A DNA stretch of 53,138 nt from Flavobacteriaceae bacterium (GTDB lineage Bacteria > Bacteroidota > Bacteroidia > Flavobacteriales > Flavobacteriaceae): the NCBI GenBank assembly GCA_024644725.1, contig JAHEHE010000008.1, positions 1 to 53,138 on the forward strand. Reading direction: 5' to 3'. A program made the translations under genes and the position numbers. The notes beneath the pieces were generated by a model. The model did no database searches. It was not told where the DNA came from and saw nothing but the letters and a program-made list of their open reading frames with translations. Positions 1-53,138 of the stretch are shown piece by piece. Within the stretch, counting starts at the first letter, position 1. Each line of letters begins with the position of its first letter.

Positions 1-17
1 ACCTTAAAACCTTAATT

Positions 18-608
18 ATGTCTAACGCTATTTCTGCGATCACCGGCACAATCAAAAACTGGTGGGTCTTTTTAATCATTGGAATCCTGTTGCTCATCGG
101 TTCCTACTACATGTTCAGTACCCCCGTGGAGAGCTTCGTGGGTCTTGCCGGACTCTTCAGCGCTCTGATCCTTGTAAGCGGTTTGTTCCGCATATTTTTT
201 GCACTGACCAACAAGGACGACATTGAAAATTTTGGTCTCTACCTGGCGGGCGGTGTTCTCGATGTCATCGTCGGTTTCCTGCTATTGAAGTACCCCGGAA
301 TAACCATTGTTCTCTTCTCCCTGTTCATCGGATTTTGGCTGCTCTTTAGAGGATTCAATGTTATTTCAATCTCATTCCAGGTGAAAAGACTAGGAGATAC
401 CGACTGGTTCTGGATCTTGCTCTTTGGTATTCTGGTCGTGATCTTTGCTTTCATGGCCATCATCAATCCGTTGATCGGAGCGAGCTATCTGGTCATTACT
501 CTGGCCCTTGCGATTATGTTTGCCGGTATCGCCAATATCTTTTTGGCCCTGCGCCTCAAAAAAGTAAAGTCAAAAGTCCAGGATGTCAAAGAAAAACTTA
601 CTTCCTAA
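18..608 (+). CDS. HdeD/DUF308-like integral membrane protein
   Basis: A 196-residue, strongly hydrophobic protein with about six membrane segments, arranged as three pairs of helices, ending in a short Lys-rich cytoplasmic tail. Length, repeated helix pairs and the Gly-rich helix starts fit the DUF308/HdeD family. E. coli HdeD is linked to acid resistance, but most family members, including Bacteroidota ones, have no proven role. The ATG lies only 17 bases into the window, so the promoter is not visible. No operon partner follows: a strong hairpin separates it from the convergent clpC. Family assignment comes from topology and general sequence character rather than a diagnostic motif; function unknown. 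Confidence 0.75.
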   Translation: MSNAISAITGTIKNWWVFLIIGILLLIGSYYMFSTPVESFVGLAGLFSALILVSGLFRIFFALTNKDDIENFGLYLAGGVLDVIVGFLLLKYPGITIVLFSLFIGFWLLFRGFNVISISFQVKRLGDTDWFWILLFGILVVIFAFMAIINPLIGASYLVITLALAIMFAGIANIFLALRLKKVKSKVQDVKEKLTS

Positions 609-675
609 TGCAACAGTTCAACTGAAGGAACAAGTCTTGCACAGACTTTGATGCAGACAAAAATTCGATTAACAT

Positions 676-707
676 AAAAAACCCCCTGGCATCTGCCAGG
701 GGGTTTT
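676..707. terminator. Bidirectional rho-independent terminator (DUF308 gene / clpC)
   Basis: A perfect 10-bp stem, ACCCCCTGGC paired with GCCAGGGGGT, closes on the tetraloop ATCT. T-runs follow in both directions: four T on the + strand and six T on the - strand. It sits between two convergent genes and should stop transcripts from both. Confidence 0.93.
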
Positions 708-732
708 CAATTTCTGTTCGGATTTCGGGATT

Positions 733-3267
733 TTAAGAATTGGATTCTTTTTCCTTCTCGATCTTAATGGTCAATTCGTTCTTGCCTTTGTCGAGATCCA
801 TTTTGATCGTGTCATTTTCACTCAAATTGGCATTGACGATTTCCTCGGCAAGCGCGTCTTCAATGTATTTCTGAATCGCTCTTTTCAACGGGCGCGCGCC
901 GTATTGCTTGTCAAAGCCTTTCTCAACGATAAAGTCTTTGGCCTCGTCACTCAGTTTGAGCTGATAGCCCAGTCCTGAGATTCTGTCGAGAAGCTTCTCA
1001 AGTTCGATGTCGATGATCGCATGAATGTCTTCCCTTTCAAGTGCATTGAAGATGATCACATCGTCTATACGATTCAAAAACTCAGGTGCAAAGCTCTTCT
1101 TCAGTGCGTTTTCGATCACGCTCTTCGCATTGGCGTCGGCCTGCTCTTTTTTAGCAGCTGTTCCGAAGCCCACTCCCTGACCGAAGTCTTTGAGCTGACG
1201 TGAGCCAATGTTGGAGGTCATGATGATAATGGTGTGCCTGAAATCAATTTTCCTTCCCAGGCTGTCGGTTATGTAACCGTCATCCAGAATCTGGAGAAGC
1301 ATGTTGAATACATCGGGGTGAGCCTTTTCGATTTCATCGAGCAGAACCACTGCATAGGGCTTTCTTCGAATCTTTTCCGTGAGCTGTCCACCCTCTTCAT
1401 AGCCCACATAGCCCGGAGGAGCTCCGATCAGTCTTGAGATGGCAAATTTCTCCATGTATTCGCTCATGTCGATGCGCACCAGAGCATCTTGGGAGTCGAA
1501 TAGCTCAGTGGCCAGAATTTTTGCCAATTGGGTTTTTCCAACCCCGGTTTGACCCAGGAAGATAAAGGATCCGATCGGCTTGTTCGGGTCTTTCAACCCG
1601 ACACGGTTTCGCTGAATGGCCTTGACAACTTTGGCCACTGCCTCGTTCTGGCCAATTACCTTGCCCTTGATCAATTTTGGAAGATCCTTGAGGCGCTTGC
1701 TTTCTGCCTCGGCGATGCGGTTGACCGGAATTCCTGTCATCATGCTGACCACTTCTGCTACATTGTCTTCCGTAACCGTTTCCTTATGGAGCTTGGATTG
1801 CTCTTCCCATTGGGCCTGGGCCACTTCTAGTTCCTTCTCAATGCGTTTTTCATCATCCCGCAAGCGAGCGGCTTCTTCATATTTTTGACTCTTGACCACG
1901 TCGTTTTTGTTCTCGCGGATCTCTTCCAGTTTCTTTTCGAGCTCCTGAACCTGCTTGGGCACTACAATATTCGTAATGTGGATGCGGGAACCCGCCTCGT
2001 CAAGGGCATCAATGGCCTTGTCTGGGAGGTAGCGGTCGGTCATGTACCGGTTGGTCAGGGTCACGCAGGCACGGATGGCCTCAGGAGTGAAGATGACGTT
2101 GTGGTGATCCTCGTATTTGTTTTTGATGTTCTCAAGGATCTGTATGGTCTCTTCAACGCTGGTGGGCTCAACCATGACTTTCTGGAATCGTCTCTCCAGC
2201 GCCCCGTCTTTTTCGATGTTCTGACGAAACTCATCCAGGGTCGTCGCTCCGATGCACTGGATTTCACCCCGTGCAAGAGCAGGTTTGAACATGTTGGACG
2301 CATCCAGGGATCCTGTGGCCCCTCCGGCACCGACTATCGTATGAATCTCGTCAATGAACAAAATGATGTCGTCGTTCTTCTCCAGTTCGTTCATGAGGGC
2401 CTTCATGCGCTCCTCGAACTGACCCCTGTATTTGGTACCAGCCACCAGGCTGGCCAGATCCAGCGATACGATTCTTTTGTTGAAGAGAATTCTCGATACC
2501 TTTTTTTGGATGATCCTCAGGGCAAGACCTTCAGCGATCGCCGATTTGCCCACCCCGGGTTCTCCAATGAGAATCGGGTTGTTCTTTTTTCTTCGACTGA
2601 GGATCTGGGAGATTCTCTCGATCTCTTGCTGCCTTCCAACCACCGGATCCAACTTGCCGCTTTCGGCCAGCAGGGTCAGATCGCGACCAAAATTGTCCAG
2701 CACGGGAGTCTTGGTCTTTTTGACCACCTTGCCCTTGGAGCCCTGGTATGGGTTCTTCTGCGGGTCGTTAAACTCTTCCTGAGGCGTATCTGCCGTGGGG
2801 CTCTCAGTGATGTCCTCTTCTCCGGTCTCCACAAAGAGCTCCTGGAAGACTTCCTTCACATCCTCATAGAAGATATCGAAGTTGTGCAGAACCTTCGTGG
2901 TTGGGTCATTTTCGTTTCGTAGTATGCAAAGCAGCAGATGCGCCGTGCTGATGGCTTCACTCTTGTAGAGCTTGGCCTCCAGGAAAGTCGTCTTCAGGGC
3001 TTTTTCCGCCTGCTTGGTCAGGTGCAGGCTCTTTTTGTCATTCACCCCCGAAGTGTCTCCCGCCTCATGCAGGGATTCTATTTTCTTTCTCAAGGAAGAG
3101 AAATTGAGCTCGAAGGTTTTCAATATGTCGTATGCCTCACCTTTGGCCTTCCTCAAAATGCCGAGCATGAGGTGTTCCGTCCCTATAAAATCGTGACCCA
3201 ATCGCAGCGCTTCCTCTTTGCTGTAGGCAATTACATCTTTAACTTTCGGTGAAAAATTGTCGTCCAT
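733..3267 (-). CDS. clpC: ATP-dependent Clp protease ATPase subunit ClpC
   Basis: Class I Hsp100 unfoldase (844 aa) that feeds substrates to ClpP in the cytoplasm. Visible parts in order: two Clp_N repeats (about 4-145); an acidic linker; AAA domain 1 with Walker A GEPGVGKS (235-242) and Walker B around DE 306-307; the UVR-containing coiled coil (about 440-490), which separates ClpC from ClpA; and AAA domain 2 with Walker A GQTGVGKT (572-579), pore loop GYVGYEEGG (619-627) and Walker [10 protein letters not shown] (642-650). The length is usual for ClpC. The start fits the conserved N-domain. It is divergent from gyrA; an imperfect -7 element, TAAATTTA, lies on the - strand at 3287-3294. No McsA/McsB or CtsR genes are nearby. 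Confidence 0.97.
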
Positions 3268-3425
3268 GTTTCGCGTGTTTACTGTGTAAATTTAGTGGAA
3301 ATTTTCGCTAAATCATTACAAAAGTTATGTACAGGGTTTGGAAGGGTACTAAGATACTAAGATTCAAGCAAATAATTGACACCGGTTGTTAATAACTAAT
3401 CGGAAGAAAAACAGGCCCGCAGCCC

Positions 3426-3452
3426 TTGGAAAATAAGAATAATTGTATATTG
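3426..3452 (+). promoter_or_regulatory. Putative gyrA promoter
   Basis: TTG at 3426-3428, a 17-base spacer, then TATATTG at 3446-3452. This resembles the Bacteroidota -33 (TTTG) and -7 (TAnnTTTG) elements with one mismatch in the -7. It predicts a transcript start near 3457, about 45 bases before the gyrA ATG. Confidence 0.45.
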
Positions 3453-3501
3453 CTCCAGCTAAAAAAACATCGAAAACAACTGACAAAAAAACAGATTTGA
3501 A

Positions 3502-6024
3502 ATGGCGGAACATGACAAGATAATCCCGATCAATATCGAGGAGGAAATGAAATCTGCTTACATCGATTATTCGATGTCGGTAATTGTGTCCAGAGCGCTT
3601 CCAGATGTTCGCGACGGATTGAAGCCTGTTCACCGCAGAGTGCTCTACGGAATGCACGAGCTGGGGATCCGGGCAACGGGTGCACACAAGAAGTCGGCCA
3701 GGGTGGTTGGAGAAGTATTGGGTAAGTATCACCCGCACGGTGATTCTTCCGTTTACGATGCTATGGTTCGGATGGCCCAGGACTGGAGCATGCGTTATGA
3801 GCTGGTAGATGGCCAGGGAAACTTTGGATCACCCGATGGAGACAGTCCGGCCGCGATGCGATACACCGAGGTGCGCATGCAAAAGATTTCCGAAGACATG
3901 TTGGCGGACATCGAAAAGGAGACGGTTGATCTCCGCTTGAATTTTGACGACACACTTCAGGAGCCCACTGTGCTGCCAACGCGAATTCCTAGTTTGCTCG
4001 TCAACGGAGCCTCCGGAATTGCCGTGGGTATGGCCACCAATATGGCACCACATAACTTGAGCGAAGTCGTTGATGGAACGGTTGCTTACATAGAGAATAA
4101 CGACATCGATGTAGACGGTCTCATGCAACACATCAAAGCCCCTGACTTCCCAACAGGGGGAACCATCTACGGATATGAAGGTGTCAAAGACGCTTTCCAT
4201 ACCGGAAGGGGTCGGGTCGTCATTCGAGCCAAGGCCAATTTCGAAGAAGTAGGAGGAAGGGAATGCATTGTGGTTACCGAGCTTCCTTACCAGGTAAATG
4301 GCTCTGAATTGCTCAAGAAGACCGTGGACCTGATCAATGACAACAAAATAGATGGGATTTCCACCATCCGCGACGAGACGAGCCGGAAAGGGCGACGCAT
4401 CGTTTACGTGCTCAAGCGTGACGCCATCCCGAACATCGTTCTGAACAAACTTTACAAGTACACGGCACTTCAAACTTCGTTTAGCGTGAACAACATTGCG
4501 CTGGTCAATGGTAAGCCCGAGGTGCTCAATCTCAAGGACCTGATCCGTCATTTCGTCGATCACAGGCATGATGTGGTGACCCGCAGAACCAAGTTTGAAC
4601 TTCAAAAGGCGGAGGCCCGGGCACACATACTCGAAGGTTTGATCATCGCCAGTGACAATATAGACGAGGTCATCAAGTTGATTCGCGCCTCGAGCAATGC
4701 GGACGACGCACGTGAAAAATTGATGAAGCGCTTTGAGCTTTCTGAAATTCAGGCGCGCGCCATTGTCGAGATGAGACTGAGACAGCTCACCGGACTGGAG
4801 CAGGACAAGCTGCGATCGGAGTACGAGGAGATCATCAAGTTGATCGAGGACCTCAAAGATATCCTGGCCAACGAATCAAGACGTATGGACATTATCAAGG
4901 AGGAGCTTCTCCAGATCAAGGAGAAATACGGAGATGACAGGCGATCTGTCATCGAGTATACCGGAGGCGAGCTCAACATTGAAGACATGATCCCGGATTC
5001 GAAAGTTGTCGTTACAATTTCTCACGCGGGTTATGTCAAGCGTACCGACCTTTCGGAGTACAAGATTCAGAATCGCGGTGGACGTGGTCAGCGCGGGGTT
5101 TCAACGAGAAACGAGGATTTCCTGGAATACCTCTTTGTAGCGACCAACCACCAGTACATGCTTTTCTTTACGCAAAATGGTAAGGTGTACTGGATGCGCG
5201 TATACGAGATTCCCGAAGGAAACAAGACGTCTAAAGGCCGTGCGATCCAAAACCTGATCAATATTGAGCCGGATGACAAGGTGAAAGCCTTCCTGGTCAC
5301 TCAGGACCTGAAAGACGAGGACTATGTGAACAGCAACTACGTGATCATGGTGACCAAAAAAGGACTGACGAAAAAGACCTCTTTGGAGCAATATTCTCGT
5401 CCGCGCACCAATGGAATCAATGCGATTACCATCCGCGAAGGCGATGAATTGCTCGAGGCCAAGCTCACAAATGGGGAGAGCCAGATCATGATTGCCGCGA
5501 AATCGGGCAAATCAATACGCTTCGAGGAGAGCAAGACGCGTCCGATGGGGCGAAATGCTTCCGGGGTGAGAGGCATCAAGCTAAGAGATGAGAAAGACGA
5601 GGTGGTCGGCATGGTTTCGATTGCTGATGACGAGAGCGATATCCTGGTCGTTTCAGAAAAAGGATATGGCAAGCGATCCAAGTTGGAAGACTATCGCATC
5701 ACCAACCGGGGTGGGAAAGGAGTCAAGACCATTAATATCACGCCGAAAACAGGTGAACTCGTGGCGATCAAGAACGTAACGGACCAGGACGATCTCATGA
5801 TCATCAACAAGTCCGGGATCACGATCCGCATGGAGGTTTCCGATCTTCGGGTTATGGGAAGAGCCACTCAGGGTGTCAAACTGATCAATATCAAGGATAG
5901 TGATTCTATCGCGGCTGTTGCCAAGGTCAGACACGAGGAGGATCAAGTGGATGGAGACGATGATGTGATGGATGTACCTGAAAATGAAACAAAAACTGAT
6001 GAAAATCATGAAAAAAATGAGTAA
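3502..6024 (+). CDS. gyrA: DNA gyrase subunit A
   Basis: Breakage-reunion subunit of gyrase (840 aa), which with GyrB introduces negative supercoils. The catalytic tyrosine is Tyr121 in the motif RYTEVRM. The quinolone region reads [13 protein letters not shown], keeping Ser82 and Asp86 (E. coli Ser83 and Asp87), so no classical resistance change is seen. The C-terminal half is a beta-pinwheel containing a GyrA-box-like NRGGRGQRG and a later NRGGKG blade; the box marks it as gyrase and not topoisomerase IV, whose ParC lies at 47380-50052. The final 30 or so residues are very acidic, a feature known to modulate GyrA wrapping activity in other bacteria. gyrB is not in this window. Confidence 0.97.
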
Positions 6025-6030
6025 AATGTA

Positions 6031-6038
6031 TAATTTTG
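6031..6038 (+). promoter_or_regulatory. Putative -7 element for the TPR protein gene
   Basis: TAATTTTG is an exact match to TAnnTTTG, seven bases after the gyrA stop codon. No clear -33 TTTG lies at the right distance. It would give an mRNA leader of about 36 bases. Confidence 0.4.
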
Positions 6039-6078
6039 CATCCTCATTAAAATAATATTAACAAAAGACAAATCAAAC

Positions 6079-7344
6079 ATGAGAAATCAAATCGTGATGT
6101 TGTTCGCTCTTCTGATCAGCGTAGCAGCATTTGCACAGAAAAACGAAATCAAGGCTGCTGAGAAAGCCGTGAAGAAAGGAGATTTTGCAGCTGCGTTGAC
6201 TCAGGTGAATGCCCTGGACGGAATGGTGTCAAACATGGACGACAAAACGCTTCCAAAGTATTACTACCTCCGAGGTGAGACCTATGCCGGATTGTCGAAG
6301 ACAGATCCCAGCAAGGAGAACTACAAAGAAGCCGCAGGTTCTTTTGAAAAACTCTTTGAAGCTGAAGAGAAGTCAGGGATCAACAAGTACAGCACCATGG
6401 CCCAGCCCACGCTGAATACGATGATCTCGGAAGTTTCAGCCGCGGGAATCAAGGATTACCAGGAGAAGAACTATGCCTCTGCGAAAGGAGAATTGCACCA
6501 GGTTTATTCCATGAGCCCGAAGGACACCGTGTTTTTGGAGTATGCAGCCAATGCAGCGTACCTGGACAAGGACTATGATCTTGCCCTGGATTATTTCACG
6601 GAATTGAAAGATCTCGGGTACACGGGCATCGTTAAGGAGTACACGGCAGTGAACATCGAGACGGGTGAGAGAGAGAATATGGGTACTCAGAACCAGATGG
6701 ACCTGATGGTAAAAACGGGTACATATTCAGATCCTCAGGTGAACGTGTCAGAATCAAAGAGAGCCGCCATTGTCAAGAATATTGCTTTCGTTCATGTGGA
6801 AAAAGGTGATACAGAAAAAGCGATTCAGGCCGTTCGCGACGCGAGAGAGATGGACCCAAAAGACGTAAACCTGATCCTTACAGAAGCAAACCTGCAGATT
6901 AAACTGGAGAACAAGGAAGAGTTCGCCAAGCTGATGAGCGAGGCAGTTGAACTCGATCCTGATAACCCGGCCCTTTTCTTTAACCTAGGGGTAATCAGCG
7001 GTGAGCAGGGTGATGTTGAAAAAGCGAAGGAATACTACAGAAGAGCGATCGAACTCGATCCCAACTATGTGGATGCTTACATTAACCTCGGTTCAGCCAT
7101 GTTGGATGCCGATAAGCAACTCGTTGAGGACATGAACAAGAATCTGAACAACTTTGACAAATATGATGAGATCAAGGCCAAACAGGTTGAACTCTACAAA
7201 GAAGTGATTCCTCTGTACGAAAAAGCCTATGAGGTAAGACCTGACGATCTCGATACGATTCGAACCTTGATGAGTTTGTACGAGAACACCGGTATGGATG
7301 ACAAGTTCCAGGATATGAAAGCGAAGTACGACTCTTTGAAATAA
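6079..7344 (+). CDS. Secreted tetratricopeptide-repeat protein
   Basis: A 421-residue protein with a type I signal peptide (hydrophobic stretch to AAFAQ, cleavage near residue 20). The mature part is helical and carries several TPR units. The clearest are a pair around residues 275-340, with ALFFNLGVISGEQGD and YVDAYINLGSAM followed by regularly spaced Ala/Tyr/Pro positions such as AIELDP. TPR proteins act as scaffolds for protein contacts; this one should lie in the periplasm or on the outer membrane. It is likely transcribed alone from the -7 element after gyrA, and it ends just before a strong terminator. The specific partner and function cannot be told from sequence. Confidence 0.85.
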   Translation: MRNQIVMLFALLISVAAFAQKNEIKAAEKAVKKGDFAAALTQVNALDGMVSNMDDKTLPKYYYLRGETYAGLSKTDPSKENYKEAAGSFEKLFEAEEKSGINKYSTMAQPTLNTMISEVSAAGIKDYQEKNYASAKGELHQVYSMSPKDTVFLEYAANAAYLDKDYDLALDYFTELKDLGYTGIVKEYTAVNIETGERENMGTQNQMDLMVKTGTYSDPQVNVSESKRAAIVKNIAFVHVEKGDTEKAIQAVRDAREMDPKDVNLILTEANLQIKLENKEEFAKLMSEAVELDPDNPALFFNLGVISGEQGDVEKAKEYYRRAIELDPNYVDAYINLGSAMLDADKQLVEDMNKNLNNFDKYDEIKAKQVELYKEVIPLYEKAYEVRPDDLDTIRTLMSLYENTGMDDKFQDMKAKYDSLK

Positions 7345-7366
7345 GAGATTGAAAAACGAATAAAAA

Positions 7367-7394
7367 AACCGCCTTTATCGAGGCGGTTTTTTTT
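7367..7394. terminator. Bidirectional terminator (TPR gene / NlpC-P60 gene)
   Basis: An 8-bp stem, AACCGCCT and AGGCGGTT, encloses the loop TTATCG. A further run of T follows in each direction. The stop codon of the convergent peptidase gene (7393-7395) falls inside the + strand T-run, so terminator and coding sequence overlap by a few bases. Confidence 0.93.
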
Positions 7395-8166
7395 ATTCCA
7401 GAATTCTCTTCATGACCCGTAACTTGTGGGTGTGTCTTCCGCTGTCTACGTTATAGATGCCACTGTGGTCGATCCGATCCATGCGAATTTTTCCATGGCA
7501 ATGGATGATGTGGTTGTTGGCCAGAAGAATGCCAACATGAATGATTTCGCCCTCTTCATTGTCAAAAAATGCGAGGTCTCCGGGTTCGCTCTCTTCAATA
7601 AAACTCAGAACTTCACCCTGGCTGGCCTGTTGATGGGCATCCCTGTAAAGCATGTATCCGTTTATTTTGTAGACCATCTGGGTGAAACCGGAGCAATCGA
7701 TTCCGAAGGGAGATCTGCCACCCCAAAGAAAGGGAGTGTTTAGAAACTTGTGGGCGGTTCGAACCAAATCCTTCCTTCCCGCCATTTCGGAGTTGATCTC
7801 ACCTTCAAATTCCAGGCTTTCGGCTCCCAATGAAAATGAACCCTTCGAATAGCAGGGGAGGGTGGCACCCAGCGTAATGATCTGCATTTTTTCCGGACTG
7901 TTGCCCACCAGGCTTATCATTTCCCGGGAGTAATGCGAGTTATCGGCTTTGATTTGTTTATAGGCCTCATGAGGTAAGAGGGTCACTTGTATTTTCAATA
8001 CCCAGCCTTCGTAATGATCAAAATCGGCATAAATGAGGTACCATTGATCACGTTCCTCGAGTATGTGAAAAGTCTCGCCAAACAGCAGCTGTGAAATCAT
8101 TTCACTGCGGTCATCGGCATCGCTGCGAATCGATATACAGTTGAGATGACATATTCCCTGGTCCAT
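7393..8166 (-). CDS. Cytoplasmic NlpC/P60 cysteine peptidase, murein-peptide type (YkfC-like)
   Basis: A 257-residue protein with an N-terminal bacterial SH3 region (about 10-65) and a C-terminal NlpC/P60 domain (about 135-257). The catalytic Cys158 sits in the motif GIDCSGF and the catalytic His210 in EIIHVGI, with a third polar residue (His222) in NHIIHCHG. There is no signal peptide: the protein begins almost directly with the SH3 fold. This architecture matches gamma-D-glutamyl-L-diamino-acid endopeptidases that recycle murein peptides inside the cell, not secreted wall hydrolases. It follows the thiolase gene by 27 bases on the same strand and is probably co-transcribed. The substrate assignment is inference. 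Confidence 0.85.
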   Translation of the reverse strand: MDQGICHLNCISIRSDADDRSEMISQLLFGETFHILEERDQWYLIYADFDHYEGWVLKIQVTLLPHEAYKQIKADNSHYSREMISLVGNSPEKMQIITLGATLPCYSKGSFSLGAESLEFEGEINSEMAGRKDLVRTAHKFLNTPFLWGGRSPFGIDCSGFTQMVYKINGYMLYRDAHQQASQGEVLSFIEESEPGDLAFFDNEEGEIIHVGILLANNHIIHCHGKIRMDRIDHSGIYNVDSGRHTHKLRVMKRILE

Positions 8167-8193
8167 GAATGGCTGCCGTCGGATTAATTCAAA

Positions 8194-9378
8194 CTAGGAT
8201 TCCAGGCCAATTACCATGGCACTTGCTCCACCACCGCCATTGCAAATTCCGGCAGCTCCAATTTTGCCCCCCTCGGCTTTAAGTACATTGATCAATGTAA
8301 CAATGATTCGTGCGCCCGAGCATCCGAGCGGATGCCCGAGAGACACCGCACCTCCGTGCACATTGACTTTGTCCGCGTCAAGGTCCAGCAATTTGATGTT
8401 GGCCAGTCCAACTACGCTGAAGGCCTCGTTGAGTTCGTAGAAATCCACGTTGTCCGGGCTCAGTCCGGCTTTTGAGATCGCTTTGGGCAGGGCTTTTGCG
8501 GGCGCCGTAGTGAACCATTCCGGCTCTTGTGAGGCATCGGCATAGCCCTTGATCACGGCAAGGGGTTTGAGCTGGAGCTCTGCGGCCTTATCACGACTCA
8601 TGATCACCAGGGCCGCGGCTCCATCGTTAAGCGTTGAGGCATTTGCTGCCGTAACCGTCCCTTCTTTGCCAAAAGCAGGACGCAGATGCGGAACTTTCTC
8701 CAATTTGATGTTTTTGAACTCTTCGTCCTCCCTCAGCCAAATAGGTTCGCCTCTTCGCTGAGGTATTTCAACGGGAACAACTTCTTCGTCGAACTTGCCC
8801 GAGCTCCATGCTTTTGCTGAACGCTCGTAGGATTCGATGGCAAAAGCATCCTGGTCTTCCCGGCTGAAATCGTATTTCTCCGCACAGGCATCTCCGCAGG
8901 TACCCATATGCTTTCCGTCATAAACATTGACAAGGCCGTCTTTCAGCAGACCGTCTTCAATATTTATGTTTCCGAATTTTTGTCCTTTTCTTCCCTGCAG
9001 GTAGTGCGGGATGAGGCTCATGTTTTCCATACCGCCAGCCACCACTATGTCGGCATCTCCGCATTGAATGGCCTGGGCGGCAAAAGCGATTGACTTCATG
9101 CCCGAGGCGCAAACCTTGTTTACCGTGGTACAGGGTATCGTATCCGGCAATCCGGCATATAGTGCCGCCTGTTTGGCCGGTGCCTGACCTGTGCCTGCCT
9201 GAACGACATTTCCCATAAAGACCTCATCGACGGCCGAAGGATCAAGACCGATGCGCTCAAGGGCCCCCTTGATGGCCGCAGCTCCCAATTTGGGCGCCGG
9301 AATTTCGGACAGGGAGCCCAAAAAGCTTCCTATAGGTGTTCTGACCGCTGAAACGATGACTGCTTCTTTCATATCCAA
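8194..9378 (-). CDS. Acetyl-CoA C-acetyltransferase (thiolase)
   Basis: A 394-residue thiolase II-type enzyme that condenses or cleaves acetoacetyl-CoA in the cytoplasm. The acylated cysteine is Cys90 in [11 protein letters not shown]. The other catalytic signatures are all present: [14 protein letters not shown] (active-site His) and [10 protein letters not shown] (second Cys). The length is standard. The start has two in-frame ATGs, MDMKEAV or MKEAV two codons later; neither has a clear ribosome site. No beta-oxidation partners lie next to it, so a biosynthetic role (short acyl chains, ketone bodies or isoprenoid entry) and a degradative role are both possible. Confidence 0.93.
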
Positions 9379-9515
9379 TGTGTTTGAAGGCCCTTTTACC
9401 CTTTTGCCTGATTGCTTTAACGGGCCATTGATTTCTGTATGCGAAATTAGTTAAAATTGCTGAGATCATTTTGCGATTCAGTGTCTAAAGTAGATGGTTT
9501 TGGGCCTGAAATTTT

Positions 9516-9523
9516 TACATTTG
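9516..9523 (+). promoter_or_regulatory. Putative -7 element for the 7TM-HD gene
   Basis: TACATTTG matches TAnnTTTG exactly, 28 bases before the ATG at 9552. A TTTG at 9499-9502 is only 13 bases upstream, shorter than the usual -33 to -7 spacing, so the upstream element is doubtful. Confidence 0.4.
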
Positions 9524-9551
9524 AAATCTAATCGGCATCTTTAGGGCTGAA

Positions 9552-11609
9552 ATGAAGAATTTCATCAACGCATACTACCAGAATCACACCCTGATCTACA
9601 AAATACTTTTGTTTGTATTGATCACGGCGACCGTTGTCTATCTTTTCCCGAAAGGAGGACAATTCAAGTACAATATCCAAAAGGGAAAGCCCTGGCCCTA
9701 CGAGAACCTTTATGCACCCTTTGACTTTGCGATTTTGAAAAGCGAGGAAGATCTGGCAAAAGAAAAAGAGGAGATTGAGGCCAACAAGAAACTGTTTTTT
9801 ACGGTTCGTGAGGGAGTGCTCGAGCAGGTGGAAGAAAAATACGATGTTCAGGTTCTGCTCGTCTTAGAGGATTCTGCTGCTGCTGGAATCAATAAAAATT
9901 CCATTTCAAGATTTGGCAAGCGCTTTCTGAATACGGTTTATAAAACGGGTTTTCTCAATAAAAGCGACAATGACAAGGTGGTCAAGAACACCGTGATCAC
10001 ATTGCGAAGAGGGAACGAGGCTGAAGATATTGCATCGGACAAGCTCTTTACGACCGAGATGTTGGTTCCGGAGCTTCAGAGTTATTTTGACAACACCCGC
10101 TACAAACCATTGGAGCAGCGCTTTACGACTCTTTTCTTTGAGATTCTAGAGCCCGATATTTTCTATGATGAGGAGCTTACCCAGCGGGTTATTGACGAGG
10201 AGATCAAAAGCTTGTCGGTCAATAAGGGGCTGGTGACCGAAAACGAGAGGATCATCGCCAAGGGTGACGTTGTCGAAGGTTCCAAATACGAGATACTCAT
10301 GTCGCTTAAGAGCGAATACGATTCGCAGCTTTGGAGCAAATCCAATTACAACTGGATTGTTTTCGGTTACACGATTCTCGTGGCTATGGTCCTTCTGATG
10401 CTGATGCTGTTTTTGCAGCGATACAGACCTGCGATTTGGGAGAACAACACGAAAATGACCTTTATCTTCTTCAACATCATCCTGATCGTATTCCTGGTAA
10501 CGATCGTTCAGAAGTATTGGCTCAATTATATCTATGTGGTGCCGATCATTATTCTGCCCATCATACTCAAGGCCTTTTTCGATGCCCGCCTCGGACTGTT
10601 TACCCACCTGGTGACCGTGCTCATACTCGGGTTTATCGTGCCGAACAGCTTTGAGTTTATTTTCCTGCAGATGATCGCGGGTATCGTCACCATACTTACG
10701 GTCTCCGAATTGCATCGCAGGGCCAACCTGTTTATCTCGATTTTGAAGATAACTCTGGTCTACATGCTGTCCTACCTGGCCTTTTCGATCATTCAGGAAG
10801 GTAATGCACAACAGCTCAAATGGTCTTATTTTGCCTTGTTCGCGCTCAATGGAGTGCTTTCATTCCTGTCGCTTTTCCTGATCTTGATCTACGAGAAGAC
10901 CTTCAACCTGGTCTCCGATGTCTCCCTATTGGAGCTTTCGAACACCAATTCGAAATTGCTCAGGGAGTTGAATGAGAAGGCTCCCGGAACCTTTCAGCAC
11001 TCCATGCAGGTGGCGAACCTGGCCGAAGCTTCGGCGAATGAAATAGGAGCTAATGCGATGCTGGTTCGAACCGGGGCGCTCTATCACGACATCGGAAAGA
11101 TGCTGAACCCCATGTATTTCATCGAGAATCAGTCGACAAGTGTCAATCCGCACAATGAGCTGCCACCTTTGGATTCGGCTGAAATCATCATAGATCATGT
11201 TCTCAAGGGAATTGAGATGGCCAAGAAAAACGGCCTTCCCGACAGGGTTATCGACTTCATCCGAACGCATCACGGAACGACCATGGTGTATTATTTTTAC
11301 AAAAAGCAGTTGGAGCTCACTCCCGATTTCGCGGATAAAAAGAGTTTCACCTATCCGGGGCCCATTCCTTTTTCCAAGGAAACGGCCATTCTCATGATGT
11401 GTGATGCTTGCGAGGCGGCCTCCAAGAGCATCAAGGATCCGACCGCCCTTCTGATCGATGAGTTGGTCGAAAAGGTCATCAACGGGCAGATGAACCAGGG
11501 CCAGTACATGAATTCCAATATCACCTTCAAAGAGATTCAAATCATCAAGAAAGTGATCAAAAAGAAACTAAATAATATCTACCACCTGCGGATCGAGTAT
11601 CCCGAATAA
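9552..11609 (+). CDS. 7TM-HD family membrane phosphohydrolase (PgpH-like)
   Basis: A 685-residue protein with one N-terminal membrane helix (about 17-32), a long extracytoplasmic domain (about 35-265; the 7TMR-HDED type), a block of about seven membrane helices (about 270-455) and a cytoplasmic HD domain. Catalytic metal ligands are visible: His in FQHSMQ (about 482), His-Asp in YHDIGKM (about 511-512), and later RTHHGTT and DACEAA. In Firmicutes, PgpH with this layout breaks down cyclic di-AMP; the same activity here is inferred from the family. It stands 15 bases before the S10 peptidase gene and may be co-transcribed with it. The length is close to the family norm. Confidence 0.93.
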   Translation: MKNFINAYYQNHTLIYKILLFVLITATVVYLFPKGGQFKYNIQKGKPWPYENLYAPFDFAILKSEEDLAKEKEEIEANKKLFFTVREGVLEQVEEKYDVQVLLVLEDSAAAGINKNSISRFGKRFLNTVYKTGFLNKSDNDKVVKNTVITLRRGNEAEDIASDKLFTTEMLVPELQSYFDNTRYKPLEQRFTTLFFEILEPDIFYDEELTQRVIDEEIKSLSVNKGLVTENERIIAKGDVVEGSKYEILMSLKSEYDSQLWSKSNYNWIVFGYTILVAMVLLMLMLFLQRYRPAIWENNTKMTFIFFNIILIVFLVTIVQKYWLNYIYVVPIIILPIILKAFFDARLGLFTHLVTVLILGFIVPNSFEFIFLQMIAGIVTILTVSELHRRANLFISILKITLVYMLSYLAFSIIQEGNAQQLKWSYFALFALNGVLSFLSLFLILIYEKTFNLVSDVSLLELSNTNSKLLRELNEKAPGTFQHSMQVANLAEASANEIGANAMLVRTGALYHDIGKMLNPMYFIENQSTSVNPHNELPPLDSAEIIIDHVLKGIEMAKKNGLPDRVIDFIRTHHGTTMVYYFYKKQLELTPDFADKKSFTYPGPIPFSKETAILMMCDACEAASKSIKDPTALLIDELVEKVINGQMNQGQYMNSNITFKEIQIIKKVIKKKLNNIYHLRIEYPE

Positions 11610-11624
11610 TCTAAATAGCATCTG

Positions 11625-13175
11625 ATGACCCAAATACTTAAGAACAATTTCGAGAAATCCTTTTACAATTTGATACTGATCCTGCTTTTAAGCAGTACCG
11701 GAGCCTGGGCCCAGGACATTACCCTGCCGCCCGACACAACGGTCGTGACCAATCATACGACAACTATAAAAGGGGTCAAGATTTCCTACACGGCTACGAC
11801 GGGAACCCAACCCGTCTGGGACGAGAACGGGAAAGCAGTTGCCAGTTTGTTCTATACCTATTACAAAAGAAGCAATGCCGGAACGATGGCTGATCGCCCA
11901 CTTTTGATCTCTTTCAATGGGGGTCCCGGTTCCGCTTCCGTTTGGATGCATGTGGCCTATACCGGCCCGAAGGTTTTGAATATCGACGAAGAAGGGTATC
12001 CGCAGCAGCCCTATGGGGTGCACGAGAACCCAAATTCGGTGCTTGACGTCGCCGACATTGTCTTTGTCAATCCTGTCAATACAGGGTATTCCAGGCCCAT
12101 CCGTGATGAGGCAAAAGCCACTGAACCAGGCAAGTTGAAAGCCATGAAAGAGGCAGAGCGAAAGCGATTCTTCGGTATCAATGCTGACATCAAATACCTG
12201 GCCGACTGGATCAATTCGTTCGTGGCGCGTCACAATCGCTGGCTCTCACCAAAATACCTTATCGGTGAAAGCTACGGGGGCACGCGTGTCAGTGGACTGG
12301 CCCTGGAGCTTCAGGAGAAGCAATGGATGTATCTCAACGGAGTCATTCTGGTTTCCCCGGCGGATTACAATTATTTCAATTCTGATCCCGCGATTTCATC
12401 TGCCCTGAATCTACCGTATTTCACGGCTGCCGCCTGGCATCACAAAGCACTTCCTCAGGAATTGCAGCAGAAGGATCTGTTGGACATTCTTCCGGAATCA
12501 GAGAACTATGCACTCGATCATCTTATGCCTGCTCTTGCTCGTGGAGGCTCTCTATCGGCCGAGGAGAAGAAAAAGGTTGCCGAAAAAATGTCCTATTATT
12601 CGGGCCTTTCTGTAAAATCCATTATGCAAAACAACCTGGATGTGCCTACCCAGTTCTTCTGGAAGGACCTCTTGCGGGATAAGACTGGTCAAACCATCGG
12701 AAGACTGGATTCGCGGTATTTGGGACTGGACAGATCTGAGGCCGGTGACAGCCCGGATTACAGCGCTGAGCTCACCTCCTGGTTGCATTCCTTCACCCCG
12801 GCGATCAACTACTACATCCGGGAAGAGCTCAAGTTCAAAACCGACATCAAATACAACATGTTCGGACCTGTTCGGCCCTGGGATGAGCGAAACAACAACA
12901 CCCGCGATGATCTGCGCAAGGCCATGGCCGAAAATCCTTATTTGAACCTGCTTTTCCAATCCGGGTTCTACGACGGGGCAACCACCTATTTCAATGCCAA
13001 ATACACGATGTGGCAACTCGATCAGAGCGGAAAGCTGCAGGATCGAATGAGTTTCAAAGGATATCGAAGTGGACACATGATGTATCTCAGAAAAGAAGAC
13101 CTGAAGTCTGCCAACGAGGATCTCAGAGAATTTATCAAACGCACCCGGGCTCATGGGAAACCGGCCAAATATTGA
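11625..13175 (+). CDS. Secreted S10 family serine carboxypeptidase
   Basis: A 516-residue protein with a signal peptide ending at AWAQ (cleavage near residue 30). The S10 signatures are clear: NGGPGSASVW (oxyanion/substrate pocket, about 98-107), the nucleophile Ser216 in GESYGGT, a late Asp in the FYDGATTY region and the His in RSGHMMY near the C-terminus. S10 enzymes remove C-terminal residues from peptides, often at acid pH. Here it should act in the periplasm or outside the cell, probably in peptide scavenging. It follows the 7TM-HD gene by 15 bases. No substrate can be read from sequence. Confidence 0.92.
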   Translation: MTQILKNNFEKSFYNLILILLLSSTGAWAQDITLPPDTTVVTNHTTTIKGVKISYTATTGTQPVWDENGKAVASLFYTYYKRSNAGTMADRPLLISFNGGPGSASVWMHVAYTGPKVLNIDEEGYPQQPYGVHENPNSVLDVADIVFVNPVNTGYSRPIRDEAKATEPGKLKAMKEAERKRFFGINADIKYLADWINSFVARHNRWLSPKYLIGESYGGTRVSGLALELQEKQWMYLNGVILVSPADYNYFNSDPAISSALNLPYFTAAAWHHKALPQELQQKDLLDILPESENYALDHLMPALARGGSLSAEEKKKVAEKMSYYSGLSVKSIMQNNLDVPTQFFWKDLLRDKTGQTIGRLDSRYLGLDRSEAGDSPDYSAELTSWLHSFTPAINYYIREELKFKTDIKYNMFGPVRPWDERNNNTRDDLRKAMAENPYLNLLFQSGFYDGATTYFNAKYTMWQLDQSGKLQDRMSFKGYRSGHMMYLRKEDLKSANEDLREFIKRTRAHGKPAKY

Positions 13176-13269
13176 TGCTGTAGAAATGTCGTTAAGATGC
13201 TGAGATTCAATAAAAGTGCAAAAATTACGTTAATTAATGCGTGACTCCGGGAATTCTATGCTCCGATTG

Positions 13270-13300
13270 TTGGAAAATCCGGGATTTTTTTTAATTTTTG
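13270..13300 (+). promoter_or_regulatory. Putative promoter of the serine hydrolase gene
   Basis: TTG at 13270-13272, a 20-base spacer, and AATTTTTG at 13293-13300 (one mismatch to TAnnTTTG). The predicted start near 13305 leaves a leader of about 20 bases before the ATG at 13326. Confidence 0.35.
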
Positions 13301-13325
13301 GGGTCTTTAACAGTAACATAGTAGC

Positions 13326-14516
13326 ATGAAAAGGAATATTGCAATAAAGTACCTCCTTGTTCTTGTATTTTTCGTTCTCCACAGTTTCAGCGTCGCAACA
13401 AGCGTTCCTGAAAAGGATTTCCTGGAGAAAACCACGGAATTGCGCAAGAATGTCAATATTCCATTGGCCTATCATCCTGCGGCTTTGACCCGGGAAGTGA
13501 ATCAAAAGCTTGATTCAACGTTTCAACGATTTAACAAAAGGCACGATTTTCATGGAAGTGTGCTGGTTGCCCAAGGAGGAAAAGTCATTTTCAAGCAGCA
13601 CTATGGCTACGCAAATTTTAAGGAGAAAAGCAAGATCGATGACAATTCGGTTTTTCAACTCGCTTCGGTGAGCAAGCAATTTACGGCCGCCGCGGTACTT
13701 CTTCTTAAAGATCGGGGTCAGTTGGATCTTGATGACAAGGTAACTGCCTTTTATCCCGAATTTCCGTATACCGAAGTGACGGTCAGACATCTTTTGAATC
13801 ACACTTCAGGACTTCCCAAGTATTTTTGGTTGGCCGAGCACAAATGGGACAAAGAACACGCACCGAGCAATGCTGAAATGATGGATCTTCTTTCGAAGGA
13901 GAAACTCAATCCTTTTTTCAGACCTGGAGCCAATTTTGATTATTCCAATACGGGCTATTTCGTTCTTTCGGCTATCGTAGAAAAGGTTTCTGGGCAGAGT
14001 TTCGCTGATTTTGTGGATCGTGAGATTTTCAAACCTTTGAACATGAGACAATCTTTTGTCTACAGTTTTGGTCAGGATTCGATCCGAGACGGTCAACTCT
14101 CCGGCTACCGGTTGTACAGAAGGAGATGGCATGCGGCCATTCCGGGAACAGTCAACGATGCGGTGGTAGGAGACAAGAACATCTATTCGACGACAGAGGA
14201 CATGTTAAAATGGGTCGAGGGCCTCAATTCGGGAAGATTGATTTCAGAAGAATCCCTGGAGGAAATGTACACCAAGGGAATGACCAAGTACAACCGAAAG
14301 GTCCCTTATGGCTTTGGTTTCAGGATCAAAGAGGATGCGGATCAGAAAGTGATCTACCACAACGGCCGATGGAATGGTTTCAGCACCTCGCTGATGCAAT
14401 ACCCCGATGAAGATCTTGTCGTCATTACCCTCGAGCACTCGAGCTACAATTCGATGAAGTATCTCAACAACAAGGTGAAAGGAGTCGTTGAAGATAATTT
14501 CACTCTCGGCCGATAA
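13326..14516 (+). CDS. Exported class C beta-lactamase/PBP-like serine hydrolase
   Basis: A 396-residue protein with a signal peptide (first 26 or so residues). It carries all three motifs of the serine beta-lactamase/penicillin-binding fold: SVSK (Ser114, Lys117), YSN (206-208) and HNG (345-347), the last replacing the KTG triad as is common in this family. Such proteins include esterases, D-amino peptidases and beta-lactamases, so the reaction cannot be named. The 3' end overlaps the convergent lysA gene by 17 bases. It likely has its own promoter, and no resistance genes are near. Confidence 0.88.
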   Translation: MKRNIAIKYLLVLVFFVLHSFSVATSVPEKDFLEKTTELRKNVNIPLAYHPAALTREVNQKLDSTFQRFNKRHDFHGSVLVAQGGKVIFKQHYGYANFKEKSKIDDNSVFQLASVSKQFTAAAVLLLKDRGQLDLDDKVTAFYPEFPYTEVTVRHLLNHTSGLPKYFWLAEHKWDKEHAPSNAEMMDLLSKEKLNPFFRPGANFDYSNTGYFVLSAIVEKVSGQSFADFVDREIFKPLNMRQSFVYSFGQDSIRDGQLSGYRLYRRRWHAAIPGTVNDAVVGDKNIYSTTEDMLKWVEGLNSGRLISEESLEEMYTKGMTKYNRKVPYGFGFRIKEDADQKVIYHNGRWNGFSTSLMQYPDEDLVVITLEHSSYNSMKYLNNKVKGVVEDNFTLGR

Positions 14517-15723
14517 GATCTACTGTGGCATTCGTCTGTCTGTGTATGAGATCCTCTATCGTCTCTCTTTCGCGCACCAGGTAATCTTTACCCTTGTAGA
14601 AAATAACCTCCGCGGGTCGGTAACGCGAGTTGTAATTCGACGCCATTGAAAAACAATAAGCTCCGGCATTCTTGAAGCTGAGTACGTCACCTTCCTTGAT
14701 TTCACTGATCTGACGGTTAGCACCAAACGTATCGGTCTCGCAAATATAGCCGACAACCGTATAGAATCTTTTTTTTCCTGACGGATTTGAGATGTTTTCA
14801 ATGTGGTGATAGGCGTCGTAGAACATGGGCCTTATCAAGTGGTTCAGGCCACTGTCAACCCCCGCAAAGACCGTAGAGGTGGTCTGCTTTACCACGTTGA
14901 CGTGCACCAGGAATTGTCCGGCTTCACTGACGAGGAATTTACCCGGCTCAAACATGAGAGTCAGGTCGCGCCCGAAGTCCGAGCAAAAGTCATTGAAGCG
15001 CTTCGAAACTTTCTCTCCGAGCTCCACGATGTCCGTTTCGATGTCCCCTTCCTTGTAGGGCACTTTGAAACCGCTTCCAAAATCGATGTACTCCAGGTCC
15101 TTGAATGTCTTGGCGACGTTAAACAGGATTTCCGTAGCACGTAAAAACGCATCGATGTCATAGATATCGGAACCTGTGTGCATGTGAACCCCGGTAATGT
15201 GCATTCCGGTGTTTTCGACAACCCTGTGGATCAAGGGCAATTGATGGATGGAGATTCCAAATTTGGAATCGATGTGACCCACTGAGATCTTCGTGTTTCC
15301 ACCGGCCATGATGTGGGGGTTCATACGAATGCAAACCGGAACTTCCGGGTGTTTCTGACCAAATTGCTCCAGGATGGAAATGTTGTCTATATTGATCTGA
15401 ACGCCCAATTCCGTAGCCTGTTCGATTTCATCCAGGGAAACCCCATTCGGAGTGAAGATGATATCTGATGGACTGAAACCGGCCTTGAGCCCAAGCTGCA
15501 CTTCCTGTACGGAAACGGTATCGAGTCCGGCTCCCAGGGAATTGAACAGCTTGAGTATGCTCAGGTTCGATAGAGCCTTGCAGGCGTAGTTGATCTTGAG
15601 TTTGTTTACCGATTCAAAAGCAGACTGCAGTTTGTTGTACTGACTGATTATCTTTTCAGCGTCGTAGACATAGAGCGGACTCTCGTACTTCTCAACCAGT
15701 GAAAGTAAATTCTCGTGGGTCAT
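14500..15723 (-). CDS. lysA: Diaminopimelate decarboxylase
   Basis: A PLP enzyme that makes L-lysine from meso-diaminopimelate, the last step of lysine synthesis. With the start chosen here the protein has 407 residues. The alanine-racemase-type barrel holds the PLP lysine in NYACKALSN and the HTGSDI loop; the C-terminal domain has the conserved GAYCFSMASNYN. An ATG eight codons upstream (15747) is open, but a near-perfect promoter (TTTG, 18 bases, TAGATTTG) covers 15745-15774 and places transcription start near 15739, downstream of that ATG. The ATG at 15721-15723 is therefore the better start. It overlaps the convergent hydrolase gene by 17 bases. Confidence 0.95.
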   Translation of the reverse strand: MTHENLLSLVEKYESPLYVYDAEKIISQYNKLQSAFESVNKLKINYACKALSNLSILKLFNSLGAGLDTVSVQEVQLGLKAGFSPSDIIFTPNGVSLDEIEQATELGVQINIDNISILEQFGQKHPEVPVCIRMNPHIMAGGNTKISVGHIDSKFGISIHQLPLIHRVVENTGMHITGVHMHTGSDIYDIDAFLRATEILFNVAKTFKDLEYIDFGSGFKVPYKEGDIETDIVELGEKVSKRFNDFCSDFGRDLTLMFEPGKFLVSEAGQFLVHVNVVKQTTSTVFAGVDSGLNHLIRPMFYDAYHHIENISNPSGKKRFYTVVGYICETDTFGANRQISEIKEGDVLSFKNAGAYCFSMASNYNSRYRPAEVIFYKGKDYLVRERETIEDLIHRQTNATVDLIGRE

Positions 15724-15744
15724 TTCCTGAATTGTTTGGAGCGG

Positions 15745-15774
15745 CAAATCTACTATTGCCCTGTGACTATCAAA
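15745..15774 (-). promoter_or_regulatory. lysA promoter (-33/-7, Bacteroidota type)
   Basis: Reading the - strand, TTTG (15774-15771), an 18-base spacer and TAGATTTG (15752-15745) match both Bacteroidota consensus elements exactly. It is the cleanest promoter in the window and decides the lysA start codon. Confidence 0.7.
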
Positions 15775-15786
15775 ATTTTATAATAA

Positions 15787-15819
15787 AAAATAACAGATAC
15801 TCTGAATCCGTGTTATTTT
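15787..15819 (-). terminator. Possible terminator of pepT
   Basis: On the - strand, AAAATAACA pairs with TGTTATTTT across a 15-base loop, followed directly by more T and an AT-rich tail. The all-AT-rich 9-bp stem is weak, but it sits 37 bases after the pepT stop and just before the lysA promoter. Confidence 0.4.
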
Positions 15820-15855
15820 AGAAACTTCAGTTGCACCTGAATGGCTTTGTTTGCT

Positions 15856-17088
15856 CTAATCCCTGTTTAAGGCAACTTTTTCCGCGATTTTCACGATTAC
15901 TTCGGTGGCCTTGATCATCGACTCCAGAGGCACATATTCATAGCGCCCGTGGAAATTATGGCCGCCGGCGAAGATATTCGGGCAGGGCAGTCCCATATAG
16001 GACAGCTGTGATCCGTCCGTACCACCCCGAATGGGTTTTACGATGGGTTCGATCCCAAGCTCTTTCATGGCTTCGCGAGCTACATCGACAATGTTCATGA
16101 CAGGCTCCACCTTCTCCCGCATATTGAAATACTGGTCCTTGATTTCAACCTCCACCGTGTTTTCACCGTGTTTCGCGTTCAATTCCTCGACTAATCGCAG
16201 TATTTCTTTCTTTCGAGCTTCGAAAAGATCCATGTCGTGATCGCGAATGATATAGTCCAGGCGCGTCTCCTCCACTTCACCTTTCATTTGCTGCAAATGG
16301 AAAAAACCCTCGTAACCCTCTGTTTCCTGAGGGATTTCCTCAGCAGGTAACTTTTGAATGAATTCGGAGGCGATCAACATGGAATTGATCATTTTCCCTT
16401 TTGCGTATCCCGGGTGAACGATTTTCCCGTGAATGGTCACCGTTGCTCCCGCGGCATTGAAATTTTCGTATTCGAGCTCACCCACCTGGCTGCCGTCCAT
16501 GGTATAGGCCCAATCTGCGCCAAACTTTTCGACGTCAAATTTATGGGCTCCACGACCGATCTCTTCGTCGGGCGTAAAGGCCACGCGAATTTTCCCATGC
16601 TTGATCTCGGGATGCTCCACAAGGTGCTCCATAGCGGTGACAATTTCGGCGATGCCGGCTTTGTCATCCGCACCCAAGAGCGTGCTTCCGTCGGTGGTGA
16701 TCAATGTTTGACCTTTGTAAAGGAGCAAATCGTCGAAATAGGAGGGAGACAGGACGATGTTGTCCTTTTTGGAAAGGACCAGATCCTGACCCTGGTAGTT
16801 CTCGTGAATCATGGGTTTGACTCCTGATCCCGAGTAGTCCGGGCTCGTGTCAAAATGAGAGACAAATCCAATGGTAGGGACCTCATGGGTCACGTTTGAG
16901 GGCAAAGTAGCCATGATATATGCATTCTCATCGATGCTCACATCCTCGAGTCCGATATCTTCCAGCTCCTTGGCCAATAAGCGCGCCAGATCCCACTGTT
17001 TTTCAGTACTTGGCGTGGTTTGACTTTCCGGGTCCGACTGTGTGTCTATCTGTATGTATTTGAGAAATCGTTCTTTGATCTGTTCCAT
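15856..17088 (-). CDS. pepT: Peptidase T (tripeptide aminopeptidase)
   Basis: An M20-family dinuclear zinc aminopeptidase (410 aa) that removes the N-terminal residue from tripeptides in the cytoplasm. Metal-binding motifs are in the expected order: [37 protein letters not shown] and, near the end, [12 protein letters not shown] followed by GGHNFHG. The usual M20 dimerisation domain sits in the middle (about 210-320). The length is the same as E. coli PepT. It has a good promoter upstream and is probably a single-gene unit. Confidence 0.96.
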
Positions 17089-17104
17089 GCTGCATTGTTT
17101 GGAT

Positions 17105-17137
17105 CAAAAATATCAATTCCCGATCATTCGGCACAAA
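17105..17137 (-). promoter_or_regulatory. pepT promoter
   Basis: On the - strand, TTTG (17137-17134), a 21-base spacer and TATTTTTG (17112-17105) match the Bacteroidota -33 and -7 consensus exactly. The predicted transcript starts near 17100, about 12 bases before the ATG. Confidence 0.6.
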
Positions 17138-17154
17138 AAAGATGGATTGAATTC

Positions 17155-18333
17155 TCAATTTGCAGGACACAGAATGCCACGTGCGATAAAATAGGCATTT
17201 GAAGGCCATGTGATATTATGCAATGTCAGGCGCCGGGTTCCATTGAGAGACTCGTGATAGTTGTAGAATTCCGGAAGAACCGTTTGGTTCATCGAATTGT
17301 CAAGAGGATATTTTTCGGTACCGACATACATGTCAAAGGCTTGAAGATCATACGTTTGATCCGTGACGTGAACATCTAGTTCTGCGGTGAATCGTCCGTC
17401 ACCTCCCGTAATCCGGACCGTTATATAACCCACCTCCAGGCTGTTTCGAATGTCGCATTGATAGGCGCTCGCGAGCAGAGGAAAGTTAAGAACATAGCCT
17501 GTGACATAGTTCATCAGCGGGTTGTAAAAGACCTGGTTGGACCAGCCCCACTGATCGAAACCCGAGCTTAAAAAGCAGTGTGCGTCCTTCTTGTCGGCGA
17601 AATGAAAAGCATAGCTTTCCAGGCAGTCGAGGTCGAATCCGTTTGCAGGTTCGTTACCTGTATTCTCCTGGTTGTTTGCACTATCCTGGTCGTTGTGATC
17701 TTCTTCGTCCCCGTTCTCGGCACCGTCCTCGCACTCATGCAAGCAATAGTCCATGTACCATCCCCATCTGCTGCCGGGGAGCTCATTGTTACTGTCAAAG
17801 GCAAAAGCCGTTTCTTCACGTTCAGGCTCATCATCTTTTTGCACCACGGCGTGGGCAATGATAACCATGCAATCTTCAAATTCACCAATCGGAATTGCAT
17901 AGGAAAACTCCTTTTTGTTTGTATCGTCCTGTTGTGCGTGATAGGGGAAATTCCCGATTTTTGGATTTCCGGCTTTCGTATAAGGTATGTCCTGTTCGGG
18001 CCCAATGTACAGGTGGGTTTCCTGCAAGGACCAGGAAGTGTTTGTCAGGTCGTAAGTAATGAATACAAATTCATCCGAATTGGAAAGATGTACAAGTCCC
18101 ACCTCGATGTCCTTTCCCCCGTAAAGAGGCGTTGACTCTATTTCATCACAGCTGGCTGCATCAATCTGCGCCTTGTCATAAACCTGGCCTTCTGGAGCTA
18201 TTCGATTTTCTGTATTTATAATTGCAGGGGATTCGCTTATTTTCAAAGAATTGAGCTCATCTTCTGGATCGCAGGACGCAATAGGATACAACAGAAACAC
18301 AAGACCCAATACAAGAACGAGGTTCTTTTTCAT
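17155..18333 (-). CDS. Unknown lipoprotein with two similar C-terminal-type domains
   Basis: A 392-residue lipoprotein; the Lys-rich start and lipobox YPIASC put the lipidated Cys at residue 21. An ATG at 18333 is preferred over an upstream TTG because the signal peptide begins there. After the Cys comes an acidic stretch (CDPEDE), resembling a Bacteroidota surface-export signal. Two segments look like copies of one domain. The first starts VGLVHLSNSDEF, has LYIGPEQ and ends VIIAHAVV. The second starts VGYITVRITGGDG, has MYVGTEKYPLD and ends YFIARGILC. A low-complexity Asp/Glu/Asn linker (about residues 205-230) joins them. I do not recognise a named family; a cell-surface binding role is only a guess. 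Confidence 0.72.
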   Translation of the reverse strand: MKKNLVLVLGLVFLLYPIASCDPEDELNSLKISESPAIINTENRIAPEGQVYDKAQIDAASCDEIESTPLYGGKDIEVGLVHLSNSDEFVFITYDLTNTSWSLQETHLYIGPEQDIPYTKAGNPKIGNFPYHAQQDDTNKKEFSYAIPIGEFEDCMVIIAHAVVQKDDEPEREETAFAFDSNNELPGSRWGWYMDYCLHECEDGAENGDEEDHNDQDSANNQENTGNEPANGFDLDCLESYAFHFADKKDAHCFLSSGFDQWGWSNQVFYNPLMNYVTGYVLNFPLLASAYQCDIRNSLEVGYITVRITGGDGRFTAELDVHVTDQTYDLQAFDMYVGTEKYPLDNSMNQTVLPEFYNYHESLNGTRRLTLHNITWPSNAYFIARGILCPAN

Positions 18334-18458
18334 AGCAATTCGTATTGTGTATTTGGTCAAAGGGGATTTTCATCCCATCAAAAGAAAACGCTGAAAATCC
18401 AAAGATATTTCAAATGACTGCGATTGTAGGGGTTTTCGTAAGTGAGTGGCTGGTCAGG

Positions 18459-19043
18459 TCAATCGATGAACTCCAATTCCTTGAAAATAGCAAAGGACGC
18501 GCAGATTCTCTCGGTGACCAGCTCGTCCCCATAGATCTTGGAGGTCAGAGTGTAGTACTCGTCAGGAGCATATTTCAGATAAATCTGCAGATAATGCCAG
18601 CTCATATTGTTCTTCTTGCCGGTAGATATGTGGTAATAAGAAGGATAGTCGAGGAATTCCCCTTCCCCGGCTTTGACCGGGATCAAGTTGAACTCTCGCC
18701 CGACCTGCTCCGAAACCAGGCGCTCCAAATCGTCATCTATGATCAGTTCCCCCTGGTGCCAGCTGACGTCGATGATGTAGGATTCAGATAAGTTTCTCGT
18801 TGTGTCAGCAGTATAAAGCTTTGATTGATATTCATCATAGTAAAGACTTGTTTTCCAATTTTTTGGCACATCAATTTCAAAATGACTCAAGACGTCCTTA
18901 TAGGTCTTGGTGTTGCTGAAGCTCATGGGAGTGTCACAAGAGAATTCACGTTCAAACTGACTGTTCTTGCAACTGCTCAAAACAATTCCGAACACGGTGA
19001 TGACCACAATCAGGTTTCTCATTTTTTTCATTGGTTTCTGCAT
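18459..19043 (-). CDS. Unknown lipoprotein, PsbP/MOG1-like size
   Basis: A 194-residue lipoprotein with Lys/Arg at the N-terminus and lipobox VLSSC (Cys25). The mature part contains FEIDVPKNWKTSLYYDE, a Tyr-rich middle and a C-terminal SKIYGDELVTERICASF stretch. This pattern (a pro-rich start of the form 'vPknWk', mixed alpha/beta, about 170 residues) is typical of small PsbP/MOG1-like domains in Bacteroidota, but I cannot confirm that. It lies 22 bases downstream of the beta-propeller gene on the same strand and is probably in one transcript with it. No function is assigned. Confidence 0.6.
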   Translation of the reverse strand: MQKPMKKMRNLIVVITVFGIVLSSCKNSQFEREFSCDTPMSFSNTKTYKDVLSHFEIDVPKNWKTSLYYDEYQSKLYTADTTRNLSESYIIDVSWHQGELIIDDDLERLVSEQVGREFNLIPVKAGEGEFLDYPSYYHISTGKKNNMSWHYLQIYLKYAPDEYYTLTSKIYGDELVTERICASFAIFKELEFID

Positions 19044-19065
19044 GGGGGTTCAAAAATATAAAAGA

Positions 19066-20109
19066 TCAGTTGTGTTTCAAGGCGACTTTAACAATTTCAT
19101 TGTTTTTAGACAACCACAGGTTTTCTTCGTCTGCGAACCGAAGAGAATAGAATCCTTTGTCGCTCAGTTTTATCCAGTTCCTTCCCTTGTCCTTCGAATA
19201 GTAGATTCCTTCGGTCGAGCAGGCCAGGAGTTCTTTACCTCCCGTTTCCGGGACATACTGCACACAGCTGATATAGCCCGGTAAATCCCCATTGGAAACA
19301 AGACTCCAGGTTTTCCCTCCATTTTCAGTGATCGCCTTCGTGCTTGTAAAGTCACCCTTCTTTTCCCAGTTGCCTCCCATTGCGATACCGTTCAGCGCAT
19401 CCGCAAAATCCAGGCTGTAAATCCCGGTCATCGTCCCGCCCTGAATAATTGGCGTATCAAATGCTGTCCAGGATTCTCCCATGTCGGTGGAAGCAAAAAC
19501 GCGTGCTTTTTTACCTCCGGTTCCGATCCAGATCAGATCTCCCCAAGACGCAATATTCGTGTCACTCGCTGCAAACCCGGCTTCTCCTTCGAAAGTGGTC
19601 GGAAGCTCCAGGCACGACTTTTTCTTCCAGCTTCTTCCACCATCCCTGGAGATAAGTATGGAAAGGCAGCCCTGTATGGGATCCCCCATGGCAATACCCA
19701 CTTTCGTGTTCAAAAATGTCATGGAATCGTAAAACACATCCTCGTGCTCTTCTTTATAGATCAGTTCCGGGCTCTCTCCCGATCCGGGTTCAGGAAGCTT
19801 GAACAGGAGAGCCGGATTCTCAATGCTCAAGGCATATGCCTCATTTTTGCGAAGTGCAAGTGATCTGAATGAAGGAACCGTTTCTTTGTAGCTCAGACTG
19901 TCGATGGTCAGTTCGCCCTCTGTTATTTTGCCGAACTTGCCATTCGATCCGGCAAACCAGACGTTGGAGGTCTCATCGATCTCTATGGCCCGAATACTTG
20001 TACCCGGCAGGAGGAAACTCTTTTCAAAAATCAATTGTACCGAAGGTGACTGGGCCTTCATGAAAAGAACACTCAAACATGTGAAGAAGAGAAAATAATG
20101 TTTTGCCAC
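19066..20109 (-). CDS. Exported Asp-box beta-propeller (BNR/Ycf48-like)
   Basis: A 347-residue protein with a signal peptide ending MKAQ (near residue 20). At least four Asp-box motifs (S-x-D-x-G-x-x-W) are visible: SRDGGRSW, STDMGESW, TENGGKTW and SKDKGRNW, the mark of sialidase-like or Ycf48-like beta-propellers. No sialidase catalytic Arg triad is evident, so a structural or binding role is more likely than hydrolysis; similar proteins are often called 'oxidoreductase' without proof. Translation seems to start at GTG (20109), because the next ATG would remove most of the signal peptide. A -7 element lies just upstream. Confidence 0.78.
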   Translation of the reverse strand: MAKHYFLFFTCLSVLFMKAQSPSVQLIFEKSFLLPGTSIRAIEIDETSNVWFAGSNGKFGKITEGELTIDSLSYKETVPSFRSLALRKNEAYALSIENPALLFKLPEPGSGESPELIYKEEHEDVFYDSMTFLNTKVGIAMGDPIQGCLSILISRDGGRSWKKKSCLELPTTFEGEAGFAASDTNIASWGDLIWIGTGGKKARVFASTDMGESWTAFDTPIIQGGTMTGIYSLDFADALNGIAMGGNWEKKGDFTSTKAITENGGKTWSLVSNGDLPGYISCVQYVPETGGKELLACSTEGIYYSKDKGRNWIKLSDKGFYSLRFADEENLWLSKNNEIVKVALKHN

Positions 20110-20126
20110 CTCTGAAAATCTTGGAT

Positions 20127-20134
20127 CAAAAGTA
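20127..20134 (-). promoter_or_regulatory. Putative -7 element for the beta-propeller gene
   Basis: TACTTTTG on the - strand matches TAnnTTTG exactly and ends 17 bases before the GTG start. No good -33 element is seen. Confidence 0.4.
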
Positions 20135-20175
20135 AATTTTTTAAAGTTATACAGCTATTTTTAGGAAAAAAATAT

Positions 20176-21066
20176 ATGAAGGCGCTTGTCATATCGGGAG
20201 GAGGCAGCAAAGGGGCTTTTGCGGGCGGAGTGGCTCAGCACCTGATTCAGGAGGAGAAAAAGAACTACGACCTTTTCATCGGAACTTCCACCGGAAGCCT
20301 GATGATCACGCATCTGGCACTCGGAAAGGTCGAGCAGCTTCGGGAAATCTATTCCAATGTGGATCAGACGACCATATTTTCGAGTTTTCCATTTCGGATC
20401 AAAAGATTCAGGGGTCATCAGATCGTGAGCATCAACCATAGAACGACCCTTCGCAATTTCCTCAGGGGAAGCAAAACCTTTGGGGAGAGCCTCAATTTGA
20501 GAGAAATGATCGAGCGCCGGATTACCGATGAGGATCTCCAACAGGCTTTGGAGCTGCGAAAGAAATTGCTCGTAACAGTTTCCAACCTCACTTTGAACCA
20601 GGTCGAATTCAAATCTCTGGAAGAGGAATCCTTTTCCGATTTCAGGGATTATATCTGGGGAAGCAGCAATTTCATTCCTTTTATGTCCCTTTTGACCAAG
20701 AACAGCTTTGAGTATGCCGATGGGGGATTTGCCAACCTGGTTCCGGTCCATGAGGCCATTCGCCGGGGAGCCACTGAAATTGATGCCATTGTGCTGGAAA
20801 CGGAGGTGCCTCAATTGAACCGCCTTCCTTCCAGAAACCCGTTTGACCTGATCACGCACCTGTTCAATTTTATGCAGATTCACATTGAAAAATCGAACAT
20901 TTCCATCGGAAAGCTGGAAGCGGAAAACCGGGGTGTCAAACTAAACCTGTTCTATACACCCACAGTGCTCACCACGAACTCATTGATCTTTGAGAAGGAG
21001 CGAATGCGCAAATGGTGGAGGCAGGGATTTGAATACGCCCGAAAGAAGCATCAGGACGGCAGTTGA
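20176..21066 (+). CDS. Patatin-like phospholipase
   Basis: A 296-residue cytoplasmic-looking acyl hydrolase. The oxyanion loop GGGSKGAF (8-15), nucleophile Ser38 in GTSTG and catalytic Asp in YADGGFAN (about 180) form the complete Ser-Asp dyad of the patatin family. Patatins release fatty acids from membrane lipids or glycerolipids. There is no signal peptide or visible membrane helix. The gene stands alone, diverging from the beta-propeller gene and ending about 70 bases before the his leader. The physiological substrate is unknown. Confidence 0.9.
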   Translation: MKALVISGGGSKGAFAGGVAQHLIQEEKKNYDLFIGTSTGSLMITHLALGKVEQLREIYSNVDQTTIFSSFPFRIKRFRGHQIVSINHRTTLRNFLRGSKTFGESLNLREMIERRITDEDLQQALELRKKLLVTVSNLTLNQVEFKSLEEESFSDFRDYIWGSSNFIPFMSLLTKNSFEYADGGFANLVPVHEAIRRGATEIDAIVLETEVPQLNRLPSRNPFDLITHLFNFMQIHIEKSNISIGKLEAENRGVKLNLFYTPTVLTTNSLIFEKERMRKWWRQGFEYARKKHQDGS

Positions 21067-21107
21067 ATAATTTCATTTTGGCTATGGATTTCTAGAAATT
21101 ATTTTTT

Positions 21108-21115
21108 TACCTTTG
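21108..21115 (+). promoter_or_regulatory. his operon -7 promoter element
   Basis: TACCTTTG matches TAnnTTTG exactly and lies 17 bases before the leader-peptide ATG. The nearest TTTG (21077-21080) is 27 bases upstream, longer than usual, so the -33 contact is weak or different. Confidence 0.55.
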
Positions 21116-21132
21116 TTTCGCAGTTAAAAATT

Positions 21133-21189
21133 ATGAACAGAACAACTTTGCATCATCACCATTTTTCTTCTTGCCCTCAAGCGAGCTGA
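21133..21189 (+). CDS. his operon leader peptide (18 aa, four consecutive His)
   Basis: A short reading frame, ATG to TGA, coding MNRTTLHHHHFSSCPQAS. Codons 7-10 are CAT CAT CAC CAT (21151-21162). It lies between a -7 promoter element and an intrinsic terminator, upstream of hisG. A run of regulatory codons, followed by a terminator whose left arm can pair with either of two copies of TCAAGCG, is the classical layout of translation-coupled attenuation: ribosomes stall at His codons when charged tRNA-His is scarce. The peptide itself is unlikely to have a function. Its start has no clear ribosome site, as is usual in this group. Confidence 0.88.
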   Translation: MNRTTLHHHHFSSCPQAS

Positions 21190-21231
21190 GAATGTATTGA
21201 GTAAAGTCAACATATTTAAAACCCGTTTGAG
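21176..21231 (+). promoter_or_regulatory. his antiterminator hairpin (alternative pairing)
   Basis: CTCAAGCG (21176-21183, inside the last codons of the leader peptide) can pair over 8 bp with CGTTTGAG (21224-21231), the left arm of the downstream terminator, with one G-U pair. A ribosome halted on the His codons leaves 21176-21183 free; one that reaches the stop codon covers it. The two hairpins are mutually exclusive. Confidence 0.65.
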
Positions 21232-21251
21232 TCCATCAAGCGGGTTTTTTT
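21219..21251 (+). terminator. his operon attenuator (intrinsic terminator)
   Basis: AAACCCGTTTGA pairs with TCAAGCGGGTTT over 12 bp (one G-U) around the loop GTCCA. The T-run continues for four more T. It ends 36 bases before hisG and follows the leader peptide, so it acts before the structural genes. Confidence 0.9.
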
Positions 21252-21286
21252 GATTTCGGTTGTTGGGCTCATAAAAATCAAGATCC

Positions 21287-22147
21287 ATGGAACGATTGAA
21301 AATAGCAATACAAAAATCAGGGAGGCTCAATGAAGATTCTCTTAAAATACTGAAAGAGTGCGGGATATCCGTTAGCAACGGGCTGGATCAGCTCAAGGCG
21401 ACCGTACGGAACTTTCCGATGGAGATCTTTTATCTCCGCAACAGCGACATTCCGCAATATTTGCTCGATGGAGTGGTTGACATCGCCATTATCGGGGAGA
21501 ATCTGCTGGTTGAAAAGGACCAGGGGAAGATTCAGGTTGTTGAAAAGCTCAATTTCTCCAAATGCCGTGTTTCCCTGGCTGTGCCCAAATCCGTCGAGTA
21601 CAATTCGATAGAGGACCTGAGGGGCAAAAGGATTGCGACATCTTATCCCAATACGTTGAACAAATACCTTTCCAGCCAAAATGTTGAGGCCGAACTGCAC
21701 CAAATATCAGGATCCGTGGAGATAGCCCCGAATATAGGACTCGCCGATGCCATTTGCGACATTGTGAGCAGCGGGAGCACCCTGTTTAAAAACAATTTGA
21801 AAGAAGTCGAAGTGATCGCTACATCTGAGGCCGTCCTAGCCGTCTCTCCTTTGTTGGATGATGATAAGCGGGAATTGCTGGATACTCTGAGGTTTCGTTT
21901 GCAGTCAGTGCTCAAGGCCAGAGATTTCAGGTATATTCTCATGAATGTTCCCAATGAAAAGATTGAAAAGGTCATTGAGTTGCTACCGGGAATGAGAAGT
22001 CCGACGGTTCTTCCCCTGGCAGAAAAGGGATGGAGCTCGATTCACACGGTCATTGACAAGAATAAGTTCTGGAATGTGATAGACGAACTCAAACGCCAGG
22101 GTGCGGAAGGCTTGCTGGTGGTCCCGATTGAAAAAATGGTGTTGTAA
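21287..22147 (+). CDS. hisG: ATP phosphoribosyltransferase, long form
   Basis: First enzyme of histidine synthesis: joins ATP and PRPP. The 286-residue length and C-terminal region (about 210-286, with LPGMRSPTVLPLAEKGW) show the long, self-contained type with its own ACT-like regulatory domain that senses histidine, so no HisZ partner is needed. The N-terminal catalytic part has KIAIQKSGRL and the PRPP-binding stretch ICDIVSSGSTL. It is the first structural gene after the attenuator; hisD follows after 25 bases. Feedback inhibition by histidine is expected from the family. Confidence 0.97.
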   Translation: MERLKIAIQKSGRLNEDSLKILKECGISVSNGLDQLKATVRNFPMEIFYLRNSDIPQYLLDGVVDIAIIGENLLVEKDQGKIQVVEKLNFSKCRVSLAVPKSVEYNSIEDLRGKRIATSYPNTLNKYLSSQNVEAELHQISGSVEIAPNIGLADAICDIVSSGSTLFKNNLKEVEVIATSEAVLAVSPLLDDDKRELLDTLRFRLQSVLKARDFRYILMNVPNEKIEKVIELLPGMRSPTVLPLAEKGWSSIHTVIDKNKFWNVIDELKRQGAEGLLVVPIEKMVL

Positions 22148-22172
22148 TGCGGGAAATAAAAATGATTGATCT

Positions 22173-23468
22173 ATGAAGACCTATAAAAACCCGGAAAGAG
22201 AGATTTGGAGTCAAGTGCTGAGACGCCCCACAAGGACCTATGAGGAAATAGAAGGTCTGGTTGCCTCCATGTTCGAGGAAATCGAGAAGGACGGGGATGC
22301 CGGAGTGAGAAAATACGTCAAAGCGTACGATGGGGCAGACCTCAGTGCCCTGGAAGTTTCTGATAAAGAGAAGAAAGAGGCCCCCGGAAAATTGACTGCA
22401 GAACTGAAGAGCTCCATTGGTCTGGCTCACGAGAACATAGAAAAATTTCACCGTGTTCAGCGAACCCAAAGAGTCGAGGTTGAGACGTTCCCCGGGGTGC
22501 GTTGCTGGCAGGAAAAAAGACCGATTGAAAAAGTTGGACTTTATATTCCCGGGGGCACAGCCCCGCTGTTTTCAACCGTTTTGATGTTGGCGGTTCCGGC
22601 CAAAATAGCGGGTTGCAAGGAAGTGGTATTGTGCACGCCGTCGGATCAGAATGGAAATATAGACCCCGCGATACTTTTTACTGCGGAACTGTGCGGCATT
22701 GATCGCATCTTCAAAGTAGGAGGGATCCAGGCCATTGCTGCCATGACTTTCGGCACCGAAAGCATTCCCGCCGTTTATAAATTATTCGGCCCGGGAAATC
22801 AGTATGTGACCGTAGCCAAGCAAATGGCCCTGAAATACGGGGTGGCTATCGACTTGCCCGCAGGACCCAGTGAATTGCTCGTTTTGGCAGATGAAAGCGC
22901 GGATCCCGCTTTTGTGGCTTCCGACCTTTTGTCACAAGCAGAGCATGGAGCAGACAGCCAGGTGGTTCTGGTTTCGCTTTCAGAAAGATTGGAGCTGGCC
23001 GTGCAGGAGCAGATTGAATTACAGCTCCAGGCCCTGCCCCGAAAGGATATCGCTTCAAAAGCCATAGAAAACTCCAAATCCATCGTGATGGACTCCTACG
23101 AGCGGGCCCTGGAGCTTGTGAACGCTTATGCGCCGGAGCACCTGATCGTATGTTTGAAAGATTCGGATTCCGTTTTGAGCCATATTGCAAATGCGGGTTC
23201 AGTCTTTGTAGGGAACTATACCCCGGAAAGTGCCGGGGATTACGCTTCGGGGACAAATCACACCTTGCCCACCAATGGGTTTGCCCGCAATTTCAGCGGG
23301 GTCAACCTGGATTCTTTCCAGAAGGCGATTACATTTCAGGAGATAACCAAATCAGGTTTGCAGGGCATAGGCGGAGCCATTGAGCAGATGGCCGAGGCGG
23401 AAGGTCTCAGAGCCCACAGAAATGCAGTGACCCTCCGTTTGGAAAAAATGAAACGAGACAAGTCATGA
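22173..23468 (+). CDS. hisD: Histidinol dehydrogenase
   Basis: A zinc enzyme (431 aa) that oxidises histidinol to histidine with two NAD+. Conserved parts visible: the IPGGTAPLFSTVLM stretch, GPGNQYVTVAK, the metal/substrate region SQAEHGADSQ, and the C-terminal TNHTLPTNGFAR. The length matches the family. The stop codon TGA overlaps the hisC ATG by four bases (ATGA), implying coupled translation. Confidence 0.97.
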   Translation: MKTYKNPEREIWSQVLRRPTRTYEEIEGLVASMFEEIEKDGDAGVRKYVKAYDGADLSALEVSDKEKKEAPGKLTAELKSSIGLAHENIEKFHRVQRTQRVEVETFPGVRCWQEKRPIEKVGLYIPGGTAPLFSTVLMLAVPAKIAGCKEVVLCTPSDQNGNIDPAILFTAELCGIDRIFKVGGIQAIAAMTFGTESIPAVYKLFGPGNQYVTVAKQMALKYGVAIDLPAGPSELLVLADESADPAFVASDLLSQAEHGADSQVVLVSLSERLELAVQEQIELQLQALPRKDIASKAIENSKSIVMDSYERALELVNAYAPEHLIVCLKDSDSVLSHIANAGSVFVGNYTPESAGDYASGTNHTLPTNGFARNFSGVNLDSFQKAITFQEITKSGLQGIGGAIEQMAEAEGLRAHRNAVTLRLEKMKRDKS

Positions 23469-24538
23469 AAGAAGGTGAAATGACGAAAAGTGATAAAAAA
23501 AACCGAAGCGTGGAGCAACTGGCTCGTCCCTCTGTTTTAGGACTCAAACCTTATGCATCGGCAAAGGATGATTTCAAGGACTTCGAGCGCGACCTTATTT
23601 TTATTGACGCCAATGAGAATCCCTACGAAAATGGGATGAACCGCTACCCGGACCCGAACCAGAGCAAGTTGAAAGACAGAATTGCGGAGCTCAAGAAAGT
23701 GTCTTCCGAAAAGATACTCCTGGGCAACGGAAGCGATGAGATACTCGATCTGATCTTTCGGGTTTTTATGGAGCCGGGAGAAGACAATATAGTGATCAGT
23801 GTTCCTACCTTCGGCATGTTCAGGGTCTTATGCGGAATCAATGACATCGAGTGCAGAACGGCAATGCTCGATCAGGATTTTCAGTTGCAGAATCGAGAAA
23901 TTGAATCCCTGGTGGATTCAAAAACAAAGGCCATATTCATCTGTTCCCCAAACAATCCCACAGGCAATCTGATGAAGAAAACAGATATCCTGAAATTGCT
24001 CGAATTGGGATGTCTTGTGGTTGTGGACGAAGCCTACGCTGATTTTGCCGACGCCGAGAGCATGATCGGGATGATCGACAACTACCCAAACCTGGTAGTT
24101 ACCCAGACTTTTTCCAAGGCTTTGGGAATGGCAGGTATTCGACTGGGCATGTGCTTTGCGCAGAAGGAAGTGATCGATCTTTTGAAAAAGGTAAAGATGC
24201 CCTATAACGTGAATGTCCTGACTCAGGAAGTGGCTTTGCGCGAGCTTGAAGACATCAGCTCCATCGAAGAGGGCATCCGCGCACTTCGGGAAGGAAGAGT
24301 CTGGCTTGAATCCGAGTTACCTAACTGCAAGCTCGTCGAACGAATATTTCCTTCAGACAGCAACTTTCTGCTGATCCGGGTGGATGATGCTGATCTCAGG
24401 TACAAACAATTGATTGAAGCGGGAATCGTGGTACGGAACAGATCCAAAGAACCCCTTTGTGAGCAATGTTTGCGCGTTACTGTGGGAACCCAGGAAGAGA
24501 ACGAGAAGCTGATAGATACATTGAAGAGTTTTGAATAA
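23465..24538 (+). CDS. hisC: Histidinol-phosphate aminotransferase
   Basis: A fold type I PLP aminotransferase (357 aa) making histidinol phosphate. The PLP lysine is Lys218 in [12 protein letters not shown]; other signatures are NENPY-like [16 protein letters not shown] and [10 protein letters not shown]. The first 20 or so residues (Lys/Glu-rich) precede the usual HisC start, and an internal ATG at 23483 (MTKSD) is an alternative. The ATGA overlap with hisD favours the first ATG. It overlaps the open frame of hisB only through a non-ATG upstream extension. Confidence 0.96.
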
Positions 24539-24590
24539 CAAGATTTCAAAAGACGACAATACAGCGAGGAGCATACAAAGACGATTACAG

Positions 24591-24635
24591 GAAGACATGA
24601 ATAAGGAAGACATGAATAAGGAAGACATGAAAAAA
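24591..24635 (+). repeat. 15-bp tandem repeat with three in-frame start codons before hisB
   Basis: GAAGACATGAATAAG occurs twice back to back (24591-24605, 24606-24620), then a third diverged copy, GAAGACATGAAAAAA (24621-24635). Each unit carries an ATG in the hisB frame (24597, 24612, 24627). Fifteen bases keep the frame, so the copies add N-terminal residues MNKED without disrupting hisB. Confidence 0.9.
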
Positions 24636-25760
24636 GTACTATTTATAGATCGAGACGGGACGATGATCCGCGAACCGGAAGACGAGCAGATAGACAGTTT
24701 TGAGAAGCTCGAGTTTTACCCGGGTGCCTTGTACTACCTCTCTAAGATAGCCCGTGAGCTTGATTTTGAGCTGGTGATGGTGACCAACCAGGACGGGTTG
24801 GGTACGGAGGCTTTCCCGGAAGACACCTTTCACCCGGTGCACAACCTTATTGTAAGGACCTTCGCCAATGAGGGGGTGATCTTTGACAAGCAATTTATCG
24901 ACCGGAGCTTCCCTGAGGACAATTCACCGAATAGGAAACCACGAACGGGGTTGCTTCAGGACTATTTTTCAGATGCTTACGACCTGGAGAATTCCTTTGT
25001 CATAGGAGATCGCCTTACTGATATCGAACTGGCGAAAAACCTGGGTGCCCAGGGAATTTTCATCAAGAATCAGCGTGCCCTGGGAGAATCGGAGCTTTCA
25101 GCGACACCCATGGAGTTGGAAGGATCGATTTCTATGGAGACAGACGACTGGAGAGAGATTTACGAGTTCCTAAAGCTTAGGGAACGATCCGTGGAGCTCA
25201 GAAGAGCCACTGCAGAAACAGACATCCGGGTTTCACTCAATGTCGATGGAAGCGGCAGGAACAAGCTGAAAACGGGTCTGAGCTTCTTCGATCACATGCT
25301 TGAACAAATTGCGAGGCACGGCAACATGGACCTCGAGGTGGAGGTCAAAGGCGACCTTCATGTGGATGAGCATCACACCATCGAGGACACAGCCATTGTC
25401 CTGGGGGATGCATTTGCCCAGGTTCTCGCAGACAAACGGGGTATGGAGCGCTATGGCTTCACCCTGCCGATGGACGACTGCCTGGCCCAGGTAGCCATAG
25501 ATTTCGGCGGACGACCCTGGTTGGTATGGGAAGCCGAATTCAAAAGAGAGAAAATTGGGGATATGCCGACGGAAATGTTCTATCATTTTTTCAAGTCGTT
25601 CAGTGACGGTGCCAAGGCCAATTTGAATATCAAGGCAGAGGGGAGCAACGAGCACCACAAGATCGAGTCGATATTCAAGGCCCTGGCCAAAGCGATAAAA
25701 GCGGCCGTGAAACGGGATCCTGAAAAAATGATACTGCCCAGCACCAAAGGAATGTTATAA
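24627..25760 (+). CDS. hisB: Bifunctional histidinol-phosphatase / imidazoleglycerol-phosphate dehydratase
   Basis: Fused HAD phosphatase (about 1-165) and IGP dehydratase (about 185-377), catalysing two steps of the pathway. The phosphatase nucleophile is in [12 protein letters not shown]; the dehydratase has its metal-binding His/Glu motifs HHTIEDTA and EHHKIES. The HAD domain lacks the Cys/His zinc loop known from E. coli HisB: the equivalent loop reads [15 protein letters not shown], without cysteine. The start is uncertain. Three ATGs (24597, 24612, 24627) fall in a 15-bp repeat and a TTG exists at 24531; 24627 gives [11 protein letters not shown], the usual N-terminus. It overlaps hisH by one base. 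Confidence 0.93.
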
Positions 25761-26350
25761 TGAAAATCGTGATCATAGACTATGGGGCCGGAAATGTCAG
25801 GTCGGTCCAGTTTGCTCTGGAACGCCTGGGATATGAGGCGATTTGCAGCAATGATGTAGATAAGATCATGGATGCAGACAAGGTTATTTTTCCAGGGGTT
25901 GGCGAAGCGAGCAGCGCGATGAAGGAGCTTCAGAGATTTGGTCTGGATGAGTTGATTCCCCGGTTGAAGCAACCGGTACTTGGCATCTGCCTGGGCATGC
26001 AGCTCATGTGCCGACATTCCGCCGAAAACGACACGAAATGCATGGATATCTTTCCGATAGACGTTTTGAAGTTTGACGATCGTCTCAAGGTACCCCAGAT
26101 TGGATGGAACAGAATAGAGGATTTGAAGTCCGAGCTCTTTGATGGTTTATCCGAGGGTGAATATGTCTATTACGTGCATAGCTATTACGTGCCCGACAAC
26201 CCCTTTTCGATCGCCAGCACCGACTACGGACTCGTCTATTCTGGAGCCATTCAAAAAGGCAACTTTTACGCCTGCCAGTTTCACCCCGAAAAGAGCTCGA
26301 ATGCCGGGGAGCGGATATTGAAGAATTTCATAGAAAAAATCGAGATATGA
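25760..26350 (+). CDS. hisH: Imidazole glycerol phosphate synthase, glutaminase subunit
   Basis: Class I glutamine amidotransferase (196 aa) that provides ammonia to HisF. The nucleophile Cys77 sits in GICLGMQLM, with the His-Glu pair in CQFHPEKSS near residues 173-178. The length is standard. The start codon shares one base with the hisB stop (TAATG), and its end overlaps hisA by four bases, so translation is probably coupled in the complex-forming group. Confidence 0.97.
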
Positions 26351-27093
26351 GGATCATACCGGCCATTGACATCATTGACGGGAAATGCGTGCGTCTTTCC
26401 AAAGGGGACTACAGCACCAAAAAGGTTTACAATGAGGATCCGATGGAAGTCGCGCTTCAATTCGAAGGCGCCGGGATACAGCACCTTCACCTGGTGGATC
26501 TCGATGGGGCGCGAAGCAAGCACATTGTCAATTACAAGGTGCTGGAACGCATTGCGTCCGGCACGAATCTGAGTATTGATTTTGGAGGGGGTCTCAAATC
26601 GGATGAAGATCTGCACATCGCCTTTGAAAGTGGAGCTGCTCAGATAACGGGAGGCAGCATTGCCGTCAAAGATCCGGAGACCTTTTTGCGCTGGCTGGAA
26701 GTCTATGGCCCGGACAAAATTATCCTTGGCGCCGATGCAAGAGAAGGAAAAATAGCGGTGAGCGGCTGGGAAACGGAATCCGATCAGGAGCTGCTGCCTT
26801 TTGTCAGGGGCTACCTGGACAAGGGAGTCCGTTACGTGATCTCTACGGATATTGAGAAAGACGGGATGCTGCAGGGCCCGTCTGAGGAGCTTTACGCCAG
26901 CCTGATTTCCGAACTGCCCGAGATCCGGCTCATTGCCTCCGGTGGAATCTCCAATTTCAAGGAACTTCCGAGGCTCGCTGAAATAGGGTGTGAAGGCGTG
27001 ATCATTGGCAAGGCGATCTACGAGAATAAGATTTCCCTGAAACAATTGGAGCAATTCATTTTGAATAAGAACAGCTTAAACGATAACGCTTAA
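26347..27093 (+). CDS. hisA: ProFAR isomerase
   Basis: A (beta-alpha)8 barrel (248 aa) that isomerises the aminoaldose ProFAR to PRFAR. The catalytic Asp is in [14 protein letters not shown] at the N-terminus, the second in [11 protein letters not shown], and the phosphate-binding loops are GGGL and SGGISNF. It has the half-barrel similarity to HisF expected of the pair. ATGA overlap with hisH; hisF starts five bases after its stop. Confidence 0.97.
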
Positions 27094-27098
27094 AGCCC

Positions 27099-27854
27099 AT
27101 GGTGACAAAAAGAATCATACCCTGTTTGGACATCAAAGACGGAAGAACGGTCAAAGGCGTGAACTTCGTGGAGCTACGGGATGCAGGCGATCCCGTGGAA
27201 CTGGCTCAGCGATATTCCGAAGAGGGAGCCGACGAACTGGTTTTCCTCGACATTACGGCAACAAAAGAGAAGCGAAAGACCTTAGTTAATTTGGTTGAAA
27301 AAGTAGCGCGAAAAGTCAGCATCCCCTTTACGGTCGGCGGAGGTATTTCAAGTGTAGAAGACGTCAATATGCTCCTTCGAGCCGGGGCCGACAAGGTATC
27401 GATCAACTCTTCGGCGGTGAAAAACCCGGCTTTGATCGAAGAGCTGGCCAACAAATTTGGAAGTCAGTGCATCGTGCTCGCTGTCGATGCAAAGCTGATT
27501 GATGGTCAATGGAAGGTCCACCTGGTCGGAGGCAGGGTTGCTACGGAGATAGATCTTTTTGAATGGGTGGAAGAAGCGGTTCGATTGGGAGCGGGAGAGA
27601 TCCTGTTTACTTCCATGGATCACGATGGGACAAAAAACGGTTTTGCGAATGAAACCCTGAGTGCTCTCGCTGAGCGCGTGAATGTCCCGATCATCGCCAG
27701 TGGAGGGGCGGGCAACGTTCAGCATTTCGCGGATACATTCACGGCCGGCAAGGCAGATGCCGCATTGGCCGCCAGCGTATTTCACTATGGGGAGATCGAG
27801 ATTGGGGACCTGAAAGAAGAATTGAAAGAACAAGGAATAAACATGAGAATATGA
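27099..27854 (+). CDS. hisF: Imidazole glycerol phosphate synthase, cyclase subunit
   Basis: A (beta-alpha)8 barrel (251 aa) that uses ammonia from HisH to form IGP and AICAR. The catalytic Asp residues are in [14 protein letters not shown] and VLAVDAKL; phosphate loops GGGISS and SGGAGN are present. The length and order after hisA are standard. The end overlaps hisIE by four bases (ATGA). Confidence 0.97.
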
Positions 27855-28444
27855 CATTGACATTTGACGAAAAAACAGGTTTGATACCCGCCATCGTGCA
27901 GGACAGTAATACCGGAAAAGTTTTGATGTTGGGCTATATGAACCGGGAAGCCCTTGAAACGACCCGGAAAATCGGTCGCGTGACCTTCTTCAGCCGGAGC
28001 AAGCAGAGACTGTGGACAAAAGGAGAGGAGAGCGGAAATTTCCTGGAGTTGGTCAGCATCAGTGAAGACTGTGATCGAGATGCCCTTCTCGTGAAAGCGA
28101 TCCCACATGGTCCCACCTGTCACAAAGGAACGGATACCTGTTGGGGAGAAGAGAACACGGATCAATTTGGCTTTCTGACTGCCCTGGAAGGCGTCATCCG
28201 GGACCGCCGCGAAAATGCTCCCGAGAATTCCTACGTATCTTCCCTGTTCTCAAAGGGCATCAACAAAATTGCGCAGAAAGTAGGAGAAGAAGCCGTGGAA
28301 CTGGTCATCGAGTCGAAGGATGATTCAGAGGAATTGTTTCTCAATGAGTCGGCCGACCTCCTCTTTCACTATTTGATCCTGCTGCAAGCCAAGGGTTATA
28401 CCTTGTCTGATGTCGTCGAAATTCTTAAGCAACGCCACAAATGA
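27851..28444 (+). CDS. hisI: Bifunctional PR-AMP cyclohydrolase / PR-ATP pyrophosphohydrolase
   Basis: HisIE fusion (197 aa) for steps two and three of the pathway. The HisI half (about 1-105) carries [17 protein letters not shown] and metal-binding cysteines in EDCDRDALL and [12 protein letters not shown]. The HisE half (about 110-197) is helical with the MazG-like acidic motif [16 protein letters not shown] overlap with both hisF and the thioesterase gene that follows. Confidence 0.96.
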
Positions 28445-28842
28445 GCCTGGAAGACAAAATATCCTATTCGCATAAAATCAAGGTCGACAAAAGTGATCTC
28501 GACCGTCTGAATCATGTGAACAATGTGGTCTATTTGCAATGGGTCAATGACATCTCTGAAAAGCATTGGAACCTGCTGGCGGATGAAAACCTGCGAAAGA
28601 AGTATTTCTGGGTTGTGCTGCGCCATGAGATCGACTATCTGAGCCAGGCGGTTTTTGGCGATGAGATCACTGTTGTGACCTGGGTAGGATCCTCAAAGGG
28701 CGTTCGATCGGTTCGTCATGTGGAGATGTTCATCGGGGAAAAACCGCTCGTTCGAGCCAGTTCCACCTGGTGCCTCATCGATGCCGAAACGCTTCGCCCA
28801 ACTCGCATTCGAGAGGATGTTCTCAGTCTACTGACCCGCTGA
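28441..28842 (+). CDS. Hotdog-fold acyl-CoA thioesterase (4HBT family) at the end of the his operon
   Basis: A 133-residue single hotdog domain. The N-terminal DRLNHVNNVVYLQW motif (Asp plus HVNN) and the VRHVEMFIGEKPLVRASSTW strands are typical of 4-hydroxybenzoyl-CoA-type and YbgC/FadM-like thioesterases. It overlaps hisIE by four bases, so it is translated with the his operon, although no link between thioesters and histidine synthesis is known to me. Its 3' end overlaps the convergent HAD gene by 15 bases. Substrate unknown. Confidence 0.85.
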   Translation: MSLEDKISYSHKIKVDKSDLDRLNHVNNVVYLQWVNDISEKHWNLLADENLRKKYFWVVLRHEIDYLSQAVFGDEITVVTWVGSSKGVRSVRHVEMFIGEKPLVRASSTWCLIDAETLRPTRIREDVLSLLTR

Positions 28843-29649
28843 TTGCCGCTTGGCCTCGAGAAGCTGTTCCAGTATAAATTCCACTCCCTGCTGGTCATTG
28901 CTTCTCGTTGAAAAACGCGCTGCTTTTTTCACATTGGGATGGGCATTTTCCATGGCATAGCTGAAGAAGGCTTCCTGTAACATTTCGAGGTCGTTGTTGA
29001 AGTCGCCGAAAACCATGGTTTCTTCACGGCCGATTCCGTGTCGGCGCTGAAGCAATTTGACCGCGTTGCCCTTATGGGCTCTTGGATCGGAAATGTCGAT
29101 CCAATTCCGGCCAGAGACTTTGACCTGCAGGTGACTTTCCAGGTGTTTCACGTAAGGGTATACATGGGCTTCTGATCCTTCGAAATGATATACGGCCACT
29201 TTGAAGAAATCATCATAGTCCACAACGGAAAGATCGTCGACGATGTCAAAATGGGTATAATATTCACCCAGTATGTCTGTGAACTTCTGATCCCGGCTTT
29301 CGATGTAGGCCGACTGCTTGCCACAGAACACGGTGTAGAGCCCATCAATTTCCCTCAAAACCGGAAGCATGTCGGTTACAAGGCTTCGATTGAGAATCAC
29401 CGAATCGAGCTCAAGATCACCCTGTTTTACAAAGCCTCCATTCTCAGCGACTATGGCGATCCGGTCATGAATGCGCTGAAGCTTGTCAAATATGCTGCTG
29501 TACTGCCGGCCACTGGCGGCGACGAACTTGACCTTGTGCGCCTGAAGCTCGTCAAAAAGCTCAAAAAAACGGCCACTTACCTCGCTTTTTGAGTTGAGAA
29601 GCGTCCCGTCCATGTCGGTTACGACCATTTTGACAGCAGAGAGTTCCAT
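28828..29649 (-). CDS. HAD superfamily Cof-type phosphatase
   Basis: A 273-residue cytoplasmic hydrolase with the HAD motif I at the start (VVTDMDGTLLNS), motif II near VAASGRQYSS, and the closing acidic motif GDFNNDLEML. A large C2-type cap domain lies between (about 85-185), as in sugar-phosphate and flavin-phosphate phosphatases of the Cof group. Substrates in this group vary widely and cannot be predicted. A perfect -7 element lies about 22 bases upstream. Convergent overlap with the thioesterase gene. Confidence 0.9.
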   Translation of the reverse strand: MELSAVKMVVTDMDGTLLNSKSEVSGRFFELFDELQAHKVKFVAASGRQYSSIFDKLQRIHDRIAIVAENGGFVKQGDLELDSVILNRSLVTDMLPVLREIDGLYTVFCGKQSAYIESRDQKFTDILGEYYTHFDIVDDLSVVDYDDFFKVAVYHFEGSEAHVYPYVKHLESHLQVKVSGRNWIDISDPRAHKGNAVKLLQRRHGIGREETMVFGDFNNDLEMLQEAFFSYAMENAHPNVKKAARFSTRSNDQQGVEFILEQLLEAKRQSAGQ

Positions 29650-29670
29650 GTGGCTTTGAATTTATCGTTG

Positions 29671-29678
29671 CAAAAATA
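29671..29678 (-). promoter_or_regulatory. Putative -7 element of the HAD gene
   Basis: TATTTTTG on the - strand matches TAnnTTTG exactly; it ends 21 bases before the ATG. The -33 region has only a partial match. Confidence 0.45.
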
Positions 29679-29782
29679 GCACTCTGACGGTTATAAACCT
29701 CCTTCCCTTGGGAAATCATTTTTAGCATTGCCTGATTATCCGCATCGACAAAACAAATTCGCTTAGAATCAAAATAAAGGAG

Positions 29783-29790
29783 TACTTTTG
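29783..29790 (+). promoter_or_regulatory. Putative -7 element of typA
   Basis: TACTTTTG matches TAnnTTTG exactly, 20 bases before the typA ATG. An AGAGGA stretch just before the ATG (29804-29809) is one of the few Shine-Dalgarno-like sequences in this window. Confidence 0.5.
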
Positions 29791-29810
29791 CATTTTCGTA
29801 AAAAGAGGAT

Positions 29811-31580
29811 ATGCAATCAATTAGAAACATAGCGATTATCGCACACGTTGACCACGGGAAAACGACCCTGGTAGACAAGATCATTGATCAGGCCAAGATC
29901 CTGGATGACCGCAAGGAACGAACCGACCTTTTGTTGGACAACAATGACCTGGAAAGGGAGCGTGGGATCACCATTCTCTCAAAGAATGTGTCTGTCAACT
30001 ACAAGGGCGTCAAGATCAATGTGATCGACACCCCGGGTCACGCCGACTTTGGTGGTGAAGTGGAGCGTGTTCTGAAAATGGCAGACGGGGTTCTTTTGCT
30101 GGTGGATGCCTTTGAAGGGCCGATGCCACAAACCCGTTTCGTATTGAGCAAGGCACTCGAATTGGGCCTGATGCCGATCGTGGTAGTCAACAAGGTAGAC
30201 AAGGAGAACTGTACACCTGACCTCGTGCACGAGAAGGTCTTCGACCTGATGTTCGCCCTGGATGCCTCAGAAGAGCAGCTCGAGTTCCACACCATTTACG
30301 GGTCTGCAAAAAACGGATGGATGAGTGACGACTGGAAGAATGAGACTACAGACATCATCCCATTGCTTGATGCTATCATTGCGAAAATACCGGAGGCTCC
30401 TTACCGTGAAGGAAATCCCCAGATGCAAATCACTTCCCTGGACTATTCTTCTTTCACCGGGAGAATCGCTATCGGAAGGGTTTTTCGCGGGGACCTCGAA
30501 GAAGGAAAGGATTACATGCTTTGCAAAGCGGATGGAAGCACCAAAAAGGTCAGAATTAAGGAATTGCACACCTTTGAAGGACTCGGCAAAGCCAAGACCC
30601 CATCGGTGAGAAGCGGGGACATTTGCGCCATAACTGGCTTGGAAGGTTTTGAAATCGGGGATACCATCGCTGACCTCGAGGAGCCCGAAGCACTGCCTCG
30701 TATCGAAGTGGACAAGCCTACAATGAGCATGCTGTTTACCATCAACAATTCTCCCTTCTTCGGGAAGGAAGGCAAGTTTGTGACCTCACGTCACTTGCGT
30801 GATCGCCTTTTCAAGGAAACTGAGAAAAACCTTGCGCTCAAAGTCGAGGAAACTGACAGTGAGGACAAGTTCATTGTTTACGGAAGGGGTATTCTTCACC
30901 TTTCTGTTTTGATCGAGACCATGCGAAGAGAAGGTTACGAGCTGCAAGTGGGACGGCCCCAGGTCATTCTCAAGCAAATCGACGGCAGGCAATGCGAACC
31001 TTACGAAACTCTGGTTATTGACGTTCCGGAAGAATTGGCAAGCAAGGCGATCAACCTGGTCACACTGAGAAAGGGGGATCTTCACGTGATGGAGCCCAAA
31101 GGAGATTTGCAGCACCTGGAATTCGATATTCCCTCTCGCGGTTTGATCGGTCTCAGAAACAAAATACTCACAGCGACGCAGGGAGAGGCGATCATCAACC
31201 ATCGCTTGAGGGGATATGACACCTATAAAGGAGAATTCAGTGAGGTAAACAACGGAGCCATTGTATCCGCGGAAGCGGGCAAGGCAACGGCTTATGCGAT
31301 AGACCGATTGCAGGATCGAGGCAAATTCTTCATCGACCCGAACGATGAGATTTACAAAGGGCAGGTCGTTGGAGAGAACAGTCGTCAGGATGACATGGGG
31401 GTGAATCTCATCAAAGGGAAAAAGCTGACCAATATTCGCTCCGCCGGGGCAGATGACAGCGCCCGCATCTTCCCAAAAATCGATTTTTCGCTCGAAGAAT
31501 GCATGGAATATATTCGTGACGACGAGTACCTGGAAATTACGCCCCTGAACCTTCGTATGCGTAAAATTGAGTTCAGATAA
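29811..31580 (+). CDS. typA: Ribosome-associated translational GTPase TypA/BipA
   Basis: A 589-residue GTPase that binds the ribosome and assists assembly or translation under stress. The GTP-binding motifs are AHVDHGKT (11-18), DTPGHADF and NKVDK. EF-G-like domains follow, with a C-terminal BipA-specific domain that contains [10 protein letters not shown] and [12 protein letters not shown]. The length is close to the family norm of about 600. It likely starts its own transcript from the -7 element at 29783; the FKBP gene follows after 39 bases. Confidence 0.97.
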
Positions 31581-31619
31581 TCAAAGTAATGTTGTAAATT
31601 GCGCTCCAAAATTTTGAAT

Positions 31620-32450
31620 ATGAAGTGGAAATATGGACTTGTACTGTTGCTGGGAATTTTGATTTTTGCCTGTAACGATGATGATGACGATGAGAAATTT
31701 GATCCTGTGGCACAGGAGGCAATCGATGATGCGCTGCTCATTGAATTCCTGCAGACGCACTACCTGACAGAAGACAAGGCAATTGATACCATAACAGGGA
31801 ATGAGACTCCTCTTTACAATGACGTGCAGGTGGAGTTGGTGGAGCGCGATGACATCGACTACAAGCTTTACTATTACATTGACAATCAGGGGGTGGGATC
31901 GAATCCGAGCATCAATGATTCGGTGCACGTGCTCTACAAGGGATTTCTCCTTGACAGCACCCAGTTCGACTCCAACTTGAGTTATACCAGCACAAAATCC
32001 TGGTTTCATCTGGCGAGCACCATAACAGGTTTCCGATATGGAGCTTCTAAGTACAAATCAGGAAATCGCGTCATCTACCCTGACGAATCTTTCGGTTACG
32101 AAGACGCCGGGAACGGGATTTTCTTTATGCCTTCCGGTTTGGCATATGGCAACAACGGGTCATTTAATGTGCCGGTGAATGCACCCATCTATTATTTCTT
32201 TGAATGTGGACGCGTTGTGGAATCAGATCTTGACAATGACCTGGTCAAAGACAATGATGAAGACATAGACGGTGATGGCGATGTTTTGGGAGATGATACA
32301 GATGGCGATGGAATCTCGGATTACCGCGACGTCGATGATGATGGCGACGGCATCTTTACCCGGGATGAAGACACCGACGGAGACGGAGACCCAAGAAACG
32401 ACGACTCCGATGGAGACGGAATCCCGAACTACCTGGACGCCGACAGCTGA
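31620..32450 (+). CDS. FKBP-type peptidyl-prolyl isomerase lipoprotein with calcium-binding repeats
   Basis: A 276-residue lipoprotein (start at MKWKYG; lipobox LIFAC, Cys18). The Cys is followed by NDDDDDE, close to the acidic surface-export signal known in Bacteroidota lipoproteins, so a cell-surface location is likely. An FKBP domain (about 90-205) is recognisable from [11 protein letters not shown], a [10 protein letters not shown] flap and [10 protein letters not shown]. The last 70 or so residues are Asp-rich repeats ([31 protein letters not shown]), as in thrombospondin type 3 calcium-binding units. The upstream ATG at 31599 is less likely because it adds charged residues before the signal peptide. 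Confidence 0.9.
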
Positions 32451-32451
32451 T

Positions 32452-33585
32452 TCAGATCAGATCTTTTAGGACTTCTATGACCCGATCGATTTCCTGGCGG
32501 TTGTTGTGCTTGCTGAAGGAAAAGCGAACGGAGGTCTTCTCGGATTCTTTCTCGTCGAGAATGGCTGACAGCACGTGTGAACCTTTATTGCTACCGCTTT
32601 GACAGGCACTGCCTCCCGAGGCGGAGATCCCGTTGAGGTCGAGATTGAACAGCAGCATGGGGACGTCTTTGGGAAAGCGTACGCTCAAGATGTGAAAGGC
32701 GCTTTTTTCAGAATCTGCAGATCGGCCATTGAATTCTATTTCGTTGAAGTTGCTCTTCAGCTGCTCAATAAAATACTGTTTCAGACCACTCACGTACTCA
32801 CGTTCCGATTCGAAATTGTCAAGGGCCATTTGCAGCGCCTTGCCCATTCCTGCTATACTATGCGTGTTCTCTGTTCCAGCTCGAGTGCCCATTTCCTGCT
32901 CGCCTCCGTGAATAAGGGGCTCAATGTGCATTCCTTTAGGGACTATGGCAAAGCCCACTCCCTTGGGTCCGTGGAATTTATGGGCACTTGCAGCGATAAA
33001 GCCAATCGGATTGTCTTCCAGGTTGAACGCCACGTGGCCAATGCCCTGCACCGTATCCGAATGGAACAGAGCGCCGTGCTCCTTGCAGAGCGCACTGACC
33101 GCAGAAACATTCAGCAAATTTCCGATTTCATTATTGACCATCATGAGACTGACCATGCACGGAACCGAAGAGCTTTTAAGTAGCTCCTCCAAATGTTCCA
33201 TATCGACTTCTCCAAAGGCGTTTATCCGAACATAATCGACTGTTACGCCATTGTCTTTTTTTATCGCATCCAGTGCGTGCAGAACAGCGTGATGCTCGAT
33301 CTCGGAGCTGATAAACCGCTTGATTCCCCAATGTCGCGCTGCATTTTGCAACACGAGATTGTCCGCCTCACTTCCTCCTGAGGTGAACAATACTTGGGAA
33401 GGCGAACAACGGAAAGAAGTCGCGATCTGTTTTCGGGTGCTTTCCAGCAGGACCCTCGCTTTTCTCCCGTATTCGTGAGTGGAGGAGGGGTTGCCAAAGT
33501 TGTCCCGCAACTGTTCGCACATCACCTCAATCACCTCAGGATTCAAGGGGGTTGTAGCCGCATTGTCGAGGTATATTTTCTGCAT
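32452..33585 (-). CDS. Cysteine desulfurase (NifS/IscS type)
   Basis: A PLP enzyme (377 aa) that removes sulfur from cysteine for Fe-S clusters or thio-tRNA. The PLP lysine is Lys203 in SAHKFHGPKG and the persulfide cysteine is Cys328 in GGSACQSGS. The short, ordered loop around Cys328 points to the class I (NifS/IscS) group. The start MQKIYLDNAATTPL (33585) is typical; upstream in-frame codons run through an AT-rich intergenic region and are not coding. A -7 element ends only four bases before this ATG. No iscU or suf genes are near. Confidence 0.94.
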   Translation of the reverse strand: MQKIYLDNAATTPLNPEVIEVMCEQLRDNFGNPSSTHEYGRKARVLLESTRKQIATSFRCSPSQVLFTSGGSEADNLVLQNAARHWGIKRFISSEIEHHAVLHALDAIKKDNGVTVDYVRINAFGEVDMEHLEELLKSSSVPCMVSLMMVNNEIGNLLNVSAVSALCKEHGALFHSDTVQGIGHVAFNLEDNPIGFIAASAHKFHGPKGVGFAIVPKGMHIEPLIHGGEQEMGTRAGTENTHSIAGMGKALQMALDNFESEREYVSGLKQYFIEQLKSNFNEIEFNGRSADSEKSAFHILSVRFPKDVPMLLFNLDLNGISASGGSACQSGSNKGSHVLSAILDEKESEKTSVRFSFSKHNNRQEIDRVIEVLKDLI

Positions 33586-33589
33586 TTCA

Positions 33590-33597
33590 CAAAAGTA
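33590..33597 (-). promoter_or_regulatory. Putative -7 element of the cysteine desulfurase gene
   Basis: TACTTTTG on the - strand matches TAnnTTTG exactly but ends only four bases before the ATG, which would make the mRNA nearly leaderless. No -33 TTTG is seen at the normal distance. Confidence 0.35.
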
Positions 33598-33685
33598 GTT
33601 ATTTTTATTCTTGGGATTGATTATTTTCGGATGCAAAAGAATTACTTTTACACTGAAAAAAGAACCGGGAACCCAAATCCAGTTT

Positions 33686-34213
33686 ATGAAGCTCATGCGA
33701 ATCACAAGCTATTTTTCACTTCTGTTTATTCTGCTTTTTCATTCTTGCAGTGATGGAAATCTCGACATAGCGAGTTTTGAATTTGAAGAAACGGTCAATA
33801 CATGCGGGAGCTATACCCTATATCGTCTGAGCACGGATGGTCAGAAAGAGGCATTGATTGTCACGTTGACAGCGCAACAAATCCGTCAGGATGAAGAGCC
33901 GGTCATTCCAGTTCAGGTTTCTACCAGCGGCCTCTATACCGTGACGGATCGCGTCTTTGATGATCAGGTGACCTCATCTTATTTTTGCTCAACAGTTCCT
34001 CCGGTAGAGCCCAAAGTGCTCAAGAATTGGGAAGGCATATCGGGATTCATCCTGGTGGAAAATCGTCCGGTTTATGAGGAAGACGGAGTTACGATAGAAG
34101 CCTGGGAGCATATTATCGTATTGAACGATGTCGTACTTGAAAGCGGAGAGGAAAAACTCATTTTCAATGACACCTTTCTCTACGGAACTTTCACTACGTC
34201 TCCCGAACTCTGA
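33686..34213 (+). CDS. Unknown lipoprotein
   Basis: A 175-residue lipoprotein starting at MKLMRITSYF (ATG 33686; a second ATG three codons on is possible), lipobox LLFHSC with Cys21. The mature protein is short, beta-rich and has two Cys residues (in VNTCGSYTLY and SYFCSTVPP) that could form a disulfide. I do not recognise a family. It diverges from the cysteine desulfurase gene and precedes the DUF2752 gene by 40 bases. Confidence 0.65.
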   Translation: MKLMRITSYFSLLFILLFHSCSDGNLDIASFEFEETVNTCGSYTLYRLSTDGQKEALIVTLTAQQIRQDEEPVIPVQVSTSGLYTVTDRVFDDQVTSSYFCSTVPPVEPKVLKNWEGISGFILVENRPVYEEDGVTIEAWEHIIVLNDVVLESGEEKLIFNDTFLYGTFTTSPEL

Positions 34214-34253
34214 TCGAAAATTATTGTTAATTTCAAGTGCTGAAATTTGAAGC

Positions 34254-34541
34254 ATGGGTCTTGTTGATTTTTTAGAGAAAAACATGTTGTCCTGTCAATG
34301 GAAGGAACTCGGACTCGAGTGCACGGGTTGTGGCCTGCAGCGATCTGTTATTCATATTCTCAGAGCTGAATTCACCGAAGCACTTGCGGTCTATCCGGCG
34401 ATTTACACCCTGATTCTGATGTTTGCATTTCTCGGTATTCACCTGAAATTTAACTTCGCTAAAGGAGCCCAGGTTTTAAAGTGGCTGTTCGTTCTCAACA
34501 TTTCGATCATTATTGTCCATTATATATCAAAGTTTATCTGA
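34254..34541 (+). CDS. DUF2752 small membrane protein
   Basis: A 95-residue protein with a Cys-rich N-terminus and two membrane helices. The segment LECTGCGLQRSVIHIL matches the DUF2752 hallmark (CxGCGxxR followed by a helix). The function of the family is unknown; the cysteines suggest a metal or redox role, but this is a guess. A CCC-motif membrane protein gene starts two bases after its stop, so both are probably in one transcript. Confidence 0.8.
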   Translation: MGLVDFLEKNMLSCQWKELGLECTGCGLQRSVIHILRAEFTEALAVYPAIYTLILMFAFLGIHLKFNFAKGAQVLKWLFVLNISIIIVHYISKFI

Positions 34542-34543
34542 TT

Positions 34544-34867
34544 ATGTATAAAGAAAAACTCCCGCATTCACAAAGTGCACTGGTTCTCGGCATAAGTTCC
34601 ATCATTACCGCTTGTTGCTGTTGGGGTGTGATTGGCGTGATCCTTGGAGCCATCGGGATTTACGAATCCAACAAGGCCATTGCCATCTACAATGAGCACC
34701 CCAATGATTTTGACGGAATCAACAATGCACAAACCGGAAGGACGACTTCCATCATCGGGATCATTATCGGAGTCATTTCCATGCTTTGGATGATCTATAT
34801 GTTCAGTACCGGAGATTACGAGATGATCTTTGAGCAATACCAGCAACTCTTAGACGAAAATGCTTAA
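34544..34867 (+). CDS. CCC-motif small membrane protein (DUF4190-like)
   Basis: A 107-residue protein with two hydrophobic segments: SALVLGISSIITACCCWGVI (about 11-30) with the triple Cys, and a Gly/Ile-rich helix near 70-90. This resembles the Bacteroidota family annotated as 'CCC motif membrane protein', which also often sits next to DUF2752. The true start is the ATG at 34544; upstream in-frame codons overlap the DUF2752 gene. The 3' end overlaps pcm by eight bases. Function unknown. Confidence 0.78.
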   Translation: MYKEKLPHSQSALVLGISSIITACCCWGVIGVILGAIGIYESNKAIAIYNEHPNDFDGINNAQTGRTTSIIGIIIGVISMLWMIYMFSTGDYEMIFEQYQQLLDENA

Positions 34868-35513
34868 AGACTCGAACCGACATAAAGGGATGCGGAACCA
34901 GCTTGTAGCGACCATTGAGCGCAAGGGCATCACTGATAAGAAAGTTTTGGAGGCGATCTCCAAGATACCCAGGCATCTGTTCATGGATTCGAGTTTCGTG
35001 GATTTTGCCTACCAGGACAAACCTTTTCCGATTGGAGCGGATCAGACGATTTCCCAGCCCTTCACTGTGGCATTTCAAACTGAGCTTCTCAAAGTGAAAC
35101 CCGGCGACAAGATCCTGGAGATCGGTACGGGGTCAGGATACCAGGCGGCAGTTCTTATCGAGTTAAAGGCACAGGTTTACAGCATTGAGCGACAGAAGGA
35201 ATTGTACACCAGGGTCAAAAAGTTTTTGCCGTCCGTCGGTTATGTGCCCAAAAAGCTCATTTATGGAGATGGTTATCTCGGTTTGCCCGAGGAGGCTCCT
35301 TTTGATGGGATTATTGTAACGGCAGGAGCGCCTGAGGTACCCAAGGCCCTGCTCAGTCAATTGAAAGTAGGGGGCAGGCTCGTCATTCCAGTCGGAGATG
35401 ACGTGCAGGTCATGACCCTCTTTATTCGAACCTCTGAAAAGTCTTTTGAAAAGCACGAGTTCGGGGATTTCCGCTTTGTGCCAATGCTTAAGGAGAAATC
35501 GAACAATCGATAA
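34860..35513 (+). CDS. pcm: Protein-L-isoaspartate O-methyltransferase
   Basis: A SAM-dependent repair enzyme (217 aa) that methylates isoaspartyl residues in aged proteins. Signatures: DQTISQPFTVAFQTE, the SAM-binding ILEIGTGSGYQAAVL, and the late region VGGRLVIPVG. The length is standard. It overlaps the CCC-motif gene by eight bases and precedes the sulfurtransferase gene by 20 bases, so the three or four genes are likely one transcript. Confidence 0.95.
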   Translation: MLKDSNRHKGMRNQLVATIERKGITDKKVLEAISKIPRHLFMDSSFVDFAYQDKPFPIGADQTISQPFTVAFQTELLKVKPGDKILEIGTGSGYQAAVLIELKAQVYSIERQKELYTRVKKFLPSVGYVPKKLIYGDGYLGLPEEAPFDGIIVTAGAPEVPKALLSQLKVGGRLVIPVGDDVQVMTLFIRTSEKSFEKHEFGDFRFVPMLKEKSNNR

Positions 35514-35533
35514 CTTGACAAAAAATAAAGACG

Positions 35534-36385
35534 ATGAGCGATATTGTATTGAAGAACCCACTGGTAAGTGCCGATTGGTTGTACGAGCATCTCAATGCTC
35601 GGAATCTCATTGTTCTGGACGCTTCACTACCGAAAGCGGGAATGGGTGAAGATACTTTGAGCCCATCTCTGATTGAGGGGGCACGCTACATGGATCTCAA
35701 AAACCGCTGGGCGCAGAAAGATGCGGAGTTTCCCAATACAATGCTGGATGCGGCAGGTTTCGAGCGAGTGTCTCAAGAATTCGGAATTGACAATTCTTCA
35801 GCTCTTGTCTTCTACGACCAGCACGGAATCTATTCCAGTGCTCGTGGATGGTATATGTTCCGTGCCATGGGGCACGACAATGTCGCCGTTTTGGATGGTG
35901 GTCTCCCGACCTGGGAGCAAGCGGGCTATCCCGTAATGCCCAAAAAAGACTACTCGGGCCACCTGGGTAATTTCAAAGCTCGTCTTGATTCGAATTTTTT
36001 CAAGGATCACAAAGCAGTGTTAGCCGAGCTGCAGGACTCTTCCAAGCAGGTTCTGGATGCTCGGGCCGGGGAGAGATTTCTGGGGTTGGTAGCGGAGCCT
36101 CGTGAAGGCTTGCGCAGCGGACATATTCCGGGTTCAAAAAGTTTGCCATACGGCGAGCTCCAAGAAGGTGGAAAGATGAAAGATATAAATACCCTTGAAG
36201 CCTTATTTTCCGAAACATCCAAAGCAAACCAAAACCTGGTATTTTCATGCGGATCGGGGATCACAGCCTGTGTGCTCGCACTGGGTGCAGAATTGACCGG
36301 AAGGTCAGGGTACTCGGTTTACGACGGATCCTGGACGGAATGGGGTTCCTTGCCGGAGCTTCCCGTTGAGAAGGGTCGGGGCTAG
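35534..36385 (+). CDS. sseA: 3-mercaptopyruvate / thiosulfate sulfurtransferase
   Basis: Two rhodanese domains (283 aa). The N-terminal one lacks the catalytic Cys; the C-terminal one has Cys239 in the loop CGSGITA. This CG[SG]G[VI]TA loop is known for 3-mercaptopyruvate sulfurtransferases, whereas thiosulfate enzymes have CRKGVT, so the mercaptopyruvate activity is favoured. It acts in the cytoplasm in cysteine breakdown and sulfur transfer. The stop lies four bases from the convergent nadC gene. Confidence 0.9.
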   Translation: MSDIVLKNPLVSADWLYEHLNARNLIVLDASLPKAGMGEDTLSPSLIEGARYMDLKNRWAQKDAEFPNTMLDAAGFERVSQEFGIDNSSALVFYDQHGIYSSARGWYMFRAMGHDNVAVLDGGLPTWEQAGYPVMPKKDYSGHLGNFKARLDSNFFKDHKAVLAELQDSSKQVLDARAGERFLGLVAEPREGLRSGHIPGSKSLPYGELQEGGKMKDINTLEALFSETSKANQNLVFSCGSGITACVLALGAELTGRSGYSVYDGSWTEWGSLPELPVEKGRG

Positions 36386-36389
36386 GTTT

Positions 36390-37247
36390 TCAGAAGGCCT
36401 TCAGGCTCAGGTCCAAATTTTGAACCGAGTGGGTCAGGGCGCCTGAAGAGATATAATCAACACCACATTCCGCGTATTTTCTTGCTGTTTTCAGGGTTAT
36501 GCCTCCAGAGGATTCGGTCTGACATTGGTCACCGATGAGCTGCACGGCGCGTTCTGTGTCTTCATAGCTGAAATTATCGATCAGGATCCTGTGAATTCCA
36601 TCGTGTTTCAGAATGAGTTCGATCTCCTCCAGGTCACGGGCTTCAACGATGATCTTGAGATCGAGGTCGTTCTCTTTCAGGTAAGCCTTTGTTTTTTCGA
36701 TGGCCTGATCCACGCCGCCGGCGAAGTCTATGTGGTTGTCCTTGAGCATGATCATATCATAAAGGGCAAACCGGTGGTTTACGCCGCCACCAATCTTTAC
36801 AGCCCATTTCTCAATAGCTCTGATCCCCGGGGTGGTCTTTCGGGTATCCAGAATCCGGGTTTTGGTGCCTTTGAGCTTCTTGACAAATTTGTGGGTTTTA
36901 GTCGCGATGGCACTCATTCGCTGCATCGCATTGAGCACCAATCGTTCCGCCTTAAGGATGGATCGGGAGCGTCCCGTTACATGAAATGCTACATCCCCGT
37001 TGCTGACCTTGTCACCGTCACTGAGAAAGACCTCAATTTTCAACTCCGGGTCCACTTCATTGAAGATCATTTTGGCCAATTCCACGCCAGCCAGCACTCC
37101 GTCTTCCTTAACCAGTAGCCGAGCCTGCCCGTAAGCATCAGCCGGGATACATGCCAAAGAGCTGTGATCCCCTTCACCAATGTCCTCTCGGATACCATTC
37201 CTGATTATCAGTTGCAACTCACTGAGCATTTGTTCCTTTGTAATCAT
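36390..37247 (-). CDS. nadC: Quinolinate phosphoribosyltransferase (decarboxylating)
   Basis: A NAD synthesis enzyme (285 aa) that converts quinolinate and PRPP to nicotinate mononucleotide. Conserved elements: the N-terminal EDIGEGDHSS, the RTTPG-like RKTTPGIRAIEKWAVKIGGG stretch, NHRFALYDMIMLKDNH and the C-terminal ESSGGI. The length is standard. No nadA or nadB is near. It has its own upstream region shared with the divergent rlmH. Confidence 0.96.
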   Translation of the reverse strand: MITKEQMLSELQLIIRNGIREDIGEGDHSSLACIPADAYGQARLLVKEDGVLAGVELAKMIFNEVDPELKIEVFLSDGDKVSNGDVAFHVTGRSRSILKAERLVLNAMQRMSAIATKTHKFVKKLKGTKTRILDTRKTTPGIRAIEKWAVKIGGGVNHRFALYDMIMLKDNHIDFAGGVDQAIEKTKAYLKENDLDLKIIVEARDLEEIELILKHDGIHRILIDNFSYEDTERAVQLIGDQCQTESSGGITLKTARKYAECGVDYISSGALTHSVQNLDLSLKAF

Positions 37248-37347
37248 TTCGCCGATTTAGTCCTTTAAAAACAGGACAATAGCTTACAAAAATAAGTCTT
37301 TATCTTTACCCGAACAATTGGATATCCCTCCAACAGGTCCGAATTCT

Positions 37348-37821
37348 ATGAAAATAAAAATACTGGCAGTAGGAAAAACAGATGACAAGAACCTTGAGAT
37401 TCTCATTGACAAATACCTGACGAGGTTGAAGCATTATCTCAGCGTGAGTCTCGAAATTCTGCCCGATGTAAAAAACGCGAAAAACCTGTCGGAGAAGGAA
37501 CAGAAAAGGATCGAAGGGGAAGCCATTCTTAAAAAGGTTCAGAGTAATGACCAGGTCGTTCTCCTGGATGAGAAAGGCAAGGAGTTTAGATCCATAGAGT
37601 TTTCAAAGTTCCTTCAAATGAAAATGAACGCCGGCACGCGAAACCTGGTACTGGTGATCGGAGGGCCCTATGGCTTTTCTGATGCGATCTACCAAAGAGC
37701 CAACGGGAAACTCTCCCTTTCCAAGATGACAATGTCACACCAAATGATAAGGCTCTTCCTCGTGGAGCAGGTCTATAGGGCATTCACCATCTTGCGCAAT
37801 GAGCCGTACCACCATGAATAG
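37348..37821 (+). CDS. rlmH: 23S rRNA (pseudouridine1915-N3)-methyltransferase RlmH
   Basis: A small SPOUT methyltransferase (157 aa) that methylates pseudouridine 1915 of 23S rRNA. The SAM-binding knot is seen in LVLVIGGPYGFSDAIY, and the C-terminal MSHQMIRLFLVEQVYRA and NEPYHHE are hallmarks. The start is at MKIKILAVGKT (37348), not at the upstream ATG. TATCTTTA (37301-37308) is a near match to a -7 element. Confidence 0.97.
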   Translation: MKIKILAVGKTDDKNLEILIDKYLTRLKHYLSVSLEILPDVKNAKNLSEKEQKRIEGEAILKKVQSNDQVVLLDEKGKEFRSIEFSKFLQMKMNAGTRNLVLVIGGPYGFSDAIYQRANGKLSLSKMTMSHQMIRLFLVEQVYRAFTILRNEPYHHE

Positions 37822-37869
37822 AGCAAAAATGTTATAATAGGGTGAAGTTGATATTATAGGATGAATATG

Positions 37870-38244
37870 TTATTTCTTCAGAAAACTTCTTTTGCTTCCT
37901 CTTGTGGCCGCAGATCCGTGAATATTGCCACCTCCCCATTTGAGGCCTTGCTTTTGATTGCGAAAGCTGGGGTATTCTTGAATCTTTTTTTTGTAGGAAC
38001 CGGGTTTCTTTTCGGATGATTTCGCTTTTGAGCCCTTAATCTGATGATCTTGGATGATTTCATTCATTTTTTGTCGATATCTGTATCTTTCATAGAGGTA
38101 TAACGGCAGGCTAACTCCCAAAAGGAGAAACAAGCCCAGGGCAAGAAGCAAATTGTTGTAGGTAAGATCCAAAAACAGTCCGATGAATCTCAGGGTCAGA
38201 AATGTGATCCCCAGAATGAGCGAAAAATAAAATGAGACTTTCAT
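37870..38244 (-). CDS. Small membrane protein with basic tail, unknown
   Basis: A 124-residue protein with two membrane helices (about 5-24 and 30-50), then a very basic cytoplasmic tail rich in Lys, Gln and Gly (KKPGSYKKKIQEY, then WGGGNIHGSAATRGSKRS). The tail could bind nucleic acid or acidic membrane lipids, but this is a guess. I do not recognise a family. It is convergent with rlmH; between them lies only a short AT-rich inverted repeat. Confidence 0.6.
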   Translation of the reverse strand: MKVSFYFSLILGITFLTLRFIGLFLDLTYNNLLLALGLFLLLGVSLPLYLYERYRYRQKMNEIIQDHQIKGSKAKSSEKKPGSYKKKIQEYPSFRNQKQGLKWGGGNIHGSAATRGSKRSFLKK

Positions 38245-38318
38245 CTATAACCTTTTTTAAATGAAAGCGGCGATCTCAAGAATAAAGTTAAGACTTGACT
38301 TTTAACTGACAAAGGGAA

Positions 38319-39338
38319 TCAGCCCCAAAAACCGGCAATGCGCTCGACCATCCAAAAAGCAGCCAGCGAACCGATGGCATAGGCGGGAACTTTCCTTAGA
38401 ACCGATGGCCAGTCTTTTTTCAAATTGATCAGGTAGATCACGACTAGCATGAAAATCACGAAAATGATCTGCCCCAATTCAACGCCAATGTTGAAGAATG
38501 CCAGGGCCAGTGGAATCTCCGTCTGCGGAAGCCCGATGTCAGCAAGCGCTCCTGCAAAGCCAAATCCATGCAAGAGCCCAAAAGTAAATGCCACGATCCA
38601 GGGCTTTTTGCTGGTCATCGTTTGTTTTCCTTCTATATTTTTCATGATCTCCGAGGCCAGGAAAACGATGCTCAATGCGATAACCGCTTCGACAGGTGGT
38701 CCTGGAAAGTTGACGATGCCCAGGGCCGCGAGACTCAGGGTGATGCTGTGAGCCAGGGTAAACGCCGTAATGGTCTTGAGAATTCTCCATTTGCCTTTGG
38801 TGATCATGATCAAAGCGAGAACAAAAAGCAGATGGTCAATGCCCAGCAGAATGTGCTCTATGCCTAAAATCGTGTAGGTCCTGATAACTTGCAAAGCGCT
38901 TGTTTCCCCCGGTATGATCCCGCGGTCGCGATCAGCTTGCAGCATCAGGGTGGTTTTCTCTCCATTTAGAAAAGACACGGAAACCAGCACATCGATAAGC
39001 GTTTTGTTCAAACCGTTGATGAAAAGCTCCTTGCCTCTTAGGCTTGTATCTGAACTGAGAAGGTATGTATAAATGGCCGCATCCGGAGTCTGTTTCGGGT
39101 CTTTGAGAACTTCCAAATTGAAACCATCCGGGAAAACGGGTTGTATCCGAGGAACGGCGTCTCCCATGCGTGGCACTTTCCAGTAGATCTCATACTTCAA
39201 GGGTGAGGTCTCCACAATTTGAAGATACGCCGGGCGTATTTCATGACTGCTTGCTGAAAAAGAGATCAAAAACAGACCGAAAACCATTAAGAAAGGTGAG
39301 AGAGTCTTGCTATAAAGTGACTTAGTCATTTGAGCCAT
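38319..39338 (-). CDS. HupE/UreJ-type membrane protein with extracytoplasmic N-terminal domain
   Basis: A 339-residue protein: signal-like segment (about 10-30), an extracytoplasmic beta-rich region starting HEIRPAYLQI (about 33-175), then six or seven membrane helices (about 180-339). The helices show the HupE/UreJ signatures HILLGIDHLLF, AHSITL, GLLHGFGFAGAL and FNIGVELGQ. HupE/UreJ proteins move nickel or cobalt; this two-part form is less well studied, so metal transport is inferred. It is the last gene of the DUF3604 operon and overlaps the parvulin gene by 17 bases. MTKS at 39329 is an alternative start. Confidence 0.85.
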   Translation of the reverse strand: MAQMTKSLYSKTLSPFLMVFGLFLISFSASSHEIRPAYLQIVETSPLKYEIYWKVPRMGDAVPRIQPVFPDGFNLEVLKDPKQTPDAAIYTYLLSSDTSLRGKELFINGLNKTLIDVLVSVSFLNGEKTTLMLQADRDRGIIPGETSALQVIRTYTILGIEHILLGIDHLLFVLALIMITKGKWRILKTITAFTLAHSITLSLAALGIVNFPGPPVEAVIALSIVFLASEIMKNIEGKQTMTSKKPWIVAFTFGLLHGFGFAGALADIGLPQTEIPLALAFFNIGVELGQIIFVIFMLVVIYLINLKKDWPSVLRKVPAYAIGSLAAFWMVERIAGFWG

Positions 39339-40206
39339 CCTTAGATTTTAAGTATTCGACAAATGCCTCATCAAATTTTTCAGGATCCAGGTCAAATTCA
39401 ATTTCGTAGCTGCGGCGAAGCTCGCTGTATACCTGATCATTTATCCTTCTCTGATTCTCATATTCGAAGTCTCGCTTGAGCTCGTTGACGATGCTCTCAA
39501 ACTCAGGTGCCCTGGTGGGTACTTTCTCAGTCAGATAAACTAGGTGCCAACCAAAGCCCGACCGAACCGGTCCTGTCCAAGTGTCAGTATCCAAACCTTC
39601 GAGGGACCGGGCAAAATCCATTCCCAATTGACGATCCAGCTCATGCCTGTCGGTCGATTCAAAATAATACGGAAAAGGCAGCTTGTCTCCCTGGTCTTTG
39701 AGCTTCTCGGGGCCTTTGTCATCAAGGGTTTCCAGATATTTTTTCGCATCAGCCTGTGGATTATTTCGAGAATCGGACCTGAAGCTTATCTGGTAAAAAG
39801 AATAAATCGGAGAAAGCAAATACTTTTCCCGGTTATTCTCGTAGTATTTCCTGAGTTCATCTTCCGTTGGCTCCTTCAGGGTGGCCAAATCATTGGAAAG
39901 GAAGTTCATTTTCTGGGCCAGTCGTCTCTTGATGATCTCATCGTTGTGATCGAGGTTCATCTTCAGGGCCTCCTGGTAAAACACCTCTTGGCGTATATTC
40001 TGTTGTACAAGGCTTTTGAGCTCCTCGTCGGTTGGGAGTCTTTTCCACTGCATCTCCCAGCTCGCAATGAGGTTGTTCATGTCATAATCATCAAAATAGA
40101 TCGTTTCCTGACTGTCTCTTCTATCGCTGACCCACCCGTACAGTACGAAAAGGGCGATACCGATGAGCACAAAGTGAAACAGGGGCTCTTTTAGAACATT
40201 TTTCAT
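39322..40206 (-). CDS. Membrane-anchored parvulin peptidyl-prolyl isomerase
   Basis: A 294-residue protein with one N-terminal membrane helix (about 10-27) and an extracytoplasmic part: a SurA-like helical region (about 40-125) and a parvulin rotamase domain (about 130-250; SFYQISFRS, GPVRSGFGWHLVYLTE). It should help fold exported proteins. Being fifth in the DUF3604 operon (59 bases after the third DUF3604 gene, overlapping the HupE/UreJ gene), it is probably a dedicated folding factor for the products of this operon. Confidence 0.9.
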   Translation of the reverse strand: MKNVLKEPLFHFVLIGIALFVLYGWVSDRRDSQETIYFDDYDMNNLIASWEMQWKRLPTDEELKSLVQQNIRQEVFYQEALKMNLDHNDEIIKRRLAQKMNFLSNDLATLKEPTEDELRKYYENNREKYLLSPIYSFYQISFRSDSRNNPQADAKKYLETLDDKGPEKLKDQGDKLPFPYYFESTDRHELDRQLGMDFARSLEGLDTDTWTGPVRSGFGWHLVYLTEKVPTRAPEFESIVNELKRDFEYENQRRINDQVYSELRRSYEIEFDLDPEKFDEAFVEYLKSKDGSND

Positions 40207-40265
40207 AGTTATCCAATTGAACTGATATCAAAAATACGTCAGTTGTCTCGATAAAAAAACTGTAT

Positions 40266-42128
40266 TCACTCCGGACTGTACCAAATGGGGCTCGACCAGG
40301 CGCGTTCCACGATAGATTTCGGAATGGCATCCGGGTATTTGACACCTTCGCGAATCTCATCGTAAAGTGTCCATCGGGCCGTTGGAAGTTGCAGCACCCT
40401 GGCATAATAAAAGGCCTTCTGAGAAGGGTCGAAATCCGGGTCCGTCCAAACGGTCATCAATTCAGAACTTCCTTTGGAGGAGTCAAAATCTCCTGTTTCC
40501 ATGTTGACCATCGCTTTCAGAGGTTCTACAGACCCATCCGACTGAATTTTCCTGTCATCAGAAACGGCTACATTGTAGATGGCTTCTTTCATTTCTCCAT
40601 TTTCCAACCACCCTTTGATGATCTGTATACGATCAAGTCCCGGCCCCATTGGGTCCTTAATGGCCCAAACTATGAATTGTGGCGATTTTCCGTTCACTTC
40701 AGGAAGGTCGCCTCCCATCGGAACTCCTTTTGAATAGCCCTCCTTTACGAATGATGTGCTAATGTAATTGCTTTCGAAGTCATAGCCACCGAATAATCGG
40801 ACCTTCATTCGAGGCCCGCTGGTTGCAAAAGTCTCCTTGTTCTTAATGGCGTCCCAAATGGATTCCCTTGTATTTGATTCTGCCCAGACACCTGTCAACG
40901 ACCCCGGATTGATGTCATAGGCCGTAGCCCACCCGTCGATCACCTGTGTCAACCTGTCTTCTGCTGTTTGATCAGCCAAACCGTGACTTCCTACTGTGTA
41001 ATTGTTCTCTTCTACGTTGCCCGGCGTGCCGTTGTGATTGTCTGACCCTCCCACGAACCCATATTTGAAGGGATTCACACCCAGATCCTCTTCGTACTTC
41101 AAGCCTCTTTCCAATCCGTACCGAACATAGTTTCTCTTTTCAAATTTTCGCCCGCTGTAGTCCTGAATAGAATAGGCCATTTCAAAATCGGCGAATTCAT
41201 CATTCGGCCAAAAGTCAGGATGCACTTCGGAATTGCCCTTGATCTGCATCATTTCGATAGCGGGTTCCATTTTTTGCCTGATCTCTGCATACTCTGCCGT
41301 TATCGGGTTCCCATCCATGTCAACTTCGGGAAACATCATTCCCTTGCTGCCATTTGAATTATGGGGTATGGCCAATAAGGTGCAGCCGTTCTCGATCTGT
41401 TGTCCCATCCACTCCCAAAGTTTTTGGGGATCTCTGCTGTCATTTGCGCTGAAAGGCATCCTCGGTACAAGGGTGTCTCGAAAAATCACATTCCTGTGTA
41501 GGTTTCCTGCATTTGGGGCAGCTGACCACTCAAAGGCGTGCAGCGTCGTGAATTTACCCGGTTCGTAATATTTCTCCGTGGCCTCAAAATTTTTACGCCA
41601 TCCCGACATGGTAGAAGTGTCACCCTGGTAAAAGGAGGGATGAACAGAACCTCCGGTTCTGGCAGGAGTTATGACGTACTTTACAAAGAGGGCCATGGCA
41701 TCTTCATAATTATTAGCCTCCCGCATTTGTTTGGCAATAGGATCATCGTACCCGGGTGTCCCGGGATTCATAAGCGTGTAAGTTTCTCCAAAATACTCCG
41801 CATGATCTGAAATAGCACAGAAGTCCAGGGGTCGTTTCAACTTATGCGCACTGCCGTTGGCCACTACTTCTTCCCCCCGAGCGAAGCGGTATGCATCTTC
41901 TGGGGTGAGTCGGTTTCCACCAATGAAAGCATCCATGGAGGTGCTTGTGTGAACATGGGTTTCTCCAAAAAAAGCATCTTTTAAGGGGTTAACTGGGATT
42001 ATAGATAAGGTCTCGGACTTATCTTCATCAGACCGTCTGCTCTCTTTTTCGAGTTGCTCCTTGCTTTTGGAACAAGAAATAGCTGCTAGAAAACTAACAG
42101 CTATTAAGCTAATTATTAAGTGCTTCAT
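40266..42128 (-). CDS. DUF3604 lipoprotein (divergent copy)
   Basis: A 620-residue lipoprotein (lipobox AAISC, Cys19). DUF3604 has a PHP-like metal-binding start: GETHVHTSTSMDA (His58, His60) and ISDHAEYF (Asp108, His109). Later conserved parts are IPHNSNGSKGMMFPE, GGSDNHNGTPGN, NTRESIWDAIKNKETFATSGP and the C-terminal SPIWYSPE. Compared with the other two copies it is clearly more distant (ADHSDGMG there, SDHAEYFG here; GSTDSHTSLATA there). Enzyme activity of the family is not settled; a metal-dependent hydrolase is inferred. It follows the regulator gene by 63 bases. Confidence 0.9.
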   Translation of the reverse strand: MKHLIISLIAVSFLAAISCSKSKEQLEKESRRSDEDKSETLSIIPVNPLKDAFFGETHVHTSTSMDAFIGGNRLTPEDAYRFARGEEVVANGSAHKLKRPLDFCAISDHAEYFGETYTLMNPGTPGYDDPIAKQMREANNYEDAMALFVKYVITPARTGGSVHPSFYQGDTSTMSGWRKNFEATEKYYEPGKFTTLHAFEWSAAPNAGNLHRNVIFRDTLVPRMPFSANDSRDPQKLWEWMGQQIENGCTLLAIPHNSNGSKGMMFPEVDMDGNPITAEYAEIRQKMEPAIEMMQIKGNSEVHPDFWPNDEFADFEMAYSIQDYSGRKFEKRNYVRYGLERGLKYEEDLGVNPFKYGFVGGSDNHNGTPGNVEENNYTVGSHGLADQTAEDRLTQVIDGWATAYDINPGSLTGVWAESNTRESIWDAIKNKETFATSGPRMKVRLFGGYDFESNYISTSFVKEGYSKGVPMGGDLPEVNGKSPQFIVWAIKDPMGPGLDRIQIIKGWLENGEMKEAIYNVAVSDDRKIQSDGSVEPLKAMVNMETGDFDSSKGSSELMTVWTDPDFDPSQKAFYYARVLQLPTARWTLYDEIREGVKYPDAIPKSIVERAWSSPIWYSPE

Positions 42129-42191
42129 TTCAGGGGGGAAAGAATTCTTTTACTCTTACACGAAAAGTAATCAATCGAGCCTTGAAAGAAG

Positions 42192-42791
42192 TTATCTTAT
42201 GTTAATTGCACCCATTTTTAACCGTTTCTTAATTCTGGACAGGGAAACAGGGGTAATACCTAGAAAATTTGCAACGTATTTGTCATAGGATTGTTCCAAA
42301 AAGGCCGGGTTCTTTTTCAGAAGATCCATATAGCGCTCTTCGCTACTCATAGTGATCATGCTTTGGACCCGGTAGGTCAATCTAAGAATAGCCTCCTTGA
42401 GGCTGTTTAAATAAATGGTCAAAATACTGTTGTTGGTCATGGCTAGATGCTCGAAGTCATCAAAAGAAAACATTAGAACCTCAGTGGGGCCCACAGCCAC
42501 AATCTCGAGCTCTTGTGGTTCGTCCAAAAAAACTGCAGGGGCATCACCCACGAAAATTCCTTTACCTCTAAGAAGAACCGTCTTTTCTTCGCCTTCAGCA
42601 TTCATCAGAAAACCACGTGCGACTCCAGCTAAAATTAGAAATACTTCCTTCTTGCGACTCCCTGATTTTAATATAACATCCTTGTCTTTAAAGAACCTTA
42701 AGGTGCAAATATTCACCACAAGATCCAGATCCTGTTTCGGAACATCTGGAAGCAGTTCTTTCAACTTTGAGATGAGGTTCTGATCGGACAT
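42192..42791 (-). CDS. Crp/Fnr family transcription regulator
   Basis: A 199-residue protein with a cyclic-nucleotide-binding-like beta-roll (about 25-120), a dimerisation helix and a C-terminal winged helix whose recognition helix is FLGITPVSLSRIKKRL (about 174-189). The only Cys is Cys28 in VVNICTLRFF, so there is no FNR-type iron-sulfur sensor. The effector is unknown. It lies inside the DUF3604 operon (33 bases after the second DUF3604 gene, 63 before the third) and probably controls it; a perfect FNR-like box lies before the first gene. Compared with E. coli FNR, the recognition helix keeps Ser-Arg but has Val at the Glu209 position. Confidence 0.92.
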   Translation of the reverse strand: MSDQNLISKLKELLPDVPKQDLDLVVNICTLRFFKDKDVILKSGSRKKEVFLILAGVARGFLMNAEGEEKTVLLRGKGIFVGDAPAVFLDEPQELEIVAVGPTEVLMFSFDDFEHLAMTNNSILTIYLNSLKEAILRLTYRVQSMITMSSEERYMDLLKKNPAFLEQSYDKYVANFLGITPVSLSRIKKRLKMGAINIR

Positions 42792-42824
42792 TAATCGCTG
42801 TTTTGTATTTTAATGGCATGAGTG

Positions 42825-44741
42825 TCACTCAGGATTATACCAAATCGGTGATGTATAGGCTCTTTCTGTAGTTGTCATTTCAGACTCTTTTGGCATCTGA
42901 ACACCAAATCGTTTGGCATCATAGGCGGTCCAACGTGGTGTTGGTATCTCGATCACCCGCGCATAATAGAAAGCTCTTTGTGCCGGGTCAAAATCCGGGT
43001 CCTTCCAGACCGTGATCAGTTCCGCACTTCCAATGGTATTTGCCCAGCTTGCATTTTTGACGTCAACTGTATTTCCTACATCGGGCACTTGACCATTTTT
43101 ACTCATCTTACGGCTCTTCATGTCGGACCAGACGACATTATACACTTTTTCATGTGTTTTTCCATCTGAGTCCAACCAGCCCTTGACGATTTGAATGCGA
43201 TCCAGGTTTCCAGAATAGGGGTCTTTAAGCGCGCCCACTAAAAACGTCGGGGCCTTGCCACTGGGTGCGTTATACAGGTCACCCCCCATGGGTACACCCT
43301 TCGAGTATCCAACTTCTGCAGGGAGTCTATTTTTTGCGTCACCTTCGTTGAATTCCCATCCACCCCAGAATCGAACCATGATTCTTGGACCTGTCGTGGC
43401 ATACACTTCTTTCCGAGCCATAGCGTCGAACAATGCCTCGCGGGTATTTTCAGTCGCCCAGACCGCAGCATAACCTGAGGCTACCAATTGCCAATCGAAA
43501 ATCTTTCTACCTTCAAATTCACCTACGATACCCGTAGAGCGTTCCGGGCTGGGTTCATTGCCCGAATGCTTCCCAAAAAAGTTCTCTTCCTCAGCAGTTG
43601 CCAAACTGGTGTGGGAATCTGTTGAACCAACAACACCGAATTTGTATGGGTTGGTGCCCAAAGTCTCTTCCATTTTCAACCCATTTTTCAAGGCTTCTCT
43701 TGCGTATTCGTATTGAAGCATGTCGTCTTCTTTTAACACACTGAGGTTGAGATTTCCAATATCCCAATTCTCATAATCACCAAATTCGTCGTTGGGTGAC
43801 AGAAAGGGGTGGGTTTCACCATCTCCCTTGATCTGTGTAATTTCATAGAGTGGCTCCCACTTGATTCGGTTTTTCGCATAGGCGCCATCCAAGGGCTTTC
43901 CAGTAGCCGGATTCACTTCAACCGGGAACATAATTCCATTGCTGAGATTCCCATTGTGGGCCAAGGCAAGAACATCTCCTCCTGTTTTCTCTTCATAGCG
44001 CTCCATCCATTTCCAAAGGTCCTCCGGGTTGAAACTCTCACTTGTTGTGTAGGGAAGCATGCGTTTCGCAATATTTCCGCCATCCCTGTACAATACATTT
44101 CTGTGTAAGTTGTTTCCGTTTTCGGTGGAAGTCCATTCGTAACCTATGATTGTAGTGAAAGTTCCTGGGTCATTGTATTCTTCAGCGATGTCAATATATC
44201 GATTCCAGATCGTCTGGCTAAAGTCCTCGTCCAACAAGATCTCGGGGATATCCCCAAGCGCAAAACTGTTGATCACGTCCATCGTGGCCATCAAGGCCGT
44301 TTTCCCACCTTGATTGACACGCTCGTTCCAGTCTTTTACGGTCGGGTCACGCATCAAATCCGGATTTCCCTTGATGATCTCGTTCATGGCACCCATACCA
44401 TCAGAATGGTCAGCTACCACAAGCCAGTCAAGTGGCCTTGAAAGTTTCACTTTCTCACCGTGAGTGGCGGTAATCTCTTCTCCACGGGCCAGTCTATAAG
44501 CTTCTTCGGGCCCAAGTGTTGTGCCAAATGCCCTAGCGTCCAGGGAGTTGCTCGTATGCAGGTGTGTGTCACCCCAATAAACCTGCGTTGGAAAGTTCCT
44601 GCCTGCATAAGGAGAATAGCCTCTTTTTTTGTGAATGGTCTCTCCTTTTTTCATGTCCATGGTCATTTCGCCCACCTGTTGAGCAAAACCACTGAACTGA
44701 AACACAAATGCAATTGATAAGAAGAATGAGAATTTTTTCAT
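42825..44741 (-). CDS. DUF3604 exported protein (middle copy)
   Basis: A 638-residue protein with a normal signal peptide (cleavage after FSGFA, near residue 20) instead of a lipobox, so it is probably free in the periplasm or secreted. PHP-like motifs: GDTHLHTSNSLDA (His60, His62) and VADHSDGMG (Asp111, His112). Other conserved blocks: YEWTSTENGNNLHRNV, LAHNGNLSNGIMFP, GSTDSHTSLATAEEENFFGK, NTREALFDAMARKEVYATTGP and SPIWYNPE at the C-terminus. It is much closer to the first copy (44784-46655) than to the third, suggesting a local duplication. It follows the first copy by 42 bases. Confidence 0.9.
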   Translation of the reverse strand: MKKFSFFLSIAFVFQFSGFAQQVGEMTMDMKKGETIHKKRGYSPYAGRNFPTQVYWGDTHLHTSNSLDARAFGTTLGPEEAYRLARGEEITATHGEKVKLSRPLDWLVVADHSDGMGAMNEIIKGNPDLMRDPTVKDWNERVNQGGKTALMATMDVINSFALGDIPEILLDEDFSQTIWNRYIDIAEEYNDPGTFTTIIGYEWTSTENGNNLHRNVLYRDGGNIAKRMLPYTTSESFNPEDLWKWMERYEEKTGGDVLALAHNGNLSNGIMFPVEVNPATGKPLDGAYAKNRIKWEPLYEITQIKGDGETHPFLSPNDEFGDYENWDIGNLNLSVLKEDDMLQYEYAREALKNGLKMEETLGTNPYKFGVVGSTDSHTSLATAEEENFFGKHSGNEPSPERSTGIVGEFEGRKIFDWQLVASGYAAVWATENTREALFDAMARKEVYATTGPRIMVRFWGGWEFNEGDAKNRLPAEVGYSKGVPMGGDLYNAPSGKAPTFLVGALKDPYSGNLDRIQIVKGWLDSDGKTHEKVYNVVWSDMKSRKMSKNGQVPDVGNTVDVKNASWANTIGSAELITVWKDPDFDPAQRAFYYARVIEIPTPRWTAYDAKRFGVQMPKESEMTTTERAYTSPIWYNPE

Positions 44742-44783
44742 CTGATTCGGTTATTGAATGTTATTGCCTTTTGATCTTTATCG

Positions 44784-46655
44784 TTAATTCGGGCTGTACC
44801 AGATAGGAGAGGTGTAAGCTCTTTCCGTGTTGAAAAGAGGAATCTCATCTGAAATCTCGGCGTCGTATTGAAGTTTGTCGTAGAGCGTCCACCTTGGGGT
44901 GGGAATTTCGATAACCCTTACATAATAAAAGGCTTCAAGTTTCGGATCAAACTCAGGATCCGTCCAAACAGCTTTCAGTTCAGCAGATCCGATAGAATTG
45001 TCCCAGGTTCCGTCTTCCACATTCACGCTGTTTCCAACATCAGGAACCTTACCATCAGTTCCAGGGGTTCTTTCGCCGCTCCAGGCCACGTCAAATACCT
45101 TTTCAGCCGTTGTGCCATCCGGTTGCAGCCATCCTTTGACGATTTGAATCCGATCCAGGCTTCCACCATTAGGATCCATCAGAGCATAAACCATAAAGGT
45201 GGGCCTTTTATCTGTTCCCTTGTTCAAATCTCCTCCCATAGGCACGCCTTTTGCATATCCCTGAGCCACGTAATCTCCGTCGAGATCCGTGTCATTATAA
45301 TCCCAGCCTCCGAAAAATCGCACTGTCATTCTCGATCCGGTGGTTCCATAGGTTTCTTTTCGCTTCATGCCGTCCCATATCGAGGTGCGCGTATTCTCAT
45401 GCGCCCATACAGCTGCATAACCTGAGGCCAGCGTCTCCCAGGTGTAAATGGTTGCTTTCTCCGATGCCACGAAAGGATGCTCCCATCTTTCCTTGCTCGG
45501 TTCTACATTCGAAGCCTTTCCAAAAAAGTTGTTGTCGTCGGCCGTAGCGAGGGAAGTGTGTGAATCCGTGCTTCCGATCATTCCAAACTTATACGGGTTG
45601 GTTCCTAATTGACTCTTGTATTTTAAACCAATTTTGAGCGCGGAACGCGCATATTCATACTGCAGCATGTCGTCTGTTTTTACGGCACTCAAGTCGAGGT
45701 TCCCCTTGTCCCAGTTCTCGTAATCGGCAAATTCGTCATTGGGAGAAAGAAAGGGATGCGTCTCGCCGTCTCCCTTGATCTGCGTAACTTCATATAGGGG
45801 CTCCCACATGATACGTCGATCTACATAGGCCTTGTCGAAGGCCCGCCCATCAACCGTGGTCTCGGCAAACATCATACCGTTGCTCAGGTTTCCGTTGTGC
45901 GGAATGGCCAGCACCTTGCCGCCTGTATTCTTCTCATAGCTCTCCAGGTTGTCCCAAAGTCTTTCGGGGTCAGAGCTGTCTTCATTGGTGAAAGGCAGCT
46001 GATTGATGGCCTTGTCTCCATTGTCTCTGTATATGACCACACGGTGGAGATTGTTTCCTTTGATGAGGGAGGTCCATTCATAACCGATAAAAGCTGTGAA
46101 TTTACCGGGGTCATTGTATTTTTCGGCTGCGTCTACCACGTTTTTCCAAACCGGGGTCATCATGCTCACGTCATTGGTCTTAAAAGGGAATTCACCCTGG
46201 GAGAACTTCTTGATGATATCCACGGCGGCCTCACCACCTTTCCCTTCATCGATCATTTTTTTCCAGGCTTTTGACTCCTCGTATTTCATGACATGCTCCT
46301 TTTCATCCATCAAGTCGGGAAAGAAGCCCATGCCATCGGAGTGATCGGCTACTACAAGGAAGTCCAGGGGCTGCTGGAGTTTGGTCTTGATGCCCGTGGT
46401 CGATGTAATCTCATCACCTCTCGCAAATTGATAAGCCTCATCCATGCCTAGCCGGTTCCCGAAGGCTCCCGCATCCATGGAAAGGGACGTGTGCAAATGA
46501 GTGTCACCAAAATAAACTTGAGTCGGATAACCTGTTGAACTTGCATCCGCTTGTTCCTGAGATCTCGAGGATTCACTTGTTGAAGTTTCTGATTTTTTGT
46601 CTCCGGAACAGGACAGCATGAGTAATGCAAAAAATAGGGGGATCAGGCTTTTCAT
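44784..46655 (-). CDS. DUF3604 lipoprotein (first gene of the operon)
   Basis: A 623-residue lipoprotein (lipobox LMLSC, Cys16) followed by a Ser/Glu-rich tether. PHP-like metal motifs: GDTHLHTSLSMDA (His53, His55) and VADHSDGMG (Asp104, His105). Further conserved blocks are GYEWTSLIKGNNLHR, IPHNGNLSNGMMF, GSTDSHTSLATADDNNFFGK and SPIWYSPN. It is first in a six-gene run on the - strand: this gene, a second DUF3604, a Crp/Fnr regulator, a third DUF3604, parvulin and HupE/UreJ, with gaps of 42, 33, 63 and 59 bases and one overlap. A candidate activator-dependent promoter lies just upstream. Confidence 0.9.
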   Translation of the reverse strand: MKSLIPLFFALLMLSCSGDKKSETSTSESSRSQEQADASSTGYPTQVYFGDTHLHTSLSMDAGAFGNRLGMDEAYQFARGDEITSTTGIKTKLQQPLDFLVVADHSDGMGFFPDLMDEKEHVMKYEESKAWKKMIDEGKGGEAAVDIIKKFSQGEFPFKTNDVSMMTPVWKNVVDAAEKYNDPGKFTAFIGYEWTSLIKGNNLHRVVIYRDNGDKAINQLPFTNEDSSDPERLWDNLESYEKNTGGKVLAIPHNGNLSNGMMFAETTVDGRAFDKAYVDRRIMWEPLYEVTQIKGDGETHPFLSPNDEFADYENWDKGNLDLSAVKTDDMLQYEYARSALKIGLKYKSQLGTNPYKFGMIGSTDSHTSLATADDNNFFGKASNVEPSKERWEHPFVASEKATIYTWETLASGYAAVWAHENTRTSIWDGMKRKETYGTTGSRMTVRFFGGWDYNDTDLDGDYVAQGYAKGVPMGGDLNKGTDKRPTFMVYALMDPNGGSLDRIQIVKGWLQPDGTTAEKVFDVAWSGERTPGTDGKVPDVGNSVNVEDGTWDNSIGSAELKAVWTDPEFDPKLEAFYYVRVIEIPTPRWTLYDKLQYDAEISDEIPLFNTERAYTSPIWYSPN

Positions 46656-46677
46656 GGTTAGTTGTTTTTATTAACCT

Positions 46678-46685
46678 TAAATATA
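46678..46685 (-). promoter_or_regulatory. Candidate -7 element of the DUF3604 operon
   Basis: TATATTTA on the - strand matches TAnnTTTG in all but the last base. There is no -33 TTTG at the usual distance. It predicts a start near 46673, which would place the centre of the palindrome at 46708-46721 at about -41.5. Confidence 0.4.
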
Positions 46686-46707
46686 ACTAATTTTCAGCAA
46701 TTCATTT

Positions 46708-46721
46708 TTGATTCAAATCAA
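46708..46721. promoter_or_regulatory. Perfect FNR/Crp-type palindrome TTGATTCAAATCAA
   Basis: TTGAT-TCAA-ATCAA is an exact match to TTGATnnnnATCAA, the consensus known for FNR. Additional half-sites follow: ATCAA at 46721-46725 and TTGAT at 46737-46741. It lies 53 bases upstream of the first DUF3604 gene and 63 bases upstream of rdgB, which diverges. Because the operon encodes its own Crp/Fnr regulator, this is the best candidate operator. Confidence 0.6.
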
Positions 46722-46763
46722 TCAAATTTTGAATAATTGATCCTCTCCCAAACCGGGTTTCGT

Positions 46764-46771
46764 TATTTTTG
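46764..46771 (+). promoter_or_regulatory. Putative -7 element of rdgB
   Basis: TATTTTTG matches TAnnTTTG exactly and ends 13 bases before the ATG. A TTG at 46737-46739, 24 bases upstream, could be a loosely spaced -33 element. Confidence 0.45.
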
Positions 46772-46784
46772 TCTAAAACTTTTC

Positions 46785-47363
46785 ATGAAACTCGTTTTTG
46801 CAACAAACAACAGGCATAAACTGGAGGAGATAAGGGCCCTGGTCTCTGATTCCATTCATATTGTCGGGCTGCATGACATAGGTTGTCACGATGAAATCGA
46901 AGAAACCGAAACCACCCTCGAAGGCAATGCGAAAATCAAGTCGGACTATGTTCATGATAAATTCGATCTCAATTGCTTTGCAGATGATACCGGACTTGAA
47001 GTAGAAGCTTTAGAAGGAGCGCCAGGGGTTTATTCGGCAAGATATGCCGGCGAAAACGCTTCCTTTCAGGATAATGTGGACAAGCTTCTTGACAACTTAA
47101 AGGATGAAGATAATCGAAAAGCCCGGTTCAGAACCGTCATTTCACTCATATTGGGCGAGCAACAGTACTTTTTCGAAGGGATCTGTGAGGGTGAGATCAC
47201 CCGGGAAATGCATGGTGAAAAAGGCTTTGGATACGACCCGATCTTCAGGCCCTTGGGAAGCGAGCTGACTTTTGCCGAGATGAGCATGGATGAAAAGGGG
47301 CGAATTTCGCACAGGGGAAAAGCGACCGAAAAACTAATCGCCTTTTTAAATAAACATTCTTAA
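46785..47363 (+). CDS. rdgB: Non-canonical purine NTP pyrophosphatase (RdgB/HAM1)
   Basis: A house-cleaning enzyme (192 aa) that hydrolyses ITP, dITP and XTP to monophosphates. The N-terminal KLVFATNNRHKLEEI binds substrate; FADDTGLEVEAL and GAPGVYSARYAGE hold metal-binding acids; GFGYDPIF and the final SHRGKA are hallmarks. The start is MKLVFATNN (46785); an upstream ATG lies outside the conserved fold and before the promoter element. It ends 16 bases before the convergent parC gene. Confidence 0.97.
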   Translation: MKLVFATNNRHKLEEIRALVSDSIHIVGLHDIGCHDEIEETETTLEGNAKIKSDYVHDKFDLNCFADDTGLEVEALEGAPGVYSARYAGENASFQDNVDKLLDNLKDEDNRKARFRTVISLILGEQQYFFEGICEGEITREMHGEKGFGYDPIFRPLGSELTFAEMSMDEKGRISHRGKATEKLIAFLNKHS

Positions 47364-47379
47364 CTTCTGCAGGTTTGGG

Positions 47380-50052
47380 TTAAAAGAGAGTGATCTGATT
47401 GCCGCTGGTTCCTTCGGCCGTATCGTCTGAACTTTCATCGCTGCTATTAGGGGTGTCATCGCTGCCCTTCGGAGCTGGATCACTGTCATTCTCACTTTGC
47501 GATTTTCCGTTGTCAACGATCTCTTCTTCTACGACTTCCACCTCGTTCATTTCGGGCTCCTCATAGGGCAGGGGATCAAGTAAATTTATGTCCCTAATTT
47601 TATCTTTAGATAATTGATTTCCAAGCGCCTTAATACCTTTTATTGAAATAAATTCTTCAAAATTAATTATTTCGTTTTCGAGGTCTTTCTTGTAGTATAT
47701 GACTTCGGCGACGGGTCGGTAATCCATGGCGACAATCATGAGTTTGGAGTCGTCATGATCCGTTATGAATTTTTCTTCTTTGTCCGGGTGCTCGACCATG
47801 AACCGTTTGACATAGTACTTCACTCTTTCCCCATCGAAATAGACCACAGAAATGGGTTTGTTCGGTATCCACTTTTCCAGAACGATCATATCGTTGTCAA
47901 AATGAGTATTGAGATTGGGAATAATTGTTTTGAGCTGCCCTTTTTGATTGATGATCAAGAGGCGGTCATCTGCAGTGAACTCACCGATCAGATCTCCTCT
48001 GTTGTCTACATTAAGGCGCTGAACAGTCTCGTCGAACCATATCTTTCGGGGCTTCAGCGTCGAAATTCCTTTTTCCTTGAGTTCGATTTTTTTAACCGGG
48101 TGTTTGGTGACAAGATTTCCACGAACCCCTCTTCCCTTGATGGCCAATTCCGCCAGGTCGATGTCCCATTTGAGTTTTTTGATACTGCCCACTGCCCTGA
48201 GGTTAACTGTGATCACCTCAGCTTCTCCGTTCGGGTTGGCGGTGAAATAAAGGACTTTTGATCCCTTGTGTCCTGTGGTTAAGTCATATTCGCGATCGCG
48301 GGTGATGCTGGTCACAGCAAATCGTTTCATAAACGACGCACCTGATTTTCCATCCTTGTAAACCATATTGTAAATGGTCCGTTTGTCTTTTTTCTTGAAG
48401 ACGGCTGCGTGAATGATGTTTTTGCCCACAAAGGTTTTGCTGTCCACTTTGGTCACGATCATCTTACCATCACTCCGAAAAACGATGATATCGTCGATAT
48501 CCGCACAATCCGTGACGTATTCATCTCGCCTCAGGGAAGTTCCTATAAAGCCTTCCTTTCGGTTTATGTAGAGTTTCGAATTTCTGAGGACGACCTTAGT
48601 CGCAACAATGTCTTCAAAAAGTTTCAGCTCCGTACGGCGCGTCTTGTCCTTGCCAAATTTTTCTTTCAGTTTTTTGAAATAGTCAATGGCATATTCGACA
48701 AGATTGTCCAGATGCGACTTGACCTCAGCGATTTTTTCCTCGAGGCTTTCAATCAACTGTTTTGCTTTGTCGATGTCGAATTTGGAGATCTTTTTGATGC
48801 GAATCTCAGTCAGTTTGACGATGTCCTCTTCGGTCACAGGCCTCTTAAGATGCTTTATATGCGGTTTCAGGCCCTTGTCAATGGCTTTGATCACGCCTTC
48901 CCAGGTTTCTTCTTCTTCGATGTCCCTGTATATTCGGTTCTCAATGAAGATGCGCTCCAAAGAAGCGAAATGCCATTGCTCCTCCAGTTCTCCCAGTTTG
49001 ATCTCCAGTTCTTGTTTCAGAAGCTCAACCGTGTGATCGGTTGAATAGCGAAGGGCATCTTTGACTCCAATGAAGACCGGTTTATGCTCCTGGATGATGC
49101 AGCAGATTGGAGAGACAGAAACCTCGCAGTTGGTGAAGGCGTACAAGGCATCTATCGTTTTATCCGGGGATACGCCAGAAGGCAAGTGGATCAGGATTTC
49201 AACATCCTTGGCTGTGTTGTCCTCGATTTTTTTGATCTTGATCTTGCCTTTGTCATTGGCTTTTAAGACCGAATCGATCAGGGAAGCAGTGGTCGTCCCG
49301 TAGGGTATTTCGGTAACCACCAGAGTCGATTTATCCAGCTGTGATATTTTGGCGCGAATCCTTACTTTTCCCCCTCGCTTGCCATCATTGTAATTGCTCA
49401 CATCGGCAATTCCACCCGTAAGAAAATCAGGATAAATCGTAAAACTCTGTCCTTTGAGGATCTTTATGGAGGCCTGAATCAACTCGTTGAAATTGTGAGG
49501 CAGAATTTTGGTCGAAAGCCCAACAGCGATTCCTTCGGCTCCCTGTGCCAAAAGAAGCGGGAACTTGACCGGAAGGTCAATCGGTTCTTTGCGCCTTCCG
49601 TCATACGATGCCTGCCATTCTGTAGTTTTTGGGTTGAATACGACCTCGAGAGCGAATTTGGACAGCCTGGCTTCGATATAACGCGAAGCTGCGGCTCGGT
49701 CCCCGGTAAGGATGTTTCCCCAGTTTCCTTGCATGTCGATGAGAAGTTCCTTCTGTCCGAGCTGAACCATCGCATCAGCAATGCTGGCGTCCCCGTGCGG
49801 GTGATACTGCATCGTATGCCCGACCAGATTTGCAACTTTGTTGTAGCGCCCGTCATCAAGGTCCTTCATGGACTGCATGATCCTTCTCTGAACAGGCTTG
49901 AAACCGTCATTGATTCCCGGGACGGCACGTTCCAGGATCACGTAGGAGGCATAATCCAAAAACCAGTCTTCATACATCCCGGTTATCTTGGTTATCGTAT
50001 CTCCGTTCCGTTCGTTCTCAGGTGGGAAATGTTGGTCTTCGTGCTCCGCCAT
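47380..50052 (-). CDS. parC: Topoisomerase IV subunit A
   Basis: The DNA-cutting subunit of topoisomerase IV (890 aa), which unlinks daughter chromosomes. The catalytic tyrosine is Tyr125 in ASRYIEARL. The quinolone region reads HPHGDASIADAMV, with Ala at the position of E. coli ParC Ser80; I believe this is normal in this phylum, not acquired resistance. No GyrA box is present in the C-terminal part, in contrast to GyrA at 3502-6024. The last 70 residues are a low-complexity Asp/Glu/Ser tail. It lies 20 bases after parE, forming a parE-parC operon. Confidence 0.94.
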   Translation of the reverse strand: MAEHEDQHFPPENERNGDTITKITGMYEDWFLDYASYVILERAVPGINDGFKPVQRRIMQSMKDLDDGRYNKVANLVGHTMQYHPHGDASIADAMVQLGQKELLIDMQGNWGNILTGDRAAASRYIEARLSKFALEVVFNPKTTEWQASYDGRRKEPIDLPVKFPLLLAQGAEGIAVGLSTKILPHNFNELIQASIKILKGQSFTIYPDFLTGGIADVSNYNDGKRGGKVRIRAKISQLDKSTLVVTEIPYGTTTASLIDSVLKANDKGKIKIKKIEDNTAKDVEILIHLPSGVSPDKTIDALYAFTNCEVSVSPICCIIQEHKPVFIGVKDALRYSTDHTVELLKQELEIKLGELEEQWHFASLERIFIENRIYRDIEEEETWEGVIKAIDKGLKPHIKHLKRPVTEEDIVKLTEIRIKKISKFDIDKAKQLIESLEEKIAEVKSHLDNLVEYAIDYFKKLKEKFGKDKTRRTELKLFEDIVATKVVLRNSKLYINRKEGFIGTSLRRDEYVTDCADIDDIIVFRSDGKMIVTKVDSKTFVGKNIIHAAVFKKKDKRTIYNMVYKDGKSGASFMKRFAVTSITRDREYDLTTGHKGSKVLYFTANPNGEAEVITVNLRAVGSIKKLKWDIDLAELAIKGRGVRGNLVTKHPVKKIELKEKGISTLKPRKIWFDETVQRLNVDNRGDLIGEFTADDRLLIINQKGQLKTIIPNLNTHFDNDMIVLEKWIPNKPISVVYFDGERVKYYVKRFMVEHPDKEEKFITDHDDSKLMIVAMDYRPVAEVIYYKKDLENEIINFEEFISIKGIKALGNQLSKDKIRDINLLDPLPYEEPEMNEVEVVEEEIVDNGKSQSENDSDPAPKGSDDTPNSSDESSDDTAEGTSGNQITLF

Positions 50053-50072
50053 AGTCAGCAGTTCGGTTTTGG

Positions 50073-51941
50073 TCAGGCTGTCGCAGCCGGTTCTTCAATA
50101 AGGTCGAGTTCGACCTTCAGGTTATTTATGATAAATTTTTGACGCTCCGGGGTGTTTTTTCCCATGTAGAAATCCAATAGTTTCTCAATGGAGGTTTCCT
50201 TGCTGAGCATCACGGGGTCGAGACGTATGTCATTGCCGATGAAATGGGCGAATTCGTCTGGAGATATCTCTCCCAGTCCTTTGAACCGGGTGACTTCGGG
50301 TTTGCCTTTGAGTTTTTTAATCGCCTTTTGCTTTTCTGTTTCCGAGTAGCAGTAATGGGTGACATTTTTGTCCCGCACCCGAAACAGGGGTGTTTCGAGA
50401 ATGTAGAGATGTCCTTCTTTGATCACTTCGGGAAAGAATTGAAGGAAGAAGGTAATGAGAAGTAAACGGATGTGCATGCCGTCAACATCGGCGTCCGTTG
50501 CGATCACGATGTTGTTATATCTCAAATTCTCGATGCCGTCTTCAATGTTGAGGGCCGCCTGTAGCAAATTGAATTCCTCGTTCTCGTAGACGATCTTTTT
50601 CGTAAGCCCATAGGAATTCAAAGGCTTCCCTTTCAGGCTGAACACCGCCTGGGTATTGACATTTCGAGACTTGGTGATCGAGCCGCTCGCAGAATCCCCT
50701 TCAGTGATGAAAAGCGTGCTGTCGAGCCGGTCATTGGCTTTCATGTTGTTCAGGTGAATACGGCAGTCTCGCAGCTTTTTGTTGTGCAAACTTGCCTTTT
50801 TTGCCCTTTCCCGTGCAATTTTTCGAATCCCGGACAGCTCCTTTCTTTCCTTTTCGGCCTGAAGGATTTTTTTCTGGATCTTCTCGGCCGCTTCGGGGTT
50901 CCGGTGCAGGTAATTGTCCAATCGCGTCTTGACGAAGTCGTTTATAAAGGTTCGTACCGTGGGGAGATCGCCTCCCATTTCAGTGGAACCCAGCTTGGTT
51001 TTGGTCTGGCTCTCAAAAACGGGCTCCATCACCTTGATGCTTATGGCAGAAACAATGGATTTGCGAATGTCCGAGGCGTCAAAGTTTTTCCCGAAAAATT
51101 CGCGAATTGTTTTGACAAGGGCCTCCCGGAAAGCATTTTGGTGTGTTCCTCCCTGGGTTGTGTTTTGTCCGTTGACAAACGAATGATATTCTTCGCTGTA
51201 CTGCTGCTTGCTGTAGGTGAGTGCCACCTCGATATCATTATCCATCAAGTGGATAATCGGGAAAAGCTTGGCGTCTTCCGAAATATTCTCGTTGAGCAGG
51301 TCTTTGAGACCATTTTCCGACCGGTATTTTTCTCCGTTGAAAATGATTGTCAGGCCTGTGTTCAGGTAGACGTAGTTCTTGATCATCTTCTCGATGTACT
51401 CGTTGCGGAACTTGTAATGTGGAAAGATGCTGGTGTCGGGAACAAAAGTCACTTTGGTCCCTTTGCGATTAGTGGTCTTCTCTGTAGGAGGATCATTCAC
51501 CAGGTTGCCCTGTTCGAATTCTGCAGTTTTCACCTTTCCATCGCGCATCGACTGCACTTTGAAATGGGCCGAAAGGGCATTCACGGCTTTTGTGCCTACA
51601 CCGTTCAGTCCTACTGATTTTTTAAACGCCTTGGAGTCGTATTTTCCACCCGTGTTCATTTTGGAAACCACGTCGACGACCTTGCCCAGCGGGATCCCAC
51701 GACCGTAATCTCGAATGGTTACCTGGTCCTTTCTCACTGAGACCTCGATGGTCTTGCCGGCTCCCATCACATACTCATCTATCGAATTGTCTAGGACTTC
51801 CTTGATCAGGATGTAAATGCCATCATCGTGAGCAGAACCGTCCCCCAGCTTTCCGATGTACATACCGGGTCTCATCCGTATATGCTCTTTCCAATCGAGC
51901 GAGCGGATGTTCTCTTCGGTATATGAAGTCTGGCCTGACAT
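50073..51941 (-). CDS. parE: Topoisomerase IV subunit B
   Basis: The ATPase subunit of topoisomerase IV (622 aa). The GHKL ATP-binding domain is clear ([43 protein letters not shown]), then the transducer, and the TOPRIM domain with EGDSASG, plus the [10 protein letters not shown] metal site. The length is shorter than many GyrB, and it is paired with parC just downstream, which supports ParE over GyrB. The parE start is 160 bases from the divergent pssA gene. Confidence 0.95.
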
Positions 51942-52101
51942 GAAGTATCTGGATTAAGTAGCGTTGCTAATGTAATAATTACGGTCAAAAAATAAAAAAC
52001 CCTCTGCAATAGTTATTAACACAATAATTAAGAATAGAACAGGGAATAGGAATCGATATCGTTCTTATTTTACTAATTTTACCGAAAGCGAAAATCATTT
52101 C

Positions 52102-52860
52102 ATGAAAAAGCACATTCCGAACCTTTTTACACTTCTGAATTTGTTTTCCGGAATGCTGGCGATTTTAATGGCCTGCTCGGATCGTCTGGTTGCTGCAGCT
52201 GGTTTTGTTCTTCTGGGAATTTTCTTCGATTTCTTCGATGGTTTTTTTGCTCGTAAACTCAACGTTCAGGGAGAGCTCGGAAAACAGCTCGATTCTCTTG
52301 CGGATGTGGTGACTTCGGGTGTCGTTCCGGGAATCATCATGTTTCAGCTTTTGCTTCAAACGGCTCGCAGCAGTTGGTTCATGGAACTCAGTTGTGAAGA
52401 GGGGAGTTGGAGTACCTTTGATGAGACCTTCTATTATTTCATTCCCTTTGCAGGGCTTTTGATCACCCTGGCCGCTGCCTACAGGTTGGCAAATTTCAAT
52501 ATAGACGAAAGACAGACAGATTCCTTCATCGGATTGCCCACACCAGCATTCGCAATTTTTGTGATCTCACTTCCCCTGATACTGGCCTATGATGAAAGCA
52601 GTTTTTTAGCGGGATGGATTCAAAACACCTATGTTCTGATAGCAATCACTCTGGCAGGTTGCTACCTGATGAATGCGAATATCCCGTTGTTCTCCCTAAA
52701 GTTCAAATCCTACGGCTGGAAGGGCAATGAGTTTCCCTATGTTTTTCTTGTCTTGTCGGCTCTTCTTTTGTTTGTTTTCAATCTGGTTGGGGTTCCCCTG
52801 ATCATCCTGCTCTATGTGTTGATGTCCTTGATTCAGAACCGGGTTGTGAAAATAGATTGA
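52102..52860 (+). CDS. pssA: CDP-diacylglycerol-serine O-phosphatidyltransferase
   Basis: A membrane enzyme (252 aa) that makes phosphatidylserine, the precursor of phosphatidylethanolamine. It has the complete CDP-alcohol phosphotransferase motif DGx2ARx8Gx3Dx3D: Asp46-Gly47, Ala50-Arg51, Gly60, Asp64 and Asp68. About six to eight membrane helices follow. The length and the start MKKHIPNLFTLLNLFSG match the type II PssA seen in Bacteroidota and Firmicutes. Upstream TAATTTTA is a near match to a -7 element. Confidence 0.95.
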   Translation: MKKHIPNLFTLLNLFSGMLAILMACSDRLVAAAGFVLLGIFFDFFDGFFARKLNVQGELGKQLDSLADVVTSGVVPGIIMFQLLLQTARSSWFMELSCEEGSWSTFDETFYYFIPFAGLLITLAAAYRLANFNIDERQTDSFIGLPTPAFAIFVISLPLILAYDESSFLAGWIQNTYVLIAITLAGCYLMNANIPLFSLKFKSYGWKGNEFPYVFLVLSALLLFVFNLVGVPLIILLYVLMSLIQNRVVKID

Positions 52861-52893
52861 ATTGAGGCATTTGAAAAGATGTCTGGAGAACAC

Positions 52894-52928
52894 AAAAAAA
52901 CCGGGACATGAAACAAATCACATCCCGG
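52894..52928 (-). terminator. Terminator of the gene at the right edge
   Basis: On the - strand, CCGGGATGTG pairs with CATGTCCCGG (10 bp) around an 8-base loop, followed by seven T. Two of the pairs are G-U on the - strand but would be A-C mismatches in + strand RNA, so the hairpin serves the leftward gene and not pssA. Confidence 0.85.
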
Positions 52929-52977
52929 GTATTTGAACTATTTTTCTGTAGAAATTGACCTTTCGGTCGCTGTTAAA

Positions 52978-53138
52978 TTATTCTTTGGGCTTAAAAGAGA
53001 AATGCTGGCCTCCAATTGAAGCTTCAAACATGAGTCCTCCACTCGTTTGTGTAAAAACGGCAATACCATCTTTAAAGGCTACATCCACAGATCCGCCTTC
53101 AGTAATAGCCACGGCTGAAGCTTGCCCGTCGAATTTGA
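52978..53138 (-). CDS. Partial gene (3' end), possible YSC84/SYLF-type lipid-binding protein
   Basis: An open frame enters from the right edge and stops at TAA (52978-52980), giving the last 53 residues of a protein. It reads GSVDVAFKDGIAVFTQTSGG, then LMFEASIGGQHFSFKPKE at the C-terminus. The Gly-Gly-Leu-Met and EASIGGQ pattern recalls the C-terminal end of bacterial SYLF/YSC84 (Las17-binding) domains, but with so little sequence this is tentative. Good coding character and a matching terminator downstream support a real gene. Confidence 0.55.
   Translation of the reverse strand, partial: KFDGQASAVAITEGGSVDVAFKDGIAVFTQTSGGLMFEASIGGQHFSFKPKE

Follow-up and report, generated by a model that had tools for sequence, protein, structure and literature searches.

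A conserved trio of DUF3604, parvulin-type and HupE/UreJ-2 genes as a possible maturation-and-use cassette for exported PHP-type metallohydrolases

How enzymes that are exported in an unfolded state come to carry the correct metal is treated in PMC10550928 as an open question, to which TerC in Bacillus is one answer. A locus in a Flavobacteriaceae bacterium (contig JAHEHE010000008.1; the 53,138 nucleotides analysed are referred to as the window) raises the question of whether a single family of exported proteins, DUF3604, may be served by a folding factor and a metal permease encoded beside it. ORF calling on the window returns six ORFs on the minus strand between positions 38319 and 46655, separated by gaps of 42, 33, 63 and 59 bases and by one overlap of 17 bases, which reproduces to the base the arrangement given in the original prediction, and no minus-strand terminator-like site lies within the four gaps. 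In agreement, Pfam returns the families that had been named, these being DUF3604 (three times), cNMP_binding, Rotamase_2 and HupE_UreJ_2.

In the direction of transcription, the run starts with DUF3604 protein a (44784..46655, 623 aa, PF12228 E 8.2e-243), which has a lipobox (LMLSC) and the full PHP motif set, and continues with DUF3604 protein b (42825..44741, 638 aa, E 2e-247), which has a plain signal peptide (..GFAQQ). A Crp-like protein with a cNMP_binding domain follows (42192..42791, 199 aa, PF00027 E 9.5e-11), and then DUF3604 protein c (40266..42128, 620 aa, E 1.5e-220), whose lipobox reads AAISC; two lipoproteins and one plain signal peptide had indeed been expected, and this holds for the N-termini as judged by eye. 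The last two genes encode a membrane-anchored parvulin-type protein (39322..40206, 294 aa, PF13145 E 9.9e-17) and a HupE/UreJ-2 permease with an exported N-terminal domain (38319..39338, 339 aa, PF13795 E 1.3e-47). A further ORF on the same strand (37870..38244), encoding a small predicted membrane protein of 124 aa with no Pfam match over the cut-off, begins 74 bases downstream of the permease gene. Its relatives, at genus level, likewise adjoin HupE, in five loci besides this one, so that the number of genes in the local run may be seven rather than six.

The DUF3604 proteins match PF12228 with 734 to 823 bits (gathering score 20.4) and cover the profile from position 2 or 3 to 591 of 591; relative to protein b, protein a is 55% identical and protein c, the most divergent paralogue, 39%. 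The ligands of the PHP superfamily are contributed by the motifs HxH, DH, E, H and DxH, and an alignment of 46 DUF3604 sequences (A1) evidences this whole set, with H60, H62, D68, D111, H112, E202, H213, H262, D375 and H377 invariant in 46/46. In the window, motif I corresponds to codons H60-L61-H62 of protein b (44556..44564, minus strand) and motif II to D111-H112 (44406..44411, minus strand), and the HxH and DH motifs attributed to these proteins from the outset are thus confirmed. The AlphaFold2 model of protein b (pLDDT 90.0, pTM 0.89) has as best PDB fold matches both chains of the PHP protein 3E38 (E 1e-6 and 2e-6), with probability 1.00 and low TM-scores (0.27/0.47), so that a metal site is supported at the level of motifs and, with modest scores, by fold. 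A sequence search of the PDB gave no solved relative at E 10 or better. Assignment to the CehA/McbA metallohydrolases (NF038032) was rejected, as only protein c gave a match, with 14.1 bits against a cut-off of 80. Each DUF3604 protein is predicted to be an exported PHP-type metallohydrolase with a multinuclear metal site, and its substrate would most probably be an ester, with a phosphodiester as our first guess. In the open-access literature searched we found no functional paper on DUF3604, the one paper that mentions it doing so in a Chlamydia transposon mutant table, and no mention of PF12228.

We have carried out genome surveys on the co-occurrence of the three families, which was the main test of the original prediction. 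Among 349 Pseudomonadota genomes, full-length DUF3604 is present in 22, and the parvulin subtype is present in 22/22 of these (21/21 without G062, the survey centre, picked for having the trio) and in 2/327 of the genomes without full-length DUF3604 (Fisher 7e-33). HupE lies within 6 kb in 20 of the 22, and the remaining two carry the parvulin-HupE pair elsewhere in the genome. The predicted co-occurrence is strongly borne out in Pseudomonadota and extends to the three DUF3604 genomes among 296 Bacteroidota (trio in 3/3, the window's own genome included), to single MAG loci of other lineages, as labelled, and to all four alphaproteobacterial plasmids examined, where the neighbours are otherwise different. 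In 111 Verrucomicrobiota genomes there are 10 with a DUF3604 match, one full-length (G063) and nine weak and partial; the parvulin is present in G063, and G746 gave a partial match to it. G063 was the survey centre, picked for having the trio, and these numbers are too few to count. Departures from the association are a parvulin-HupE pair separate from DUF3604 (G625 and G664), a pair without DUF3604 (G711) and a diverged DUF3604-like frame without parvulin or HupE (G485). The surveys rule out a chance operon, the arrangement being far beyond chance: the conserved core consists of DUF3604, the membrane-anchored parvulin and the HupE/UreJ-2 permease with its extra exported domain. No description of this trio was found in the open-access literature, in part among the matches listed.

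The Crp-like gene does not belong to this core. Within the genus it lies inside the cluster in 4/8 readable loci (present in the window, G003, G008 and G014; absent from G004, G009, G011 and G013; other partial genus contigs excluded), and apart from these just two of the 86 loci, L070 and L227, contain a Crp-like gene linked by BLAST, at 7.1 kb and 4.0 kb from DUF3604, respectively. The idea that the operon has its own regulator is consequently not sustained, and the gene is a lineage-specific add-on outside the conserved unit.

The recurrence of the trio in widely differing bacteria points to a small, portable kit for folding exported enzymes and supplying their metal. We regard the locus as a dedicated maturation-and-use cassette, in which folding and metal loading would serve Sec-exported PHP-type metallohydrolases, a reading whose chances of being right or wrong we judge to be about equal. 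What the analysis shows is gene content, gene order, near-exclusive co-occurrence, conserved metal-type motifs and predicted folds; that metal is physically handed over, which way it moves, which metal it is and what the enzymes cleave are inferences.

Gene order and spacing were analysed after removal of the duplicate loci L032, L033, L034 and L050. Among 39 loci with all three genes, 35 have them on one strand and 33 in the order DUF3604-parvulin-HupE, seven deviating in strand or order (in L036, DUF3604 lies between the other two), and in 33/39 parvulin and HupE overlap or are at most 5 bases apart. Of 84 HupE loci, 16 have a profile score of at least 270 (8 of them in the profile, 8 new), and each of these has an adjoining parvulin; the 68 scoring 179 or less have none beside them. 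Parvulin and HupE distances correlate with r=0.80, and those of DUF3604 with each of the pair with r of 0.41 and 0.34. Such overlap and coevolution would also be expected if the parvulin folded HupE, the pair being a metal importer that merely accompanies DUF3604 in a catabolic island with sulfatases and DUF1254 proteins. Indeed, sulfatases are found within 6 kb in 4/24 genomes (expected 0.54) and DUF1254 in 5/24 (expected 0.21), in exploratory counts of families picked after being seen; however, the four plasmids carry the trio without such annotated neighbours, in a gene table that is incomplete, and the parvulin is nearly confined to DUF3604 genomes, so that we consider this explanation quite improbable.

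The tightness of the pair, and its presence alone in G711, are likewise consistent with metal scavenging, in which DUF3604 would cleave a metal-chelating organic ester in the periplasm, HupE would import the freed metal and the parvulin would aid the folding of either, the enzyme then serving the permease and not the reverse. In the literature, relatives of HupE figure as importers of nickel, and the proposal for anglerases is that they fish for metal to be taken up (PMC12537917; PMC4771312). Yet in the 39 loci each parvulin-HupE pair comes with between one and four full-length DUF3604 genes, which better fits many clients with one helper, and neither the window nor seven trio loci contain any Rfam element at the gathering threshold, such as a riboswitch naming the metal. 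We thus regard scavenging as unlikely, while keeping it in view.

Returning to the cassette, the parvulin matches Rotamase_2 with 62.3 bits (gathering score 27), its profile matches the structures of HP0175, Cj0596 and SurA, and it has one N-terminal membrane helix, judged by eye, with a conserved juxtamembrane motif EPLxHF. The catalytic site of parvulins comprises a dual histidine, which is not retained here: the second histidine is kept in 22/22, and the first column is Gln in 19/22, with one Val, one Ile and one His. The family and the membrane anchor originally assigned to this protein hold, whereas a prolyl isomerase role is doubtful because of this replacement.

The permease matches HupE_UreJ_2 (PF13795) with 161.8 bits against a gathering score of 24.5. 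Its H-x5-D-H motif is invariant in 20/20 sequences, as are H162, D168, H169, H197 and H257, and its model (pLDDT 86.3) has strands at 37-141, forming a beta-rich exported domain, followed by helices. Cleavage, placed by eye (..SASS|HEIRP), leaves His32 (39243..39245, minus strand) as predicted mature residue 1, the position of the N-terminal histidine of anglerases, and in 47 aligned trio-type HupE sequences this column holds His in 37/47 and Asp in 10/47. By sequence the protein has no credible match to any PDB chain, and the same applies to two long HupE proteins without parvulin, taken as possible Ang-1 markers. The nearest solved fold to the ectodomain is ZrgA (8F1B), a weak match (E 2.2e-3) with nothing in the PDB at E 0.001 or below; RbAng-1a (9GCE), whose presence in the library is unconfirmed, is not among the best 50 fold matches. 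Nickel or cobalt, originally assigned to HupE, is only one option, since among related ectodomains there are some that bind Cu and Ni (PMC12537917) and one that binds Zn (8F1B). Hydrolase-transporter pairs being generally common, HupE/UreJ-2 might instead move the hydrolysis product or an oxyanion, the locus being an uptake system for what DUF3604 releases; the invariant His/Asp metal-type residues, the mostly His mature N-terminus and the ZrgA-like ectodomain make this very improbable.

In the maturation cassette, the enzymatic work would be done by the DUF3604 proteins, which leave the cytoplasm as lipoproteins or via a plain signal peptide, and the parvulin would take up the emerging chain from its anchor in the inner membrane, mainly as a holdase or foldase. 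HupE/UreJ-2 would have two binding sites for a transition metal, the exported His1 domain and the H-x5-D-H site in its membrane part, and would hand this metal to the client on the outer side of the inner membrane. More specifically, and only tentatively, a catalytically altered parvulin may hold DUF3604 at the inner membrane while the coupled HupE, with His1 in a docking domain, delivers metal outward. Against the cassette reading stands the import of nickel into the cytoplasm described for HupE relatives, which would not bring metal to where a periplasmic client needs it, together with Asp1 in 10/47 HupE, Gln in 19/22 parvulins, the order exceptions, the separate pairs of G625 and G664, the weak ectodomain match, the incomplete sets of G711 and G485 and the lower correlations of DUF3604. 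If outward delivery is true, one enzyme family would have a periplasmic metal-loading machine of its own, distributed over several phyla and on plasmids, and HupE/UreJ-2 would gain a delivery role in place of an uptake role. The cassette reading would give DUF3604 a function, and a cassette tying metal permease and folding factor almost exclusively to one exported enzyme family would make the metal question testable, with Rhizobium and Sinorhizobium as tractable hosts.

Comparison with known systems places the trio beside several partial parallels. The HupE nickel permeases found in hydrogenase and urease gene clusters share with the trio permease a distant HupE_UreJ Pfam likeness (E 3.2e-7); their users are cytoplasmic nickel enzymes and, to our knowledge, they have no exported domain. 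In regard to the enzyme, 3E38 is the one solved homologue in the network of the PHP-family diesterases Sb-PDE and No-PDE (PMC5460133; PMC11656708), and trinuclear zinc is reported in the second of these papers; the Sb-PDE subunit is of about 49 kDa, against some 620-640 residues in DUF3604, and the parts of both papers considered mention neither parvulin nor HupE. Anglerases, described in 2025, have exported domains that bind Cu/Ni and start with His1 after the signal peptide (PMC12537917), and the trio HupE resembles them in its PF13795 membrane domain, its exported His1 domain, its His spacing of 7 and 28, which an anglerase also has in its modelled site, and in 8F1B as nearest solved fold, as reported for Ang-1 (PMC12537917). 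It differs in Asp1 in part of its sequences, in the lack of a credible PDB sequence match, in about 116 exported residues before the membrane part versus about 176, and in its DUF3604-parvulin context, neither word occurring in the main text of that paper. A comparable system in terms of roles is found in Bacillus subtilis, where, according to PMC10550928, Sec-exported enzymes receive their Mn through the TerC proteins MeeF and MeeY, and the parvulin PrsA copurifies with these. As proposed for the trio, a polytopic metal transporter, a parvulin-type foldase and Sec-exported enzymes fill the same three roles; however, the transporter family is unrelated (TerC, PF03741), several enzymes are served, the host is Gram-positive, and a layout as one cassette, as seen here, is not reported in the passages of that paper considered.

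The six genes of the run (38319-46655, minus strand) lie on contig 110 of a draft genome of 2.83 Mb. The ORF table places them at the minus-strand positions originally predicted, the gaps measuring 42, 33, 63 and 59 bases and the one overlap 17 bases. No terminator-like pattern is found on this strand in the four gaps, and the promoter scan of the window covered sigma-70 types only. A Pfam search recovered the predicted gene families, namely three DUF3604 proteins, a Crp-like regulator, a parvulin and a HupE/UreJ-type permease. A HAM1-type gene lies upstream in divergent orientation, and 74 bases downstream of HupE, on the same strand, lies a 124-residue ORF (37870-38244, minus strand), a predicted small membrane protein which has no Pfam match over the cut-off; five other loci have relatives of it next to HupE, and the run may thus have a seventh gene in this genus. 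The claim that the operon has its own regulator does not generalize: a Crp-like gene is within the cluster in four of the eight readable loci of the genus, and besides these BLAST-linked relatives appear only in L070 (7.1 kb from DUF3604) and L227 (4.0 kb) among 86 loci, the regulator being therefore not core.

We have carried out whole-genome searches with profiles of DUF3604, HupE_UreJ_2 and the parvulin. HupE_UreJ_2 is present in 87 of 296 Bacteroidota genomes and DUF3604 in three, the window's own included; in all three, HupE follows downstream at a distance of 1.3 to 1.4 kb, and the parvulin is in between. Among 349 Pseudomonadota genomes, 27 have a DUF3604 match of any kind and 22 a full-length one (E < 1e-190), HupE being within 6 kb of it in 22 and 20 of these, respectively. 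The parvulin subtype (E ≤1e-25) occurs in 24 of the 349, which are all 22 with full-length DUF3604 plus G525 and G711, an association (Fisher's exact test, 7e-33) computed over genomes that are not independent; discounting survey centre G062, selected for having the trio, the count is 21 of 21. The conserved co-occurrence on which the original prediction depends is thus borne out. Counting against it are G625 and G664, in which the parvulin-HupE pair is located away from DUF3604, and G485, where a diverged frame resembling DUF3604 occurs and the pair is absent; in G606 and G493 the DUF3604 matches are all weak and partial. In G525 (locus L228) a truncated DUF3604, matched over its last stretch only, adjoins an intact pair, and G711 (L269:9952-11762) has a trio-type pair and no DUF3604 match in the genome. 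Also among the exceptions is G394, with what looks like a deletion relic (L229:9037-10038, minus strand): one open frame begins as the N-terminal part of a DUF3604 lipoprotein and ends as the C-terminal part of HupE, the rest of the trio apparently having been lost by an internal deletion, which points to the same gene order prior to loss. G792 and G821, which lack the parvulin, have nine and seven weak matches, respectively, to DUF3604-like PHP sequence, apparently of another PHP family.

The pair itself is a special subtype. When 84 fetched HupE loci (the best matches of each search) were scored with a profile built from trio HupE proteins, 16 reached at least 270 bits (eight had been in the profile, eight were new), all with an adjoining parvulin, and the remaining 68 scored at most 179 bits, none with an adjoining parvulin in the fetched flanks of 1.5 kb, beyond which one would be missed. 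Among 86 larger loci, one of them the window stretch, 39 have DUF3604 with an adjacent pair, and the parvulins of these 39 are all distinct; in 35 the genes share one strand, in 33 they are ordered DUF3604-parvulin-HupE, seven deviate in strand or order, and in 33 parvulin and HupE overlap or are at most 5 bases apart. Pairwise distances over the 39 loci correlate at r=0.80 between parvulin and HupE, and at r=0.41 and 0.34 between each of these and DUF3604 (maxima of 500 permutations each: 0.18, 0.16 and 0.21). Full-length DUF3604 genes number one in 23 loci, two in nine, three in six and four in one, and in L036 parvulin and HupE are separated by DUF3604. Runs of N in four DUF3604-bearing stretches (L044, L045, L065, L066) were kept as they are. 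From 80 plasmid records that match DUF3604, four annotated ones were examined, the third chosen with the isomerase already named in its listing: those of Rhizobium lentis, Rhodobacter sp., Sinorhizobium medicae and Ensifer sp. all carry DUF3604, peptidylprolyl isomerase and HupE/UreJ in order amid otherwise different neighbours, so that the trio is also plasmid-borne and looks self-contained.

In a DUF3604 alignment (n=46), residues H60, H62, D68, D111, H112, E202, H213, H262, D375 and H377 (numbered as in protein b) are all invariant, and correspond to the ligand set of PHP enzymes. The AlphaFold2 model of protein b (pLDDT 90.0, pTM 0.89) has its best matches in 3E38, a two-domain PHP protein, both chains of which (1e-6 and 2e-6) are the only hits at E ≤0.001; unrelated beta folds rank below them, and 3O0F (E 0.012) is the next PHP protein recognized. 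The predicted fold supports membership of the PHP superfamily, the low TM-scores restricting the assignment to that level. In the portions available of two papers, the PHP enzymes Sb-PDE and No-PDE are phosphodiesterases with 3E38 as the only solved member of their network (PMC5460133, PMC11656708), and a trinuclear zinc site is described in the second (PMC11656708); for this reason phosphodiesterase activity may serve as a first guess for DUF3604, and no more.

Neighbours were counted in 24 genomes (the 22 Pseudomonadota with full-length DUF3604 and two Bacteroidota), omitting G063 to G066, picked with neighbours already known. Among the matches listed, at least four genomes have a sulfatase within 6 kb (G062, G433, G490, G537; 0.54 expected), and five have a DUF1254 protein at such a distance (G062, G470, G580, G637, G694; 0.21 expected); as both families were chosen after sighting beside other loci, G062 among them, and as the sulfatase figure is a lower bound, this excess is a lead to the substrate. 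Proteins of formylglycine-generating-enzyme type recur in three loci, as do outer membrane proteins of phenol-pathway type. Sulfatases also cluster with DUF3604 in L064 and L231, L070, L037 and L062 (Bacteroidota and one MAG of the Verrucomicrobiota survey), some together with formylglycine-generating-enzyme-type and outer membrane proteins. A BLAST-linked family situated 0 to 170 bases from DUF3604 (L062:13726-14784, L206:12401-13441, L212:11856-12842) is possibly a further partner; Pfam gives no match for its L206 member, and in the N-terminal stretches read, those of L062 and L206, the signal peptide is followed by two Cys.

The exported domain of the HupE permease is about 116 residues long, is beta-rich in the predicted model and has a mature start at His-Glu (cleavage by eye between SASS and HEIRPAY); the column of this His holds 37 His and 10 Asp in 47 trio-type proteins. 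Among solved structures the domain comes closest to ZrgA, which binds zinc (8F1B, E 2.2e-3, probability 1.00), with no match at E 0.001 or better. Anglerases are described as HupE/UreJ-2 proteins with domains starting at His1, which bind Cu and, for Ang-1, also Ni; 8F1B is likewise the nearest fold of Ang-1, and the His trio in the membrane part of Ang-2, a modelled metal site, has the spacing (7 and 28) of H162, H169 and H197 here (PMC12537917). The main text of that paper, as available, does not contain the words DUF3604, PpiC or peptidyl. As the present domain is shorter, and a sequence search of the PDB gave no credible match for it, we term the permease anglerase-like and not Ang-1. The parvulin has a membrane anchor, the helix of which is preceded by a conserved EPLxHF motif, and resembles HP0175, Cj0596 and SurA in profile comparison. 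Its first catalytic His column holds Gln in 19 of 22 proteins, the second His being retained in all 22, and we infer that the protein acts more probably as a chaperone than as a strong isomerase.

The Sec-type signals of the window DUF3604 proteins, recognized by eye, imply that these should fold and acquire metal outside the cytoplasm. A role in loading and folding there would suit the two proteins to which DUF3604 is tied, one a foldase and the other a metal permease. The weak point is the direction of metal transport, because HupE relatives are described as importers in the available text of PMC12537917 and PMC4771312; the trio subtype might export metal, or its ectodomain might pass metal on directly. 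Alternatively, the trio would be a metal scavenger, with the DUF3604 enzyme serving the permease. Among the matches listed, the open-access literature searched holds no description of the trio, which is real and conserved, with a testable mechanism. For loading and folding of exported DUF3604 there is a precedent in Bacillus, whose TerC proteins, according to the available passages of the paper, supply exported enzymes with Mn and are copurified with PrsA, a parvulin (PMC10550928). The trio would represent no new kind of chemistry; it would rather be a dedicated version of a principle that other metalloenzymes already show, that of accessory factors.
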